64,000 nucleotides of DNA from a virus: IMG/VR virus record IMGVR_UViG_3300034378_000186, positions 16,793-80,792 of that record; one strand, written 5' to 3'. Below, one piece after another: positions 1-64,000 of this stretch. Position numbers and translations under genes: made by a program. The notes beneath the pieces were generated by a model, which had not been told where the DNA came from, ran no database searches, and was given only the letters and a program-made list of their open reading frames with translations. Each line of letters opens with the position of its first letter. Position 1 is the stretch's first letter.

Positions 1-23
1 TAATTAATGGAATTTTTTCGCGA

Positions 24-521
24 ATGAATTTTCAGGATGAAATCAGACAAAAAAATCTTGAAAGGGTTAATAGTATTTATTATCAGTTTATAGAAGATGA
101 TCTGAAAAAATCCTTGTCTACTTCTACTACTTTTGGAGAATCAAAAGATATTTTAGGGAAGGATATAATCAAATCTTTAAATTCTGAATTGGAAAATAAA
201 GAAATTGATTTGAATGTGGAAAAAAATAAGATCCAGAAATCCATAAATGGAATTGGAATTCTCCCTAATTGTTACCCTGAAAATTATATATCTGAAAACT
301 GGAAGGGTCAAATTGATGTTCCCTTTAATATGTATTCATATAGTCAAATTTATTCAGAGGGGAATGATAAGGCCAATATGATGAAATCTTTTAATGATTC
401 TTTGAAGAGTTTTATATCTGATACTATTAACAATAAAAAATTGGAGATTGTAATTAGTCATATCCCGGAGGATAAGAATTATAATTTACCAATGGGATTA
501 GTTAAAAAATTAAATCTGTAA
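24..521 (+). CDS. Hypothetical protein in head module
   Basis: A 165-residue soluble protein that I do not recognise. It is rich in Asn, Lys and Ile and has no signal peptide or membrane segment. The N-terminal third reads as amphipathic helix. The stop lies four bases before the next start, so it is co-transcribed with the 957-residue ATPase fusion and the head genes that follow. Its place just upstream of the prohead protease cluster suggests a virion or packaging role, which is inference only. An in-frame ATG opens the gene; upstream sequence is cut by the window edge, so a longer form cannot be excluded. Confidence 0.6.
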   Translation: MNFQDEIRQKNLERVNSIYYQFIEDDLKKSLSTSTTFGESKDILGKDIIKSLNSELENKEIDLNVEKNKIQKSINGIGILPNCYPENYISENWKGQIDVPFNMYSYSQIYSEGNDKANMMKSFNDSLKSFISDTINNKKLEIVISHIPEDKNYNLPMGLVKKLNL

Positions 522-525
522 TACC

Positions 526-3399
526 ATGATAGAATTAATAAAAAAAGCTATAGGTCCAATTTCTAAACAAGATAAGATTGATGAATATCTTAAATTGGAA
601 AAGGAATTGGAATTAAATAAAGCTGAAATAGATCAATTGGCTGAAAGGTATAATAGATTTAATAAGGAATATCAGAATGGATTAGAACAAAATGGGGAAG
701 ATGAAATTATTAAAAGTAAACTTCAAAAAAGACATGATACTTTTCTTTCTGAATATTTAATAGATCTGGGAAAGGTTAAAAAGAAAAAGGAAAAAATTGA
801 TAAAATGATGGGACGCCTAATCAAAGGTGAATCTGATATTATTAGTGAAATTAAAGAAGAAAGAAGGGAACAGGCCTTTATGAATATTAAAGGAATGTAT
901 AAAGGCGGAAAAATCAGTGCAAGTAAATATAACCAAATATGTAAGGCAATGAATTCAGGGGTTACTATGTATAGTGATGTTCTGGTTTTTAATAATAAGG
1001 GTGAACTACTGCTACTAAAAAGAAATGAGAATGCTTCTTATGAACCTGGAGTTTATTGTTTGCCTGGTGGTCATGTTGATCCAGGGGAATCACATGAACA
1101 GGCTGGTTATAGAGAATTGATGGAAGAAACTTATTTAACTCCTGGAGATTTAGATCATATAGGGGAATTGAAAAATAAAGATGTTCATATTTGTTATTAC
1201 AGATGTGATTTATTTGATAATGTGTATGATGCTGGAGATCCAGTAATCACCCTACAACATGACGAACATACTGATTTTGAATGGGTGAATCCTTTTGAAT
1301 TAAGGGATTATAAAATGATCAAAGATTCTCAAAATGTTGTATTTGATATTTTATATCCTCATCATAAGGAGGTTGTTAAAATAACTAAATCTTTCCTTAC
1401 AGGGGAAGTTAATGAAGATATTTATTTAAGGACTTTAGAAAAGGCAGGATATAAGGATAAGATTGAGGCAATCAAAAAAATGAAAGATCCTGATAATATT
1501 TCAGGAGGGGTGGCAGATGGTAAAACTATAAAAGATGTAATGGATAAATATAATCTTTCAGAAGATGATGTAAAAAAGATTTGTGAGGAAGGCACCAAAC
1601 ATGAAATGGAACATACTGATGATGAGAATATAGCAAGGGAGATTGCCAGGGATCATATTTGGGAAGATAAGGACTATTATAAAAAACTAAAAAAAATTGA
1701 AAAATCTGACAATAATTCTAATCCAATAGAAAATACTGTAAAGGAAAGTTTAAAGGTTTTGGTTGTATGTCACAATCAAGGGGTGATACCTCAATCAGTT
1801 TTAGAAAAGGCAATTCAAAATGCTGATGAGATTTTAAAAAGTAATGATTGGACAATTGAAGAATTGGAAGATCAAATGGAAAAAGAGGGATTGTTTGAAA
1901 AAGCAATTACTATTCAGGAAGATGACATCATTGAACAGGATTCAGTATATGATGAATTTGATTTATATAAAGCCCTTGATACTACTAAACTTGTTTCAAA
2001 AAAGGTTAATATCCAAAGGAAAGATGGAACTTCCTATATGGCTATTCGTTGGGTGAATCCTGATACAGGGGAATCTTATAAATTTTATGGAACACCTCCA
2101 GATCAGGTAGAATCTGTGGAACAACTTCAACAATTGATAGATTCAGATATGCCTAATGTCAAGAAATATAAAATGATGATCGATGCAGGTATTTATAATA
2201 AACATATGCTGGCAAGGTTAATTAATACTACTCCTTCTAATGCATATCAATATCTCAAACAATCAGATTTTACAGGGGATCAAATTAAAAAATTTTCAGC
2301 AGAAAATATGGGAAGTGGTATTGTTCCCCCTGCAGAAATAAATGAAGAAACTGGAGAGATTGAAACAGATCCAGATCTTGCCAGTCAAATTGAACAGGAA
2401 ATCCAGGCTTTAATTGAGGCTGATGGTTTGAATTTTGATGATTCAGATCTACATAAAATAAATCCTCAAACAGGTAAAGATGTAGTTGATACTGTAATGG
2501 ATAAGTTTGTGGATATGGTTGCTAAAAAAGAAGCAAAACTTGCAATGTTTTATGGTACTGGTGGAGTTGGTAAAACTTATGGGGTGAAACAGGTTCTTAC
2601 TAATCCTGAAACAATCAATGGAGATACAGGTGAACCATTTGGTAACAAATTGGTAGAATATGAGGCAGAACTTCAACCAAATGAAGATCAATATGATTTC
2701 ATTAAAATTACCGGAAAAGTTTCTCCTTCTAAACTTTATAAAACATTATATGAACATAATGGGAAACTCCTTATGATTGATGATGCTGATGCAGTACTGG
2801 AGGATGGAACAGCAATTGATATGTTAAAGGGTGCCACTGATACTACTTTGGAAGAAATTTCATGGGATGGTCAACCTATTAAATTAACTGATGGATCTGG
2901 TAATGTTCCTATTAGGTTTAAATTTACAGGGGGTGTGGTAATCATATCAAATCTTTCAGAAAAGAAATTAAGGGAATATGCTCAACCACTTTTGGAATCT
3001 AGGGTACTTTCCTTGGATGTTTCCAGGACGATGGAAGAAACCATTGATAAACTGGATAGGATTAAAGATAAAATGCCATTTGAGGATCGTGATGGTAATC
3101 CAATTGAGGTATCTCAAAAACATAAAGATGTTGCAATTGAATTCATTAAAAAATATAAGAACCATATGCCTGTTGTTCAGGTAAATGGTAGGACATTAGG
3201 AAAACTTGCTCTGATTCATAAAAGAGAATCAAGGAATTATAAAACTGATGTAGATTTTTATAAATCTTATGCTGCCAGATCTTTAATGAATGTTAAAGAT
3301 CACCAAATTAAGGCATTCCATAAAAACAGATTATTGGATGAGGTTAAACAAAGAAAGCAACAAAAATTATTGGTTGATTCTATAAATAATAAAATGTAA
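526..3399 (+). CDS. Nudix / DUF5661 / AAA-type ATPase fusion protein
   Basis: A 957-residue multidomain protein. Residues about 1-120 are charged coiled coil. Residues about 148-255 form a Nudix hydrolase domain with a clear Nudix box near 181-203 (GGHVDPGES, then RELMEE), which in this family binds Mg2+ and cleaves nucleoside-diphosphate-linked substrates. Residues about 332-392 match the DUF5661 pattern (KHEMEHT, ARDHI, DYYKKL). Residues about 565-600 look helix-turn-helix-like. A P-loop ATPase follows, with Walker A GTGGVGKT near 677-684 and Walker B LLMIDDADA near 748-756. It sits four bases after the preceding gene and upstream of the head protease. I know of no phage head gene with this combination; the substrate and role are unknown. 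The domain calls are solid, the function is not. Confidence 0.75.
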   Translation: MIELIKKAIGPISKQDKIDEYLKLEKELELNKAEIDQLAERYNRFNKEYQNGLEQNGEDEIIKSKLQKRHDTFLSEYLIDLGKVKKKKEKIDKMMGRLIKGESDIISEIKEERREQAFMNIKGMYKGGKISASKYNQICKAMNSGVTMYSDVLVFNNKGELLLLKRNENASYEPGVYCLPGGHVDPGESHEQAGYRELMEETYLTPGDLDHIGELKNKDVHICYYRCDLFDNVYDAGDPVITLQHDEHTDFEWVNPFELRDYKMIKDSQNVVFDILYPHHKEVVKITKSFLTGEVNEDIYLRTLEKAGYKDKIEAIKKMKDPDNISGGVADGKTIKDVMDKYNLSEDDVKKICEEGTKHEMEHTDDENIAREIARDHIWEDKDYYKKLKKIEKSDNNSNPIENTVKESLKVLVVCHNQGVIPQSVLEKAIQNADEILKSNDWTIEELEDQMEKEGLFEKAITIQEDDIIEQDSVYDEFDLYKALDTTKLVSKKVNIQRKDGTSYMAIRWVNPDTGESYKFYGTPPDQVESVEQLQQLIDSDMPNVKKYKMMIDAGIYNKHMLARLINTTPSNAYQYLKQSDFTGDQIKKFSAENMGSGIVPPAEINEETGEIETDPDLASQIEQEIQALIEADGLNFDDSDLHKINPQTGKDVVDTVMDKFVDMVAKKEAKLAMFYGTGGVGKTYGVKQVLTNPETINGDTGEPFGNKLVEYEAELQPNEDQYDFIKITGKVSPSKLYKTLYEHNGKLLMIDDADAVLEDGTAIDMLKGATDTTLEEISWDGQPIKLTDGSGNVPIRFKFTGGVVIISNLSEKKLREYAQPLLESRVLSLDVSRTMEETIDKLDRIKDKMPFEDRDGNPIEVSQKHKDVAIEFIKKYKNHMPVVQVNGRTLGKLALIHKRESRNYKTDVDFYKSYAARSLMNVKDHQIKAFHKNRLLDEVKQRKQQKLLVDSINNKM

Positions 3400-3403
3400 A
3401 GTT

Positions 3404-3541
3404 ATGTACGAACATGCATTTCAACACATGACAGATCAGGAGCTTAGAAATATATATTTCACTATGCTCAAGACTAACTCTGTTCATTCCTGGTCATTTA
3501 AAGAAATAACCAAAGAGATGGAGAAAAGGGTACTTCAATAA
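3404..3541 (+). CDS. Small hypothetical protein (45 aa)
   Basis: A 45-codon frame from ATG to TAA that fills the gap between the ATPase fusion and the next head gene. The protein starts MYEHAFQHMTDQEL and is helical and charged, with no membrane segment. Spacing is tight on both sides (four bases after the upstream stop, about nine before the next possible start), as expected for a real gene in a packed phage operon. No family recognised. Confidence 0.5.
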   Translation: MYEHAFQHMTDQELRNIYFTMLKTNSVHSWSFKEITKEMEKRVLQ

Positions 3542-3549
3542 TTAAATCA

Positions 3550-4632
3550 TTGGTGAATAAATTATTTAGAATAAGTAAATTTGATATGGAAAATACTAAA
3601 GATCAAGAATTTGGTTTACCAGATACAGCAGTTGATATTCTGAATAAAGGATTACAAGACGGGGTTTTAAAAGAGGATATTATATTTAAAGGTAGGGTAG
3701 AAATAGGAAAAGTTAGGAATTGGGGTGGAAGGGAAATGAAAAAAGTTGCTGAAGGAAAATGGGTACCTGTTAAAGAAGGGAAGAAAGGAAAGAAAGAGGA
3801 AGATTCAAAGAAAACAGATCAACCTAAAAAAGAACTTCATGAACATGCTCAATCTGCATCTGAGGGAGCTTTACAATCTGCAGCAAAAAATGCAAAGGAT
3901 TCTGAAGTGAGAACTGCTGCTAATACAGAACTGGATAGAAGGGATAAACAAGAAAAGGTTGAATTTGATGAATCTAAAAAAGATGAAGATTCTGTATTAT
4001 CTACTAAAGTAAAAGAATACAGGAACAAAATAAAAGGATGGTCTGATAAACAGAAAAGTTTTTTTAAAGAGGGTCATCATAAACCAGGATCTGAGACAAG
4101 AAGAGGGTTAGCTAAATTATTAAAAGATAAGGGAGCAGGTATTGTTAAAGCTGTAAAACATGAAATTGATGATTTCAAAATGGCAGGGATAGCAATTGGT
4201 AAAATGTTCAGTGGTAAAAAACCGGATAAGAAAGAAATGAAAGCTTTAAAAACTGCTGGAAAACATTTGGCTTTGACAGTGGGTACTATTGCTTTGACTG
4301 GTGGAACTGGTCATTTAATCCATAAAGGAGCTGCTGGAGCTTTAAAAGGATTATTCACTCATTATATGGAACATGTGGGGGCTACTACTTTAGGAAGGGC
4401 TTTAATATTTGCGAGTGATGATCAGGATTTTCCTGAAGAAGAATATAATGCTGAAGAAATGTTTACTCAATTATTAATGGGGTTTGCAGAATATTTAGAG
4501 AATTCAGATATACCAATTGATGAATGGGTTAATATAATTGGACAAAATGAAGAGAGTGAAGATGAAGCTGCATTAATGGAAGCTTTGGAAGGGGAAGAGG
4601 AAGATACTACATTAGAAAAAGAAAAATTATAA
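3550..4632 (+). CDS. Basic helical head-module protein, unknown
   Basis: About 360 residues. The middle (about 75-170) is a very charged Lys/Glu-rich helix. Residues about 205-275 are Gly/Ala-rich and moderately hydrophobic (ALTVGTIALTGGTGH). The C-terminal tail is acidic. A short motif near residue 55-75 (GGREMKKVAEGKWVPV) resembles linker segments seen in phage head morphogenesis proteins. The frame opens with TTG then GTG, and an ATG is available at 3586; with a Shine-Dalgarno-free host the true start is not decidable by eye. It lies two bases before the protease gene, so a minor capsid, internal or core protein is likely. Confidence 0.55.
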   Translation: MVNKLFRISKFDMENTKDQEFGLPDTAVDILNKGLQDGVLKEDIIFKGRVEIGKVRNWGGREMKKVAEGKWVPVKEGKKGKKEEDSKKTDQPKKELHEHAQSASEGALQSAAKNAKDSEVRTAANTELDRRDKQEKVEFDESKKDEDSVLSTKVKEYRNKIKGWSDKQKSFFKEGHHKPGSETRRGLAKLLKDKGAGIVKAVKHEIDDFKMAGIAIGKMFSGKKPDKKEMKALKTAGKHLALTVGTIALTGGTGHLIHKGAAGALKGLFTHYMEHVGATTLGRALIFASDDQDFPEEEYNAEEMFTQLLMGFAEYLENSDIPIDEWVNIIGQNEESEDEAALMEALEGEEEDTTLEKEKL

Positions 4633-4634
4633 AT

Positions 4635-5492
4635 ATGAAAACAATAGGAAAAGACGATTTTAATTTCTTTATCCCTGTTGAATTTGAAAAAGCAGGTAAA
4701 ACTGATAAAGATGGATTACCTGAAAAATTATTTATCAAAGGTGTTGCAAGTACCAGTGATGAAGATTCAGATAGAGAAACCCTTGAACCAAGTGGATATG
4801 ATTTAAATAGGTTCCTTAGGTATGGATTTTTAAATCTGGAACATAAGGCAAAGCAAGATCATAGTTTTATTGTGGGTGAACCAGTTGATGCTAAAGTTGT
4901 AAATAATGAACTTGTTTTAAAGGGATTATTATATAAATCTAATCCAAAGGCTGTTTCGATATGGAAAACTGCTGAAATGTTAAAATCTGAAGGATCAAAA
5001 AGGAAATTAGGGTTTTCAATTGAGGGGAAAGCAATAGAAAGAGATCCTTCTAATCCAAGAAGAATAACTAAAGCTGAAATTACCCATTGTGCCATTACTG
5101 CTTCTCCTAAAAATGTAAATACATTTCTGGATATTATGAAGGGGGAATATGAAGAAGCATTCATAAATCAGGAGTTTGATGATTCAGCAGATGGAGGGGC
5201 TGTTTATTTATTAGATCTAACAAAACCTGATGGTACCAGGATTATAGTTGATAAAGAATTCAATATTACTGTAAATAAGGCCATGAATGCAGGTCATCAA
5301 ACTGGTAGAGAATTAACAGGTAAAAATACAAATGGGGCGGCTTTAAAGACTGAATCCCTGGATAAGAAGATGAGAAATCTTCAATATGAATTTAAAGAGG
5401 CAATTGTAAAAATTGCTGATCAACATAAGAAAAAACCATTTAATGATGAAATTTTGAAAAAAATTAAAAATAATATTAAAAAGTTTTTTTAA
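4635..5492 (+). CDS. Prohead (maturation) protease, HK97/U35-like
   Basis: A 285-residue protein with the layout of caudovirus prohead serine proteases. The first 170 residues contain the expected catalytic neighbourhoods: a His in NLEHKAKQDHS and a Ser in KLGFSIEG, followed by the TKAEITHCAITASP strand typical of the family. It should cleave scaffold and capsid N-termini inside the prohead. The C-terminal extension (residues about 215-245) carries KAMNAG, QTGR and GAALKTESLD, almost identical to the N-terminal segment of the major capsid protein. I infer a shared processing or docking signal. Upstream and downstream genes are head genes. Confidence 0.85.
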   Translation: MKTIGKDDFNFFIPVEFEKAGKTDKDGLPEKLFIKGVASTSDEDSDRETLEPSGYDLNRFLRYGFLNLEHKAKQDHSFIVGEPVDAKVVNNELVLKGLLYKSNPKAVSIWKTAEMLKSEGSKRKLGFSIEGKAIERDPSNPRRITKAEITHCAITASPKNVNTFLDIMKGEYEEAFINQEFDDSADGGAVYLLDLTKPDGTRIIVDKEFNITVNKAMNAGHQTGRELTGKNTNGAALKTESLDKKMRNLQYEFKEAIVKIADQHKKKPFNDEILKKIKNNIKKFF

Positions 5493-5563
5493 TTAAGTAA
5501 AAAATGTTTATTTTTATGGTTAAAGATATTTTTTAAGAATATTTGTAACTAAAATTTTAGAAA

Positions 5564-6283
5564 ATGAAAAACGATAATAATAAAATCGAGAATCCGGAAC
5601 TCATAAAAGCTCTCCAAACTATATTTTCTGAAGATGAATTAAAAGAAATGGAAGCTGATCTTTCCAAGGCTGAAAAAGCTGAAGTAGAAGTAGAAATTAA
5701 TTCAGAAGAAGAGGAAGATGATGATATGGAGAAGGCTTATAAAAAAGCTGAGGCAGAAGCTGAAGAGCTTGAAAAAGCTTTGAAAGCTAAATCTGATGAA
5801 TTGGCTGGATTAAAGGAAAAAATGAAAAAGGGTTGTGATGCGAAAATTGAAAAAGCTGAAAAAGAAGATATTTCTTTTGAAGTAAATGATGACTTGAAAA
5901 AGGCATTAGAAGAATCAACTGCAAGGAATGCTGAAATTCTTAAATCTGTTCAGGACCTCCGTGAGGAAAATCAACAGATGAAAGAAGAACTTCAAAAAAT
6001 TGGTAATCAACCCCAGGGGAGAAAAGGTTATCAAAATTTGAATGTTATTGAAAAGGCTGATGGATCAATACAGGATGAAGATTCTGGTAAAACTATTCTT
6101 TCAGTTAAAAAGAACAAAGGTCAGGTTGAAAAACTAATGGACACTGTTATTAAAAAAGCTGAAGATCCTGAATTGAAAACAAAATGGGAAAATGAACTTA
6201 TCGGTTTTAATGCCGGTTCAGCTCCTTTCTCAAAATCTCTGCAAAATGAGATTGAAAAAGAGGGTGTTATTTTAACTGCTTAA
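5564..6283 (+). CDS. Scaffolding / prohead core protein
   Basis: A 239-residue acidic coiled-coil protein between protease and capsid genes, the usual place of the scaffold. Residues about 30-95 are a run of Glu/Asp/Lys/Ala heptads (MEKAYKKAEAEAEELEKAL), and a second coiled coil spans about 105-150. No enzyme motif is present. The C-terminus (SKSLQNEIEKEGVILTA) may contact the capsid shell, as scaffold C-termini often do. It is preceded by about 70 bases containing AATATTTG, a promoter-like -7 box, so scaffold and capsid may have extra transcription. Confidence 0.75.
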   Translation: MKNDNNKIENPELIKALQTIFSEDELKEMEADLSKAEKAEVEVEINSEEEEDDDMEKAYKKAEAEAEELEKALKAKSDELAGLKEKMKKGCDAKIEKAEKEDISFEVNDDLKKALEESTARNAEILKSVQDLREENQQMKEELQKIGNQPQGRKGYQNLNVIEKADGSIQDEDSGKTILSVKKNKGQVEKLMDTVIKKAEDPELKTKWENELIGFNAGSAPFSKSLQNEIEKEGVILTA

Positions 6284-6355
6284 TATATAAATATATATAA
6301 GTAGGAACGATATACTAATTTTTATAAAATATTCGTAATTAAAATTTTTAACAAA

Positions 6356-7864
6356 ATGGAACCAAATTTAGATATTTATAATTTCAACAATGTTGAAACC
6401 GGTGCTTTCCAACAGGATAAAGTATTTGATCTCATGAAGGCTATGAATGCAGGAGATCAAACCGGTCGTGATCTTGATGGTGTTGACACTGCTGGTGCAG
6501 CACTGAAAACTGAATCCCTTGATCCAACACTGAGGGTATTAACTAACCGTGATAAGCATATCGTTTTCTGGAAGTCAATTCCGAAACAAAAGGCTTACAA
6601 TACCGTTGAAGAATACAACCAATTGGTTGATTATGGCCTGGAGACAGGAATCTTCAATGGTGAAGGTGAAACTCCTCAGTTTACAGATTCTATCTACCGT
6701 AGGGAATCTGTACTGATTAAGTATATGGGAATCTCTGGTGAGGTTACTCATCCATATACATTGGTCAACCTTGGTTCAGGTGTTGGGAATGCCCTAGCAA
6801 AAGAGGTTCAGAATAAGACACAATTCCTGCTTCGTGCCATAAATCAGTCACTTCCTACTGGAGACAGTGAAATGGTTGATAATGAATTTGACGGAGTTTT
6901 CAAACAACATTACGTTGGTGTAACCGGTGGTCTGGCTGTAAACTGGGATGGTTATTTTAATGACAGTACTGTAATCGATAACAGGGGTGAAGCTCTGAAC
7001 GATGATCAGGTTGAGGATGGTACTCAGGCTGTTGTTAATGACAACTTTGGTATGGTCAGTAAAATTCTTGCGAATCCTATTGTTTTCAATGACTATGTGA
7101 AGAGATTCCACGAAAGCAAGCGTGTGAATGTTGGTCAGCCTGGAGCAGTTCAGGGAGCAACAATGGGTCAATCAGTCAACAAAATTACCACTCAGTTTGG
7201 TGATGTTGATATTATGAATGACATTTTCTTTGATCGTGCAAGATTGATCGGTAAAGTATATAATGCCGGTGCAACTGGCGGAGGAAAAGCTCCTGCAGCT
7301 ATTACTCCAGATGGATCTACTCCTGTAGCTGTTGTCACTGACGCTGCCACTAAATTTACTGATGGTGCAGGTGATTACTTCTATGCTGTTACATCCAAAA
7401 ACAGATATGGAGAATCTGCAATGACTATCCTGGACACTACAGCAATTTCTGTATCGGCTACTCAGTCTGTAAATTTGAAATTCACAATTACAAACAATTC
7501 TTTCCCTGCAGAAAGTTTTGTTATCTACAGAACTCAGAAAGATGCTGCTGATTATACAACTGCCCTATTCTATCCAATTCTCACAGTAAGTATTGCCCAA
7601 CATACTTCAGGTTATGATGGTGGTGCTGCTGGACTGGTAAGGGACAGAAACAGATTTTTACCAAATACAACCAGTGCTTTGATCTTTGATCCAACTGAGG
7701 AAATCCTTTGTTTCAAGCAATTGGCCCCAATGATGAGAATGGATCTGGCTCGTACCAGTCCTTCCTTCAGGTTTATGGTCCTTTGCTATGGTACTCCATT
7801 ACTTGGAATACCTAAACGGGTTTCAAGGATCGTCAACATTGGTAGAACGATAACTACTTCTTAA
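6356..7864 (+). CDS. Major capsid protein, SPO1/Twort-like
   Basis: A 502-residue protein whose motif order follows Twort/SPO1-type capsid proteins. It has an N-terminal GAALKTESLD segment, a YNTVEEYNQLVDYG strand, RRESVLIKYMG, a central NDNFGMVSKIL region, and the C-terminal APMMRMDLARTSPSFRF and GIPKRVSRIVNI block. Residues about 310-430 form an Ig/FN3-like beta domain (YFYAVTSKNRYGESA, FVIYRTQKDA), which in relatives is a surface insertion. The first ~50 residues share a motif with the protease tail and are probably removed at maturation. Base use is less AT-biased than its neighbours, as for a highly expressed gene. A strong terminator follows at 7889. Confidence 0.9.
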   Translation: MEPNLDIYNFNNVETGAFQQDKVFDLMKAMNAGDQTGRDLDGVDTAGAALKTESLDPTLRVLTNRDKHIVFWKSIPKQKAYNTVEEYNQLVDYGLETGIFNGEGETPQFTDSIYRRESVLIKYMGISGEVTHPYTLVNLGSGVGNALAKEVQNKTQFLLRAINQSLPTGDSEMVDNEFDGVFKQHYVGVTGGLAVNWDGYFNDSTVIDNRGEALNDDQVEDGTQAVVNDNFGMVSKILANPIVFNDYVKRFHESKRVNVGQPGAVQGATMGQSVNKITTQFGDVDIMNDIFFDRARLIGKVYNAGATGGGKAPAAITPDGSTPVAVVTDAATKFTDGAGDYFYAVTSKNRYGESAMTILDTTAISVSATQSVNLKFTITNNSFPAESFVIYRTQKDAADYTTALFYPILTVSIAQHTSGYDGGAAGLVRDRNRFLPNTTSALIFDPTEEILCFKQLAPMMRMDLARTSPSFRFMVLCYGTPLLGIPKRVSRIVNIGRTITTS

Positions 7865-7888
7865 TCTACTGAATTCTCCTGTAATCCC

Positions 7889-7919
7889 AAGGGCGGGCAA
7901 TAACTGCTCGCCCTTTTTT
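7889..7919 (+). terminator. Rho-independent terminator after capsid gene
   Basis: A GC-rich stem (GGGCGGGCA pairing with TGCTCGCCC, one mismatch) with a short AATAAC-type loop is followed at once by six T. It lies about 25 bases after the capsid stop and is the clearest terminator in the head module. It would end the protease-scaffold-capsid transcript. Confidence 0.9.
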
Positions 7920-7966
7920 ATGAATTGAAACATTTAAAATTAAATATTAATTAAAATTCGATAATT

Positions 7967-8482
7967 ATGAAAATTATCTCAACAAAAGAAAACCATAGGG
8001 GAAAAGATATTAGAATCCTCAATGAAAAGGTTAAATTTGATACTAAGTTAGAGGCTGATGTTAGTGATAAACTTGGTAAACAAATAATTAAAGAATTACC
8101 TGAAGTTTTCTACGAAAAGGGTAAAGCCCCTTCAAAAGTAGAAGCTAAAAATTCTGAAGAATTGGATAAGGCAAATAAAGAATTGGAAGTGGAAATGAAG
8201 AAAAAAGATGAAAAGATTGCCGACCTGGAAGCTCAATTGGAAGAAAAAGAAAAAGGGAATGCCAATACAGAAATTGCTCCTGAAGATATGAATATCATTT
8301 ATGATGTTTGTATGACAGAAGAGCAAAAACTGAAGGAAACCTGTGAAAGTTTAAAATTCCCTAATAAAGAATGGAAAAAACTTGACCACAAAAGATTAGC
8401 TTTCTATGTGATCAATAAAACCATGAATAAAGAAGAAAATCCAGGGGAAGAAGAAACAACAGAAGAACAACCTAAAGAATAA
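7967..8482 (+). CDS. Coiled-coil structural protein, unknown
   Basis: A 171-residue protein. Residues 1-55 form a small beta-rich start (KIISTKENHRGKDIRI). Residues about 60-100 are a heptad coiled coil (ELDKANKELEVEMKKKDEKI), and the C-terminus is acidic (EENPGEEETTEEQPKE). It is the first gene after the capsid terminator and is followed four bases on by the connector-like gene, so a head decoration or neck role is plausible. No family recognised. Confidence 0.55.
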   Translation: MKIISTKENHRGKDIRILNEKVKFDTKLEADVSDKLGKQIIKELPEVFYEKGKAPSKVEAKNSEELDKANKELEVEMKKKDEKIADLEAQLEEKEKGNANTEIAPEDMNIIYDVCMTEEQKLKETCESLKFPNKEWKKLDHKRLAFYVINKTMNKEENPGEEETTEEQPKE

Positions 8483-8486
8483 GTGA

Positions 8487-9281
8487 ATGCCTTCGTTAAC
8501 TCTGACAGCAGTATATGAGAAAAATAAGGGACTTATTTTCTCTCCTGAAGAATTGTTTAATATCTATTTTTATGGTATAAACATTCAAAGTAAAGATTGT
8601 ACTGAATTGTCAGATGAAACGATTAAGTTTTACTTAAGGACTGCTCAAGGGGAAATTGAAAAATCTCTTGGAATAAGGCTGTTTACAGAACTGATTTCAG
8701 AAAATTATGATTATTTTCGTGATGATTACGAAAACAATTTCCCTTTTATAAGAACCTCCCTTCCTGTTAGAGATACAAAAACTCTAATAGGAAGGTTAAA
8801 TGGGGTTGAACAGATCAGGTACCCAGAACAATGGTTAGCTGAGAAATTTTATAGATCAGGATTACCCTATAGACAATTTGGGGTAGTTCCAAATGGATCT
8901 GTTATTAATGCAGATGCAGATGTTATTTTAACAGGAGTCAGTAGTTATTATGGATTAAGATCTTATCCTCAGATACCTAATTATTGGTTTGTTCAGTTTA
9001 TTACTGGATTTGAACCAGGAAAAGTACCTGAGGAGTTAATGAATATTATAGGAATGTGGGCAGCAATACCAATACTTGCAATTGCAGGTGATTTAATATT
9101 AGGAGCTGGTATTGCAAGTCAAAGTTTAAGTATAGATGGGTTGAGTCAATCAATTAGTTCAACTTCATCTGCTACTAATGCTGGATATGGGGCAAGAATA
9201 GTGGAATATAGGAAAACCGTAAAAGAATCCCTTTCCAGATGGAAAAGGGCCTACTCAGGAGTTAGATTTGCGTCACTTTAA
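8487..9281 (+). CDS. Putative head-tail connector (adaptor) protein
   Basis: A 264-residue protein. The helical N-terminal part (PEELFNIYFYGINI, then DETIKFYLRTAQGEIEKSLG) has the shape of gp6/gp15-type adaptor proteins that bind below the portal. The middle is beta-rich, and the C-terminal half has a hydrophobic helix (IIGMWAAIPILAIAGDLILG). Its location between the capsid gene and the neck and tail genes fits a head completion protein. This is a call from fold pattern and position, not from a diagnostic motif. Confidence 0.6.
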   Translation: MPSLTLTAVYEKNKGLIFSPEELFNIYFYGINIQSKDCTELSDETIKFYLRTAQGEIEKSLGIRLFTELISENYDYFRDDYENNFPFIRTSLPVRDTKTLIGRLNGVEQIRYPEQWLAEKFYRSGLPYRQFGVVPNGSVINADADVILTGVSSYYGLRSYPQIPNYWFVQFITGFEPGKVPEELMNIIGMWAAIPILAIAGDLILGAGIASQSLSIDGLSQSISSTSSATNAGYGARIVEYRKTVKESLSRWKRAYSGVRFASL

Positions 9282-9292
9282 AATTATATATT

Positions 9293-9739
9293 ATGAAAAC
9301 TTTAGAAATTTTTTTATTTAGTATCTTACAGGTAGATACTACAACTGCTTTGAAAGATATGTCTTTCAAAGAATTGTTTTTTGGAGATCAATTAAGTGGA
9401 ACACTTATTCTTTTTTCATATTTCTTGTTTTTCCTTGGGATTGTGTTAACAATGTTTTTGGATGTTAGATTGGCAGCAATCAATACTAAAAGGAAAAAGG
9501 GGGTTTGGAAATTTACCTGGAAATATTGGTGGAAGGATAATAGCACCCGGTTTATTTTTAATATATTGGTAGGGGTGATTGGTTTATATGTTCTTCTTAG
9601 ATTTCCAAATCAGTTTATGGAAAAGAGTTTTGAAATTTGGATGCCTTTAGTAGCAGGAGCAGGTTTAGATCTATTTATTATAGTTCTAAGAAGGTTCACC
9701 AATATAAATATTTTCAATAATAAGCAAGTTTCAAAATAA
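9293..9739 (+). CDS. Integral membrane protein, unknown
   Basis: A 148-residue protein with three or four hydrophobic helices: residues about 36-60 (LILFSYFLFFLGIVLTMFLD), about 85-105 (FIFNILVGVIGLYVLLRF) and about 112-135 (MPLVAGAGLDLFIIVLRR). A basic, Trp-rich loop lies between them (KKGVWKFTWKYWWKD). It overlaps the next gene by one base (TAATG), so the two are translationally coupled. A membrane protein inside the connector cluster is unusual. A holin-like role is possible but unproven; there is no lysis gene directly beside it. Confidence 0.6.
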   Translation: MKTLEIFLFSILQVDTTTALKDMSFKELFFGDQLSGTLILFSYFLFFLGIVLTMFLDVRLAAINTKRKKGVWKFTWKYWWKDNSTRFIFNILVGVIGLYVLLRFPNQFMEKSFEIWMPLVAGAGLDLFIIVLRRFTNINIFNNKQVSK

Positions 9740-10578
9740 TGTCAAAGGCTATTACAAAATCAGCTCCACCCAACTTAGTTGGGCAACCAAGTGTTAAGTT
9801 TGATCTTGATACTTTTGAAGCTGCTTTGTGGAATAAAGGATATGATATTATTCTTGAAAAGGCTGTTAGATGTCCTTGTCAGGATAGGGATGCTGCGGCT
9901 AAATTAACTTGTCATAATTGCCTGGGAACTGGATGGGTGTTTTTAAATGCTCTTCAAACTAAGGCAATTATAACAGGTATAAATAAAACAACTGCTTATA
10001 AAAATTGGTCACAGGAACTTTTAGGAACTGTTGCTGTTACAACAAGGGCTGTTGAAAAATTGGGTTTTATGGATAGGATCACTTTAATTAATGATACTAA
10101 TACCTATAATACTTCTATTTATTCTGAAATATTAAGGGTGAGAGATGTTGCAGGAACTCCTTTTGTATTTCTGAGTTATAAACCTTATGAACTGGAAAAA
10201 ATGAAGGTTTATGCTTTCCAAGGGGATGAATTACCTCTTATAAAACTTCCTGTTTCAGGATATTCGATAAGTTCAAATAATCCTTATGTATTGGAATTTT
10301 CTTATGATTTTTCAACTATAGGATCTTTTAATGGGATAATTAGTGTTACTTATGAGCATGAAATTCAATATCATATTTTGGATTTGCCTCATGATGTTAG
10401 AAATTCAACAACAGTTAATGCTTGTGGGCAGGAAAGGCAAATTGAATACCCTATTAATGCGATAGCCAGGAAAGCCCATAATGTATTTGAAAAAGCTGAT
10501 AGGGATGGAACAGGATTAATTAATAATTCAGATCCAAACTTTGAAGGACCTGAAATTGATGATAATTGTAAAACATAA
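9739..10578 (+). CDS. Neck/structural protein with Cys-rich motif
   Basis: A 279-residue protein. Residues about 44-65 hold CPCQDRDAA, then CHNCLGTGW, a four-cysteine zinc-knuckle-like motif found near the N-terminus of some phage virion proteins. The rest is beta-rich (YSEILRVRDVAGTPFVFLSY, GIISVTYEHEIQYHIL). It is coupled by TAATG to the membrane protein upstream and precedes the fibre gene by five bases. Head closure or tail-attachment is the likely role, by position. Further Cys residues occur near the C-terminus. Confidence 0.55.
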   Translation: MSKAITKSAPPNLVGQPSVKFDLDTFEAALWNKGYDIILEKAVRCPCQDRDAAAKLTCHNCLGTGWVFLNALQTKAIITGINKTTAYKNWSQELLGTVAVTTRAVEKLGFMDRITLINDTNTYNTSIYSEILRVRDVAGTPFVFLSYKPYELEKMKVYAFQGDELPLIKLPVSGYSISSNNPYVLEFSYDFSTIGSFNGIISVTYEHEIQYHILDLPHDVRNSTTVNACGQERQIEYPINAIARKAHNVFEKADRDGTGLINNSDPNFEGPEIDDNCKT

Positions 10579-10583
10579 AAAAA

Positions 10584-13500
10584 ATGAAAAGAATATTATT
10601 TGGTATATTGTTGATTCTATTAGGGGTGTTAGTTAATGCCCAAGATCAACCAGTTTTGGCTTTACCAAACAGAGGTGCCCCTTCTAATTCTGATGTGTAT
10701 TATTTAAGTAGTGCAGCAGGGACAGATTATAAGATTCAACATTCTGATATCTGGAATGATATTTATCAAAATTATGTTTTGAGATTAACAGATACAGGGG
10801 TAATTGATACTTCCTATTATATAATGATAAACAACGGAACTAAAACTTATAAGGTGAAATATAAGGTATTGGTTTCAGATCTTGATACAGTATTGTATGC
10901 TTATTTTGCTGGATATGCTTATTTTGCTGGATATGCTTATAATGTAGATACTGCTCAGGATAATATGTTTGTAAAAGATACAATGTTTATAAATTATGGT
11001 AGGTTACTTGATATTAAAGATTCAATAGATGTTGGATATTATATTGAAAGTGATTTTGTATTAAGTGATAACTTTTTCACAAATGGGGATTTTAAATTTA
11101 ATGATTCTTCTTGGTGGAATGGAACAGGGAATCAGGTGTTTAAGATATATGATGAAAGGGCAAATTATTTTCAGGATGGTTCTCAAGGTTTTCAAACAAA
11201 TCAATTTTCATTAGTAGATATTGATATAACAAAAGAACATTATTTTAGTTTTGAAATGGGTGGGGTTTCAAATGATCCTTTGACTTTACAATTTTTGGAT
11301 AAAGATAACAATGTTTTATTTACTAAAGTTATTCCTACTGCTTATACAGGGATTTTTGATACAATTTTGACTGTGACTGCAGATATTGAAGTAATGAATA
11401 TTCAAGGGTTTTCAAGTCCTGGAGCAAGTTTTTGGTTTGATAATTTTTATTTAAGTGAAAGAAGTTATAAACCAATTCTGAAATATGATACAACGGTAGT
11501 TTTTGAAAATATTCAATTTCAAAATTTACGATTGGATGAATTATTATCAAGTAGGGTTGGATATTTAGGTGATGCAATAGTAAGGGATACGATATTTTCA
11601 AAATTAGATATTGGAGGATTTAAACCTATTATTCCTTTAAATGAATCAAATTTTGATTCAGTGGGATTGTGGGATGTGGCAGGAGGTATTATAAGTGGGG
11701 GTAAATTTCAGAATGTTGCAAATCCTCTTACTATTTATGCAAATTATCCTGTTGATTTACAAGCAGGAGATTCAGTATATGTTGAAATTTATTTTGATGT
11801 AAAAGATGGATTTGGAGGGGGAAGTATACAAGTAAGTTTTAATACAGATTCTTTAGATACTATTTTTATTCCAGATAATTGGCATACAAATTATAAATGG
11901 GTTACAAGATTTCATACTTTAAATTCTCCTTCTACTCAATTTTCTTTTTCAGGAGTAAGGGAAGAATCATCTATTATGAATTTAGGTATTGATAGAATTA
12001 TAGTTGGTAAATATGAACAGGGTGCTGTTAGAGATTTGGCTTTTGATAAACCAATTGGATTAAAAAATGTTATTGTTCATAGTGATCAAATTTCAAGTAT
12101 TGAGGCGGAAAAGGTTGATGGTAAAGTAGATAGTTCTTATTATTCAGATATTGCAGGAGAATTATTAAATGGCCTTAAAGATGATACAGTTTTTACAAAT
12201 TATATTTTCCCTTATCAATCTGGAACTTCTTTAGAAATTGGTCATGATACTACTGAAACTGAAGTTTTATTTTCTGATAAATTATTGTTAAAAGGAGATA
12301 GAACTTTAGGAGATACAACAATTCAATTTAAAGTTACTGAAATTGAAACTGATTATACTGGACTAGAGATGTATGGTTGGATCTATGAGAATTGGTCAGG
12401 GAATGATGATCTTCATAAGTTTTTTGAGTGGGATGGTTATTATCATACTCTGATGATTGGTCACGAGGGGAATGATAGACAGTACTTAGATGTATCGGAG
12501 TTTGACTTATTGATGGGTGGACAAGATAACTCAATAGATCTTGGTGGATATAGTATGAGCTTAGGTGGTAAATCTAATAATATAACTACTGGATATTATA
12601 GAATCTCTATAGGTGGTAATAGTAATTCACTTTCAGGATCAACTACTTTTGATGCAGGGGCGATTATAATCGGAGGTTATGATAATGACTTGAATGGGAA
12701 TTCTGAATCTCCAATAATCATAGGTGGTAATACCAATACTTTAGGGAATGGTAATGATTACTCCATGATTTTGAATGGAAAAGATAATACAATCTCTGGA
12801 GATTTTAATACTTATAATACTATCATATCAGGAGAAGGTAATATACTTAGTGGAACTTATAACATAGTAGGAGGTTATTATAATTCAATATCTGGTAATT
12901 ATAATATTTCTACGGGTGGTGGTAATTCACTTGGTAGTAATTGCGACAATTCAATAGCAGTAGGGGAATATGTCAATATTGATAATTCGTATATTGGTAG
13001 TGCAGGATTTGGAGAAGAGATATTTATAGACGGAGAAGGTAACCTTGTTTCAGGTTACTATAATAGTATTACCGCTGATTATTCAGCCATAGCAGGTGGT
13101 AGTGAATCGAGTATTAGTAGTTTTGGGTCTAATTGTTTTATTGGTGGAGGTTATGATGCCAGTATTCAAGGAGGGTCTAATTGTTTTATTGGTGGAGGTT
13201 ATGATGCCAGTATTCAAGGAGGTTCTGGTAATTTTATAATAGGAGGAGAGGAGTTGCAAGTTCAAAATTCTAATAGTAACTATTCAGGAGTGATAGGAGG
13301 TTATCAAAATGTTTTGGATGATTGTGAGAATTCAATAATACTTGGAGGACAGGGGAATAATATAGGTAATGGTACTTATGAAGCTTTTTTGGGAGGTGGT
13401 TATAATAATGATATTGGGGGTAGTTCAGGATCTAATAGATCTGTAATACTTGGGGGAGATGAAAATCAATTAAATGGCGGGGGAAAATCTGCTATGATTG

Positions 13501-14378
13501 CTACCGAATCAAGTATTTTCTCTAAAGGTAATTATTCTTTAATGGGGGCTACTTCTAATTCTGAAATGAGTTTTAATAATGGCGGCGGCGGTTGTATTAT
13601 ATTAGGAGGAGATTATAATTATATGGGGGCGTCAGGAACTTATGATATTTCAGGAGGGGTAATGTTAGGAGGAGATTCTAATTATTATGAGAACGGAAAT
13701 TATGGGGCAATAATTGGAGGATTAAATCATGTTATTGATTCAGGGCAAAGTATAATTTTATTAGGGGGTACAGATTTAATAGGTCATTCTAATAATACAA
13801 CAATTACTGGAAAATATAATAATCAAGGCCAATATTTAAGTGATAGTGTTTTGTTTGTGGTTGGTAATGGAACAGCTTTTGATATGAGATCAGATGTTTT
13901 TTGGGTAAATGAAAATGGTCATGGTTATATTAATGGTAAATTGAATTTTGGAGCTAAAGATTCTGCTAATATATATTTTCGTGAGGTGGGAGATGGAACA
14001 GATACTTTATATGTAAATTGTTATTCAGGGGTTGTAAAAATTGGGAATAATTCTTTGATTGTTGATCAATCAGGGAATGTTAATATATCTGGTAATTTAA
14101 CTGTAAATGGTACTACAATAGGTGTTGATACAAGTTCTTTTTCAGAAACGTTACCACAAATTAACGGATTAAGGTATAAACAGAAATCTTCAGGTATTAC
14201 TACAACTTTATGGGCAAGTCCTCTTGAGGGTGATTTGATAGTAATTTTTAACAGGGGTGGAGGAAGTAATACTATTAACGGTAATGGAAATAATATAGAA
14301 GGCAGTGCTACTACCTCTTTAAATAATGGGGAAACTCTTCATTTAAGATTTATTGATGGTGAATGGTTAATCGAATAA
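10584..14378 (+). CDS. Large fibre/adhesin with signal peptide and beta-roll repeats
   Basis: A 1264-residue protein. Residues 1-20 are a Sec-type signal peptide (MKRILFGILLILLGVLVNAQ). Residues about 25-600 are beta-rich with several jelly-roll-like segments. Residues about 630-1060 are a long series of repeats of the type IGGxxNxIxG, like YadA-head or other beta-roll/beta-helix fibres. The end (about 1180-1264: TTTLWASP, RGGGSNTI, GNNIEG, GEWLIE) is a C-terminal tip domain shared with the protein at 15208. DNA-level tandem repeats occur at 10896 and 13125. A receptor-binding or surface-adhesin role is likely. The signal peptide is odd for a tail fibre and would send the protein through the host Sec system. 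Confidence 0.75.
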   Translation: MKRILFGILLILLGVLVNAQDQPVLALPNRGAPSNSDVYYLSSAAGTDYKIQHSDIWNDIYQNYVLRLTDTGVIDTSYYIMINNGTKTYKVKYKVLVSDLDTVLYAYFAGYAYFAGYAYNVDTAQDNMFVKDTMFINYGRLLDIKDSIDVGYYIESDFVLSDNFFTNGDFKFNDSSWWNGTGNQVFKIYDERANYFQDGSQGFQTNQFSLVDIDITKEHYFSFEMGGVSNDPLTLQFLDKDNNVLFTKVIPTAYTGIFDTILTVTADIEVMNIQGFSSPGASFWFDNFYLSERSYKPILKYDTTVVFENIQFQNLRLDELLSSRVGYLGDAIVRDTIFSKLDIGGFKPIIPLNESNFDSVGLWDVAGGIISGGKFQNVANPLTIYANYPVDLQAGDSVYVEIYFDVKDGFGGGSIQVSFNTDSLDTIFIPDNWHTNYKWVTRFHTLNSPSTQFSFSGVREESSIMNLGIDRIIVGKYEQGAVRDLAFDKPIGLKNVIVHSDQISSIEAEKVDGKVDSSYYSDIAGELLNGLKDDTVFTNYIFPYQSGTSLEIGHDTTETEVLFSDKLLLKGDRTLGDTTIQFKVTEIETDYTGLEMYGWIYENWSGNDDLHKFFEWDGYYHTLMIGHEGNDRQYLDVSEFDLLMGGQDNSIDLGGYSMSLGGKSNNITTGYYRISIGGNSNSLSGSTTFDAGAIIIGGYDNDLNGNSESPIIIGGNTNTLGNGNDYSMILNGKDNTISGDFNTYNTIISGEGNILSGTYNIVGGYYNSISGNYNISTGGGNSLGSNCDNSIAVGEYVNIDNSYIGSAGFGEEIFIDGEGNLVSGYYNSITADYSAIAGGSESSISSFGSNCFIGGGYDASIQGGSNCFIGGGYDASIQGGSGNFIIGGEELQVQNSNSNYSGVIGGYQNVLDDCENSIILGGQGNNIGNGTYEAFLGGGYNNDIGGSSGSNRSVILGGDENQLNGGGKSAMIATESSIFSKGNYSLMGATSNSEMSFNNGGGGCIILGGDYNYMGASGTYDISGGVMLGGDSNYYENGNYGAIIGGLNHVIDSGQSIILLGGTDLIGHSNNTTITGKYNNQGQYLSDSVLFVVGNGTAFDMRSDVFWVNENGHGYINGKLNFGAKDSANIYFREVGDGTDTLYVNCYSGVVKIGNNSLIVDQSGNVNISGNLTVNGTTIGVDTSSFSETLPQINGLRYKQKSSGITTTLWASPLEGDLIVIFNRGGGSNTINGNGNNIEGSATTSLNNGETLHLRFIDGEWLIE
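10896..10940 (+). repeat. 18-bp tandem repeat inside fibre gene
   Basis: Two exact copies of the 18-base unit starting TATGCTTATTTTGCTGGA, plus half a third, encode YAYFAG-YAYFAG-YAY. The unit length is a multiple of three, so changes in copy number keep the frame. Confidence 0.85.
13125..13220 (+). repeat. 48-bp perfect tandem duplication in beta-roll repeats
   Basis: Two identical 48-base units (each starting GGGTCTAATTGTTTTATT) encode a 16-residue repeat SNCFIGGGYDASIQGG twice in a row. The match is perfect at DNA level, whereas the other protein repeats in the gene are diverged, so this is a recent in-frame expansion. Confidence 0.9.
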
Positions 14379-14388
14379 ATTAGAAATT

Positions 14389-14772
14389 ATGTCTTTAATA
14401 AGTAGATCAATATCAGTTGGAGCAAGAGGTTGTAATTTTAAAACTTTAAAAGAAGTTTGTGATTCCATTACAGATAGTGGACCAACTAAGCCTTGTGAAA
14501 TTATTGGATATACAGAAGTATTTACTGAAGATCCTTTTACTATTCCTGCTCATACTGTTTTGAATTTAAGGAATTTTATTTTAACTCCAAATAACAATTC
14601 TGCAGATTTTATAACTATGAGTGATGCCTCTGTTATAAGATTTGCAAAAAGAATTGATGCTCCTACAACATCTGGAGCTGCTGTTCTTTTGAATGGATTT
14701 ATAACAGGAAATGTTGCTATAATTAATCTTAAAGCAAGATATGCAAAATGGTGTGATGGAGGTTATATTTAA
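14389..14772 (+). CDS. Short beta-helix-like fibre-associated protein
   Basis: A 127-residue protein. The first 70 residues follow the start of pectin-lyase-fold proteins: a GARGCNFKTLKEVCDSI helix that caps the fold, then short hydrophobic strands (EIIGYTEVF, FTIPAHTVLNLRNFIL). There is no signal peptide, unlike its neighbours. It lies between two fibre or exported genes. It could be a fibre cap or a truncated beta-helix protein. Confidence 0.5.
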   Translation: MSLISRSISVGARGCNFKTLKEVCDSITDSGPTKPCEIIGYTEVFTEDPFTIPAHTVLNLRNFILTPNNNSADFITMSDASVIRFAKRIDAPTTSGAAVLLNGFITGNVAIINLKARYAKWCDGGYI

Positions 14773-14793
14773 TAACTAAAAAATAAAAATATT

Positions 14794-15204
14794 ATGAAAA
14801 AATTTGTTATATTGTTTATGTTTTCAATTATTTGTATGATTGGAAAAGCTCAAACTCCAATGATAATTGATGTTTCAAATTTATCTGGGGCTGATACAAC
14901 AAAGAAGATTACTTTTTCAACAAGCGGTCCTTTTACTATTCAGGTAGAAAGTCAGGGATTAACAGGAACATTAAATGGGGTTTTTACTATTTATCAAAGA
15001 GTGAAAGGGTCAAGAAGGTGGAATCCTATTAATGTTCCAGGAAATCCTAAAACAATAGATGCTGCTGATGATAGTTGGCAGTTTGAAGATAAAGTTGGAA
15101 ATTCTACTTCTGAATATTTAATTAGATATGAAAAGAATGAAACAACTGGAGGGTATTTGATTGTAAATATTCAAGAATTATCAGTACGAACCTCAAATAG
15201 ATAA
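14794..15204 (+). CDS. Exported beta-sandwich-like protein
   Basis: A 136-residue protein with an N-terminal signal peptide (MKKFVILFMFSIICMIGKAQ) ending in AQ, the common Bacteroidota pattern. The mature part of about 115 residues is beta-rich with no Cys (ITFSTSGPFTIQVESQ, GVFTIYQRVKG, EYLIRYEKNE). It sits between fibre-like genes and reads like a small Ig-like extracellular domain. Function unknown. Export by the infected or lysogenic cell is inferred from the signal. Confidence 0.6.
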   Translation: MKKFVILFMFSIICMIGKAQTPMIIDVSNLSGADTTKKITFSTSGPFTIQVESQGLTGTLNGVFTIYQRVKGSRRWNPINVPGNPKTIDAADDSWQFEDKVGNSTSEYLIRYEKNETTGGYLIVNIQELSVRTSNR

Positions 15205-15207
15205 ATT

Positions 15208-16674
15208 ATGAAAAGAATATTGTTTTTGTTGATATTATATCTACCATTATTTTTATATGGTCAAGATTATAGCGATAATAAGGTTATTGATATTAATCCT
15301 GGAGGTGGAGGAGGTCCTGACAGCACGTGGGTAACCATAACTACTGACACATTAAAAGTTAATGAACACCTGGAAGTCAGTGGAACTGCCACAATAGCAG
15401 AAATGGAAGTGACCGGCGCATCGTCGGTCGACGCCAACTTCTCGATTACCGGGGAGAACTATATGAGCCTCGACTATTGGTTAGAGAGCGCATTGCCGAG
15501 TTCCTCCAGTGGACCGAAATCCTTTATCGCGTCCAAGACAGACGGGGGTGGCAACCCTTATCTGTGGCACGTACAAGACCTTGGCACGTATAAGATACTG
15601 GACGAGTACTACTTAGAGGTGGAAGGTGCCGGTCTGGTGAAGTACTTCACACCAACAGGCACGAACGACCTGGCGGAGTTCGAGCTGTACTGCACGTACC
15701 AGATGGCCAAGGGACAGCCTGCGTACATATACGACCCTAGCGACAACGGACTGGACATACAGTACCCGTCGGCGACTGGCAAAAGTTACAACAGACTGCC
15801 GTGGATCGGCGTGTCAACGGACGGGGACGACGCTCCACGAATTAGGATAGATAGCGGAACGCTGTTCAGCCAGATGGGAATAAAGAACTTCAGCATAGAC
15901 GTGTTCGGTGACATAACGATACACTCGTACGGCGCGGAGATGGACTTCGCCAACGTCTACATCAAGAAGAACGCCAAGATAACGATAAGTGGCTCGGGCA
16001 AGTTCAAGTTCTACCGGCTCAAGACCTATTCCTCGACCGGGATAAGCAGGATGAACATAAAAAACATGGCTAACATGTACATAACTTACTTCTTGACCGT
16101 CGGCCCCAGCGGCATAGACTTGCAGATAGAGGACGGCGGGGTGCTCGACATAGGCAAGGGCGACGACAAAGTGGAGATTCACGTGGGATACAACTTAGGA
16201 ACGCCACAGAACGACGCGAGGCTCAGCGTCGCGGATTACAACAACATAGACTCGGTGGTCGTCCACGGGGACAGGTGCATAGTGGAATTAACGAACTGCG
16301 ACGCACTGGACATCAGACCCACAGCGGACGCAACGACTGTGATAGGAAACGGCAACGTCGTGAACGACGGAGGAACTAACAGCGTAATCCTGGAGGACAT
16401 CGCTGATGGCAAGATGCCGGCCGACACGTCTTCGCTGGGCGAGACCATACCCCGCATGAACGAGCTGGTGTACAAGCAGAAGGGCAACGGTATAACCACC
16501 ACGCTCTGGGCGAGTCCCGAGGAGGGTGACAACCTTGTGATAATAAACAGGGGCGGTGGCAGCAACACGATTTCGGGAAACGGGAACAACATCGAGGGGT
16601 CGGCGACCACGACGATTAACGACGACGAGAGCTTCAGCCTCGTGTACATTAACGGCGAGTGGCTGATATATTAA
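15208..16674 (+). CDS. GC-rich exported fibre-like protein, shared C-terminal tip
   Basis: A 488-residue protein. It begins with a signal peptide (MKRILFLLILYLPLFLYGQ) in AT-rich DNA like its neighbours. From about 15315 the base composition changes sharply: bases 15661-15720 are 60% G+C, against about 22-38% just after the stop. The last ~85 residues (TTTLWASPEEGD, RGGGSNTI, GNNIEG, GEWLIY) closely match the C-terminus of the protein at 10584 although the codons differ widely. Ile codons stay ATA-rich while most other third positions are G or C. The middle has strand-like, beta-helix-like repeats. Acquisition of most of the gene from a high-GC source is the simplest reading. Confidence 0.7.
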   Translation: MKRILFLLILYLPLFLYGQDYSDNKVIDINPGGGGGPDSTWVTITTDTLKVNEHLEVSGTATIAEMEVTGASSVDANFSITGENYMSLDYWLESALPSSSSGPKSFIASKTDGGGNPYLWHVQDLGTYKILDEYYLEVEGAGLVKYFTPTGTNDLAEFELYCTYQMAKGQPAYIYDPSDNGLDIQYPSATGKSYNRLPWIGVSTDGDDAPRIRIDSGTLFSQMGIKNFSIDVFGDITIHSYGAEMDFANVYIKKNAKITISGSGKFKFYRLKTYSSTGISRMNIKNMANMYITYFLTVGPSGIDLQIEDGGVLDIGKGDDKVEIHVGYNLGTPQNDARLSVADYNNIDSVVVHGDRCIVELTNCDALDIRPTADATTVIGNGNVVNDGGTNSVILEDIADGKMPADTSSLGETIPRMNELVYKQKGNGITTTLWASPEEGDNLVIINRGGGSNTISGNGNNIEGSATTTINDDESFSLVYINGEWLIY

Positions 16675-16722
16675 AAAACTTTATTAAAAATTAAATAATT
16701 ACTAATTTAAACATAACAGAAA

Positions 16723-17289
16723 ATGAAATCAATTAAATTATTTATTATCGCATTAATTAGTTTGGTAACTTTTACAGTCGAAGCCCAAATGAGCGATAGT
16801 GCAATGGCTGTTTATGATTCTGCAGTTTGTCAGGATGCAATTAGTGATATTGGTAATCCTACATGTGCTAAATATGTAGATTATTTATATTATAATTGGA
16901 AAGGAGATGTAAATGATTTTGATTCTCTTGAACAAATTAATTTTTGTACAGTAACAGGTACTTTAGTAACTGTTTATGGTGCTGATACTGTTGCATTAAT
17001 TATTACATGTCAAATAACTCAGGGTACTCCTGCAAGATTATTTAATATGAGTTTTAGTAAAAATAAAAGGAATGTTATGAATTTTGCAGAATTATTTACT
17101 TATTTTATTGATTATTCACAAACAGGTTTAGATAAGGATTCTTTAATAGGAGAAAATGTTTATGGGTATGAGGTAGAGAATGGTAGAAAAAGAACAGGTA
17201 CATTAGTATATATAAATACTGAGGAAAAATATGGAGTAATTGAAAGAGGGAATAGAACCTACAAATGCAATTTATTTACTATCCACTAA
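16723..17289 (+). CDS. Exported protein, unknown
   Basis: A 188-residue protein with an N-terminal signal peptide (MKSIKLFIIALISLVTFTVE, then AQ). The mature part has five Cys residues, at least two of which could form disulfides (VCQDAI, NPTCAK), consistent with a periplasmic or surface location. The C-terminal segment (GYEVENGRKRTGTLVYIN) is beta-rich. The composition returns to AT-rich right after the GC-rich gene. It is coupled to the next gene by a TAATG overlap. No family recognised. Confidence 0.6.
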   Translation: MKSIKLFIIALISLVTFTVEAQMSDSAMAVYDSAVCQDAISDIGNPTCAKYVDYLYYNWKGDVNDFDSLEQINFCTVTGTLVTVYGADTVALIITCQITQGTPARLFNMSFSKNKRNVMNFAELFTYFIDYSQTGLDKDSLIGENVYGYEVENGRKRTGTLVYINTEEKYGVIERGNRTYKCNLFTIH

Positions 17290-17495
17290 TGAGGTGGATA
17301 GTAATAATATTGGTTCTTTGTTTCTGTTCTTGTGTTAATCAATATCATGTTTTTCATGTGAATAGAAAATTCAGTGGTGAGGTTGAATATATTTTTATGA
17401 AAGGTAGGAAATCGATCACTGTAAAAACTGATACAATGCCTTATAAGAAAAATGAATTGATAACTTTAAGGCAAATCAAAAAGTTGGAAAAATGA
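17289..17495 (+). CDS. Small lipoprotein, possible outer-membrane spanin-like
   Basis: Starting at the ATG that overlaps the upstream stop (TAATG), the protein is 68 residues. It begins MRWIVIILVLCFCSCVNQYH, a hydrophobic stretch followed by cysteines that read as a lipobox. The rest is a short, basic, beta-like domain. It precedes a single-helix protein and an amidase, so an o-spanin-like lysis function is possible, but the Pro-rich region of classical o-spanins is missing. A longer frame from 17265 exists but lacks the clean coupling. Confidence 0.55.
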   Translation: MRWIVIILVLCFCSCVNQYHVFHVNRKFSGEVEYIFMKGRKSITVKTDTMPYKKNELITLRQIKKLEK

Positions 17496-17590
17496 AACCT
17501 CCTAAAAAAGGAAAAATAGTAACAGGGGTAACGTTATTTAATATTTTACTTATTGCTGCTGTAACGGTGATAGGAGGTTTATTTATATGA
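17492..17590 (+). CDS. Small single-pass membrane protein, 3' end altered by transposon
   Basis: A 32-codon frame, MKPPKKGKIVTGVTLFN then a hydrophobic helix ILLIAAVTVIGGLFI. Its stop (TGA) is formed by the first bases of the TnpB element that starts at 17587. Joining bases 17586 and 19609 in silico continues the frame for eight residues (ERRVSDAV) to a TAG at 19634-19636, which gives a 40-residue original. Position in the lysis region and size suit a holin-like or spanin-like subunit. The short form may still work because the helix is complete. Confidence 0.55.
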   Translation: MKPPKKGKIVTGVTLFNILLIAAVTVIGGLFI

Positions 17591-17695
17591 CGGAGCGTAA
17601 AACCAATTCATCGCTTTAGCGTGGATTGGATGTAAGCGACTTACTCTTCACTTACATTTTGTAATTTTGTAAAAGTTTAGACTATTTAATAATAT

Positions 17696-19603
17696 ATGCT
17701 TAAAGGATTAAAATATCGCATTTACCCAACCAACTCACAAAAAGAGTTAATAGCCAAACATATTGGTAGTAGTCGTTTTGTGTATAACCTTGCATTAGAA
17801 ACAAAAAATACAGCATATTTAGGTTCTAAACATAACTTTTCTCCTTTTGATTTAATTAAGCAACTATCTGAACTTAAAAAAGAATATCCTTGGCTTAAAG
17901 AGGTTAATAGCCAATCTTTACAGCAAGCTATCCAAAATATGGATATTGCTTTTAAGAAATTCTTTAAAGGGGCTGGTTTTCCTAAATTCAAGTCAAAGCA
18001 TAGAGGAAAACAATCTTTTTCTATTCCACAAAATGTAATAGTAGAAAATGAAAAGTTAATTATTCCTAAATTCAAGGAAGGAATCGAAATTGTTTTGCAC
18101 AGACCTATTGAAGGAACAATCAAAAGTGCAACTATTAGTATTACTTCAACAGGGAAATACTTTGTTTCAATATTAGTTGAAACCAGTAAAGAGAAACCAA
18201 GTAAAGCACCTATTAAAGAAAAAACAACTATTGGTATTAAGTTAGGCGTATTCCCAAATATGTTTTCTACAAATAATTTTTCCGTTAGCCCATTGGCTAA
18301 TAGACGATGCGGAACTTCCAGTTCCTCTACTGGCAGCAGTGCAACTCTCCCAAACAGCAATGATTTCTCCTGTTTCCTTGCTTCTTTGAATGACTTTCTT
18401 CTTGGAAGCCGCCCAAGCAGCTTGATGCAGTTTGGATATATGCTCGGCACTACGTTTTGCCCCCTTATTGGCTTTAGATATTTTTCTTCTTGTTTCAGCA
18501 GAGTGCGTTTTTCCAAAAAAGCCATTAAATTCTCCAACTCTGGTTTTAGCGCGGTTAGAAATAGCAGCACATTCGGATTGAGTTCTTTTTCTCCCCAAAG
18601 TGCTTCTATGGGGTACGGTGCAAATATTATAGCCGAATTTCTTTTCGTTACTCCTAAAGAAGGAAATCCAAAAGCATTCTCTATCTTGAAGGCTTGCGTA
18701 ATCCTCGACAACTTCGATGATTTGGAAATCAAAAGCATCCCATCCGTACTTAGCAATAGCCTTGTAAAATGGAAAGTTGCTTTGCAAGTTCCTTTTTCTT
18801 CTGTGTTCAGCAAATCTAAGTTTGATATTGACGGATTGCCCAATGTAGCATTTACCGTTGATTGTGTTTCTGAAGATGTAAACTCCAGATACAGATGGGA
18901 TGTCTTTGAACCTTGTTTGCATATTGCAAAGATACAAAAAGAAAACGATTTAAAACCTAATTGTTCAAAAAAAGACTTAGGAATAAAATCGTTTTTAGTT
19001 ACTTCTGATGGAGAAGAAATTGATAATCCCAAATACTTACGAAAAGCACAGAGTAGATTAAAATATGTACAACGTAAATATTCAAATAACAAAGGCAAGC
19101 GCACTAAGAAAAAACTTGCTAAGCTACACGAAAAAGTAGCTAACCAAAGAAAAGATTTTCTACATAAAACCTCAACTAAACTGATTCGTGAGAACCAAAC
19201 GATAGCCATTGAGGATTTAGCGGTTGCTAACATGGTCAAGAACCATAATCTTGCACAGGCAATTAGTGATGTTAGTTGGTCAACCTTTGTTTCAATGTTG
19301 GAATACAAAGCTGATTGGTATGGTAAAAATATCTTACAAATAGGACGTTTTGCACCATCATCAAAGACTTGTTCTTGCTGTGGGTATATCAATAAAGAAC
19401 TAACACTAAAAGACCGTGAATGGACTTGTCCTAAGTGTAATTCTGTACTTGACCGTGATGTGAATGCTGCTGTTAACATTAAATCATTTGCATTAAAAAA
19501 TATCTTATCTGGAACGGATAGGAAAACTCGGAACGAACTGCCTCGGTTACGAGGAGTGTTGACTTCCGAAGCCCAACCCATCGGCTCTGCCGTGGGTGGG
19601 TAG
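17696..19603 (+). pseudogene. tnpB: tnpB (family A) interrupted at RuvC-I by an antisense homing endonuclease gene
   Basis: The N-terminal part (MLKGLKYRIYPTNSQKELI, LKEVNSQSLQQAIQNMDIAF, GFPKFKSKHRGKQSF) and C-terminal part (TIAIEDLAVANMV, CSCCGYI, CPKCNSVLDRDVNAAVNI) are a normal TnpB. At 18239-18973 a 735-base insert splits the RuvC-I motif between GI and DLGIKSF. The insert length is a multiple of three and has no stop in the tnpB frame, so a 635-residue reading frame remains open. A 245-residue junk insert at the catalytic aspartate almost certainly inactivates the nuclease. The other catalytic residues (Glu in IEDL, Asp in DRDVNA) and the zinc finger are intact. An uninterrupted protein would be about 390 residues. 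Confidence 0.85.
18242..18937 (-). CDS. GIY-YIG homing endonuclease with NUMOD motifs
   Basis: A 231-residue protein on the strand opposite to tnpB. The GIY-YIG core is clear: GVYIF (18-22), KCYIGQS (29-35), Arg41 in LRFAEH, and the catalytic Glu in LQDRECFWI. It is followed by NUMOD3-type repeats (GFFGKTHSAETRRKIS, GAKRSAEHISKLH) and a C-terminal NUMOD-like DNA-binding domain ending ICRKHIWEYA. Such enzymes cut an intron- or gene-free allele and promote copying of their own gene. Here it sits almost alone in a 735-base insert in the most conserved codons of tnpB. The start could also be Met6. Confidence 0.9.
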   Translation of the reverse strand: MYLCNMQTRFKDIPSVSGVYIFRNTINGKCYIGQSVNIKLRFAEHRRKRNLQSNFPFYKAIAKYGWDAFDFQIIEVVEDYASLQDRECFWISFFRSNEKKFGYNICTVPHRSTLGRKRTQSECAAISNRAKTRVGEFNGFFGKTHSAETRRKISKANKGAKRSAEHISKLHQAAWAASKKKVIQRSKETGEIIAVWESCTAASRGTGSSASSISQWANGKIICRKHIWEYA

Positions 19604-19671
19604 TTCACTGAACGTAGGGTTTCAGATGCAGTTTAGGATTAAAAAAAATAAATCTAATTCTTAATTAAAAG

Positions 19672-20070
19672 ATGATTGATATGACTCCAGAAGACAGACG
19701 ATGGTTAGAAGAAATGGTAGGAAGAATTTCGGATAACATCGAAAACAATAAAGAAAATATTGATTTAAGAATCTTAGGGTTGTCTGGAGAGATGAAGAGT
19801 AATTTTAACTTGACCAATTTTCAACTTGAGGAGATAAAGAAACAGGTTATATTGACAAACAGTAGGGTTAATAAATTGGAAGAAAAGGAGAAAGGATCTT
19901 ATCCAAGATTGGTTGCTGTTGAAAAAGAAATGAAAGGGATATTAAAAGAAACTGAAGAAGTTAGATTTTTTAATCGTCATCCGAGATTTTTAAAATTAAT
20001 TCTTTGGTTGATAGGGTTAATATCTGCCGGATCTTTTGCTTTACAGATTATTCAGAAACTTATAAAATAA
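19672..20070 (+). CDS. Coiled-coil protein with C-terminal membrane helix
   Basis: A 132-residue protein. Residues 1-95 are a charged coiled coil (ERRW-like start MIDMTPEDRRWLEEMVGRI, then QLEEIKKQVILTNSRVNKLE). Residues about 108-128 are a membrane helix (FLKLILWLIGLISAGSFALQ). This plan resembles XhlA-type haemolysin or holin-accessory proteins next to amidases. It is six bases upstream of the amidase, which supports a lysis role. Confidence 0.6.
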   Translation: MIDMTPEDRRWLEEMVGRISDNIENNKENIDLRILGLSGEMKSNFNLTNFQLEEIKKQVILTNSRVNKLEEKEKGSYPRLVAVEKEMKGILKETEEVRFFNRHPRFLKLILWLIGLISAGSFALQIIQKLIK

Positions 20071-20076
20071 GTAATT

Positions 20077-20772
20077 ATGGATCTAACTAAATACAAAAAT
20101 GTTCCAAGGGAATATCTAAAAGGAGATTCTAGGACTTGTCAGATCATAGATAATGGTCATGGAGGCATGAAAGATTATAAAAGATATGATTCTCCTTTAG
20201 CTTATTTAACTCCTGAAATATATGGTAAAAAGGCAAATCATTATACCCATATATTTTTCGAGGGGACATGGAATAGGATTGTAGCTCTGGAAATTGCAAA
20301 AGTCTTATATGATATGAAATTGAATTATAAGATTATTGTTCCAGAGGAAGAAGATGTTTATTTATCAGAAAGATGCAGGAGGGCAAATGAATTTGCAAGT
20401 CAACATCTGAATCTTAAAACATTCTTTCATTCTATTCATGGTAATGCTTTTGGTTTAGAATCTGTAAAAGGTATTGAAGTTTACACTTCTATTGGTACCA
20501 CAAAATCGGATGAAATTGCTACTATTTTCTATGAAAAATATAATGGTTATATTGGTTGGAATATGAGATCTGATTGGTCTGATGGTGATGCAGATAAGGA
20601 AGCAAAATTTACTGTACTTACTCAAACCAATATGCCTGCTATTTTAAGTGAACTTGGTTTTTATACTAATCCTGATGAATGTTTGGAAATGTTACAAACC
20701 AAAAATATTAAATTGATTGCAGAAACTATCGGTAAGGCACATAAGGAGCTTGAGGATAATAAAATATTGTGA
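20077..20772 (+). CDS. N-acetylmuramoyl-L-alanine amidase (endolysin), Amidase_3
   Basis: A 231-residue protein with the zinc-amidase pattern: His in IIDNGHGG (about 26-31), Glu in RIVALEIAKVL, His in FFHSIHGNA, and the catalytic Glu in AILSELGFYTN. The family cleaves the bond between N-acetylmuramic acid and L-alanine in peptidoglycan. No signal peptide or separate cell-wall-binding domain is present, so it should need holin-type release. Neighbours upstream are small membrane proteins. A promoter-like region follows the gene. Confidence 0.85.
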   Translation: MDLTKYKNVPREYLKGDSRTCQIIDNGHGGMKDYKRYDSPLAYLTPEIYGKKANHYTHIFFEGTWNRIVALEIAKVLYDMKLNYKIIVPEEEDVYLSERCRRANEFASQHLNLKTFFHSIHGNAFGLESVKGIEVYTSIGTTKSDEIATIFYEKYNGYIGWNMRSDWSDGDADKEAKFTVLTQTNMPAILSELGFYTNPDECLEMLQTKNIKLIAETIGKAHKELEDNKIL

Positions 20773-20822
20773 AATTTTTCTTATATTTATAAATTAAAAT
20801 CGGTTTTTAAAAAACTAAAATT

Positions 20823-21041
20823 ATGCAAGATTTTGAAAAAGAATTAAAACTGCGCAGAATTCAAGAAAGGGATCATATTGAAAAATCAACAGAAGAAAAT
20901 CTGTATGAAAATCAAGCAAAAGCCCGTAAAATTCAAGATCAAAAAATTCATGCTTTGAATGTAATTCAAAAGGCTGTGAATGAGGGAGAACTTGAAAAGG
21001 ATGTTTTTATGAAGGCAGTTGGGAAAGTTGTTAATAATTAA
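20823..21041 (+). CDS. Small helical protein, unknown
   Basis: A 72-residue highly charged helical protein (MQDFEKELKLRRIQERDHI). Its stop overlaps the next start by one base (TAATG), coupling it to the neck-like gene. The 50-base gap before it contains AATTTTTCTTATATTTA, which resembles the phage promoter motif. No family recognised; the position at the head of the tail operon suggests a structural or assembly role. Confidence 0.5.
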   Translation: MQDFEKELKLRRIQERDHIEKSTEENLYENQAKARKIQDQKIHALNVIQKAVNEGELEKDVFMKAVGKVVNN

Positions 21042-21814
21042 TGGTACCAATTACTTTGGACATATCGGAAACGATCCAAGAGTTTTCCATGAATCAGGAA
21101 CAAGCTCAAGGGTTAGCTTCTTTTTTGATTGAATCTATTGCAACTGAATATATGGATGCTTGGGAAAAGACGGTTGATAGTGAATTGACTCAAACTCAAG
21201 ATGTTTATAAATCTGCAATGAAGGTTGAATATCCAGATTATAAATCATGTGTATTTATATTGGAAGGGAAAGGAGATCGAAAGATGGCTTTAATGCTTGA
21301 AATGGGGGTAAGTCCTTTTGATATGAAGGATGGGTTTTCCAGAAGTTCAAAGAGAAAGAAAAGTAAAACAAGGCCCGGAGGTTGGTTTTTACATGTTCCA
21401 TTTAGATTGGCAACGGCTCAGGCTTTAGCAACAAGTAATATTTTTTCAGGGCAAATGCCAAAACCAATTGAAAATCTTGCTAAGAATTTACCTGGAAAAA
21501 GTCAGTTAAAGATAGCTGATATTCCTGAAGAATTTCAAATAAAAGGTATGAGGAAAGAGATCGTAACTAAAGATACGATTTTTCCTGCTTATGTTCATAA
21601 ATCAACCATGTATGAAGGAATTCAACATTCACCTAAACAAAATCATGGTCAATATGTGAAATTTAGAACTGTAGCTAATACTGAAGGACAAGAAATGGCC
21701 TGGGTTCATCCAGGATTTAAAGAATATAATTTAATGGGAAAGGCAATGGAAAAAATTAAATTGCCTATTTTATTTAGTCGTTCAATTGATCAATATTTAC
21801 AGGGAACACAATAA
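21041..21814 (+). CDS. Putative neck / tail-completion protein (HK97 gp10-like)
   Basis: A 257-residue protein. Its layout resembles gp10-like neck proteins: an N-terminal helix, a basic middle (FSRSSKRKKSKTRPGGWFLH), a variable loop and C-terminal HPGFKEYNLMGKAMEKI, where the HPG motif before a helix is typical of that group. It is coupled by TAATG at both ends to neighbouring tail genes. The assignment rests on pattern and position. Confidence 0.55.
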   Translation: MVPITLDISETIQEFSMNQEQAQGLASFLIESIATEYMDAWEKTVDSELTQTQDVYKSAMKVEYPDYKSCVFILEGKGDRKMALMLEMGVSPFDMKDGFSRSSKRKKSKTRPGGWFLHVPFRLATAQALATSNIFSGQMPKPIENLAKNLPGKSQLKIADIPEEFQIKGMRKEIVTKDTIFPAYVHKSTMYEGIQHSPKQNHGQYVKFRTVANTEGQEMAWVHPGFKEYNLMGKAMEKIKLPILFSRSIDQYLQGTQ

Positions 21815-22506
21815 TGATAATTGTACCTCAGATAAAAATAGAAAAAGTATTGGAAACATTAATCAAGTTTGTGGTTGATGATTACAATAATAAGATTTTT
21901 GCTACTCTTGAAACTGAGGCTTGGTTGTATAGGGTGTTTCATGGATTGAAGGTAAGAGAATTTGATTATTATATTCAGTCAATTGAAATGCTGGTAAATA
22001 GAGGTGAAAATAGTCCAAGGAGATTGGAAATAAGAAGAGATTTCGATCCTGAAAGGGCTACTCTTCCTACTATATTTATAAATACTCCAAGTGAAACACA
22101 ACAGGGAGAAAATACTGTTGGGATGGGATTAGGTTCAACTACTGAGTTTTTTAATAATAATGATGGAACTCAAACAGAAACTTATTCAAGACATTTCAAA
22201 GGTATTTATGAATTAATGATTACAAGTAATAATAAGGATGAGGCTGAATTATTATATAGATTTCTTCAGGCTGTTTTTATTGCTGCTGCAGATACTTTAA
22301 GTTTTACATTTGCAGGAACATTTGAATGGTCAGGAAAACAATTAATGTCAAATCCGGAGTTGATAGAAACTCCATTATCGATTAGAGTTTTAACAATAAC
22401 AATATATAATGAAATTAGGGTACCAAGATTAATGACGAGTTCTTATGGGGATGATGTTGAATTCACTGGAACTCCTCTTGATCCTGATGCTATTCCTTCA
22501 CCATAA
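21814..22506 (+). CDS. Putative tail terminator protein
   Basis: A 230-residue protein with an N-terminal helix and a central beta-rich region (YSRHFKGIYELMITSNNKDE) followed by an amphipathic helix (AELLYRFLQAVFIAAAD). This beta-alpha order and the place just upstream of sheath and tube suit a tail terminator, which caps the tail and joins it to the neck. It is coupled by TAATG to the gene before it. No diagnostic motif. Confidence 0.5.
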   Translation: MIIVPQIKIEKVLETLIKFVVDDYNNKIFATLETEAWLYRVFHGLKVREFDYYIQSIEMLVNRGENSPRRLEIRRDFDPERATLPTIFINTPSETQQGENTVGMGLGSTTEFFNNNDGTQTETYSRHFKGIYELMITSNNKDEAELLYRFLQAVFIAAADTLSFTFAGTFEWSGKQLMSNPELIETPLSIRVLTITIYNEIRVPRLMTSSYGDDVEFTGTPLDPDAIPSP

Positions 22507-22518
22507 AAAATAAATATC

Positions 22519-22794
22519 ATGGCAGATCCAAAATCACCAAAAGAAAAAACTAAGGCAGAACAGGAAAAAATAATGAAAGAAAATAAGAGTTCTGATTCTG
22601 GGGAAGGTGTTAATATAACTCCTCCAAAACAAAAAACTCAATTTAGTGCTGATGAGATCGGTAATAAATTGCAATTAAATGTTTATCTTAGAGAATTTAT
22701 AAAAAGAAAATATTCCAAAGGTCAACATAAAAATAAGTCTTACAAAATGGATGACTGGAAAAAAATGTTGAAAAAAGATGGTTTAGATTTATAA
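22519..22794 (+). CDS. Small charged protein upstream of sheath
   Basis: A 91-residue protein with a disordered Lys/Glu/Ser-rich first half (MADPKSPKEKTKAEQEKIM) and a helical basic second half (LREFIKRKYSKGQHKNKSYK). Similar short lysine-rich proteins occur in neck/tail regions of phages. No function assigned. The gap after it contains CTTTTATATA and TATATTTTC, a weak match to the phage promoter pattern for the sheath gene. Confidence 0.5.
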   Translation: MADPKSPKEKTKAEQEKIMKENKSSDSGEGVNITPPKQKTQFSADEIGNKLQLNVYLREFIKRKYSKGQHKNKSYKMDDWKKMLKKDGLDL

Positions 22795-22858
22795 AAAGTG
22801 ATATTTTTTTATTACTTTTATATATTATATTTTCGGTTTTTATTCAATTTTGAAAGAT

Positions 22859-24499
22859 ATGCCAACAATTCAATATTTTAACGGAAAAAGGGTTGTCCTT
22901 CCAGGTGTTTATTCAACAATTAAATCTGGTGTTCAAAACCCTCCTGAAGTTTCAGATTATAGCAAAATTCTTGTTATTGATACTGGTTCTCAAGCCGGTT
23001 ATGGAGGTGGTTCAGGAATAAATGGAGCTATAAATAATGGATTGGATTCTGTTTATGAATTCCGTGATCTTGCAACATATAGAGAGTTTCTTAAAGGGGG
23101 AATCCTTTGGAAATGTGCAGAAGGATTGTTTAAACCTGACGGAGGAGATCCAGGAGCTTCAGTTGTTTATCATGTGAAAGCTGCAACTACCGAAAAATCT
23201 TCAATGGACTTTTCTCCAACTGGAGGTGGTGACAATGGAGGTGTTTTCAATATTTCTCCAAAAGATGAGGGTGTTGGGGCTAATGGTGTTTTAGATGCTG
23301 GAAATAATGACAACCTTTATAAAGGGTTTGCTTATTCAATTGAAGCAGGAATCAAAGATACGAATAAATGGATTTTCAAATTATGGAGAGGTTCCTATAC
23401 AGGTCTTCATACAGATAGTATTCCTTATGATGAGGTTGCTCAGGCTGATGCTTTTCCTATATTAATAACTCAATCTCCTGAATTTGATAATGTTCAGGAA
23501 TTGATTGATTGGGCAAATTCTGATGCTAATTTTGGAGATTATTTTATTTTAAATACTGGAACTGTTACTGGAACAGGTGCAGTAGTAGAAGGAGATATTC
23601 CTTCAGGTTATCAGGTTTCTGCTGGAGGTACTGAAACTTATGATGTTGCAGATTTAACTGCTGTTTTAGAAGCAATTAAAGATATTCAATATACTCATAT
23701 TCTTTGTGATAAGTGGGGTAAAGATGATTATGATGGGGCAACTGTAGGGGCAATTGTTTCTCATATTGAAACAGATGCTAAATTTAGCAAATATATGTTT
23801 TATGGTGGAGGTAAAGATAAAACTGAATTTACTCAGGCTGATGGTTCAATTGCTCAAGCTGCATTCTTTGATACTAAAAGAGTTTTGGTTGTTCATGGGG
23901 ATGCTAAAAAAGCAAGTACTGCAGTTGCAGAAGGATTCAGAAGATGGCCTACAGTTTACAAATCTGCTGTTTGTGTGGGTAAAATTGCCGGTCTTGCTCC
24001 TCAGGTTCCAGGTACCTTTAAATCAATTGCAATTGATGGGGAATACCACAACCTTACTGATCTTGAGAAAGAAAGAGCATTGGAAGGTGGAGTTTTTGCA
24101 ACATATTTTGATGCAGATTTTAATAACTTTGTTATGCTCCAGGCAATTAATTCGATTCAAAATAACATCAATTTAATTCTTCCTAATGGTGATTCATTTG
24201 AACATCAGATTGAAAGGATTAAAACTCAATTGAATACTGATCTTAGTGTCAACGCTAAAAAACAGTTATTGGGTCAACCTAATGGTGTTAACAGAAATAC
24301 TTTGAATGAAACCATTGTTAAAAACTGGACTGAAGGTTTCTTGGAAACTAAAAAAGCAACAGATAGTCAGGATAATTTGATTATCCGTTATCAATCTGTT
24401 ACTGTTACCAGGGATCAAGACACTTATAAAGTTACTTATGAGTTCGAACCTAATGGACCAATTAACAAGTTATTATTCACTGGATTTATAATTGATTAA
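22859..24499 (+). CDS. Contractile tail sheath protein
   Basis: Starting at the ATG of MPTIQYFNGKRVVLPGVYS, 546 residues (a TTG three codons upstream is possible). The N-terminal VVLPGVYSTI segment is characteristic of sheath proteins. The C-terminal third has the fold-conserved part of the family: GKIAGLAPQVPGTFKSI, a GVFATYFDADFNNFVMLQAINS strand region, LNETIVKNWTEGFL and a final beta strand pair (YQSVTVTRDQDTYKVTYEF). Sheath subunits form the outer contractile tube. The following gene encodes the inner tube. Confidence 0.85.
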   Translation: MPTIQYFNGKRVVLPGVYSTIKSGVQNPPEVSDYSKILVIDTGSQAGYGGGSGINGAINNGLDSVYEFRDLATYREFLKGGILWKCAEGLFKPDGGDPGASVVYHVKAATTEKSSMDFSPTGGGDNGGVFNISPKDEGVGANGVLDAGNNDNLYKGFAYSIEAGIKDTNKWIFKLWRGSYTGLHTDSIPYDEVAQADAFPILITQSPEFDNVQELIDWANSDANFGDYFILNTGTVTGTGAVVEGDIPSGYQVSAGGTETYDVADLTAVLEAIKDIQYTHILCDKWGKDDYDGATVGAIVSHIETDAKFSKYMFYGGGKDKTEFTQADGSIAQAAFFDTKRVLVVHGDAKKASTAVAEGFRRWPTVYKSAVCVGKIAGLAPQVPGTFKSIAIDGEYHNLTDLEKERALEGGVFATYFDADFNNFVMLQAINSIQNNINLILPNGDSFEHQIERIKTQLNTDLSVNAKKQLLGQPNGVNRNTLNETIVKNWTEGFLETKKATDSQDNLIIRYQSVTVTRDQDTYKVTYEFEPNGPINKLLFTGFIID

Positions 24500-24526
24500 A
24501 ACATTCGATAATATAATTTAGAAAAA

Positions 24527-25018
24527 ATGGCTCAAGATACAGATACTAGAACGTTAACTGCTCCTTTGGCAATTATCAAAATAAACAGAGAATCCAGTGG
24601 ATTCATGAGAAATGTCCGTGTTACTGAAACTATACAGCGTGCAGATGTAAAAGGTATCAGTAATCTTTTGACACGGGAAGTTCCTGCTGTTGGTATTACT
24701 TGTTCGCTTTCCTGTGATTTCTTCTTTATTAGTCTGAAGAGACCTGAAATGAGGAAGTTCTTAATGAGAGATCAGGGGAAAGATATTCTTGTGAATACTT
24801 TGATATTAGGAGAAGTTCCGACGGAAATTCAGATCTTAAGAAAGGTTGGTGTTTTTGATCAATCAGGAGAATTAGTGATAGATCTGGACACTCCAAAAAC
24901 AATTGCTTCAATTAATGATTTCTACGCTGAAACTCAGAATTTCGATATTACTGAAAATCAGGTTTCTGGCGCAAATATATCAGGAAGATATTTAACTCCA
25001 GTTTTCTTTAACGAGTAA
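24527..25018 (+). CDS. Tail tube protein
   Basis: A 163-residue beta-rich protein directly after the sheath gene, as is normal for myovirus tubes. It has an N-terminal strand (APLAIIKINRESSGFMRNVR) and a central hydrophobic beta region. Size and order are right for the inner tube subunit. No family motif can be cited from the sequence alone. Confidence 0.75.
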   Translation: MAQDTDTRTLTAPLAIIKINRESSGFMRNVRVTETIQRADVKGISNLLTREVPAVGITCSLSCDFFFISLKRPEMRKFLMRDQGKDILVNTLILGEVPTEIQILRKVGVFDQSGELVIDLDTPKTIASINDFYAETQNFDITENQVSGANISGRYLTPVFFNE

Positions 25019-25043
25019 AAAATAAAATAAACAATATTAGGTT

Positions 25044-25424
25044 ATGAATAAAAAAGTAGAACTTTCGATTAAAAACAACAGTTATGTTGTTGATTTCCCT
25101 AATGCAGGTCAATTAGTTGATATTGAATTTTTAAAATCCACTCTAAGTAAAGGTATGTATGGAAGTATGATGGCAAGTAGAACTGTGGACAGTAATTTTG
25201 CTTTAGATGTTATCGATACTGATGCTTATATGAGGATTCTGGTTCCAAGTTTAATAAAAGATTTAAAAATTGATTCAATTAAAGAATTATCTATTGAGGA
25301 TATGATGGAATTGATTAAAGCTTTTAAAAATGATTTGGTACCTTTTATCAAGCAATGGAGAGACCTAATAAGGGAACATTATGAAGAATTGGTAAAAGAA
25401 ACAAATCCAGAACCAGAAGGTTAA
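25044..25424 (+). CDS. Tail assembly chaperone-like protein
   Basis: A 126-residue mostly helical protein between the tube gene and the tape measure gene, the classical position of tail assembly chaperones. It contains AGQLVDIEFLKSTLSKGMYG and a C-terminal helix (EDMMELIKAFKNDLVPFIKQ). No convincing slippery heptamer joins it to the next gene, which is in the same frame after a stop, so the two may be separate chaperones. Confidence 0.6.
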   Translation: MNKKVELSIKNNSYVVDFPNAGQLVDIEFLKSTLSKGMYGSMMASRTVDSNFALDVIDTDAYMRILVPSLIKDLKIDSIKELSIEDMMELIKAFKNDLVPFIKQWRDLIREHYEELVKETNPEPEG

Positions 25425-25445
25425 TATTCAGTAAAATGAATCAGG

Positions 25446-25832
25446 ATGTGTTTTTTAAGAATATTCGGTAAAAAAAAGAAGAGCCAGGAGTATGAAATAA
25501 AAGGTATTTTAGATAAAAATCAGTTTATAAATTTCATATATAAATGGAATGTTGATAATCCTATAGACAGGTGGTGGAGAGAAAAACACGGAATTGCTTT
25601 CAATTCACCTGAACATAGGATTTCTTGTTTTATAGATCAATTTATGGAATATCAGGAAGATAAGATCTATGATCAGATATTTGATAAAATTAAGGATGGT
25701 CGATATGATCCTAAGAAAAGTAATTACTTAAAAGAACAAAAGGAGAAAGCTCAAGAATTAACTAATGAGGATTATATTAACGCATTTTTAAAAGCAGAGG
25801 ATAAAAAAATAAATAAAAATAAAGATGGCTGA
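25446..25832 (+). CDS. Second tail assembly chaperone-like protein
   Basis: A 128-residue helical protein (ILDKNQFINFIYKWNVDNPI, DQFMEYQEDKIYDQIFDKI) overlapping the tape measure start by eight bases. Its role as a tail chaperone or tape-measure partner is inferred from position. The N-terminus MCFLRIFGKKKKSQ is basic. An ATG in another frame at 25436 encodes only eleven residues. Confidence 0.5.
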   Translation: MCFLRIFGKKKKSQEYEIKGILDKNQFINFIYKWNVDNPIDRWWREKHGIAFNSPEHRISCFIDQFMEYQEDKIYDQIFDKIKDGRYDPKKSNYLKEQKEKAQELTNEDYINAFLKAEDKKINKNKDG

Positions 25833-27675
25833 TGATAAGCAAATAAGGGTTGGTATTGATGATAGTGGAGTAAAATCCTATATTAGCAATATAAGACAAC
25901 AAAACGAATCTCTTGCTAGACAGGTTGAAGAAACCTCCAGGAAGATGATTCGTGATGCAAGGGCTTATACAACATCTGCCGCTGAAGTAAATAGATTTTT
26001 AAAAGAAAGAATTTCTCTACTTGAAAAAGAGGGTAGATTAAGAGAACAATATAATAGGGAAGAACTTAAGGGGGCACTTTCCGGTGGTCAAATTTCTCAA
26101 CCAACTTATGAAAGAAGAATGAGTGAAATGTCCTTTGAAAGGGGACAAGAAAAATTATTGGTTCAGGAATTAAAGGCTATTAGAGAAGCAATTCTTAAAA
26201 CATCTAAGGATGAAATTATTTCAGATCGTGTTAATGTTGAGAAACAAGTAGCACAATCTGGATCTGTTGGAATGTTAAGACCTGGTGGAGATGAATATCA
26301 AATATTAAAGGAAACTTATCAACAGGCAGAATTAGAAAAATTAAAAGATTCAGAAGTAGTTCAACAAGGTGGTAGAAGGGCAATGTACGGAGGAGGGCAA
26401 CAAGTTCCTGCATGGATGAATAATTTGGAACAATATTCTACTTTTGCTGGACTTACAACAGGAATTGTTTCTGGAGCTTCAAGGTGGGCACAAAGAGAAA
26501 GGGTTGGAACATCTCAAAGTGTATTTGAAAAAAAAGCAGAAGATTTTCAAGATGTTATAAAAGATGTTGAAGTTGAGGCTACTGCTGCAGGATTCGGGGG
26601 AAGTCTTCCTATTGGGGTTCCTTTAGCTTTAATTGCTGCAGGTCTTGCAGTTGGATTTTCTACTACTCATGCTGCTGAACAGAATATGAGGGAAGCTGCA
26701 AGGGGTGGATTTGGAAGAGGGAAATCTTTTATAGGGGCTGGATTAACTTCTTCTGAATGGGGTAGGGAAGCTTCACTTTTGGCAACTGCTGGAGGTGTTG
26801 GTTCTGGATCTTTTCAAGCTGGAGAATTGGGTCAATTATATGCAATAACAAGAGGTAGTCCTGTTGGAGCAGGTCAACTTGGTCAATTAATGAGATTTAA
26901 GGAATTTTCAAGGGCATATGGAAAAGATTTTTCTACTATAGCAGCTTATAGTCAACTTGAAGCTGATTTGGTTGGGGATACTTGGTGGTATATATCAGGA
27001 AAGAAAAAGGGGCAAATAGGAAAGTTTGTTCCTTCTGAGTTTGGTATTGATGTAAATGCAATGCCTGAATATTTAGGTATGTTGTCAAATCTTATGATGG
27101 AGGATTATACTCAAACTGGAAATATAAGGGCTGGATCTGCTCAATCTTTGATGATGAATATGATGAGAACTGGGGCAAGAGGGGGGTTCCTTCAACATTT
27201 AATGCAAAGTTTTCAAGCTGGTAATATGAGGTCTCAGAATCCTCTAATTCAATCTATTCAATTTGAAGCTGCCAGAGCTGTTGCCGGAGAAGATGCAAGT
27301 TATTGGGATGTTCAAAAAATAATGGCAGATCCTTTGAATACAGATTATCAAAGGGAATTGTTAAAAAGATACAGAGAAGTTTCCGGTGGAGGAGAAATGT
27401 ATGAAAAGGTTTTGGCTGATGTATATGGAATTAATCCAAATGCTGCAGAAGAATTATCAAAACTTAAAATAAAAACTAAATATTCTGATGAATGGTTTCA
27501 AAAACAACAAGAAATATTAGGAACTATTGCAGGATCAAGAATGTATACAGGATCTTTAACAGAATTGGAAGCAAGATTTAGAGAAGGGAAAGAAGATCTT
27601 TTTGTTGGGGCTATTCAAAAATTATCAGATCAAATAAATAATTTGGCTAAAAAAATTGAAAGGATGGGTTTATAA
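25825..27675 (+). CDS. Tape measure protein
   Basis: A 616-residue protein at the tape measure position. The N-terminus (about 1-150) is coiled coil, followed by a Gly/Ala-rich membrane-active segment (about 255-285: GGSLPIGVPLALIAAGLAVG) and a helical C-terminus ending in a coiled coil (AIQKLSDQINNLAKKIERMG). Tape measures set tail length at roughly 1.5 angstrom per residue, which suggests a tail near 90 nm if all residues count. It is coupled by TAATG to the hub gene. Confidence 0.75.
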   Translation: MADDKQIRVGIDDSGVKSYISNIRQQNESLARQVEETSRKMIRDARAYTTSAAEVNRFLKERISLLEKEGRLREQYNREELKGALSGGQISQPTYERRMSEMSFERGQEKLLVQELKAIREAILKTSKDEIISDRVNVEKQVAQSGSVGMLRPGGDEYQILKETYQQAELEKLKDSEVVQQGGRRAMYGGGQQVPAWMNNLEQYSTFAGLTTGIVSGASRWAQRERVGTSQSVFEKKAEDFQDVIKDVEVEATAAGFGGSLPIGVPLALIAAGLAVGFSTTHAAEQNMREAARGGFGRGKSFIGAGLTSSEWGREASLLATAGGVGSGSFQAGELGQLYAITRGSPVGAGQLGQLMRFKEFSRAYGKDFSTIAAYSQLEADLVGDTWWYISGKKKGQIGKFVPSEFGIDVNAMPEYLGMLSNLMMEDYTQTGNIRAGSAQSLMMNMMRTGARGGFLQHLMQSFQAGNMRSQNPLIQSIQFEAARAVAGEDASYWDVQKIMADPLNTDYQRELLKRYREVSGGGEMYEKVLADVYGINPNAAEELSKLKIKTKYSDEWFQKQQEILGTIAGSRMYTGSLTELEARFREGKEDLFVGAIQKLSDQINNLAKKIERMGL

Positions 27676-30491
27676 TGGCTGATAAATTATTAACTCCAAG
27701 ATATTATAAATATTATAGGTATATCATTAAAGAACAGATTACTGTTCAAGAATTAGTTGATAGACCTAATGGAGTTTTTGAATCTTTTAAGAATGATATA
27801 AAGGCTCTTTTGGATTATTTTGTAGAATTAGATTATGGGAAAGAGGGTATAATAAAAGAAAGTAATTCTGATCGAATAAAATCTATGTATAATGAAAATC
27901 AAAAAAGATGGTTTGATCAGGAATATAGAGCAGGAAGGTATGGAAATATAATTGTATTACCAAACTCCTTTTTATGGGTTTCTCATTCCAGGGTAACAAG
28001 TTCCTTGGCTGTTCAATATGGAGAAAATCTTTTTATTGAAACTACAGATCTTAATTATTTTTGGGCAGAAACTCAAAAATTAATAAATGATAACGTAGAT
28101 TATTTTCCTATTCAAGGGGTTGGAGGTAGTAGATTATTTAATACTGAAAAATTTAATGTTATTCAAACAGAAGAAGAAGTTTCTGTTAAATGGTTTACTC
28201 CTTCTGATATAGGTTATTTTCCAAGAGAATTGAATGGAGTTATTCAAAGTTTATCTACTAATTCAATTATGGGAGGAGGGGGTAATTTTCAAATGAAATT
28301 ATCAGAGGTGGAAAAAATTTTTGGTATTTTTCTGGGCTCATCTGTAACTACAAAAAATCTTGAATATGATGCAAGAAATGAACCTATTTATAATAAATTT
28401 ATTCCTTTTTCTTATGCTAATGATATAGATTCTTTAGATACAAAAAGATCAGCTTCCATTTCTACAGGGGATAAAGGATTTTTAGAATTTCCTTCCGGAG
28501 ATACAATAGTTAAAAATAATTTGGGTTTTATAGAAGGATCGATGGGGAAGGGTGATATTGTATTTATAAAATTTGAAAAACTTGTTTTAGAAGATGGGGA
28601 AGATGATTTAGTTTGTTCAAAAGAAGGATCTATAAAGATATGGGATATGATTGGTGTTATAGATACTGTTTCTGTTAATTATAATGCTGAATCTAATAAC
28701 TATGAAATAACTGTATCAGGTAGAGATGTAATGGGAATATTAGAAGATGATGCAAGTTATTTTTATCCATTGGCTTTTGCAAAAACAGATAAGACAGAAT
28801 TGAATCTTCAAGATAGTTCAAATATATTTAAAAGAGCAGTAATAGGGGAAAATCAAGATGGAGGGTATGATGAATTTTTTACTAAAGAAAGAAGGTCTAT
28901 TAGAGATTCTATCGGATTTGTAATAAATACTTTATCTAATCTTAGAATTGGAAATTGGTGTCAAATTGGGTATTATTATGATAAAGATAATAATACTATA
29001 AATACAGTAGATAGTAGGATAGGGAAAAGAAGAACCAAAAAATTAGCAATAACTGGTACAAGTAATAATGTTGCTTATAATGATATTAATAGAGAAGATC
29101 CTGTTGAAGATTCTTTTACTGCAGGAGTTGCAAATATAGATTATGTTGAGCTTCAGGGAATATGGGGGATTGTTGATTTTGTTATTGATCCTAAACTTGA
29201 AAATAGAAGGATAGTTAACAATATGTTGGTAAAATCAGAAGGAACTTTAATAAGTCATATGAATGAGATTTGCCAAAAACCTTTTGTTGAATTTTTCGGA
29301 GATACGTATGGAGATAAATTTGTTTTTACAGCTCGTCAACCTCCTTTTAATAAACAAGGGGTTAGATCTTTTTTAAATCAACAATCTTATATTACTATTC
29401 CACCTGAAAAAGTTTATGGTTTTAATATCGAATGGGAGACAGAATTTTATAGCTGGTATGAAATTCAATATAATGATAATTTCCTGGGATATGATAAAGC
29501 TACTGTTTTAGGATATATTCCTATTGCATATTTTTCTGAATTTGCAGAAGATTATGGTAATAGTAGATATTTGATTTCAGATTCTTATGTTAGTAAGAAA
29601 GCTTTATCTCAAAAAGATAAAGATGTAATTGTAGATCCTCAAAGAGAAGCTATTTTAAATGATTTATTTTATGTTATTGAAAGCACCCTTTATCTTCCAT
29701 TTACCAGGAGAGGAACAATTACAATAGTTGGGGATAGGAGAATTAAAAAAGGAACATTTATAAAATATGAATATACTAATGAAGTTTTTTATGTAGAGGG
29801 TGTTTCTCATTCTTATACAGTTAATATGAATGCTATAGAGAGGGTTACAACTTTACAGGTTTCAAGAGGTATGTTTTGGGAGAATATATTTGATGAGAGA
29901 TATAATTATTTTAATATTGCAAATATAGATGCTTTAAAAAATGATTACAAAAAATTGTTTGATTATAAGGAAAAGAAACCTAATAAAAAAGTAACTATTG
30001 GAGATTCTAAATTTGCATTTGATAAATATATTTTAACTGATAATGATAAGCAAAAATTAAATAAACAGGTTATTCCAAGATTAAAGGAAGATCCTGAGCT
30101 TAAAATAAGTATTGAGGGTCATACTGATTGGGTTGGATCTGACGAATATAATATTGAGTTAGGATTAAATAGGGCAAAGGCTGTTTATAATTATTTTGTT
30201 GAACAGGGAATTGATAAGGGTAGAATGAGAATAAAAACATTTGGAGAAAGTAAACCTATTGCTTCAAATGAAACTGATGCAGGAAGAGCTCAAAATAGAA
30301 GAACTGAAGTAATTTTTATTGAACCTAAAAATTCTTCTCCAAGTGATGATAAATATTCAAAATCAGGAAAGAAAACTGAATCTTCTCAACCTATTTTAAA
30401 TTATGATGTTTATATATATTTTAGAAAAAGAGCTGAAACTTATGTTGCATATACTAAGGGTGCTATAAAACAAAAAGGAAGGGTTTTATAA
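27675..30491 (+). CDS. Baseplate hub protein with C-terminal OmpA-like peptidoglycan-binding domain
   Basis: A 938-residue protein. Residues 1 to about 770 are beta-rich tail protein sequence with hub-like strands (GDIVFIKFEKLVL, YEITVSGRDVMGILEDDA, FYVEGVSHSYTVNMNAIERV). Residues about 770-885 are a canonical OmpA C-terminal domain: IEGHTDWVGSDEYNIELG (Asp818 area), RAKAVYNYFVEQGID, GESKPIASN and the AQNRRTEV motif; the conserved Asp and Arg bind diaminopimelate in this family. A hub carrying a peptidoglycan anchor is unusual. It may steer or hold the tail tip on the cell wall during penetration. Coupled by TAATG on both sides. Confidence 0.8.
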   Translation: MADKLLTPRYYKYYRYIIKEQITVQELVDRPNGVFESFKNDIKALLDYFVELDYGKEGIIKESNSDRIKSMYNENQKRWFDQEYRAGRYGNIIVLPNSFLWVSHSRVTSSLAVQYGENLFIETTDLNYFWAETQKLINDNVDYFPIQGVGGSRLFNTEKFNVIQTEEEVSVKWFTPSDIGYFPRELNGVIQSLSTNSIMGGGGNFQMKLSEVEKIFGIFLGSSVTTKNLEYDARNEPIYNKFIPFSYANDIDSLDTKRSASISTGDKGFLEFPSGDTIVKNNLGFIEGSMGKGDIVFIKFEKLVLEDGEDDLVCSKEGSIKIWDMIGVIDTVSVNYNAESNNYEITVSGRDVMGILEDDASYFYPLAFAKTDKTELNLQDSSNIFKRAVIGENQDGGYDEFFTKERRSIRDSIGFVINTLSNLRIGNWCQIGYYYDKDNNTINTVDSRIGKRRTKKLAITGTSNNVAYNDINREDPVEDSFTAGVANIDYVELQGIWGIVDFVIDPKLENRRIVNNMLVKSEGTLISHMNEICQKPFVEFFGDTYGDKFVFTARQPPFNKQGVRSFLNQQSYITIPPEKVYGFNIEWETEFYSWYEIQYNDNFLGYDKATVLGYIPIAYFSEFAEDYGNSRYLISDSYVSKKALSQKDKDVIVDPQREAILNDLFYVIESTLYLPFTRRGTITIVGDRRIKKGTFIKYEYTNEVFYVEGVSHSYTVNMNAIERVTTLQVSRGMFWENIFDERYNYFNIANIDALKNDYKKLFDYKEKKPNKKVTIGDSKFAFDKYILTDNDKQKLNKQVIPRLKEDPELKISIEGHTDWVGSDEYNIELGLNRAKAVYNYFVEQGIDKGRMRIKTFGESKPIASNETDAGRAQNRRTEVIFIEPKNSSPSDDKYSKSGKKTESSQPILNYDVYIYFRKRAETYVAYTKGAIKQKGRVL

Positions 30492-31387
30492 TGATTAATC
30501 ATTGGAAATCTGGTAAAAAAAATAGGGGTAAGGCTTTTATAGGTATTGCTCATATAATTATTCCTAAAGGAATATCCGGAGAAAATAGAGCTAAATTTAT
30601 TGAAGATTCTTTAAGGGAAAATAAAGTATCTATTTTGGTTGAGAATGGAGGGGGTATTGCTCATGATTGTCCTATTACTTCAGAATGTTTAAATAATATC
30701 GATTTCCCTCTTGGTTATGGTCAATTAGGATCTCCTGTTTTATTTTATTTACATCCATTAAGCAATATGCCTATTGTTTTTGGAACACTTACTCAGGATC
30801 AAGATCTTAATTTTATTACAGAGGGTGATAGAACTTTAAGAGGGGATTTTTTACCATATAATTCATTTGCTGAAGTTATTGCTAAAGGGAAGGATGGAAA
30901 AGTACAAATTAATGTTTATTCAGATCATGATACAGGAGGGGAGATTTTTATTAATGCTTCAACAAAAAATCAAAAAGGGAAATTAAAGATAAATATAATT
31001 GGTGAGTCAGATATATTTACAAAGGATAAATGTAGTATTACAAGTAAACAAGAAATATTTGTAAAGGTAACAGATCCGGAAGAAGGGGAAGATTTTGATG
31101 ATAACGTTGATGATCCGGAGAAATTTAGCTCCATGAAAATAACCCCTGAAAAGATAGTTTTTAATGATGCTGCTAAAGAAAGTTATATACCTGACATAAA
31201 TAAGTTGGTTGACAAAATAAATGCCTTAGAGGAAGATTTAAATGCCTTAAAACAGGCCTTTAATACTTGGGTACCTGTTGTCATGGATGGTGGAGCTGTT
31301 TTAAAGGCAGCAACTGCAACATGGGCAGCAGAATCATTTTTACCAACTGAGGTTGATGATATTAAAGATGAGAAACTTGAAAATTAG
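30491..31387 (+). CDS. Baseplate spike / puncturing protein, gpV/gp5-like
   Basis: A 298-residue protein. An N-terminal OB-like part (GIAHDCPITSECLNNIDFPL, SPVLFYLHPLSNMPIVFGTL) is followed by short beta repeats of the kind that build a spike helix (KVQINVYSDHDTGGEIFINA) and a helical C-terminus. There is no lysozyme domain as in T4 gp5. Its position immediately after the hub supports membrane-piercing spike function. Confidence 0.6.
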   Translation: MINHWKSGKKNRGKAFIGIAHIIIPKGISGENRAKFIEDSLRENKVSILVENGGGIAHDCPITSECLNNIDFPLGYGQLGSPVLFYLHPLSNMPIVFGTLTQDQDLNFITEGDRTLRGDFLPYNSFAEVIAKGKDGKVQINVYSDHDTGGEIFINASTKNQKGKLKINIIGESDIFTKDKCSITSKQEIFVKVTDPEEGEDFDDNVDDPEKFSSMKITPEKIVFNDAAKESYIPDINKLVDKINALEEDLNALKQAFNTWVPVVMDGGAVLKAATATWAAESFLPTEVDDIKDEKLEN

Positions 31388-31392
31388 ATATT

Positions 31393-31617
31393 ATGGCACT
31401 GGATAAATCAAGATTAGCAGATAATATTGAGGATGCAATTACAGATATTGATCCTGCAGAACCTGATTTTCATAGACAAATTGCAGAGGCAATTGCTGAT
31501 ACAGTTATTGATGAATTTAAAGATCATGGTGATGTAACTGTTGCTTCAGGAATACCTGTTCAAGTTGGAGCAGCGACAGGAGCAACAACTGCTCCAGGAA
31601 CAGGAGGTATAAGTTGA
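31393..31617 (+). CDS. Small baseplate protein
   Basis: A 74-residue protein, acidic and helical in its first two thirds (FHRQIAEAIADTVIDEFKDH) and ending in a Gly/Thr-rich tail (VQVGAATGATTAPGTGGIS). Short proteins with this same tail type occur beside spike proteins in other contractile systems. A minor spike-tip or baseplate partner is likely, by position. Confidence 0.55.
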   Translation: MALDKSRLADNIEDAITDIDPAEPDFHRQIAEAIADTVIDEFKDHGDVTVASGIPVQVGAATGATTAPGTGGIS

Positions 31618-31649
31618 TTTTTATATGTCGTGAATTTTTATTATTTTTA
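31617..31649 (+). promoter_or_regulatory. Putative phage promoter (ATTTTTATATG + 14 nt + TATTTTTA)
   Basis: The 41-base gap before the next baseplate gene contains ATTTTTATATG, a 14-base spacer, then TATTTTTA. Both parts and the spacing match the intergenic motifs at 39446, 47941, 51777 and 59678. The -7 box (TAnnTTTG type) ends in A rather than G here, so it may be weaker. Confidence 0.45.
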
Positions 31650-31658
31650 TAGATTGTA

Positions 31659-32492
31659 ATGGCTGATATTGAAAACATAATAAGTAGGTATAATCAAGAG
31701 ATTTCTAATATAGGAAGAGCTGGTTTACATGCTTTATTCCCAAGAGATATAGAATTTTATTCTATGGCTTTGGAATTGGTTGATATTGCAGGGAATTCTA
31801 TTGATTATTTTGTTTTTCCTATTATGCCATCTCAAATTAGAAAAAGTGAAGCTAACAGGAATACAGTTAAAAAAACGGCAAAGGCTACTGTTATTTTAGG
31901 ATCTAAATATTTTACTCCTTCTCAAATTACAATGACTGGTAATTTTGGAAGAACTTTTAAGATATTAATTGGTAAACAACCTATTGTATTTAAAGGGTTA
32001 AGATTTAGTAGAAAATCAGGAGTTAATAAAGCTAGTGATTTAGAAACTTCAGGATTGGCAAAAATAAAGGCAGTTATTCCAGAATTTAATGTCAATATAA
32101 AAACTGGATATGGGTGTATAAAGATTCTTCAATCTATGATTGATAAAGCTAGAGGGACAGATGCAGATGGAAATCCATTTAAACTTTATTTATATAATCA
32201 AGCATTAGGAGAATCATATTGGGTAGTTCCAAATAAACAACCATTAATATTATCTCAGGATGAAAATCAACAGAATATGATTTGGAATTATTCTTTAGAT
32301 ATGATAATAGTTTCTGAGGATATTAGTGGGGAAATAGGGGAAAGTTCGTTATTAAATTTGTTAGGTCGTCCTGTTATCCAGAGAATTGTTAATCAAGTAG
32401 GAAGGGATGTTTTTAATTTTGTTTCAAAGAAAAATATTTCAGATGTGATTCCTAAGAAATTATCTACAGCTATAAAATCTTCTAAAAAATAA
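31659..32492 (+). CDS. Baseplate / tail tube-proximal protein
   Basis: A 277-residue beta-rich protein (YFVFPIMPSQIRKSEANRNT, SQITMTGNFGRTFKILIG, WNYSLDMIIVSED). The FPIMPSQI...KATVILGSKYFTPSQITMTG arrangement resembles tail proteins that join hub and tube. It is coupled by TAATG to the next gene. No exact family can be named. Confidence 0.55.
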   Translation: MADIENIISRYNQEISNIGRAGLHALFPRDIEFYSMALELVDIAGNSIDYFVFPIMPSQIRKSEANRNTVKKTAKATVILGSKYFTPSQITMTGNFGRTFKILIGKQPIVFKGLRFSRKSGVNKASDLETSGLAKIKAVIPEFNVNIKTGYGCIKILQSMIDKARGTDADGNPFKLYLYNQALGESYWVVPNKQPLILSQDENQQNMIWNYSLDMIIVSEDISGEIGESSLLNLLGRPVIQRIVNQVGRDVFNFVSKKNISDVIPKKLSTAIKSSKK

Positions 32493-33418
32493 TGGAGACA
32501 ATATTTGAAAAATATCGTAATATAACAGGAATAGATATTTCTGCTTATTTATTGACTTTTACTTTCTTTATTCAAGAAAGGTACCCAAATATTGTTAGTT
32601 ATTATACTAAAGATACTCAATTAAAATCAAAGGATGTTGAACAATTAGAAGATCTCTATAAAGATTCAGGGATTATTTTAAAATCATTTGAAACTTACAA
32701 AACTAAATTAAGTGAATTATTTGAATTTTGGGATTTACTTGATAGATGTGAAACAATAAATAATACCTTGGAGACAATTATAAATAGTCAAAGGTGGTTT
32801 AGAAGCAATAAATCTTTAACTTTTGATGGAAAATTCCAAAGGGATTATGTTTTAAAACAGGGTCAAACTTTAAGTAATTTAGCTGGTAATTTAGGATATA
32901 CTCAGGAGAATAATGATTGGGTTGATATTGCTCTTAGAAATAATTTACCTGAAGAGGAATATAATGTAGAAGGTGGAGCAATATTAAAAATTACTTTTCA
33001 AAATAATATCTCTGTTACTATTAATAGTGTTATTGATGCTGTTACAGGAGAAAGTATATATGGTAAGGATGTTGATAGATCTTTTGTAATGGAGCAAGAT
33101 GAAAACGGGGATTGGGATTTGAAAGTATTAAATTACAAAGATACAATTTATCAAACATACAATATTCTTTTAAAAACATTTAGAGGTAGTGTTCCAGAAT
33201 TTCCTAACGATGGGATTGAAAAAGATATTCTTGGGGGTAATGTTAATTCTGTTCAATACCCTGTTTTAGCAAGACAATTATCTGATTTGTTTTCAAAAGA
33301 TGATTCTTTTAGGAATTTTAAAATTTTAAAGATTGACCCTAAACAGGATCATATAGAAATTGATGTTGAAGTTGAAACATATTTGGGATTAGTTCTTAAT
33401 CAAACATTAGTGGTATGA
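32492..33418 (+). CDS. Baseplate protein with LysM-like segment
   Basis: A 308-residue protein. Residues about 110-170 read as a LysM-like module (KQGQTLSNLAGNLGY, then RNNLPEEEYNVEGGAILKIT), reminiscent of T4 gp53-type wedge proteins. The C-terminal part (YPVLARQLSDLF, KIDPKQDHIEIDVEVET) resembles gp25/gpW-like wedge proteins. It overlaps the J-like gene by four bases (ATGA). The baseplate wedge assignment is firm by context, the family less so. Confidence 0.6.
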   Translation: METIFEKYRNITGIDISAYLLTFTFFIQERYPNIVSYYTKDTQLKSKDVEQLEDLYKDSGIILKSFETYKTKLSELFEFWDLLDRCETINNTLETIINSQRWFRSNKSLTFDGKFQRDYVLKQGQTLSNLAGNLGYTQENNDWVDIALRNNLPEEEYNVEGGAILKITFQNNISVTINSVIDAVTGESIYGKDVDRSFVMEQDENGDWDLKVLNYKDTIYQTYNILLKTFRGSVPEFPNDGIEKDILGGNVNSVQYPVLARQLSDLFSKDDSFRNFKILKIDPKQDHIEIDVEVETYLGLVLNQTLVV

Positions 33419-34596
33419 AAACAACTGTTTTAACAAATAATGAATTGAAACAGATTATTACTGAAATCTTTTTCAATAAACAAACAAAGGCTACAAAGAT
33501 AACAGATGAATCTGTAAATAATGCAATATTTTTTGCTTCAGGTAGAGTGGGACAAAAAGCAATGAAGGATATTGCAGTTATTGAATCTATGATATTTCCT
33601 GTTTCAGCTCAAGGAAGTTATTTAGATCAATCTGCAGCTTTATTCGGAGGTATTGAAAGATATGGAGCCTCAGGAAGTAGTACTTATATTTTAGTTATTG
33701 CTGATAATGGAACTTTATATCCACAAGCTTCAACTCAATTTAAAGCTACAAATGGACAAACATTTGAATTAGTGGAAGATTTAATTGTTGAAGAAAATGG
33801 TTTTGCTTATGGGAAAATAAGAAGTACTGGGATTGGTAAATTAACAAATTCAGAAGCAAATACGATTACGAAAGTAGATCCTGCTCCTGCCGGTCATATT
33901 GCTCTTACAAATGAATTTACAGCAACAGGGGGTAGAGATATTGAAACAGATGAAGATTTAAGAAATAGAATATTTTCTCACAACAATAAGATTTCACAAA
34001 AAACATTACAATATTTATCTGAGATATTTAGGCAGACAAATGAGGATGTTTTATTTATTCAGAATTTGGGGTTTGATGAGCAGGGGTTGTTAAATATTTC
34101 AGTTGTATTACAAAATGGTGCAGATCTTACAGAAAATGAAAGAAATAGTCTTTTAGATGCTTCCCAGGGGTATTTTGCATTAACTGATATAAATGTATTT
34201 GGGGATGATCTTGGAATCAAATTAGTAAATCCAACTTGGTATGAAGTTGGGGGTAATACTGGAATTGATTTTAGGGTTGAGATTTATTCTAATTTTGACA
34301 TTGATCAAGTAAGAAAAAATATTCAAATAGCAATGTCCAGATATTTTGATATAAGATATTGGACTGAAGATAGAAAGGTTGAATGGGATGATTTACTTCA
34401 GATTGTAAAACAAACTGAGGGGGTGAAATATGTTCCAGATGATTTCTTTAAACCTTCTGTTGATGAAATAGTTCCTTTAAACGAACTTCCTAGAATTAAG
34501 AAATTTGTGATGAGGGATATTGATGGTAATTTGATAAGTGACAATCAGGGAGTATTAACTCCAATTTTTTATCCATTAGAACAATTAGAATCATAA
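33415..34596 (+). CDS. Baseplate wedge protein, gpJ/gp6-like
   Basis: A 393-residue protein with the Baseplate_J layout: N-terminal GSYLDQSAALFGGIERYGAS, the TFELVEDLIVEENGFAYGKI strand pair, the central ATGGRDIETDEDLRNRIFS helix start, and a C-terminal VEWDDLLQIVKQTEGVKYV region. This is the best-conserved wedge component of contractile tails. Coupled to both neighbours (ATGA and TAATG). Confidence 0.85.
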   Translation: MKTTVLTNNELKQIITEIFFNKQTKATKITDESVNNAIFFASGRVGQKAMKDIAVIESMIFPVSAQGSYLDQSAALFGGIERYGASGSSTYILVIADNGTLYPQASTQFKATNGQTFELVEDLIVEENGFAYGKIRSTGIGKLTNSEANTITKVDPAPAGHIALTNEFTATGGRDIETDEDLRNRIFSHNNKISQKTLQYLSEIFRQTNEDVLFIQNLGFDEQGLLNISVVLQNGADLTENERNSLLDASQGYFALTDINVFGDDLGIKLVNPTWYEVGGNTGIDFRVEIYSNFDIDQVRKNIQIAMSRYFDIRYWTEDRKVEWDDLLQIVKQTEGVKYVPDDFFKPSVDEIVPLNELPRIKKFVMRDIDGNLISDNQGVLTPIFYPLEQLES

Positions 34597-36632
34597 TGGC
34601 AATTGTAACGAAAACAGACATACCAGATGGAGCGATTTTAGAAATAAATTCTGTATTTAATCAAATTACAGTACAAAGTTTATTTGGTTTTTTAAATGAC
34701 AATGCTTCAACCTATTATAATCAAGAATTCTGTTATTCTGTGGATGGTGGAACTTCATTTACATCTTATGTTGCTTTAACTGAATCAAATATAAGAAATG
34801 TTAATGCAAATCCTGCAAGTGATCTGGTTGTAAGATATAAGTATGTTCAAATTGCCAGTCCTGTGATAAATCAGGATATTGTTATAAAAGGTATTTATAG
34901 TGATTTAGTATATCCTTATTTTGAGAATTCTCTGTTTAAAGAATTCTTTGATTTTAATGATCATAATGTTTTGAATTGGGCTTTAAATGTTCTTGAGAAA
35001 TTATATGATCGTGGAATTACTCCTTTTTATGTTGATAGAAATAAAGGAGAGAATATATTTCAAGATGAAGATTATATAAGTATCTGGGTGACAATTTGTC
35101 ATTTTTATGCGATCTTAGTAATATACGGAAGGCAGTATTTAAATATAAGGGATAATGTAATTCTTTTAAGATTTTTCTTTGATTTCATTGGATTGTTTTA
35201 TAATGCAAATAATACATTGGAAGAACTTCAATATTTATTTGATAATTATATCCAGGAATTTAAAGATCGTGGAACAAATAAAATTCATGTTTTTAGGGAT
35301 TCAGATACAGAACCAAGTGGAGAATTATTAAGGTTGATAGATTATTTATATCCTGATGAATTTATATTTGCTCACTGTAAACCTGAAGCTGTAGGATGGA
35401 ATATTGGGAATTCTTCTCCTTGTTATAGGGGTACTGAAAGTATAATCAATGCAATTAAGGGGTATGAATTTACTGATTTTGTGGAAGATCCTTCTAAATA
35501 TCCTTTAGAAAATGATCAATATATTACCACTAATCATATTACAAATGGGGTTGATTTTGTAGATTCAAATATGGATGGATTAGCAGATGATTGGGTTGGT
35601 TCCGGATCTGGAAATACATATTCAATTGTTTCAGGTAATGGTTTTTCTGTAAAAGCTCAAAGGGTAGATTATCCTGGATTTTTACCTTCGTTTTTTGGAG
35701 TAATTCAAAATAATGTAGTTAATGCAGGATTTAAAGCAAAATTGAAATTTAAATATCGTTCTGATTCTCTTGTTCAGATAAAATTTGGATCTGTAACTGT
35801 GGCAAGTTATCCAGTTAATGAAGGGGAAGCTAAAAGTGTTGAATTTGAATTTGTTCCCACAATGACAGGATCTATTTCTTTGGGAGCATTAAATGATATT
35901 GGTTATGCTGAATTTGGAGATATTTCACTTAATTGTGGATTGTTTATACAAGATATTCCGGATGGGGATTTCTCTGGAGTTTCAGAGGTAGAAGATGATA
36001 CTAAGAAAATAATTGTGTCACCTGAATTAAATTATGAGGTGAGTTTTAGAATAAAGAAAAATGATTCATTTGATAATGTTTCATTTGGAGTTCAGGCTTA
36101 TGATGCTCAGGAAAATGCAATAAATTTGGTTTCAGTTATTGATGGATCTTCTTCTAATGATTTTTTTGTATCTAAAAATGTTACAAAAGTTACATCAGAA
36201 GAATATTGGGTAAGAGGGGTTATTTATAATAAAGATCAACCTGATGTTTCAGCAAATGATGCTTTATTAAATGTGGGATATGGAAAGAATTTAAGAATGG
36301 GTGAAAAAGTTGCTTTTATTATACCAAGAATAAGAATTAATGGTGATTTAGGTCCAAATCTTGCTTGCATTAGAGATATAAAAATAAGACCTGCAAATTT
36401 ACCATTTTCTTTAGGATATTTAGGAGCTAAAAATTTTATTATAAATTGGGTTTTAAATAGAAGTGGGATTCCAAATGATAAGGTATCTCAGATAGTGAAA
36501 CAATATTTAATACCATATAATAGCGTATATTTTCCAATTTATTTAACTGTAGAAAATTTAGGAACACAATTCTTAAAGTTGAATTCTGGAGGATATTTAT
36601 TATTAAATACTGGTGGTCGAATAATACTTTAA
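34596..36632 (+). CDS. Baseplate/fibre-network protein with carbohydrate-binding-like domain
   Basis: A 678-residue protein. The N-terminal 230 residues are helical with aromatic repeats (YDRGITPFYVDRNKGENIFQ), similar to wedge proteins after gpJ. Residues about 310-470 form a jelly-roll-like domain (DSNMDGLADDWVGSGSG, then FKAKLKFKYRSDSLVQIKFG) of the type found in carbohydrate-binding modules. A second beta domain follows. It may connect the baseplate to the fibres and bind surface sugars. Confidence 0.55.
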   Translation: MAIVTKTDIPDGAILEINSVFNQITVQSLFGFLNDNASTYYNQEFCYSVDGGTSFTSYVALTESNIRNVNANPASDLVVRYKYVQIASPVINQDIVIKGIYSDLVYPYFENSLFKEFFDFNDHNVLNWALNVLEKLYDRGITPFYVDRNKGENIFQDEDYISIWVTICHFYAILVIYGRQYLNIRDNVILLRFFFDFIGLFYNANNTLEELQYLFDNYIQEFKDRGTNKIHVFRDSDTEPSGELLRLIDYLYPDEFIFAHCKPEAVGWNIGNSSPCYRGTESIINAIKGYEFTDFVEDPSKYPLENDQYITTNHITNGVDFVDSNMDGLADDWVGSGSGNTYSIVSGNGFSVKAQRVDYPGFLPSFFGVIQNNVVNAGFKAKLKFKYRSDSLVQIKFGSVTVASYPVNEGEAKSVEFEFVPTMTGSISLGALNDIGYAEFGDISLNCGLFIQDIPDGDFSGVSEVEDDTKKIIVSPELNYEVSFRIKKNDSFDNVSFGVQAYDAQENAINLVSVIDGSSSNDFFVSKNVTKVTSEEYWVRGVIYNKDQPDVSANDALLNVGYGKNLRMGEKVAFIIPRIRINGDLGPNLACIRDIKIRPANLPFSLGYLGAKNFIINWVLNRSGIPNDKVSQIVKQYLIPYNSVYFPIYLTVENLGTQFLKLNSGGYLLLNTGGRIIL

Positions 36633-36643
36633 AAATAGAAATT

Positions 36644-38836
36644 ATGTCAGGAAAAACAGGACAAGTTAATATTCAGAGAAATCTTTTTTTAGAAAAAGAA
36701 GAAGTTTCTGCGATGCAAGATTTTATGATTAGAAATATTCCATTGTTTTTGTTTGAAAACAGTACTCAGTCTTATGGTATTGTGGAAAATCAGGCTATTA
36801 GTGGAAATGATTTTTTGATTGAAGTTGGAACTAATGCCGGAACAATAAAATGTCAATATGATAGTTATGCAATTGACAATGATATGTTCTTGATGTTTCT
36901 GCAGCAATTCGATAATTTCCCTATTCCTGCACAAGATCTTTATTATTGGATAAGGGTAAGTCATGAAGATTATAGAGCTGAACCTGGAGAAGTATCTGTA
37001 ACTATTGATGGTCAAGTTACTGGGGTTGGAACAACGTTTACAGAATTATTAAGAGGTCAAAATGCTAAGGCCCCTACAAGGATAAGATTTTATAAAGAAG
37101 ATGATGAGGGTAATGAAATTTCTGTTTCAAATCAGGCTACTTATGAAGTTATTTCTATAAACAGCGATACAAGTATGATTATATCAGGAGAATTTATTCC
37201 TGAGTCTGGAGTGAAATTTGTAGTAGTAGGAGCTTATACGCTTGGAACAATTTTATCTTCTGAACAAAAAGAGGGTTTATATAAATATGATTGGTGTAAG
37301 GTTGAAGCTATTCAGGAAGTTGATTTGAATACTCCTCCTACAGATCCTGGGAATGGATATGTTGAAAATAAGACATTTTATATTGCAAGGGTAAGATGGA
37401 GTAGTGAAACTGGAGTAACAATTAAAGATAAAAGGGAAGATTATTGGAGGTTGAATTTTGGAGAAATTATTGTTGATACTAAGGCGGAAAGGGATGCAAG
37501 TAATTTAACCAATCTCAATATATATGATTGGATGAATAAACTTGAAACATATAATATGTTAAATCAAGCTTTAAAATTATATGAAGAATCTGATAATTCT
37601 ATTATTTCAGGATGTATTGAAAATGGAGGTACTATATCTGAAGGTTTGGTAGTTCTTGATGGGGAATTATTAAAGGTAGATTCTCATACAAAATCAGGTA
37701 CCTATTTTGAGAAAGTAACTGTTTCAGATCTTCCAAGGGCAACAGTAACAGCAGCAAGTGGAAATTTAAAATTTGATGATAATTCATTTAAAACTGGAGT
37801 AAGAAGGGTTGAATTAACTCAAGTGGTTAGAAAGGGGGTTTTCGATGTTTCATCTATTATTACTCCTCCAGATGAAGAATGGAGAAGACTTTGTTCTTTC
37901 CCCGAAGATTATATTGGGATGTTTGGACTTAGATTTGAAAGACTTCTTCCTATAATAGGGACTATTTCAACAGATGTTTTAATTACTGTTCAACAAATAT
38001 CTGGATCTCCTTCTGTTGTAATTACAGCAACAGGATTATTAGGGGTTGGAGCTTTTAAAGTGGTTCAAGAAAGTGGAGAACTTCATATTGAACTTTTATT
38101 TTCTTTTGTAGAATCTAATTCTAAATTAGAATTATATCCAATATTTAGTTCAATAAATGATATTACTTTATATGAGGGGGAATTACCTGTAGGAAATCAA
38201 CCAGGAGAAATAGTTATATATATATCTGATAATGAAGATTCTTTTGTTCATTCAGGAGATATTTCAGGGAGAAACATTAATGCAAATTTAAATGTAACTG
38301 GAGAAAAATTTGTTGCAAATGATCCTGAAGGAGTTAATTGGGGGGATGGTTATGATTTAAGACAAGATTTATCGGGTCCTTGGATTGATCAACCTATCAC
38401 TTTAGCAGGTTCAGATACGGGTGGAACTTATTTATTTGATCTTTCTGCTGATTCGGTAAACTTTCATTGGAAAAGGGTTGGGGGGAATATGGTGTTTATT
38501 CAATGTAAAATATCAAATGTTGAATTCCCAGCTACACCAGATGCAGGAGGATTAAAAATAAAAGATTTACCTTTCACTGCTGCATTTGGATGTTATGGAA
38601 CTTTCACTCATCGATGTTTAAATTTTGATGAGCATCCTATTGTTCCTGGTAGAGTTAGAATGGAGGCAGGATGGGATTATATAGTTTTATTAAAACAGGC
38701 TTTACATAGTAGTAATTTAAGTTGGAATGATGGTTATAGATTTGATTCCTTACCAAGTATAACGGTTGCAACTCATACTAATTATCCTACAAGATTTGAT
38801 ATTCAGTTTGGATTTTTTGTAGCAATTAATAGTTAG
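36644..38836 (+). CDS. Tail fibre protein
   Basis: A 730-residue beta-rich protein after the baseplate genes. The N-terminal part has helices and strands typical of fibre attachment (PAQDLYYWIRVSHEDYRAEP). The middle contains GVRRVELTQVVRKGVFDVSS, and the C-terminal region (GSDTGGTYLFDLSADSVNFH) looks like a distal knob. No signal peptide is present, in contrast to the fibres at 10.6-16.7 kb. Adsorption fibre is the likely role. Confidence 0.6.
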   Translation: MSGKTGQVNIQRNLFLEKEEVSAMQDFMIRNIPLFLFENSTQSYGIVENQAISGNDFLIEVGTNAGTIKCQYDSYAIDNDMFLMFLQQFDNFPIPAQDLYYWIRVSHEDYRAEPGEVSVTIDGQVTGVGTTFTELLRGQNAKAPTRIRFYKEDDEGNEISVSNQATYEVISINSDTSMIISGEFIPESGVKFVVVGAYTLGTILSSEQKEGLYKYDWCKVEAIQEVDLNTPPTDPGNGYVENKTFYIARVRWSSETGVTIKDKREDYWRLNFGEIIVDTKAERDASNLTNLNIYDWMNKLETYNMLNQALKLYEESDNSIISGCIENGGTISEGLVVLDGELLKVDSHTKSGTYFEKVTVSDLPRATVTAASGNLKFDDNSFKTGVRRVELTQVVRKGVFDVSSIITPPDEEWRRLCSFPEDYIGMFGLRFERLLPIIGTISTDVLITVQQISGSPSVVITATGLLGVGAFKVVQESGELHIELLFSFVESNSKLELYPIFSSINDITLYEGELPVGNQPGEIVIYISDNEDSFVHSGDISGRNINANLNVTGEKFVANDPEGVNWGDGYDLRQDLSGPWIDQPITLAGSDTGGTYLFDLSADSVNFHWKRVGGNMVFIQCKISNVEFPATPDAGGLKIKDLPFTAAFGCYGTFTHRCLNFDEHPIVPGRVRMEAGWDYIVLLKQALHSSNLSWNDGYRFDSLPSITVATHTNYPTRFDIQFGFFVAINS

Positions 38837-38854
38837 TTATAAAAATAAATAAAG

Positions 38855-39436
38855 ATGAAAATATATTATACAACATCAGTTGGAACAGATGAAGAACAGA
38901 AGAATGCAAAACTTTCTTTAGGAGGTTTTAGATCTTCTTCAGTGGTTCCTAATTTAAGAATAGGAAATCTTTTTGGGGATATATCTGAGTATACAATTCA
39001 GATAGATCGTGATCAATATATTGCCCTGATGATAAGAAATGAAACAGAGGCGGATATAACAAATCTAAAGCTACATTTTGAATATCCAATAGACGATGAA
39101 GATAATAATATTTCTGATACTTTATTTAAAATTGGAGCTGTTGAGCCTGGTGATGTTGATGGAGAAGAATATATTGAAAGATTACAAGATTTTTATTCAG
39201 CTCCTTATTCAGTAGATTTTCATGAGGCAGATGGAATTGCAAATCAGGTCCTTTTAGGGGATCTTGCAAATAATACTTCCTTTGGATTATTTTTTTGTAG
39301 ATCTTTAAAAAAAGATAAAATTTTGGAGGATTATCAAAATATGATTGAGAAGGATGAACCTGATAATTCTAATATTTATAGACAAAATGAACTACCTACA
39401 AAAGATGAAATCAAAATTGTTTTAAACTGGGATTAA
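38855..39436 (+). CDS. Fibre-associated protein
   Basis: A 193-residue protein, beta-rich in its first half (YTIQIDRDQYIALMIRNETE, LKLHFEYPIDDEDN) and charged at the end. It is the last gene of the tail operon before a promoter. Position suggests a fibre tip, chaperone or adhesin. No family recognised. Confidence 0.5.
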   Translation: MKIYYTTSVGTDEEQKNAKLSLGGFRSSSVVPNLRIGNLFGDISEYTIQIDRDQYIALMIRNETEADITNLKLHFEYPIDDEDNNISDTLFKIGAVEPGDVDGEEYIERLQDFYSAPYSVDFHEADGIANQVLLGDLANNTSFGLFFCRSLKKDKILEDYQNMIEKDEPDNSNIYRQNELPTKDEIKIVLNWD

Positions 39437-39445
39437 AAAAGGTAG

Positions 39446-39484
39446 TATATAATTTTTATATGTGGGTTTTTTTATGTATATTTG
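39446..39484 (+). promoter_or_regulatory. Putative phage promoter P1
   Basis: TATATAATTTTTATATG, a 14-base spacer and TATATTTG (a Bacteroidota -7 box, TAnnTTTG). This two-part motif recurs with the same spacing at 47941 and 59678. It lies between the tail operon and the genes that follow, marking a new transcription unit. Confidence 0.65.
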
Positions 39485-39496
39485 CTGTTATAATCA

Positions 39497-40033
39497 GTGG
39501 GTTATAATAGTTTTTTTGTGATTGATGAATTTTTAAAATATTACGAGGGGATTTACAGGAATGCTACAAACATGAATATTGATGTTTTTAGGAATCCCAA
39601 AAATAGGAAACTTGTTAGTAATCTTCTGGAAAGATTAAATAATTTATACCCAAGCATAGATGGTAAATTTCTTTTTGATTTTATAATACTTCAATTTAAT
39701 CATTATGAAAATTTTATATTGGCAAGAGGTAAAAATCGTTTACAGCTTTCATGGTTGGTTGGGGATAAAGCAATAGAAAGGTGGAAAAATAAAAGTGAGA
39801 ATTGGAATTATTTTAATAGGGAGTTTTGCAAAAAATATAGGATTAAGGCTCCTGAAAAAAAATATCAGGTAAATGAAGAAGGTAGAAAAGAATTTAGAAG
39901 CAGAGAAAGGAAAAGATTTTATAACACTGAAAGGGGATTAATTCATTGTATGGAATTAGAATTATTTGAAAGTCTGAATAGTCAGTGTTTAGAATGTAAT
40001 TATAAGAATATTTGCAATGGAAAAAGTAATTGA
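39497..40033 (+). CDS. Hypothetical protein with C-terminal Cys motif
   Basis: A 178-residue protein starting at GTG 13 bases after the P1 -7 box. It is rich in aromatic and basic residues, with a C-terminal CLECNYKNIC zinc-knuckle-like motif. It overlaps the HNH-like gene by 17 bases. As the first gene after a promoter it probably has a regulatory or early role. No family recognised. Confidence 0.5.
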   Translation: MGYNSFFVIDEFLKYYEGIYRNATNMNIDVFRNPKNRKLVSNLLERLNNLYPSIDGKFLFDFIILQFNHYENFILARGKNRLQLSWLVGDKAIERWKNKSENWNYFNREFCKKYRIKAPEKKYQVNEEGRKEFRSRERKRFYNTERGLIHCMELELFESLNSQCLECNYKNICNGKSN

Positions 40034-40433
40034 TAAATGTTCTAAATGTGGAAATAAAAGGGTAATTGTTAATAAGAAATATTATTTGTGTGATGAATGT
40101 AATTACTTTAGACTCCATGGGGAAACGAAATATGATTCATTTCGTAGAAAACAGAGGGAACAGAATAAGAAGAGGAAGCATAAGAAAACCGGGGAATGGG
40201 AATTGTTCATGGAAATATGGGCAGAAAGAGAACATAAATGCCATAATTGTGGGATAAGAATTTTTGTACCAAAACCAATAAATTTTATGCATAAGAAAAG
40301 TAAAGGGGCTTCTCCAAGTTTAAGACTGAAAAAAAGTAATATAGAAATTGTTTGTAGGGATTGTCATTATGCGTATGATTTTCAGGGGATGGATAAGTAT
40401 AACGAAAGAAAAGATTTATATGACGGAGCGTAA
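40017..40433 (+). CDS. HNH-type / NinG-like nuclease-like protein
   Basis: A 138-residue protein. N-terminal CSKCGNKR and CDECNYF form one zinc site. The second half has CHNCG, FMHKKSKGASPSLRLKKSNI and VCRDCH, the HNH/NinG-type pattern in which the His before a Lys-rich SPSLR segment and the following Cys pair frame the metal site. The last residues (YDGA) are encoded by the 51-base mini-element at 40420; without it the protein would end ...KDLYR. The insertion therefore changes only the tail. Confidence 0.6.
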   Translation: MEKVIDKCSKCGNKRVIVNKKYYLCDECNYFRLHGETKYDSFRRKQREQNKKRKHKKTGEWELFMEIWAEREHKCHNCGIRIFVPKPINFMHKKSKGASPSLRLKKSNIEIVCRDCHYAYDFQGMDKYNERKDLYDGA

Positions 40434-40470
40434 AACCAATTCATCGCTTTAGCGTGGGTGGGTAATTCAC
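40420..40470 (+). mobile_element. 51-bp mini-element of TnpB family A (hybrid LE-RE)
   Basis: Its first 38 bases equal the left end of the TnpB element at 17587 (ATGACGGAGCGTAAAACC onward, CGC TTTA GCG hairpin). Its last 17 bases equal the right end (GTGGGTGGGTAATTCAC, one difference). TTTAT precedes it. Removal rejoins the host frame as GAT TTA TAT AGA TAA. It looks like an internal-deletion derivative in which recombination joined the two similar hairpins, leaving no gene. Confidence 0.85.
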
Positions 40471-40477
40471 ATAGATA

Positions 40478-41029
40478 ATGGATAGAAAAAAGATAAAAAA
40501 GGTCACTGATCAATATGATGCTTTAATAGGAGAAGGATTTCCTATTTCTCCTGTTGCAAAATCAGAAGTGGAAATAATTAAAGAATTAAGGGAAATATTT
40601 AAGAAAGTAAATTTTCATAATATAGTTTCAATCCTTGATGGATATAAAGATAAAGCTGATGAGGAAATCTCAAATGATTTATTGGAATTTAATACTAATT
40701 TTGAAAGTAATGTAAATGAAAATGAGGAAGAACCTCAGGAAGGTAGGGGTACTTCTGGTGGAAATATATTCACCAGGGTATTTATTAGAATTTTAGGAGG
40801 CCTGTATGAATTATCCTATATTTATAGTGTGGATAGGGAAAATAAATATGAAAATGAAGATAATTGTTATGTTTATTATATTATTCTGAATGAAATAGAA
40901 GATACAGGTAACAGATCTCTTTTTTATGCAAATAAGAGATTTAAGTTTTATAATGAGGAAGAAAGGGATGATGTTTATAATAGGATAGATAGAAATATCT
41001 CTTCAGAAAGAAACATCAAAATAATTTAA
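40478..41029 (+). CDS. Hypothetical protein
   Basis: A 183-residue protein, helical and acidic at its N-terminus (KKVTDQYDALIGEGFPISPV, VEIIKELREIFKKV) and beta-rich in the C-terminal half (NIFTRVFIRILGGLYELSYI, NCYVYYIILNEIED). It begins eight bases after the mini-element. No family recognised. Neighbours are nucleic-acid-related. Confidence 0.5.
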   Translation: MDRKKIKKVTDQYDALIGEGFPISPVAKSEVEIIKELREIFKKVNFHNIVSILDGYKDKADEEISNDLLEFNTNFESNVNENEEEPQEGRGTSGGNIFTRVFIRILGGLYELSYIYSVDRENKYENEDNCYVYYIILNEIEDTGNRSLFYANKRFKFYNEEERDDVYNRIDRNISSERNIKII

Positions 41030-41040
41030 AATCGATAGTT

Positions 41041-41259
41041 ATGGGAAATATTATAAAAGAAAATTTGAATCTAACAGGGATGGTAAAATTTCTGAATGAA
41101 AAATTTGGGAATAAAAAAACAGGAAAGAAATTTACTACTCAGGATGTTCAGCAATATATTGAATTAGGATCTCTTCCTAAATATCTTGGATTGTATGATA
41201 TTGAAAGGGTAAAAGGGATTCATTCAGTAAAATTATATAATATTATTAAAAGAAATTAA
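41041..41259 (+). CDS. Small hypothetical protein
   Basis: A 72-residue basic protein (MGNIIKENLNLTGMVKFLNE) with a possible helix-turn-helix-like second half (FTTQDVQQYIELGSLPKYLG). The TnpB element of family B begins two bases after its stop codon. A DNA-binding role is possible but unsupported. Confidence 0.5.
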   Translation: MGNIIKENLNLTGMVKFLNEKFGNKKTGKKFTTQDVQQYIELGSLPKYLGLYDIERVKGIHSVKLYNIIKRN

Positions 41260-41260
41260 T

Positions 41261-42507
41261 ATAAACTACCCATCGGCTAAAGACCGAATGGGTTTTAGAC
41301 AATAACTAAGAATGCAAAGAGCAATACATAATCTGTCTTTCAGGCGTGTTTATAGCCGCCCCAAGCAAAGAGATAACCTTAGAAGCATTAAAATCTGCAT
41401 CAATGGTATCTACTTCACAATTTGTGTTGGTGCATTTAAACACCTTGTTGGTTCGTTTTCCAATATGTTTACAAGAGCTGCACGTCTGCGAAGTATAGGC
41501 AGGTGGTACAACGATGCATTTCACACCATTAAGCAAAGCTTTGTATTCAATATACTGTCTAAGCATAGAGAAATTCCATTTACCAAGTTTAGTCCGAAAC
41601 TTCTTGTTTCTTTTTTTACTTGTAAATCGGATTCCAGTAAGGTCTTCAATAGCGATTCCCTTGCCTTGCTCCTTAGCAGATTGAACAATAGATTTTGCGA
41701 TAGTGTGATTAACAATTTGGGCGTGCGTTTTCTCCCTTCCCGAAAGCCTTTTCAAAAGTCGTTTAGAACTTCTTGTGCATTTGGACTGGATAGAACTCCG
41801 AACCTTTTGACGTTTTTCCTTATACCTATTAAGGGAGTTGTTGGTGTGTTTCTCACCATCACTTGTTTCAACAATAGATGTGATGCCGAAATCCACTCCC
41901 GTAAATTCGGAAACATCTTTAATATCTACATCTGGAATATCAACACATTGAAACAAGAAAAATTTCCCTTTCCTGTAGATAAGGTCGGCCTCCCCTTTTA
42001 TGTATGGAAGATACTTTTTGTTGAAACATTTAAAAGGTATTTTTTGTCTGCCACCAATACACCATATAGAAACAATGTCTTTTTTGTAGGTAAGAATCCT
42101 ACTGTCATAAGTAATTGCTCCAAAAGGCTTGAAAACACGTTTTTTCTTCCTATCAAGTTTATAAGCATCGTTCACTTTTGCGATGGCACGAACAATTACT
42201 TGTGCAGAAAGATTAGAGTTTTCCTTGATTTGATGGTAAACAAGTTTATGTATTTTGAACTGATTAAAAACTTTGTTTTCCCAAGCTATATTAGAAATAG
42301 CGTTGCAACTTTTATTCACCGATTTAATGGTGTTAAGGAGCATCTGTTTATGTTCTTCCGTGGGTTCAAGTTTTATTTTAAGAGTCAAAACCATAAGGCA
42401 AATATACAAAATATTTCTATATTTGAAAATTATTATTTAACCAAAGGGAGAGCCACTTTCCTCCCATCGACACTTTGTGACCAATGGGTTTCCGTGGCAG
42501 TTTTATG
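41261..42507 (-). mobile_element. TnpB-only element of family B, intact
   Basis: In the minus orientation, the right end is at 41261 (ATAAACTACCC, hairpin CCCATCGG CTAAAGA CCGAATGGG) and the left end at 42507. On the minus strand the left flank reads TTCAT, which on the plus strand is the ATGAA start of the exonuclease gene. The same layout is found at 43126-43176. There is no TnpA. Removing the element leaves a normal gene junction (...AGAAATTAAT then ATGAAATTTG). Confidence 0.75.
41306..42409 (-). CDS. tnpB: TnpB RNA-guided nuclease (family B)
   Basis: 367 residues, or 362 from the second Met (MVLTLKIKLEPT). All catalytic landmarks are present: RuvC-I Asp in TGVDFGITS, RuvC-II Glu in IAIEDLTGI, the zinc finger CSSCKHIG / CTNTNCEVD, and RuvC-III Asp in IDADFNASK. 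TnpB is an omegaRNA-guided DNA nuclease that cuts the empty site left after excision and so favours retention and spread. The minus strand has TATATTTG directly before the second ATG, which may give a leaderless transcript. In a phage it would act like a homing endonuclease on coinfecting genomes. Confidence 0.9.
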   Translation of the reverse strand: MYICLMVLTLKIKLEPTEEHKQMLLNTIKSVNKSCNAISNIAWENKVFNQFKIHKLVYHQIKENSNLSAQVIVRAIAKVNDAYKLDRKKKRVFKPFGAITYDSRILTYKKDIVSIWCIGGRQKIPFKCFNKKYLPYIKGEADLIYRKGKFFLFQCVDIPDVDIKDVSEFTGVDFGITSIVETSDGEKHTNNSLNRYKEKRQKVRSSIQSKCTRSSKRLLKRLSGREKTHAQIVNHTIAKSIVQSAKEQGKGIAIEDLTGIRFTSKKRNKKFRTKLGKWNFSMLRQYIEYKALLNGVKCIVVPPAYTSQTCSSCKHIGKRTNKVFKCTNTNCEVDTIDADFNASKVISLLGAAINTPERQIMYCSLHS

Positions 42508-43122
42508 AAATTTGAGGCTAATTTTTTAACATTTGACCTGGAAACAGGGGGTTTAAAATCTGAAGAAAACCCTGTTTTGGAAGTTGCATTTTTTGCAATG
42601 GATAAAGATCTTAATGAGATCGATAGTTATAATAGTTTGATAAAACCTTATGGTAAACTAAAAATCACAGATGGTGCTTTAAAGGCCAATGGATTAAATT
42701 TAGAAACATTGGAAGAGAAAGGGAAAGAATGTAAAGAAGTAGCAGAAGATTTAGTTCAATTTTTTATAAAACATAAAAAAAGGAAAACATTACCTATTTT
42801 ATGTGGGCATAACATTGAACATTTTGATATTCCTTTTTTGGACCAATTTATGAATTTTTGTGGTAAAGATATTTCAAAGTTGGTTAATAATGATTTTATA
42901 ATTGACACATTATGGTGGAGTAGAATAAGATGGGTTGAATCCATTAATTATAAATTGGTAACCTGTTGTGATAATGCAGGGATAGAATTAATAAATGCTC
43001 ATAGGGCTGTTGCTGATACTAAAGCAAATCAAGAATTAGTTAGGTATTTTCTGAATAGTTTAAGATCTGGTCAATCATCAACAGTAATAGAAAAAAGATT
43101 TAGGGAAGAATTTGAATTTTAA
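42508..43122 (+). CDS. DEDDh 3'-5' exonuclease (DNA polymerase III epsilon-like)
   Basis: A 204-residue protein beginning MKFEANFLTFDLETGG, with Asp11 and Glu13 of motif I. Motif II lies in HNIEHFDIPFLD and motif III in HRAVADTKANQ (His and Asp), so all DEDDh residues are present. It probably proofreads for the phage DnaE-type polymerase encoded downstream. The start codon abuts the TnpB element, so its untranslated leader is element-derived. A longer in-frame start at 42484 lies inside the element and is not preferred. Confidence 0.85.
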   Translation, partial: KFEANFLTFDLETGGLKSEENPVLEVAFFAMDKDLNEIDSYNSLIKPYGKLKITDGALKANGLNLETLEEKGKECKEVAEDLVQFFIKHKKRKTLPILCGHNIEHFDIPFLDQFMNFCGKDISKLVNNDFIIDTLWWSRIRWVESINYKLVTCCDNAGIELINAHRAVADTKANQELVRYFLNSLRSGQSSTVIEKRFREEFEF

Positions 43123-43125
43123 TAT

Positions 43126-43176
43126 ATAAACTACCCATCGGCTAAAGACCGAATGGGTTTCCTTGCCGAAAATACT
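43126..43176 (-). mobile_element. 51-bp mini-element of TnpB family B
   Basis: It has the same ATAAACTACCC start and CTAAAGA hairpin as 41261 and a left-end-like GGTTTCC tail. It ends directly before the ATGAA start of the terminase gene. It contains no gene. Like 40420-40470 it is 51 bases long and looks like a fusion of the two ends of its parent. Without it the junction reads TTTTAATAT then ATGAATCAGG. Confidence 0.75.
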
Positions 43177-44844
43177 ATGAATCAGGACGAATCAACTATA
43201 GCATTAACAAGAAAAGAATTGAGTAATATCCTGGAATATACTTATAATTTAATTGATTTTTTACCTGATGAAGCTTTAAGTGAATTATTAGAAGGGGATG
43301 ATAAGAATGTTGATAATTTGGTAGATGATATAATGAAAGCAATTCATGAGGTATTCCATTATAATAATCATACTATCAGGAATTTTGGAGGGTTGGAACA
43401 TTTTGAAAAAAGTTTTGATGATGGATTAAAAATACTTTCTTATAATTATTTTAAAACTACAATGCTACCTAATTTTGAGCAGGGATGGAGAAATCTTGAA
43501 TGGGGGAATTTAATTCAATTATTCCCTTGGGCTGCATTTTTAGCTGCTCGTGGTCATGGTAAATCATTTGAGTTTTGTTTTGCAGCTCCATTATGGAGAA
43601 TGTGGAGATATAGAAGGCCTGGATTTTTACAGAAGGATACGATTGATAATAAGAATTCAAAAGAAACTGTAATAATTACAAATGAATCAAAACTGGCAAG
43701 AAAACACATGGAAAAAGTTAATGAGGAAATCAGAATGAATGATTTGCTTTCCAGCGTTATGATACCAGATAAAATGACAGATCTTGGAAAAGATAAGATA
43801 ATAAGTAGATCTGGATCATCTTTAGAATTCAGAACGTATCAGGGATTTATAAGGGGTCTTCATGTTGGTTGTGTATTTGTGGATGACTTTTTAGATGAAA
43901 GCTGTTTATATTCTGAAGATCAGAGATTAAAATTTCATGAGATATTTTATGGGGCAATAAAATCAATTGTGGAACCATACGGATATTTGATTGTTTCTGG
44001 AACACCATTTCATGAAGAAGATTTATATGCAAAACTGAAAACAGATCCAATATTTAAGGTTTTTGAATATCCTGCTATTATGCCTGATGGAACTTTATTG
44101 GCTCCGGATAGATTCAATTACAAATTATTAATGGATCTGAAAAAATCTTTAGGTTCAATTGTATTTACAAGGGAATATTTGGTTAAGCCTGTTAGTGATA
44201 GTTCTTCATTGTTTCCATGGGAATTTCTTAATAAATCTTTTATTGGAATGGAAAATATCTCCCTGGTAGATAATATCGAATCTTTTCCTATTAAAATGAA
44301 AAGGGTGGTGATGGGGTGTGACTTTGCCATTTCTGGTAAAATAGGGGCTGATTACTCAGTTTTTTCAGTGTGGGGTATAGATAATGATAATAATTACTAT
44401 TTATTGCACGTATGGAGAAAACAGGGGGCTTCACATAGGGAACAGGTTGATGTTATAGTAAGATTAAATCAAATGTTTAAATGCAATAAGATTAAAGCTG
44501 AAAATAATGGATTTCAAAGGATTATTGCAGAACTGGTAAAAGAGAGAGGGGTTAGAAATATTGAACCTTTTGAAACTACAGCAAAAGTAAAGAAAAATTC
44601 ATACGAGGGATTACCTTCTTTGTCAGCCATGTTTGAAAGAGGAGAAATAAAGATACCATATAAAGACGGAAAAACCAGGGAGACAGCTTTATGGTTATGT
44701 GGGGAATTTAATTCGATAACGTTTTTAGAAGATACAGGTAAATTAGAAAGTGCAGGAGGGACAGATGATGGAGCAATGTCTACCTTTTTTGCAATAACAG
44801 AACTAAGGGAGAAAAAGTCCGGTTTTCGGGTTCATCATATTTAA
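43177..44844 (+). CDS. Terminase large subunit
   Basis: From ATG at 43177 (MNQDESTIALTRKEL), 555 residues. The ATPase motor has a Walker A-like AARGHGKS (123-130) and Walker B region GCVFVDDFLDE (about 231-241), with a SGTPFHEEDLY coupling motif. The RuvC-like nuclease domain starts at Asp382 (MGCDFAISGKIGADYSVF) and ends with GTDDGAMSTF. It packages DNA into proheads. An in-frame start at 43153 lies in the mini-element and is not used in this call. Confidence 0.9.
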   Translation: MNQDESTIALTRKELSNILEYTYNLIDFLPDEALSELLEGDDKNVDNLVDDIMKAIHEVFHYNNHTIRNFGGLEHFEKSFDDGLKILSYNYFKTTMLPNFEQGWRNLEWGNLIQLFPWAAFLAARGHGKSFEFCFAAPLWRMWRYRRPGFLQKDTIDNKNSKETVIITNESKLARKHMEKVNEEIRMNDLLSSVMIPDKMTDLGKDKIISRSGSSLEFRTYQGFIRGLHVGCVFVDDFLDESCLYSEDQRLKFHEIFYGAIKSIVEPYGYLIVSGTPFHEEDLYAKLKTDPIFKVFEYPAIMPDGTLLAPDRFNYKLLMDLKKSLGSIVFTREYLVKPVSDSSSLFPWEFLNKSFIGMENISLVDNIESFPIKMKRVVMGCDFAISGKIGADYSVFSVWGIDNDNNYYLLHVWRKQGASHREQVDVIVRLNQMFKCNKIKAENNGFQRIIAELVKERGVRNIEPFETTAKVKKNSYEGLPSLSAMFERGEIKIPYKDGKTRETALWLCGEFNSITFLEDTGKLESAGGTDDGAMSTFFAITELREKKSGFRVHHI

Positions 44845-44891
44845 TTTTTTGGTATATTTAATTGGTTACAGGTAATAATAATATTTGAAAA

Positions 44892-46301
44892 ATGGGAGAA
44901 TTTTTGACTTCAGATTTCCTTTCGGAATTTTTAAAATTATGTTTTTTAAAGAGTTCAGTAATTGAAATAGCAAAAAGGTTTTTAAAATATCAATATATCC
45001 CTTCTGAATTGGAAGAGGTAAAATTGATATATAAATCCATAACCACTTATTATGACGTGAATAATAAGTTACCTTCCTATGGTTATGTAAGTCAACAGTA
45101 TTCAAATAATATAAAAGTACAGGAATATCTTCAAAAAATAAAGGCCACAAAAACTCCAAATATAGATCAGGTATTATTGCAATTGGAAGATTATATTAAA
45201 AAGGTAAGATTTCAGTTATTATATGAGGAAGTAAAAGAATTATACAATAAAGATAAACAGGATGATGCAATTGAATTAAGTGCTAAAGAAAGTGAGGAGA
45301 TTGTTAGATTTAATCTGAAGATGGAGAGTGGTAGGTTTATGAAAGTTTTTGAGGATTTTGAAGAAACTTTGAAGGATAAACAGATGAAAAGTCAGAGTGG
45401 AGATTTTGATCATGATAAAGTCCCTACTGGAATAACTTTATTAGATGAAGAAATTCATGGAGGTATTGATGTAACTGACACCATGTGTTTTTTAGGTAGA
45501 AGTGGGGAAGGGAAATCTACTTTATTAAAATATATAGGGGTTTATGCTTGTAGATTGGGGTATGATGTTTTACATATTCAAGCTGAGGGAAGCAAAGATG
45601 AGGCTTTTGATAAATATACTCAGGCTTGGTCTGCTTTAAATTATACCACTATTAAATATGGTAATTTGAATTCTGAAATGCTTAATAGGGTTAATAAGGT
45701 TGTTCAGGGGATGAAAGCCAGGGAAAAAGATATATATATTTATGCTTTTGAGATGTTTGATGAGGCAACCTGTGTTGATGTAAGGAATCTTATTTTGGAA
45801 TATGAAAAGATAAAAGGAAAATTTCCAGATCTTATAATTCTTGATTCTTTAGATTTGATTCATCCTGGTGATGGATTAAAATATGGGGTTGATACTAATT
45901 CAATAAAATATAAAAAAGAAAATACCAGTAAAAAGATTAAGAATATGGCTACTGAATTTAGGACCAGATTTGTAACTGCAGATCAGGCTGATAATGTTCC
46001 AAAAGATCAATGGAATGATCCTGAATTTATAATGACCAGAAATAATATTAGTGGGGCGAAAAATTTGGCAAATGCCTTTAGTTATTTTATTACAATAAAT
46101 AGAACTGAATCTGAGGCAGAATCAGAAGTATTAAGATTGTATTTTGATAAATTGAGAAATTATTTTCCTCAAAATAGAATTTTAAGGGTTGCAACTAATT
46201 TTGCCCATGGCAGGTTTTATGATCCTCAGGAAACAAAGAAAATGAATATGGGTAGAGTTTCACCTAATGGTCCAAGGGTAAAAAGTTTAAGAGATGATTA
46301 A
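44892..46301 (+). CDS. DnaB-like replicative helicase
   Basis: A 469-residue protein. The N-terminal 150 residues are helical. The RecA-like motor has Walker A GRSGEGKST (202-210), Walker B LIILDSLDL, and a C-terminal Arg-rich region with FVTADQAD and GRVSPNGPRVKS. The layout is that of T4 gp41/DnaB-type helicases that unwind the fork. It overlaps the primase by eight bases, the usual helicase-primase pairing. Confidence 0.85.
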   Translation: MGEFLTSDFLSEFLKLCFLKSSVIEIAKRFLKYQYIPSELEEVKLIYKSITTYYDVNNKLPSYGYVSQQYSNNIKVQEYLQKIKATKTPNIDQVLLQLEDYIKKVRFQLLYEEVKELYNKDKQDDAIELSAKESEEIVRFNLKMESGRFMKVFEDFEETLKDKQMKSQSGDFDHDKVPTGITLLDEEIHGGIDVTDTMCFLGRSGEGKSTLLKYIGVYACRLGYDVLHIQAEGSKDEAFDKYTQAWSALNYTTIKYGNLNSEMLNRVNKVVQGMKAREKDIYIYAFEMFDEATCVDVRNLILEYEKIKGKFPDLIILDSLDLIHPGDGLKYGVDTNSIKYKKENTSKKIKNMATEFRTRFVTADQADNVPKDQWNDPEFIMTRNNISGAKNLANAFSYFITINRTESEAESEVLRLYFDKLRNYFPQNRILRVATNFAHGRFYDPQETKKMNMGRVSPNGPRVKSLRDD

Positions 46302-47274
46302 TCCAGATAAAATAAAAGAAGAATTAAATTTGAAACCTTTTGGAGCAAAAGGATGGTGGGGTAATAAGAATTTAAAATGTCTTAAATGTGGAAGAGGTGA
46401 TAAACTTGGAATTAAGTTTACAGATAAAGGAGGGGTAGTTCATTGTTTTTATGAAATAGGAGAAGGGGTTTCTATTTACAAATATTTGAGGGAAATTGGA
46501 AGGGATGATTTAATATTAACTGAACCTAAAATAAGAAAGGCTGAATTTAAAATTGAAGATCTAAAAAAAGAAAAAGAATTAGATCTGGAATTACCAGAGA
46601 AAAAATTACCAAGGGGATTTAAAAGGATTTATTTTGATGGATATTTAGATGATAGGGGATTTGAACCTCATCAATATAATCAGTTTAATATTGGGATTAG
46701 TACAGATTATTTGTTAAAAGGATATTTAGTGTTTTTATTAAAACAGGAAGATAAAGTTGTAGGATGGGTTGCCAGAAGTAAAATGGAAAAGGAATGGCAT
46801 GAGGAAAATTTAAAAAAATTTAAAGAGGGGGAAGAAGGTTTAGTATTAAGATATAGAAATAGTAAGAATACAGATTTTAATAAAATATTAGGAGGGTTTG
46901 ATGAAATAACGGAAAACACAGAAGAAATTTGGATCGTAGAAGGAATATTTGATAAATCAAATTTGGATAATATTTATGGGTTGAATTCCCAGGAAAAAAT
47001 AAAGTGTTGTTTTACATTTGGAAATAGGGTTACAGATCATCACCTGAGATTATTAAAGAAAAAAACCAATGTTAAGAAAATTATAATGTTGTATGATTTT
47101 GGAACCACAAAACAAACAAAGAAACATAGCCTTCAGTTATCAAAGAATTTTGAGGTGATGATTGGTGAGTTTAAAGATGAAAATGTTGATGCAGGGAATG
47201 CTGATCGTGAATATATGGATGAAATATTTTTAAATGTCAAAAATTATTTTTATTTTTATAAAAATAGAATTTAG
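46294..47274 (+). CDS. DnaG-like primase
   Basis: A 326-residue protein. The N-terminal zinc site is CLKCGRGDKLG (Cys29, Cys32) with the VVHCFY His/Cys pair near 49-50. The toprim-like domain begins about residue 211 (EIWIVEGIFDKS) and includes IIMLYDFGTT. It makes RNA primers for lagging-strand synthesis with the adjacent helicase. It is shorter than cellular DnaG, like other phage primases. Confidence 0.8.
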   Translation: MINPDKIKEELNLKPFGAKGWWGNKNLKCLKCGRGDKLGIKFTDKGGVVHCFYEIGEGVSIYKYLREIGRDDLILTEPKIRKAEFKIEDLKKEKELDLELPEKKLPRGFKRIYFDGYLDDRGFEPHQYNQFNIGISTDYLLKGYLVFLLKQEDKVVGWVARSKMEKEWHEENLKKFKEGEEGLVLRYRNSKNTDFNKILGGFDEITENTEEIWIVEGIFDKSNLDNIYGLNSQEKIKCCFTFGNRVTDHHLRLLKKKTNVKKIIMLYDFGTTKQTKKHSLQLSKNFEVMIGEFKDENVDAGNADREYMDEIFLNVKNYFYFYKNRI

Positions 47275-47301
47275 GTAAAAGTAATTTTAAAAACATTCGT
47301 T

Positions 47302-47805
47302 TTGGGTAAATCTCGGGATATTTCTATTCATGATTATTATTCATTGTTACAGATTGAATATTTGAATTATTTATGCAGGTATAAGATATATAAAAGAGAA
47401 GAAGATATTAAAAAATTCAGTGATATTTGTATAAAAAAAAGGGAAAAGATTGAAAGCATAAGTAAAAAAAACAATCTTCTTTCCATATTTAATTCAGAAG
47501 AATACAAGAAAAAATATATTGAAAAGTTTTTAAATGAATGGGGATTACCTAATTTTCACTATAGGGATGATTATCAAAAAAAGGTTAAGGGTCATTGGGA
47601 TAAAGTTTATTTCTTATTTAGAGGGGGGAAAGTTGAAGTAAAAATTGGGGGTTCTATTATTTTAGCTACTATTAAATATTTAGATTATGAATCTGATTAT
47701 ATAGATTTAGTAGTAGAAGAAGAAGAAAGAAAATATCAGCATAAAACATATATTAATAATATTCGCAGGGTTTTACCAGATGATTTTTTTAAAACTTTCT
47801 TATAA
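47302..47805 (+). CDS. Hypothetical protein after primase
   Basis: About 167 residues from a TTG start; a different start cannot be ruled out. It is basic and helical in the first half (YLCRYKIYKREEDIKKFSDI) and beta-rich in the second (GGKVEVKIGGSIILATIKYL). It follows the primase gene by 27 bases. No family recognised; a replication accessory role is possible by position. Confidence 0.45.
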   Translation: MGKSRDISIHDYYSLLQIEYLNYLCRYKIYKREEDIKKFSDICIKKREKIESISKKNNLLSIFNSEEYKKKYIEKFLNEWGLPNFHYRDDYQKKVKGHWDKVYFLFRGGKVEVKIGGSIILATIKYLDYESDYIDLVVEEEERKYQHKTYINNIRRVLPDDFFKTFL

Positions 47806-47940
47806 TAGATAATTATTCAGAACCTAAAATAATTGACTCAAAAAGCTCTGGAGTCACTGATAATATTAGTTTTCAGAAGTTTCAATCCAAAAAAGACTAT
47901 TTATAATTGATATAAATTGCATTTTTTTCAAAAAAATGCC

Positions 47941-47978
47941 ATATAATTTTTATATATAAAGAAAAATTAGTATATTTG
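47941..47978 (+). promoter_or_regulatory. Putative phage promoter P2
   Basis: ATATAATTTTTATAT, a 14-base spacer and TATATTTG. About 35 bases upstream there is ATAAATTGCATTTTTTTC, which also precedes the promoter at 59678. The gap of about 200 bases (47806-48012) holds no gene apart from this signal and a TGACTC/GAGTCA inverted repeat near 47835. Confidence 0.65.
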
Positions 47979-48012
47979 TAATTGATAAGTCTAACAAATA
48001 AAAATTAAAATT

Positions 48013-48327
48013 ATGAAAACAGAAAAGGAAAATAAAAAGAAAAACCAGATTGATTATGAAAATCATGACAGAGGCCAAACAGGCATAGATGAAAATCATT
48101 ATTCAAAGGAACAACAGGAAGAAATAGACCAGATGGTCAATCAAATACTGAAAAATAATTCTAATAAGGATATGGAATTTCAATTATGGAATGAATTTCT
48201 TACTTTGATTACTTGTTCAGTATTCAAAATAGATCCTTCAGAACTTGGAAAAGGCAGGACAGGTTATATTGCTGAGGAAGTTTCAGAAAGGAAAGAAGGA
48301 GGATTTGGTTCAACAGGAGAAAAATAA
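48013..48327 (+). CDS. Small acidic protein upstream of DNA polymerase
   Basis: A 104-residue charged protein (EKENKKKNQIDYENHDRGQT) with a helical centre (QEEIDQMVNQILKNNSNKDM). It is the first gene of the polymerase transcription unit and precedes dnaE by three bases. It may be an early regulator or polymerase partner. No family recognised. Confidence 0.5.
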   Translation: MKTEKENKKKNQIDYENHDRGQTGIDENHYSKEQQEEIDQMVNQILKNNSNKDMEFQLWNEFLTLITCSVFKIDPSELGKGRTGYIAEEVSERKEGGFGSTGEK

Positions 48328-48330
48328 AAT

Positions 48331-51300
48331 ATGGAAGAATTAACAGGGTATTTAAAGGAGAATAATATTGATTTTAAAGAGTTTTCTAATGAAGAAATTC
48401 TAATCAATGATGAGGTTTATTTTTTAGTAAAACCGGTTGATGGATTATTATTTGATGATAAGTTTTCATTAATTGGAGTAAATGGAGAAGATGTAGATCA
48501 TTATATTTTCAAATTTGGGGGTAGATGGTATCATACACCAAAAGATTCAAAAGATAAACCTAAACTAAATCCTGTTAAGTATATTGGAAAGGTAAAAAAT
48601 GAACTTGGAGGATTTTCATTTTTAGGAGTTCATGGAGGATATGAATTAATGAATGGTTCCAGGGAATATGATGAATGGTGCAAAAAAGCTAAATTTATGG
48701 ATGTTTTAGTATTAGGTATATGTGAAAAAAATACCCTTGCTGGAACATTACCTTTTCAATTATCCTGTGTAAAAAATGAAATAAGGCCAATAATTGGAGC
48801 AACCTATACAGTTGATAGGAATGATTTTAGATATGATATTAAGGTATATGTAAAGGATGAAAAAGGCTGGGAAAACATTTTATTGATAAATAAGGAAGTT
48901 AAGATTGAAAATAATGGATATATAAAGGAGAAGGATTTCTTTAAATTATCAGAGGGGTTGGTTATTGTGGTAGATCCAAAATCAATGAATTATGATGATG
49001 TTTTTCCATTAGATCTTGGAATGGATGTTTATTATCAGATTGATACTTGTGAATATGTGAATAATGACAGGGATAAGGAATATTTGCTGAATATGAAAAA
49101 ATTCATTGAAAGTAATATGAAGCCTGTACTTATTTCAGATGCATATTATCTGGATAAAGAAGATAGTTCTATTAAAAAGAAATTAAATTTGATGGATGCC
49201 AGGAATGAGTATGAATCTAATAATCAGCATTTCAAATCAATGGATGATTTATTTTTTGAATGGGTTAAATTATTTAAAAATAGTGATAATAGATGTGAAA
49301 CCATATTTTCAGATGCAATGGATAACCTGGAAAAAGTGGTTGAAGAATGTCAATTTAAAATAGAAACAGGAAAAAAACATCTTCCTAAATATAGGATGAC
49401 TCCAGAAGAAAAATTATTATTTAAAGATAATGAACAATTATTTTGGAGATTAATTGAGGATGGATTACATAAAAAAGCCCCTGGAAATAAAATGGATGAA
49501 TATATTGATAGGGTGGAAAAAGAATTTATTGTAATTAAAAAAGGGAATGTAATTGATTATTTTTTGATCTTATGGGATATTGTAAAATGGTCCAAGGATA
49601 ATGATATTGCTGTTGGAATTGGAAGGGGGTCTGCTGGGGGTAGTTTAATTGCATATTTATTAGGTATAACTGAGATAGATCCTATTAAATTTAATTTACT
49701 TTTTGAGAGGTTTCTAAACGAGGGTAGGGTTGGAAAATCTCTTCCTGATATTGATGTTGATTTTGAGGGTTTAAGAAGAAATGAAGTAAAAGCATATATG
49801 GAGCAAAGATATGGTGTAAATCAAGTTTGTTCAGTGGGGACTTATGGAACTTTTCAAATTAAGGCTTTCCTTAAAGATTATGCCAGGATGATAAATTTTT
49901 CTTATGATGAAACAAATCATGTTACCAAAGAATTAAAATTGGAAAAAGGGAAAATTGAAGAATTATTCCAACATGCTTCCAAAAATTCCAGGATAAAAAG
50001 TTTTGTTCAGAAGAATATTGAAATGATAAATGATCTTAAATTAGTTCATGGTCAACCTAAAAATGAAAGTATTCACGCCTGTGCCACTTTAATTGTTCCC
50101 AGGGAGAAAGATATATTTAGATGGCTTCCAGTTAAGTGGGGGGAAAGAGATGGGGAAAAAATGTTAGTTTCTGAATGGGAAGGTGGTCAATTATCAGATG
50201 CAGGATTTTTAAAAGAGGATATTTTAGGAATTTTAGAATTGGATAAATTTGCAAGTATTGTTAAATCAATTAAAAGGGTTGAAGATAAATTCATAGATCT
50301 TTATAAGTTTGAATATGAAGATGATGATGTTTTTGAATATTTTAGGAAGGGGTGGAATAAAGATACTTTTCAATTTGGAACAAAAGGACTGATCGAATAT
50401 TGTAAACAATTACAACCTGAAGATATTGAAGATCTTATTGCAATAAATGCTTTATATAGGCCTGGTGCAATGGAGTCAAATTTTCATAATGAATATGTTT
50501 TAAGGAAACATGGTCAAAGGGAAGTTGATTATATGTGGGGGTGTGAAGAAATTACAAAAGATACTTATGGATTGGTTATTTATCAGGAACAGATAATGCA
50601 GATATGTCAAAAATTAGGGGGATTTAATTTAGTTGAGGCAGATGATATTAGAAAAATTATTAGTAGTAGTAGATCAAGTAAAGAAAAATTGGGATATTAT
50701 AAAGGTAAATTTCTGGATAATGCAATTAAAATAGGATGTCCTAAAAAAGAAGCTGAAGATATATGGGTTAAATTAGGAAGGTTTGCTTCGTATGGTTTTA
50801 ATAGATCTCATGCTGCTGCTTATACTTTAATGGGGTATATAAGTCAATGGTTTAAGGTTCATTATCCTGTTCATTTTTGGGAGACAGCATTCTCATTTGC
50901 AAAAGATAAAGATATTTCCGGATATATTTCAGAGATCTATAAAATTGGAGATATAAATGTGGTTCCTCCAGATATAAATGTTTCAGAAATAAATTTTGTG
51001 GCAGATCATGAAAAAGGAAATATTACATGGGGATTATTATCTATAAAACAGTTTGGAGATGTGATTGTGGAAGAATTAATGAAATATAGATCTGAGGGGA
51101 AATATTTCTCATTTGAAGAATTTTTATCCAGGCATAATTTTAAAGGTAGTAAAGTAGATAAATCTGTAATTGAAAATTTGGTAATATCAGGAGTTTTTGA
51201 TGATCTGGAAGGAATTAAGAATCCTAAAGATAGAATGAAATTGATTGATTTTTATAGAAAGGAAAGGAAGGTGAAGATTGATAAGGATAAGGATTTATTT

Positions 51301-51735
51301 AGCACTAATAAGAAATTTTTAAGTGAAAATTGGTGGTGGATATTACAACAAAAATTAATATCAGGGTTTGCAATATTTCCTTATCAGACATTAACTGAAG
51401 AATTTTTGGATTGTGATTATGATTATGTAGATCCTGATTCGTTTATATTTGAAATCTGGAATGCTCCAAACAATTTAGCCAAAATAGGAGGGTATGTAGA
51501 AGAAGTAATTATAAGGGAAAGTAAAAATGGATATTATGCCAATATCACCTTGGAATGTAATTATGAATTTATTATAGTTGTAATTTGGGCAGAACAGTGG
51601 GAGGTATTGAGTGAATATTTGGAAGAATGTGAGAAGAAAATAATTTTGTTTTCAGGGGAAATAAATCATGATTCATATAAACATAAAAATGTCCTAACAT
51701 TAAACAATGACAGTGAAATAAGGATATTAGAATAA
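48331..51735 (+). CDS. dnaE: DNA polymerase III alpha (family C) with degenerate PHP domain
   Basis: A 1134-residue family C polymerase. The catalytic core has GRGSAGGS (about 431-438) and PDIDVDF (472-478, Asp473 and Asp475 metal ligands). The finger region and helix-hairpin-helix-type segments follow (SRSSKEKLGYYKGKFL, FNRSHAAAYTLMGYISQWF). The N-terminal PHP-like domain is recognisable by GTLPFQLSCVKNEIRPIIGA, but the usual HxH and TDHG metal motifs are replaced (VHGGYELMNG, GICEKN), so its nuclease is probably dead. Proofreading likely comes from the DEDDh exonuclease at 42508. Preceded by promoter P2 and one small gene. Confidence 0.9.
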   Translation: MEELTGYLKENNIDFKEFSNEEILINDEVYFLVKPVDGLLFDDKFSLIGVNGEDVDHYIFKFGGRWYHTPKDSKDKPKLNPVKYIGKVKNELGGFSFLGVHGGYELMNGSREYDEWCKKAKFMDVLVLGICEKNTLAGTLPFQLSCVKNEIRPIIGATYTVDRNDFRYDIKVYVKDEKGWENILLINKEVKIENNGYIKEKDFFKLSEGLVIVVDPKSMNYDDVFPLDLGMDVYYQIDTCEYVNNDRDKEYLLNMKKFIESNMKPVLISDAYYLDKEDSSIKKKLNLMDARNEYESNNQHFKSMDDLFFEWVKLFKNSDNRCETIFSDAMDNLEKVVEECQFKIETGKKHLPKYRMTPEEKLLFKDNEQLFWRLIEDGLHKKAPGNKMDEYIDRVEKEFIVIKKGNVIDYFLILWDIVKWSKDNDIAVGIGRGSAGGSLIAYLLGITEIDPIKFNLLFERFLNEGRVGKSLPDIDVDFEGLRRNEVKAYMEQRYGVNQVCSVGTYGTFQIKAFLKDYARMINFSYDETNHVTKELKLEKGKIEELFQHASKNSRIKSFVQKNIEMINDLKLVHGQPKNESIHACATLIVPREKDIFRWLPVKWGERDGEKMLVSEWEGGQLSDAGFLKEDILGILELDKFASIVKSIKRVEDKFIDLYKFEYEDDDVFEYFRKGWNKDTFQFGTKGLIEYCKQLQPEDIEDLIAINALYRPGAMESNFHNEYVLRKHGQREVDYMWGCEEITKDTYGLVIYQEQIMQICQKLGGFNLVEADDIRKIISSSRSSKEKLGYYKGKFLDNAIKIGCPKKEAEDIWVKLGRFASYGFNRSHAAAYTLMGYISQWFKVHYPVHFWETAFSFAKDKDISGYISEIYKIGDINVVPPDINVSEINFVADHEKGNITWGLLSIKQFGDVIVEELMKYRSEGKYFSFEEFLSRHNFKGSKVDKSVIENLVISGVFDDLEGIKNPKDRMKLIDFYRKERKVKIDKDKDLFSTNKKFLSENWWWILQQKLISGFAIFPYQTLTEEFLDCDYDYVDPDSFIFEIWNAPNNLAKIGGYVEEVIIRESKNGYYANITLECNYEFIIVVIWAEQWEVLSEYLEECEKKIILFSGEINHDSYKHKNVLTLNNDSEIRILE

Positions 51736-51776
51736 TTGGAATCAATATAAATTGAGGAAAATTTAAAAAAGATTGA

Positions 51777-51814
51777 ATATAATTTTTATATGTGAAATAA
51801 TTCACTTAATTTTA
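51777..51814 (+). promoter_or_regulatory. Putative phage promoter P3
   Basis: ATATAATTTTTATATG, a 14-base spacer and TAATTTTA. The -7 box is weaker than in P1, P2 and P4. An upstream ATATAAATTG element, also present at P2 and P4, occurs near 51746. Confidence 0.5.
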
Positions 51815-51821
51815 ATACTTT

Positions 51822-52136
51822 ATGGGGTTAGGAATAAAATATAGAGGGAATAGGGAAAATACCAGAGTAATCATTGAAAAGGATGAAAATGGTAATATAT
51901 TAATAGGTCAATTGTTTTTAATAAAGAATTCAGAAAATAAATATTTTAAGGGATGGAAAACAATAAGAAAAGGGAAAAAGAAAAGATTGATCTATACTCA
52001 GGTTATTTTAAGTGAAGAATCGTTTATGAAAGCTGTCCCTTTATTTTTTAGTAATAGTATAAAAGAATTTAGTGAAATGAAATATTTATACGAACAGGGA
52101 TTACTACAATTAAAATTTGATTATGGAAAAGAATAA
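51822..52136 (+). CDS. Hypothetical protein
   Basis: A 104-residue basic, mostly beta protein (ILIGQLFLIKNSENKYFKGW). It overlaps the next gene by 20 bases. No family recognised. It opens the transcription unit that carries the putative ssDNA-binding protein, SbcD, RecA and SbcC genes. Confidence 0.45.
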   Translation: MGLGIKYRGNRENTRVIIEKDENGNILIGQLFLIKNSENKYFKGWKTIRKGKKKRLIYTQVILSEESFMKAVPLFFSNSIKEFSEMKYLYEQGLLQLKFDYGKE

Positions 52137-52695
52137 AGCTCAGAAAACTGAACATGTATTGATTCATACTGAAAAAAGTGTAATTAAAATTATATTTGGA
52201 GAATTTGATAAAGAGGTGGATGTGGATAAATTAACCTCAATAGATTATTCAAATATTTATGCAGAAGCCATTACTTCAGCTGCCTTATTAAATAAGGTAG
52301 GTCTTTTGAAGGCACAAGCTCAGGAAGAATGTGAACATAAGAAATTGGAATTGGCCATTTATGATGCTGAAAGAAGAAAGGAAAAAAGAAGGGAAGCAGT
52401 TGATAATTCTGGTAAATTTAAGGTTGGGGAAGAATGGGTTAAATTGACTGTGGATTCCCTAAATGAAGCAATGGTATTGGATGAGGGGTATCAGATTAAG
52501 AAAAAAAATGTAATTACTGCAGAAAAGAATTTTAATTTTGTAGATGCAATATATTGGGCTGTTCAGTCCAAAGATAAGAAATTGAACGTAATGATACAGG
52601 GAGTAACTCCTGAAGAATTGGCAAATGAAATTGTCGAAGGAAAAATAAATACACTGTATATCAGTAAACATAAGAAAACTTTAACTAACAATTAA
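52117..52695 (+). CDS. Hypothetical protein
   Basis: A 192-residue helical protein with a strongly charged middle (KKLELAIYDAERRKEKRREA). It may bind the ssDNA-binding protein encoded next, by position only. The start chosen is the ATG inside the end of the preceding gene, a 20-base overlap. No family recognised. Confidence 0.5.
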   Translation: MIMEKNKAQKTEHVLIHTEKSVIKIIFGEFDKEVDVDKLTSIDYSNIYAEAITSAALLNKVGLLKAQAQEECEHKKLELAIYDAERRKEKRREAVDNSGKFKVGEEWVKLTVDSLNEAMVLDEGYQIKKKNVITAEKNFNFVDAIYWAVQSKDKKLNVMIQGVTPEELANEIVEGKINTLYISKHKKTLTNN

Positions 52696-52719
52696 TATTA
52701 ATATTTAAAATGTAAAATT

Positions 52720-54159
52720 ATGAGTTTTGACAGAAACAAATTTAAAGGTGCTAAAATTAGCAGTTTAAAAGAAACCAGGAAAAAGGCAGAGGCCAAAAGT
52801 AGGAGCAAGTTCTCTACAAATTTTCATAATATTGAAGAAGGAAAGAATATTTTTAGAATTGCTCCTCCTCATGACCCTAACGATCCTCCATTTCAAGCTT
52901 TAAGAACTGCCTATTTGAAATGTGAACTTCCTAAAAGAGATTCTGAAGGTAATGAACTGGAAGAAACTGAAATTAGGAAAAAAAGAATTTTTATTGCAAC
53001 AGTTCATGGGAATCTTCCTAAAGATCCTATTGAACTATACATTGATTATGTCTTTAAAAAGGCTAAAGATGAAATTCAGGATAAGGATGAAAGACAGAAA
53101 TTCCTTTATCCTGTTACCGGTTATATTGATAAGAAAGGAAAATGGACTCCTGGTATTAGACCTTCAACAAATTATGTTGCATGGTCCTGGAAAGATGGAA
53201 AATTGGGACAGATTGAATTCTATCCAAAAATTGTAAAAAAAATGGAAGAATTGAATGTTAATGAGAAATCAAATGAACCTATTGCCATTGATATTTTTAG
53301 TGATCCTGATGATGGGGTAAGCCTCATTATTGATTATGATCCTTCAGATAAATCTGATAAACATAAGGTCAATAAAATGGAATATGATTTCAATGACTTT
53401 ATTAAGGAGTATGATTCTGAAGAAGAAGCTTTAAAAGAATGGAAAGCTGCCAGGAAAAAAGAACAGTTATCAGATGAACAATTAAAAGAATTGGATGATA
53501 AAAAACCTTTAAAAGAATTGTTCGTAGGATCTTACACCAAAAGAGATTTTGAACTTGCAATTGGCGGTTTAAAAATCTTTGATGAAGAAAATGAGTATGA
53601 TATTTTTGAAAATGAAGAATTCATTGCAGAACTGAATGAAATCGAAGAACAAGTTCCTGAAAAATCCAAATATGGATTAGATAGGGAAAAAGAAGAAAAA
53701 GAGAAAAATCCTATCCTGGATGAGGATAAAAACAAAAAAGCTATTGAGACCAAGAAAAAGGTTGAGGCTGGAGAATCAACAAAAGGAGAGGATTATTCAG
53801 AACCTGCATGGAATAAGATCAAAATGAAGAAGAAAATCATGGCTTATATCCTGGAAAATTATGATGAAGAAATTGAAATTCCAAAAACAGTTTTGGATGA
53901 TAAGGAAATAATGATTGAATGGTGTAAATTGATTGATGATGAAGAAGAATTACCATTTGATGATTATGCAGAAAACCAGGAACCTGTTGATGAAGATACT
54001 AAAAAAGAAGAAACTTCTGAGGAAAAAGAGGAAGAAAAGGAGGAGGAAAAATCAGAATCCAATGATGTTGAGGCAAAATCAGAAGATGAGGTTGATCCTG
54101 AAGTTCAGGCCAAAATTGATAAGCTTAAGAAAAAGGCTGGTCAAAAGAAATCAGATTAA
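52720..54159 (+). CDS. Putative single-stranded DNA-binding protein
   Basis: A 479-residue protein. The N-terminal half has the beta-rich, aromatic pattern of a large phage SSB (NIFRIAPPHDPNDPPFQALR, FLYPVTGYIDKKGKWTPGIR). The C-terminal 100 residues are extremely acidic (EEKEEEKEEEKSESNDVEAK), the type of tail that binds partner proteins in gp32-like SSBs. The centre is a charged linker. It lies among replication and recombination genes. Confidence 0.65.
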   Translation: MSFDRNKFKGAKISSLKETRKKAEAKSRSKFSTNFHNIEEGKNIFRIAPPHDPNDPPFQALRTAYLKCELPKRDSEGNELEETEIRKKRIFIATVHGNLPKDPIELYIDYVFKKAKDEIQDKDERQKFLYPVTGYIDKKGKWTPGIRPSTNYVAWSWKDGKLGQIEFYPKIVKKMEELNVNEKSNEPIAIDIFSDPDDGVSLIIDYDPSDKSDKHKVNKMEYDFNDFIKEYDSEEEALKEWKAARKKEQLSDEQLKELDDKKPLKELFVGSYTKRDFELAIGGLKIFDEENEYDIFENEEFIAELNEIEEQVPEKSKYGLDREKEEKEKNPILDEDKNKKAIETKKKVEAGESTKGEDYSEPAWNKIKMKKKIMAYILENYDEEIEIPKTVLDDKEIMIEWCKLIDDEEELPFDDYAENQEPVDEDTKKEETSEEKEEEKEEEKSESNDVEAKSEDEVDPEVQAKIDKLKKKAGQKKSD

Positions 54160-54187
54160 GTTTGTGTGTTTTATATTAATATCCATT

Positions 54188-54217
54188 AGGGTTGGGGGTT
54201 TCCATTCCCCCTTCCCT
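54188..54217 (+). terminator. Strong G/C hairpin between SSB-like and SbcD genes
   Basis: AGGG-TT-GGGGG pairs with CCCCC-TT-CCCT around an eight-base loop, and the sequence continues TCTTAA. It has no long T run, so it may be an attenuator or RNA-processing hairpin rather than a full terminator. It lies 16 bases before the SbcD start. Confidence 0.55.
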
Positions 54218-54233
54218 TCTTAAAATTAAATCT

Positions 54234-55271
54234 ATGAAAAATATTTTGGGATTACTATCAACAGATTGGCACCTTAAGGATGAAAATACAGAACTAATTA
54301 AAGATCTGATTATTCAAAAATGTAAAAAAGCCAAAGAATTAAAAATTAAAAATCTTTTCTGTTTGGGGGATGTTTTAAATAGTAGGATTGCCCAAAGACA
54401 AAAGGTGTTATTGGCTTTTAAAGAAATTTTGGATATAATAAATGATTATGGATTGGAATTATATGTAATCCCAGGTAATCATGATAAAACAAATTATTCA
54501 TCCTATAAATCATTCTTAAATCCTTACGAAGGTCATCCAGCCTTAAAATTAATGAGTGAGGGTGATAAATTGGATATTATAGAAGGGATAAGAATTCATT
54601 TTATGCCATACCTGGAGGAAAATATGTGGCTGGAAGAATTTAAACCTGATCTATTGTCAAATATAAAGAATGTTTTACTGACACACATGGCATTTGAGGG
54701 TAGTGTTAATAATGATGGAAGTCTTGTTAGTACTCCCTTAAAGCCAAAATTATTTAAGAAATTTGATTTGGTGTTATCAGGTCATTATCATGATGAACAA
54801 ACTTTGGCTCCAAATATGTATCATATTCCTTCAATTTGCCAGGGTAATTTTGGAGAAGATGAAGTAAAAGGATTCACAATATTGTATGATGATCTGACTT
54901 TTGAAATTGTAAAATCTGATTTCCCTATTTATAAAAAAATATCTATTGATATTAACAAAATATCATCAAATGAGATTGTAAAAATGGCTGAAAAAGAAAC
55001 CAAAAATCTAAAAGATAATATTAGGTTTGAGTTTTCAGGGGATGAGGCAAAATTGAAGAATATAGATAAAAATTTCCTGAATATGATGGGGGTGGATGTT
55101 AAGATCAAAATTGCTTCAGTTGAAATAAAGGAATCGATAAAAAAAGTTAATCTGGAAAAAATCAATAAATCCCAATTATTGGATGAATTTAAAGATTTTT
55201 GTGAACAGGAAAAATTGGATTATGAAGAAGGTGTTGAATTGTTAAATGTGAACTACCCACCCACGCCATAG
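54234..55271 (+). CDS. sbcD: SbcD/Mre11-like nuclease subunit (gp47-like), 3' end altered by insertion
   Basis: From ATG at 54234, 345 residues. The phosphoesterase motifs are complete: D11-W-H13, GD46, GNHD (81-84), His151 in LLTHM and GHYH (183-186). It works with SbcC to process DNA ends and recombination intermediates. The last residues (after ELLN) and the stop come from a 214-base mini-element. Joining bases 55247 and 55462 in silico gives an alternative end IKVKIKRIGDNLKN and a TAG at 55504-55506, just before recA. The catalytic part is untouched. Confidence 0.85.
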   Translation: MKNILGLLSTDWHLKDENTELIKDLIIQKCKKAKELKIKNLFCLGDVLNSRIAQRQKVLLAFKEILDIINDYGLELYVIPGNHDKTNYSSYKSFLNPYEGHPALKLMSEGDKLDIIEGIRIHFMPYLEENMWLEEFKPDLLSNIKNVLLTHMAFEGSVNNDGSLVSTPLKPKLFKKFDLVLSGHYHDEQTLAPNMYHIPSICQGNFGEDEVKGFTILYDDLTFEIVKSDFPIYKKISIDINKISSNEIVKMAEKETKNLKDNIRFEFSGDEAKLKNIDKNFLNMMGVDVKIKIASVEIKESIKKVNLEKINKSQLLDEFKDFCEQEKLDYEEGVELLNVNYPPTP

Positions 55272-55461
55272 GCGATGGGTTGGGCTTCAAGGTTCATAGA
55301 CTTAACCAACGTTAACGCCTCCACTTGTTTTTATTTATACTCCGATTGCGTCCCAAAACCAGAGTTATACAAATATACAACAATTATTTCAAAATATCAA
55401 GCGGAAAAAGAGGTCGCTTACATCCAAACCACTAAAGATGGTTTGGTTTTACGCTTCATTT
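55248..55461 (-). mobile_element. 214-bp mini-element of TnpB family A with tnpB 3' remnant
   Basis: In minus orientation it ends with GTGGGTGGGTAGTTCAC and starts AAATGAAGCGTAAAACC after a TTTAT motif. Reading the minus strand, a remnant of the tnpB C-terminus (EAQPIAYGVGG, stop) is preceded by an in-frame stop, so nothing functional is encoded. Part of the left-end hairpin (GTCGCTTACATCC on the plus strand) is also kept. It sits between the last codons of sbcD and recA. The 72-codon forward frame at 55275-55493 runs across it and is not counted as a gene. Confidence 0.85.
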
Positions 55462-55509
55462 ATAAAAGTAAAGATAAAAAGGATTGGAGATAACTTAAAA
55501 AATTAGATT

Positions 55510-56487
55510 ATGGATGTTAAAAAAACTGTTTCTGAAATTCAAAAAAAATATGGTAAGGGAGCAATAAAACAATTGGGAGTAGAAGAAATTGTAGATGTTC
55601 CTAAATTCTCCTCAGGGAGTAAGAAACTTGATAAGGCTCTTGGTGGAGGTATTCCTTATGGAATGATTGTTGAATTTATGGGTTGGGAATCATCCGGGAA
55701 AAGTAGTATTTCTTTGATTGCAATTAAAGAGGTTCAATATGATGGTAAATTATGTGGGTATATTGATGTTGAACATACTTTTGATCCTGTATATGCAAAA
55801 TCTCTTGGGGTTGATGTTGAATCATTATATTTAAGTCAACCGGATTGTGGTGAGGAAGCTGCAGATATTACAGAGATGTTAATTAAATCTGGAGAATTTG
55901 GATTGATTGTAATTGATTCAGTTGCTGCAATGACTCCAAGGGCAGAAATTGAGGGGGATTTTGGTGATTCTAAAATGGGATTACACGCAAGATTAATGAG
56001 TCAAACTATGAGAAAATTGGTTGCTTCCTGTAAAAGACATGGAACAACAGTTTTATTTATAAATCAATTCAGGGAGAAGATTGGAGTAATGTATGGAGAT
56101 TCAAAAGTAACAACTGGAGGGAATGCTCTGAAATTTTTTGCTGCTCAAAGACTTGAAATTATAAAATCCAAAAATATTAATGAGGGTGATGATATTGTAG
56201 GGTATATTAACAGGATCAAGGTTAAAAAGAATAAAGTGGGAACTCCATTTAAGGAAGCTGAGGTGATATTTATGCTTGGTAAAGGATTTGATGAGGAGTA
56301 TAGTGAAATGAAGGAACTGATAGAAGAATGTATTGAAAATGGAGTTATTGAAAAAGCAGGAGGGGGTTGGATGAGTTTTAATGAATTTAAACTTGGTCAG
56401 GGAGATAAAAATGTCATTAAATTGTTAAATGATAATCCAGAATTAGTAGAAGAATTACAAAATAAATTACAGGAAGTATGTTCGTAA
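55510..56487 (+). CDS. recA: RecA/UvsX-type recombinase
   Basis: A 325-residue RecA protein with Walker A GWESSGKSS (58-66), IDVEHTFD, Walker B LIVIDSVAA (about 132-140) and the MSQTMRKL region. It lacks the long C-terminal tail of bacterial RecA. It drives homologous pairing and recombination-dependent replication with SbcC/SbcD and the RuvC-like resolvase. Its last codons overlap the sbcC start by ten bases. Confidence 0.9.
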   Translation: MDVKKTVSEIQKKYGKGAIKQLGVEEIVDVPKFSSGSKKLDKALGGGIPYGMIVEFMGWESSGKSSISLIAIKEVQYDGKLCGYIDVEHTFDPVYAKSLGVDVESLYLSQPDCGEEAADITEMLIKSGEFGLIVIDSVAAMTPRAEIEGDFGDSKMGLHARLMSQTMRKLVASCKRHGTTVLFINQFREKIGVMYGDSKVTTGGNALKFFAAQRLEIIKSKNINEGDDIVGYINRIKVKKNKVGTPFKEAEVIFMLGKGFDEEYSEMKELIEECIENGVIEKAGGGWMSFNEFKLGQGDKNVIKLLNDNPELVEELQNKLQEVCS

Positions 56488-58475
56488 AAAGAATTTATCT
56501 TGAAAATTTCCTCTCTTTTGCTGAGGAAGAATATGAATTTGATAGGGGTAAACCATTGTTAATTCAAGGGAAAAATTTTTCTAAAAAAGGGCAGGAAAGT
56601 AATGGAAGTGGAAAATCTGCACTTCAGGCAGCTTTAGAATATTCCATTATGAAAACCACCAGTAGAAAAACCAGGGATGTAGAATTGATTAGAAGGGGGT
56701 GTGATAAAGCAAAAATTGAATGCACCATTGTAGATCCTGTAAATAATGAGGAGATGATTATTCAAAGGATTATTCCTAAATCCGGTAGTTCTTCCTGTGG
56801 AATTACTATAAATGATGTTCCTGTTAAAAATTTGACCAATGTAATAGATGCAGATAAATTCATTATAAATTGGTTGGGGATAACTAAAGAAGATCTTCAG
56901 AATTATTATATCTTGAATAAAGAAAGGTATTTGTCTTTCTTTTATTCCAGTAATACTAAAAAATTGGAATTAATAAGCAGGATGTATGATTTTAGTTTTA
57001 TAAACAATTCCATTCAGGATCTTAAAGGGAAGGTTGATAATGAGGAGATTAAAAAAAGAGAAGTAGAACTGGAGATGGAGAAATTGGAAGGGAAAATTGA
57101 ATCTTTAAATGAAGCATTATCCAATATAAATAATGGTGAATTTGAGGAGAATAAAAAAGCCAGAATTGAGAAATGTAATGAGGATATTAAAAAGGCTTTG
57201 CTTTTGATTGATAAAGATAAGGCAGATATTATTGATTTGGATATTTATAAAACTGAAAAAAAGGAAGAAATTGAAAAACTTCAAGAAGAACATAAAAAAA
57301 TAGATCCTGAAAAATTTAAAGGGGACACTTCAGAAATTATAGAAAAGGCTAAAAAATTAGACGGAGAAATAAAAGGATTAAAGGAATCTATTGAAAAAAT
57401 GAATCCTACAAAAGAGGTATTTGTTCAAGAACTTAAAAAATTGAATCAAGAATTTACAGATATAGAAAAAACATTGATGGGGGTGATTGAATGTCCAAAA
57501 TGTAAAAATCAGTTTTTATTAAAAAAAGAGGGGGTTAATATTTCAGATCTAAAAGAAAGAAAAAAAGAATTAATAAAGGAGGTAAAAGAAACAGAAAAGG
57601 ATATTGATGAAACCGATGAATTGATTTTAGAATTAAAAGGTAAAAAACGGGAAAAGGAAAAAAGTTTATCAGATTGTGTGGAAGAGAAAAGAAAAATTGA
57701 GAAGAAGTATGATGATGCTGTTAGAAAGAAAAGGGATGTTTCCCATAAAATGGAAGAAATAGATTTAGAAATAAATCGAACTGAAACAAAAATAAAAGCT
57801 ATTGAAGAGAACTCAGAGAATACTAAGGAAGGGATAAAACAAATTAGGGAAAAAATTAATTTGATTGAAAATGAGGAAAATGATAATTCTCATGCTGAGT
57901 CCTTGAAAAAACAAATCAAAGAGATAAAAGTAAAACAAGACGATGAGGTAAATAAATTTCATGAAGTGAATAATGAAATAACCAGGTTAAATGTTTGGTC
58001 TTTTTATTTTCAAAAATTCAAAATGTCTCTATCAAATAAGATCTTGGATATTATTCAGACCAAAATAAATGGTTGTTTGGTGGATATGAATAGTGATATA
58101 AGATTGAAATTAGAGGGATTTAAACAGAAGGCAGATGGAACACTTAAGGAGGAAATCACCCCTATGATAATAGATAATGGAGATATTGTTTCATTTAATT
58201 CACTTTCAGGGGGTGAAAGGGCAAGGGTAGAATATTCCTGTGTTGTGGCTATTCAAGATCTTATAAATTCAACACATGAAAAAGGGGGTCTGGATATTAT
58301 ATGGACTGATGAAATTGCAGAAGGATTGGATGCTTTAGGAGTAAGAAATGTTCTTGTTTCCCTGGAAGCTTTTAATAAAACAATATTGGTTACTACTCAT
58401 ACAGCAATTGATGAATTGTATGATAATACCCTGTTAGTAAAGAATGAAAATTATATAAGTAAAATTGTAAAATAA
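56478..58475 (+). CDS. sbcC: SbcC/Rad50-like ATPase (gp46-like)
   Basis: A 665-residue protein with N-terminal Walker A NGSGKS (42-47), long coiled coils (about 165-540) interrupted by a zinc-hook CPKC (339-342), ABC signature SGGERAR (577-583) and Walker B DIIWTDE followed by the D-loop. It forms the end-processing complex with SbcD, although recA lies between the two genes. Coupled by TAATG to the RuvC-like gene. Confidence 0.9.
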   Translation: MFVKRIYLENFLSFAEEEYEFDRGKPLLIQGKNFSKKGQESNGSGKSALQAALEYSIMKTTSRKTRDVELIRRGCDKAKIECTIVDPVNNEEMIIQRIIPKSGSSSCGITINDVPVKNLTNVIDADKFIINWLGITKEDLQNYYILNKERYLSFFYSSNTKKLELISRMYDFSFINNSIQDLKGKVDNEEIKKREVELEMEKLEGKIESLNEALSNINNGEFEENKKARIEKCNEDIKKALLLIDKDKADIIDLDIYKTEKKEEIEKLQEEHKKIDPEKFKGDTSEIIEKAKKLDGEIKGLKESIEKMNPTKEVFVQELKKLNQEFTDIEKTLMGVIECPKCKNQFLLKKEGVNISDLKERKKELIKEVKETEKDIDETDELILELKGKKREKEKSLSDCVEEKRKIEKKYDDAVRKKRDVSHKMEEIDLEINRTETKIKAIEENSENTKEGIKQIREKINLIENEENDNSHAESLKKQIKEIKVKQDDEVNKFHEVNNEITRLNVWSFYFQKFKMSLSNKILDIIQTKINGCLVDMNSDIRLKLEGFKQKADGTLKEEITPMIIDNGDIVSFNSLSGGERARVEYSCVVAIQDLINSTHEKGGLDIIWTDEIAEGLDALGVRNVLVSLEAFNKTILVTTHTAIDELYDNTLLVKNENYISKIVK

Positions 58476-59005
58476 TGGCATACAGAATCAGAGGTGGAAT
58501 TGATGTAGGAAAAGATGGTTTTATCAGTATTAAAATTGATGACAATATTTTTTGTTATCCAATTCCTTTAATAGGAAAAGAAATTGATGTTAATAAATTA
58601 AATAAGGTTTTTGAAAGGATAAAAAATGAAATAGCTATAGTTGGAGCAGATATTCATTTTTTCTTGGAATATGCCCAAGCAATATATGGTAGTTCTGCCT
58701 CAGCCACTTTTACATTCGGTAGGGTTTATGGGTATTTGGAAGCATTTTTAGTAGCAAATCATATTCCATATACAATAGTGAAACCAAGAAAATGGCAAAG
58801 TTTTTGCTGGGAAGGAATCCCAATTCAAAAGAAACCTTCTAAATCTGGGAAAACAATGGTAAATGATACTAAAAAAATGAGTTTGATGGCCATTAAAAGA
58901 TTGATGCCTGATATGGATTTGAGGGCAAATGAAAGGTGTAAGATTCCTCATGATGGAAAGGTGGATAGTTTATTGATTATGTATTATTGTGATAAAACTA
59001 TATAA
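58475..59005 (+). CDS. ruvC: RuvC-like Holliday junction resolvase
   Basis: A 176-residue RNase H-fold protein. Asp10 (GGIDVG), Glu65 (HFFLEYAQ), Asp160 and Asp164 (HDGKVDSLL) form the metal site, and PRKWQ and KKPSK-type basic segments suit junction binding. It resolves branched DNA before packaging. It is coupled by TAATG to sbcC. Confidence 0.8.
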   Translation: MAYRIRGGIDVGKDGFISIKIDDNIFCYPIPLIGKEIDVNKLNKVFERIKNEIAIVGADIHFFLEYAQAIYGSSASATFTFGRVYGYLEAFLVANHIPYTIVKPRKWQSFCWEGIPIQKKPSKSGKTMVNDTKKMSLMAIKRLMPDMDLRANERCKIPHDGKVDSLLIMYYCDKTI

Positions 59006-59007
59006 TC

Positions 59008-59328
59008 ATGGGAAAGTTTAATTGTAAAGATTGTGGTAAAGAAACTATATTCGATCGATACAGAACCAGTATAGTTAATGGAAATCCTGTTTATAAGGAC
59101 AAAAATGGACGGGATTTAAAGTGTAGTAGTTGTAGTAGTAGTAACTTGGAATTTATTAAAGACCCTGATGGAGGATTATGTACCAATTTTGGGAGGTTTA
59201 ATTCTATGAGTGCAGATGATAAGAAAAGGATGTTGAAGAAAAGGGCAGATGATAATTTTAAGGGAAGTGTAAAGGAACAACATGATCATATACATAAAAC
59301 TGCAGTAAAGAAAATGTTAAATAAATAG
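59008..59328 (+). CDS. Zinc-ribbon protein
   Basis: A 106-residue protein with CKDCGKETIF and CSSCSSSNLEF, a four-Cys zinc ribbon in the first 55 residues, and a basic helical C-terminus (DDKKRMLKKRADDNF). The pattern is that of small phage zinc-ribbon proteins that may act in transcription or with nucleases. It starts two bases after the resolvase stop. Confidence 0.6.
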   Translation: MGKFNCKDCGKETIFDRYRTSIVNGNPVYKDKNGRDLKCSSCSSSNLEFIKDPDGGLCTNFGRFNSMSADDKKRMLKKRADDNFKGSVKEQHDHIHKTAVKKMLNK

Positions 59329-59330
59329 AT

Positions 59331-59630
59331 ATGGAAGATTTAGTAAAAAAGTATTATGATCAATTGGTATCTTTATCTGAATGGGGGTATCATATTGTTT
59401 TTTTCCCTGAATTGAATTTGATCTTTAATGTAAGTTTTTTTACAGCCAGTCAGGTAAGTAATTCAGTTGATTATCATAAATTGAAAGGGCAGGATATAAC
59501 CACTTATGTGGAACATTTTGAGGCCAATATTAAGGATAAACAGTTATTTGCAACAAAACTGATGTCTTTAAATACCAGGGAAATGACTTTTCACCAGAGT
59601 TATAAATTTATTAGTTTTTCAGCTATGTAA
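59331..59630 (+). CDS. Hypothetical protein
   Basis: A 99-residue protein (YYDQLVSLSEWGYHIVFFPE) with alternating helix and strand, starting two bases after the zinc-ribbon gene. It is the last gene before promoter P4. No family recognised. Confidence 0.5.
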   Translation: MEDLVKKYYDQLVSLSEWGYHIVFFPELNLIFNVSFFTASQVSNSVDYHKLKGQDITTYVEHFEANIKDKQLFATKLMSLNTREMTFHQSYKFISFSAM

Positions 59631-59677
59631 TGTTTTATTTGAATAAATATAAATTGCATTTTTATTGAAAAAACTCA

Positions 59678-59716
59678 TATATAATTTTTATATGTTAAAT
59701 AATTTATATATATTTG
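59678..59716 (+). promoter_or_regulatory. Putative phage promoter P4
   Basis: TATATAATTTTTATATG, a 14-base spacer and TATATTTG, the same as P1. The upstream ATAAATTGCATTTTTATT stretch also matches the region before P2. It drives the last set of small phage genes. Confidence 0.65.
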
Positions 59717-59753
59717 TATTGGGTATTAATTCTAACAATTAAAATATACAAAA

Positions 59754-60005
59754 ATGGAAACAATTAATTGGAACATCGCAAAAACCAAATCCCATGATGC
59801 TTCTGGGATTACAAACCCTGAAAAATATGAATGGTACAACCACAGGGGTATTTATTTTCCTGTTATCAAATGTCTAAATTGTGGAAAATATCATTTTTCA
59901 AAAATCTCTTATTTGTGTCCAGATTGTGAGGAAGAGGGTTATTTTATTGATCCTGCAGGAACAATTTATTATGAAGCTCCTGAAGAATTTATAGATTTTG
60001 TTTAG
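59754..60005 (+). CDS. Small zinc-ribbon protein
   Basis: An 83-residue protein with CLNCGKYHFS and CPDCEEEGYF forming a zinc ribbon in the middle. It starts about 37 bases after the P4 -7 box. No family recognised. Confidence 0.55.
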   Translation: METINWNIAKTKSHDASGITNPEKYEWYNHRGIYFPVIKCLNCGKYHFSKISYLCPDCEEEGYFIDPAGTIYYEAPEEFIDFV

Positions 60006-60043
60006 GCCTATATTTAATCAGTAATCAGTAAAACTAATATATT

Positions 60044-60445
60044 ATGGAAACAATAGAATTTGATTTCAAATATAAAATCTTTAATAAAACCCTGAAGGTT
60101 TCTCATAATAAATACAGTGGGAATTATGAGGTAGAAACTTTATTGATAATTCCAAAAGGGGAAGGATGTGTTGATAAGGTAATGAAATTATTGGAAAGGG
60201 ATAAACCTTTTGATACTAAAATAAAGAAACATGGAGGGAAATTTATGAATCTGAAATCATGTGTTTTAACAAGTTTTGGATTTGATCTGCAGAATGATAA
60301 AATCCCTGGAGAAAATTATTTTGAACTTCTTCCAATGTATTGGGAAAATGAGGATGAATTTGAGATTCAGGGTGTTTCCAGAATACCATTAACAAATCCT
60401 CCTATTGGAGATGAAAAAATAACAAGAATTAGAAAATTAAAATAA
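60044..60445 (+). CDS. Hypothetical protein
   Basis: A 133-residue protein, beta-rich at its start (IEFDFKYKIFNKTLKVSHNK). A small frameshifted partial copy of its 5' end occurs at 62056, showing past duplication. It abuts the next gene with no gap. No family recognised. Confidence 0.5.
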   Translation: METIEFDFKYKIFNKTLKVSHNKYSGNYEVETLLIIPKGEGCVDKVMKLLERDKPFDTKIKKHGGKFMNLKSCVLTSFGFDLQNDKIPGENYFELLPMYWENEDEFEIQGVSRIPLTNPPIGDEKITRIRKLK

Positions 60446-60640
60446 ATGAAGTATTCAGAAGATCAAAAAGCAAAATTATCAAATGTTGTAATATTTGGGC
60501 AGGTTCCAAATGACTGGTTGGTTTATAATGCTTTTAATTACCAGTTGAACCATAATGAAAACTTCAAATCAAATGAGGTATTTAAAACTTTATATGATAG
60601 ACAGGTTTTCAATTTTGTTTCTCAGCCGGTAATGTCATAA
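60446..60640 (+). CDS. Small hypothetical protein
   Basis: A 64-residue protein (MKYSEDQKAKLSNVVIFGQV) directly after the preceding gene. It has many aromatic residues and no membrane segment. A strong terminator follows 25 bases after its stop. Confidence 0.5.
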   Translation: MKYSEDQKAKLSNVVIFGQVPNDWLVYNAFNYQLNHNENFKSNEVFKTLYDRQVFNFVSQPVMS

Positions 60641-60665
60641 TGGGTGGTTCCATTTTGTTAAAATT

Positions 60666-60689
60666 CCAGGACTTCGGTCCTGGTTTTTT
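60666..60689 (+). terminator. Rho-independent terminator
   Basis: A perfect seven-base stem (CCAGGAC / GTCCTGG) closed by a TTCG tetraloop and followed by six T. It ends the transcript of the two genes upstream. Confidence 0.92.
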
Positions 60690-60724
60690 GCATTACTACT
60701 ACTACAATTTTTAATACTAAATAT

Positions 60725-61060
60725 ATGGAAAGAAAAGATAAAAAGGAAAGGGAATTGTTTTTGAGAACAAAATCTCTAAATTCTCAGATTGAAAAAGAGA
60801 AAAAATTGGAAAATGAACTTGGAGATTTGAAAGTGGATATTGAAGAAAAAAAGAAGGAATTAAAGGATTTTATTAGTATATTAGAAGGGCAATATGAACC
60901 TAAAGATGGTCCAAATAATATATTGATAGGAGATGAATTAAATCTTTTTTTCAATTACCATAAAAATTCAGGTTCAGTGTTTGATATTGTAATTTCTAAA
61001 CAAATAAAAGTGAAAGATGAAGCCAACAAAAAGAATCCTCCAGGTAGAACAAAAAAATAG
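60725..61060 (+). CDS. Coiled-coil protein
   Basis: A 111-residue protein. Residues 1-55 are a charged coiled coil (EKEKKLENELGDLKVDIEEK), and the rest is a small beta segment (SGSVFDIVISKQIKVK) with a basic end. It overlaps the membrane protein gene by 44 bases, so the two are probably translated together. No family recognised. Confidence 0.5.
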   Translation: MERKDKKERELFLRTKSLNSQIEKEKKLENELGDLKVDIEEKKKELKDFISILEGQYEPKDGPNNILIGDELNLFFNYHKNSGSVFDIVISKQIKVKDEANKKNPPGRTKK

Positions 61061-62054
61061 TTTATTCAAGTTAATTAATTTGATAGGTTCCTGGAGTGCC
61101 TCAGTTTTTTCAGTGATATTTTCATTGTCAATTGTAAGGGAATATACTAAACAGGAAGATAATGTTTTACTGATTTTAGTTCTTATACTGTTTACAATAT
61201 TATTTCTGATATTCAATGAATATGTGAAGGTAAGAGAGCTGAGGAAATTATTTTCAAAAAAGGAAGGTAGTAAATTTATCATAATTGCTACCTTTATTAT
61301 TTCCCTTATTATGTCCAGTACAGGAATATATTTATGGACAAATAAAGGGAATATAATGACCAATGAAACTACTACTTTTAATGATCAGGAGACAGAGAAT
61401 ATTGTGAATAAATATGTTTCTCAAATTGACAGTTTAAGGGTTTTATCTTTTGAGGGTTCTAATGAATTCAAAAGGTTAGATCAGGAATTAGATTTCTGGA
61501 TGAATAGGAGAGCTGCAGACTTGAAAGACAGGGCTGTTATCACAGAAAATATTTCCAGGGTACAGAAAGAATTAAGTGAATACAGAAAAGATTTTGATCA
61601 GAATCAAAAGGAAAGAATCCTTCTACTACAAAACAAAAAGGATGTAGAACTAAAGAAATTGGAAGGAAATGTTAAAATTCAATCCAGAAGAATTGTAAGG
61701 CATAATTTTATTACTTGGATATTTTTGATAATGATTGTTATGACAGAATTATTGATAATATTCCTTGCTAAAGAATTCGGGTATTTCATATCTGAAGAAG
61801 AAAAATTTATGAAAAAGGATATTGTTAAAAAATTCATAATTCAATATAAAATCCTGACAGAAAATCTTCTTAAAAAGGATATGATAAATGTAAACGATGT
61901 TAAGAGTTCTGAATTCAATCCAAAGAAAGGAAATTTTGAATATATGACAAAAATTATGTCCCTTTATGTGGAATTGAATATAAATAGTGGGAAATCCCTT
62001 AAGGAAGCTCAGAAGGTGTTATGTGAATATTATGATCACTTATTAAAACTATAA
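61017..62054 (+). CDS. Multi-pass membrane protein with central coiled coil
   Basis: A 345-residue protein with hydrophobic helices at about 20-40 (LINLIGSWSASVFSVIFSL), 48-68 (VLLILVLILFTILFLIFNEY), 86-106 (FIIIATFIISLIMSSTGIYL) and 232-252 (FITWIFLIMIVMTELLIIFL). A long charged coiled coil lies between the third and fourth. The C-terminal ~90 residues are soluble and helical. This is an unusually large membrane protein for a phage accessory region; superinfection exclusion or host-envelope modification are possible roles. Overlaps the gene upstream. Confidence 0.6.
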   Translation: MKPTKRILQVEQKNSLFKLINLIGSWSASVFSVIFSLSIVREYTKQEDNVLLILVLILFTILFLIFNEYVKVRELRKLFSKKEGSKFIIIATFIISLIMSSTGIYLWTNKGNIMTNETTTFNDQETENIVNKYVSQIDSLRVLSFEGSNEFKRLDQELDFWMNRRAADLKDRAVITENISRVQKELSEYRKDFDQNQKERILLLQNKKDVELKKLEGNVKIQSRRIVRHNFITWIFLIMIVMTELLIIFLAKEFGYFISEEEKFMKKDIVKKFIIQYKILTENLLKKDMINVNDVKSSEFNPKKGNFEYMTKIMSLYVELNINSGKSLKEAQKVLCEYYDHLLKL

Positions 62055-62055
62055 T

Positions 62056-62173
62056 ATGGAAACAATAAGGGGAAGGATGTGTTGATATTGAAAATATTAG
62101 ACCCTGAGGATTTAATAAAATTTTTTAATGGATTTGATATTGTAAAAGGTTTTATTCAAAAAATAGAATTGTG
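62056..62173 (+). pseudogene. Frameshifted partial copy of the 60044 gene start
   Basis: The segment begins ATGGAAACAATA and goes on AGGGGAAGGATGTGTTGA. The first 12 bases equal the start of the gene at 60044, and the next 19 equal its bases from about 60156 on, so about 100 bases are missing and the frame is shifted to a stop after nine codons. The rest up to the next gene has only a 30-codon frame with no recognised similarity. Confidence 0.45.
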
Positions 62174-62395
62174 ATGGAAATAGGAGATAAAGATATTGAT
62201 CAATTAAACATGAGAGCAACTGCCAAGGGTAAGAATCTTATTGTAGATCTGGGAAATAATACTTTTGTAAGTTATATAGGATATTCCAGAAAAATCAGAA
62301 TTGTGAAGGATTCTGAGGTTAAAGAAGAATTTGAAGTTGAAGAGGGATATACAGTAAGAGAATTTGTTGAATACATTACCTGTAAAATGAGGTAA
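62174..62395 (+). CDS. Small hypothetical protein, last gene of phage-like composition
   Basis: A 73-residue mostly beta protein (KNLIVDLGNNTFVSYIGYSR) ending with an acidic loop and helix. A GTG one codon upstream is an alternative start. It has the AT-rich composition of the phage; downstream sequence changes character within about 100 bases. No family recognised. Confidence 0.5.
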   Translation: MEIGDKDIDQLNMRATAKGKNLIVDLGNNTFVSYIGYSRKIRIVKDSEVKEEFEVEEGYTVREFVEYITCKMR

Positions 62396-62801
62396 ATAAG
62401 GCCCTGTATTTAATTTTTATATCGGACGAGTGTATGGCAAGTAAGCCATGCACCAAATTTGAATTAAAACAATAACCTGACTGGCTTATTTGCTATACAT
62501 AATGTTGTGGGCAAGTGTAGAAAAGACCACCGAACATTGATAAACAGATTAGAAAATTGAGAAAACAGAAAGAAATATAGTAGCACTGATTGAAAGATAT
62601 TGCAAGAAAAAATTAGTTTTTGCCCGCCCGCTTCTGCCCTTCGGGACAGTTGGGGAAGCCCACGCACATTGCACACATTTGCAAATCGCACAGGCTGACG
62701 CACAGACCAAAATTTGCAAAAGAGTGCAATTTTTGCCATCGCACAGACAGAAACGGAATCTATTTCTGTAAATTTATGGCTTTAAAAAGAAAATAAAATA
62801 T
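62396..62801. other. Gene-free junction region with composition shift and long hairpin
   Basis: About 400 bases with no credible gene. The first ~35 bases still resemble phage intergenic DNA (AATTTTTATAT). Then follow a 19-base inverted repeat (62430-62448 and 62482-62500, three mismatches that are all G-T wobble when folded) around a 33-base loop, and a more GC-rich, C/A-rich stretch with repeated GCACA/TTGCAAA words (62620-62760) that is unlike anything else in the window. A frame on the minus strand (62464-62739) looks like chance. This appears to be the boundary between phage and other DNA; no duplicated attachment site can be tested here because the left end is missing. Confidence 0.6.
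62430..62500. repeat. 19-bp wobble-paired inverted repeat
   Basis: GTGTATGGCAAGTAAGCCA and TGGCTTATTTGCTATACAT are complementary at 16 of 19 positions, and the other three form G-T pairs in one folded strand. The loop is 33 bases. No T run follows, so it is not a simple terminator. It could be a recombination site, a small RNA or a remnant of one. Confidence 0.7.
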
Positions 62802-64000
62802 ATGGCGAAGAAAAACGGAAACAATAACGAAGAACCTTTAGAAAAACAACTCTGGAAAGCTGCCAATAAACTAAGGAAAAACATTGATGCTGCTGAATAT
62901 AAACACGTTGTTTTAGGATTAATTTTCCTTAAGTACATCTCAGATGCATTTACAAAACTGTATAAAAAATTAGAAACCGGAGAAGGAGAATATGCTGGAG
63001 CAGACCCGGAAGATAAAGACGAATACAAGACAGAAAATGTATTTTTTGTACCTGAAAAAGCCCGATGGAATTCTTTTTTGTCAAAAGCAAAACAACCGAC
63101 AATTGGGAAATCAGTTGACGAAGCAATGGATGCCATCGAAAAAGAAAATCCTTCCTTGAAAGGAGTTTTACCAAAAGTTTATGCTCGCCAAAACCTTGAT
63201 CCAACCAGTTTAGGAGAATTGTTCGATGAAATAGGTAAAATTCAATTAAAAGCGACTAAAGAAAGAAACGGTGATGTCTTAGGTCATGTGTTTGAATACT
63301 TTCTTGGAGAATTTGCCCTTGCAGAAGGTAAACAAGGTGGGCAATTTTATACGCCCCGAAGTATTGTAGAATTGTTGATTAAAATGTTAGAACCATACCA
63401 TGGAAGGGTTTTCGACCCCTGCTGTGGTTCTGGTGGTATGTTTGTACAATCCGAAGAGTTTGTAAAGCAGCATAGTGGAAAAATCAATGACATTTCTATT
63501 TACGGACAGGAAAGTAACCAAACCACTTGGCGATTGGCAAAAATGAACCTCGCCATTCGTGGTATTGACAATTCACAAGTAAAATGGAACAACGAAGGTT
63601 CATTTTTAAATGATGCACATAAAGATTTAAAAGCCGATTACATTATTGCCAACCCACCGTTTAACGTGAGCGATTGGAGCGGTGATTTACTGCGTACTGA
63701 TGGCCGTTGGAAATATGGCACACCACCCACAGGCAATGCCAACTACGCATGGATTCAACATTTCATGTACCATTTGGCACCAAGCGGACAAGCAGGTTTC
63801 GTATTGGCCAAAGGAGCTTTGACTTCTAAAAGTGGCGGTGAAGGCGATATTAGAAAAGAACTGGTTGAAGCCAATTTAATTGATTGTATTGTAAACCTGC
63901 CTGCTAAATTGTTTCTAAACACCCAAATCCCTGCATCGCTTTGGTTTATGCGCCGGAACAGGACGAATGGCAAATTTAGAGACCGCAGTGGTGAGATTCT
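62802..64000 (+). CDS. hsdM: Type I restriction-modification DNA methyltransferase subunit (HsdM), partial
   Basis: 399 codons to the window end with no stop. The N-terminal helical domain ([20 protein letters not shown]) and the SAM-binding and catalytic motifs are typical: [10 protein letters not shown] (about 205-214), and NPPF (284-287), the N6-adenine methylase signature. Segments such as [14 protein letters not shown] and [20 protein letters not shown] are hallmark HsdM. G+C is about 48% at 63661-63720, against about 30% in the last phage gene. It is probably chromosomal (with hsdS and hsdR outside the window) or a recent cargo gene. Confidence 0.92.

Follow-up and report, generated by a model that had tools for sequence, protein, structure and literature searches.

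A TnpB-less IS200/IS605-type element with a predicted guide-RNA scaffold at the 3′ end of phage sbcD

The 214 bp between positions 55248 and 55461 of this phage DNA are an inserted IS200/IS605-type element that lies directly 3′ of a TTTAT motif and replaces the end of sbcD. The element, here called c3, is probably a non-autonomous, PATE-like IS605 element (PATE, palindrome-associated transposable element) that carries an omegaRNA, is moved in trans by TnpA and has a guide matching the empty sbcD site next to TTTAT. What appeared to be a transposon scrap offers a way to ask whether the guide RNAs of TnpB can persist and spread in its absence. Positions are those of the window, the whole 64,000-nt stretch analysed, which is part of an 80.8-kb metagenome-derived contig (the record). 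The locus comprises the following features.

54234..55271, plus strand: sbcD in its present form, 345 aa (PF00149), of which the final 7 residues are element sequence
55228..55247, minus strand: predicted guide ATTTAACAATTCAACACCTT, in the flank 3′ of the right end and antisense to the sbcD end; position by the TnpB rule (PMC10278001)
55248..55461, minus strand: c3, TnpB-less IS200/IS605-type element, 214 bp
55248..55364, minus strand: putative omegaRNA-type scaffold, formed by the 3′ tail of tnpB and the right end, with four helices; c3 retains 37 of the 39 consensus pairs
55255..55285, minus strand: right-end (3′) hairpin GCCCAACCCATCGCC/GGCGTGGGTGGGT
55370..55377, minus strand: TATATTTG, Bacteroidota −7-like box just upstream of the RNA scaffold, with TTG at 55398-55400 (consensus match only)
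55413..55461, minus strand: left end, matching copies c1 and c4, with the hairpin CCAAACC..GGTTTGG at 55424-55446
55462..55466, minus strand: TTTAT target motif directly 5′ of the left end, the predicted TAM of the empty site (from the sequence and the left ends of related loci)
55462..55506, plus strand: displaced native sbcD 3′ end (IKVKIKRIGDNLKN-stop)
55510..56487, plus strand: recA, the next gene, which directly adjoins sbcD in relatives

Insertion at the sbcD-recA junction

On the minus strand, c3 reads AAATGAAGCG...GGGTAGTTCAC from 55461 to 55248, with TTTAT (55466..55462) preceding it. The left-end hairpin AAATGAAGCGTAAAACCAAACCATCTTTAGTGGTTTGG follows TTTAT, and the right-end hairpin is followed by GGGTAGTTCAC. 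Both ends recur within the window: the right end matches 19568-19608 (41 nt, 93%, E 3e-12 to 6e-12) and the left end 17594-17665 (74 nt, 78%, E about 1e-8). Three traits of IS200/IS605 elements were found, namely subterminal hairpins at both ends with no terminal inverted repeats, insertion 3′ of TTTAT with no target duplication and a clean join of sbcD, and related elements that encode Y1 TnpA and/or TnpB. No TnpA or TnpB domain was found in c3, which at 214 bp is too short for a transposase, as is typical of PATEs. TTTAT precedes 30 of 30 genuine left ends at related phage loci, against a background of 7% per 24-nt stretch. Seven further left-end matches lacking TTTAT were set aside as probable chance occurrences of GTAAAACC; five of these fall within tnpB coding sequence.

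Joining 55247 to 55462 yields an SbcD that reads ...EEGVELLN-IKVKIKRIGDNLKN-stop in frame, whereas the present protein ends in ...LLN-VNYPPTP, read into the right end of the element. An earlier note, made from the letters of this DNA, had proposed both an insertion at TTTAT, by an element with a tnpB tail, and the restoration of sbcD by precise excision. Both proposals hold, the first as an IS605-type insertion through the matching ends in the window, the TTTAT motif and the sbcD-recA adjacency in relatives, although the restored tail past the junction has 14 residues rather than the 18 given there. Three bases (ATT) separate the restored stop from the recA ATG.

Searching phage records by tblastn revealed SbcD relatives in Cellulophaga phages phi13:1 and phiST, Tenacibaculum phage Larrie and others, and further relatives were added by profile search. 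Homology to the Cellulophaga proteins spans query residues 1-338, and residue 338 is the last before the junction, which bears out the boundaries independently of other copies of the element, as the note had maintained. In the Cbastvirus phages phi13:1, phiST and Larrie, recA directly follows sbcD with no gap; this is the arrangement that the joining restores, which supports an insertion. Single-sequence searches of viral and bacterial contigs returned no close SbcD relatives, and thus no true empty allele of the sbcD site is known.

The sbcD product is a calcineurin-like phosphoesterase (PF00149), encoded beside an SbcC-like ATPase (PF13476). Across 18 aligned relatives, 0-10 unconserved residues with a net charge of −2 to +2 follow the last conserved helix. 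The loss to SbcD is therefore small, as only an unconserved tail was replaced, and the relatives do not support the view that a basic tail of functional weight was lost. The earlier note had named, as evidence against itself, homologues that lack such a tail and end in NVNYPPTP: the relatives indeed have no basic tail, but the VNYPPTP end is present in none of the 18. At the extreme 3′ end of its host gene, c3 illustrates how phage genes tolerate insertions at the cost of an unconserved tail. If there had been no insertion, VNYPPTP would be the native SbcD end and its similarity to transposon ends fortuitous. The length of the present protein (345 aa) lies within the 338-354 aa of its relatives, as that reading would have it; nevertheless, the end matches (E about 1e-12), TTTAT, full-length relatives of the element elsewhere, the sbcD-recA adjacency and the absence of VNYPPTP from the relatives leave it practically no probability.

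A dispersed family of phage elements

The same genome contains further copies of the family.

17587..19608, plus strand: c1, tnpB element with left and right ends and an antisense GIY-YIG gene inside
40420..40470, plus strand: c2, end-only copy of 51 bp, left end fused to right end
G000:C1 16563-16775, upstream of the window: c4, a second TnpB-less copy, 218 bp including TTTAT
L007 about 16367-16420, minus strand, upstream of the window: c5, end-only copy of about 54 bp behind TTTAT, about 140 bp from c4

The virus record holds interrupted or truncated tnpB copies, c1 among them. Scanning viral contigs with the right end gave at least 118 stretches, corresponding to at least 110 distinct sites. 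The matches listed include complete tnpB elements of ∼1.3 kb, tnpA+tnpB elements of ∼1.8 kb (L023 and L087), TnpB-less elements in two size ranges (200-219 bp and 250-361 bp), and end-only copies measuring 53-57 bp whose ends are the same as those of c3. Family members measuring 213-219 bp from left to right end occur in L023, L035, L037, L046, L081 and L105, and c3, which measures 219 bp when TTTAT is included, can be aligned from end to end with the 218-bp copy of L046 at 81%. The term remnant, used in the earlier note, does not fit an architecture of 218-219 bp that is found again in other phages. Judged from these alignments, c3 is one copy of a dispersed phage element family and not a private decayed remnant.

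Several members resemble c3 or c4 closely. L087, divergent but complete with tnpA and tnpB, has the same ends as c3 and a c3-type scaffold. The relatives of c4 are L018, with a left end, and L019, without one; despite this loss, a 158-nt stretch of L019 that covers promoter-like box and RNA is 94% identical to c4. In L082, the same 361-bp TnpB-less copy is present at two sites, and tnpA is also present in phages with TnpB-less copies (the L023 and L035 records); together, these make mobility in trans plausible. An end-only insertion at a gene end is occupied in L073 and has an empty counterpart in L117. In contrast, an apparent empty site for L087 in L023 proved on extension to be an AT-rich chance match. 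A 34-nt match in the SbcC gene of Aeromonas phage PS1 was likewise attributed to chance, being short, inside a continuous coding region and without element ends. A 40-nt left-end string had no match in bacterial and archaeal genomes by an exact, strict search, which does not imply absence from hosts, and c4 had no blastn match in phage and plasmid records.

Three other arrangements were observed. The element at L105 5035-5164 shares its left flank with the L037 copy and its right flank with the end-only copy of L050, a pattern that recombination between copies at two sites would leave. In another phage, a c4-type TnpB-less element (L018 7456-7707) lies between an ssb-like gene and sbcD, just upstream of sbcD, perhaps by coincidence. 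In L016 (2969-4876), left and right ends stand 1.9 kb apart and enclose two phage genes, one for a RecA/DnaB-like ATPase, with no tnpB, representing either two fragments or captured cargo.

A covarying scaffold behind a promoter-like box

Inside c3, a spacer of 48 nt contains TTG-N20-TATATTTG; the final 117 nt correspond to the tnpB 3′ tail plus the right end. RNAalifold analysis of 11 TnpB-less copies predicted a four-helix structure with compensatory changes, in which 96.3% of alignment cells are paired and 14 of 39 pairs are changed on both sides; L105, which is without one side of helix 2, was excluded from this set. Covariation was 0.333; shuffles gave 0.145 and slid controls no more than 0.062. 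None of the shuffles reached the score, although shuffle counts are not probabilities because the aligned sequences are related. Some of this covariation may predate the loss of tnpB, that is, have arisen in TnpB-bearing ancestors.

In c3 itself, two of the 39 pairs are broken, one of them (48-79) through a change private to c3, and the scaffold folds with a z of −2.4. Its structured part ends at the right end, a trait of TnpB omegaRNAs. At pair 58-67, both bases in c3/L100 are different from those in L037/L046, whose layout is of the c3 type. On the strength of this predicted fold, c3 appears to keep a complete TnpB guide-RNA (omegaRNA) scaffold. Rfam, searched over the window with E up to 1, returned no omegaRNA family and only a sub-threshold CRISPR repeat; Rfam may hold no model for this clade. 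The c3-type scaffold tail is nearest to those of the TnpBs of L086, L087, L118 and L067 and not to that of the c1 TnpB.

The earlier note had described this part as a decayed tnpB tail with an internal stop. The tnpB-tail frame of c3 does contain one TAA, but the tail is at the same time the folded, covarying putative guide-RNA scaffold, and the stop is irrelevant if the RNA is what matters. The frame is broken in c3, L037, L025, c4, L018 and L019 and open in eight others; as it is broken in several copies, the frame alone does not explain conservation of the RNA part. An exact −7-like box was present in 6 of the 14 TnpB-less copies and TTG-N-TAnnTTTK in 9 of 14, by consensus match only; c3 has the consensus form TTG/TAnnTTTG. 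In L100, a c3-type RNA stands behind a TATGTTTG box with no recognisable left end.

These observations also bear on whether c3 could be a dead internal-deletion derivative, which moved once by means of its ends and kept its RNA part through recent descent from tnpB, with no RNA function. The two broken pairs would be expected of such a derivative, and the RNA-free end-only copies of 53-57 bp have spread too, so that the RNA is not needed for movement. However, when c3 is compared with its closest relatives, the RNA part shows 84-91% identity, the left end 70-74% and the spacer only 56-58%, the same layout recurs in several phages, L019 has kept its promoter-plus-RNA stretch without a left end, and pair 58-67 has changed on both sides. 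We consider a dead derivative possible but doubtful.

Alternatively, c3 might act in cis, through a transcript running antisense into the sbcD end or through hairpins that terminate or insulate sbcD from recA. The promoter-like box faces sbcD, the hairpins are stable, and sbcD and recA were adjacent before the insertion. As relatives of the element reside at unrelated sites, such a local role is not that of the family, and the covariation lies in the guide scaffold and not in the flank, making regulation in cis very unlikely as an explanation.

Supply of TnpA and TnpB

No TnpA (PF01797) was found in the 80.8-kb record; a co-resident element or the host would have to supply the transposition and nuclease proteins. 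All family-A tnpB genes of the record are interrupted or truncated, and its one uninterrupted TnpB (41306-42409) belongs to another group. This shortage of TnpA and of an uninterrupted cognate TnpB is also what a dead derivative would predict.

In c1, a GIY-YIG/NUMOD3 endonuclease gene (18242-18937, minus strand) lies antisense in tnpB (17696-19603), which it interrupts exactly at the RuvC-I motif (TIGI|DLG). Relative to the TnpB of L015, the insertion adds about 240 codons, through which the tnpB frame happens to remain open. Upstream of the window, another tnpB (L007 43-2955) is split by a 349-aa ORF with weak similarity to phage endonuclease I and is followed by a 194-aa ORF with no Pfam match that looks HNH-like. 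Together, the two cases suggest that endonuclease genes repeatedly invade tnpB in this phage. Elsewhere in the window, 13125-13220 is a perfect 48-bp tandem duplication in a long tail-region gene.

A model for c3

If c3 is a mobile guide-RNA carrier, a Y1 transposase (TnpA) acting in trans would have moved it in single-stranded form. The promoter-like box would then drive an RNA composed of the scaffold and a guide copied from sbcD. By the rule that the right end marks the scaffold 3′ end and the guide lies outside the element (PMC10278001), c3 is predicted to have the guide ATTTAACAATTCAACACC..., which is antisense to sbcD and would target the empty sbcD allele with the TTTAT motif. A TnpB supplied in trans could load this RNA and cut element-free sbcD alleles, recognising TTTAT followed by the guide match, and cutting would lead to restoration of c3 by recombination, either after excision or during co-infection. 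As a scheme for self-preservation this is coherent, with transcription, loading and cutting as its predicted steps. The analysis lists about ten distinct TnpB-less copies, each with its predicted guide, TTTAT motif and target.

Comparison with known systems

Viral CRISPR mini-arrays are guide-only units in viruses that use a nuclease from elsewhere (reviewed in PMC11656645). Their likeness to c3 is an analogy only, as RNA and nuclease are unrelated. Tentatively, and with some doubt, Bacteroidota phages might carry dispersed, protein-free mobile guide-RNA genes, each with one omegaRNA and its own promoter, that borrow TnpB from phage elements or the host and with it impose the element-bearing alleles on co-infecting phages, in the manner of one-spacer mini-arrays.

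Closer to c3 are the IS605 tnpA+tnpB elements L087 and L023, which have the same left and right ends and TTTAT target and, in L087, also a c3-type scaffold, whereas c3 is without both protein genes. Stand-alone omegaRNAs have reportedly been found for IscB, and PATEs are said to occur alongside TnpB elements in Geobacillus. In TnpB omegaRNAs, the scaffold stops at the right end of the transposon, with the guide located beyond it, and one TnpB clade has conserved 5′ stem-loops and a 3′ stem-loop (PMC10278001). The predicted c3 scaffold likewise ends at the right end with its guide outside the element; however, the omegaRNA of that study is processed from tnpB mRNA, whereas the c3 scaffold has no attached tnpB and a promoter-like box precedes it.

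PATEs, described in Haloquadratum, are transposase-free IS605 derivatives with terminal palindromes and no target duplication (PMC3119063), and a Halanaerobium PATE consists of 28 nt of left end, the last 58 nt of tnpB and the right end (PMC7290912), the same layout as in c3. PATEs and c3 are alike in having no transposase gene, near-terminal IS605-type palindromes, no target duplication and a presumed movement in trans, and end-only core-deletion copies similar to c2 are described among PATEs. A difference is that the c3 family resides in phages. The part that this family retains is a covarying putative guide scaffold, in many copies preceded by a promoter-like box; the passages of PMC3119063 and PMC7290912 consulted do not give this reading. 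Overall, PATEs are the precise match for c3, to which the phage copies add a covarying RNA and a promoter-like box.
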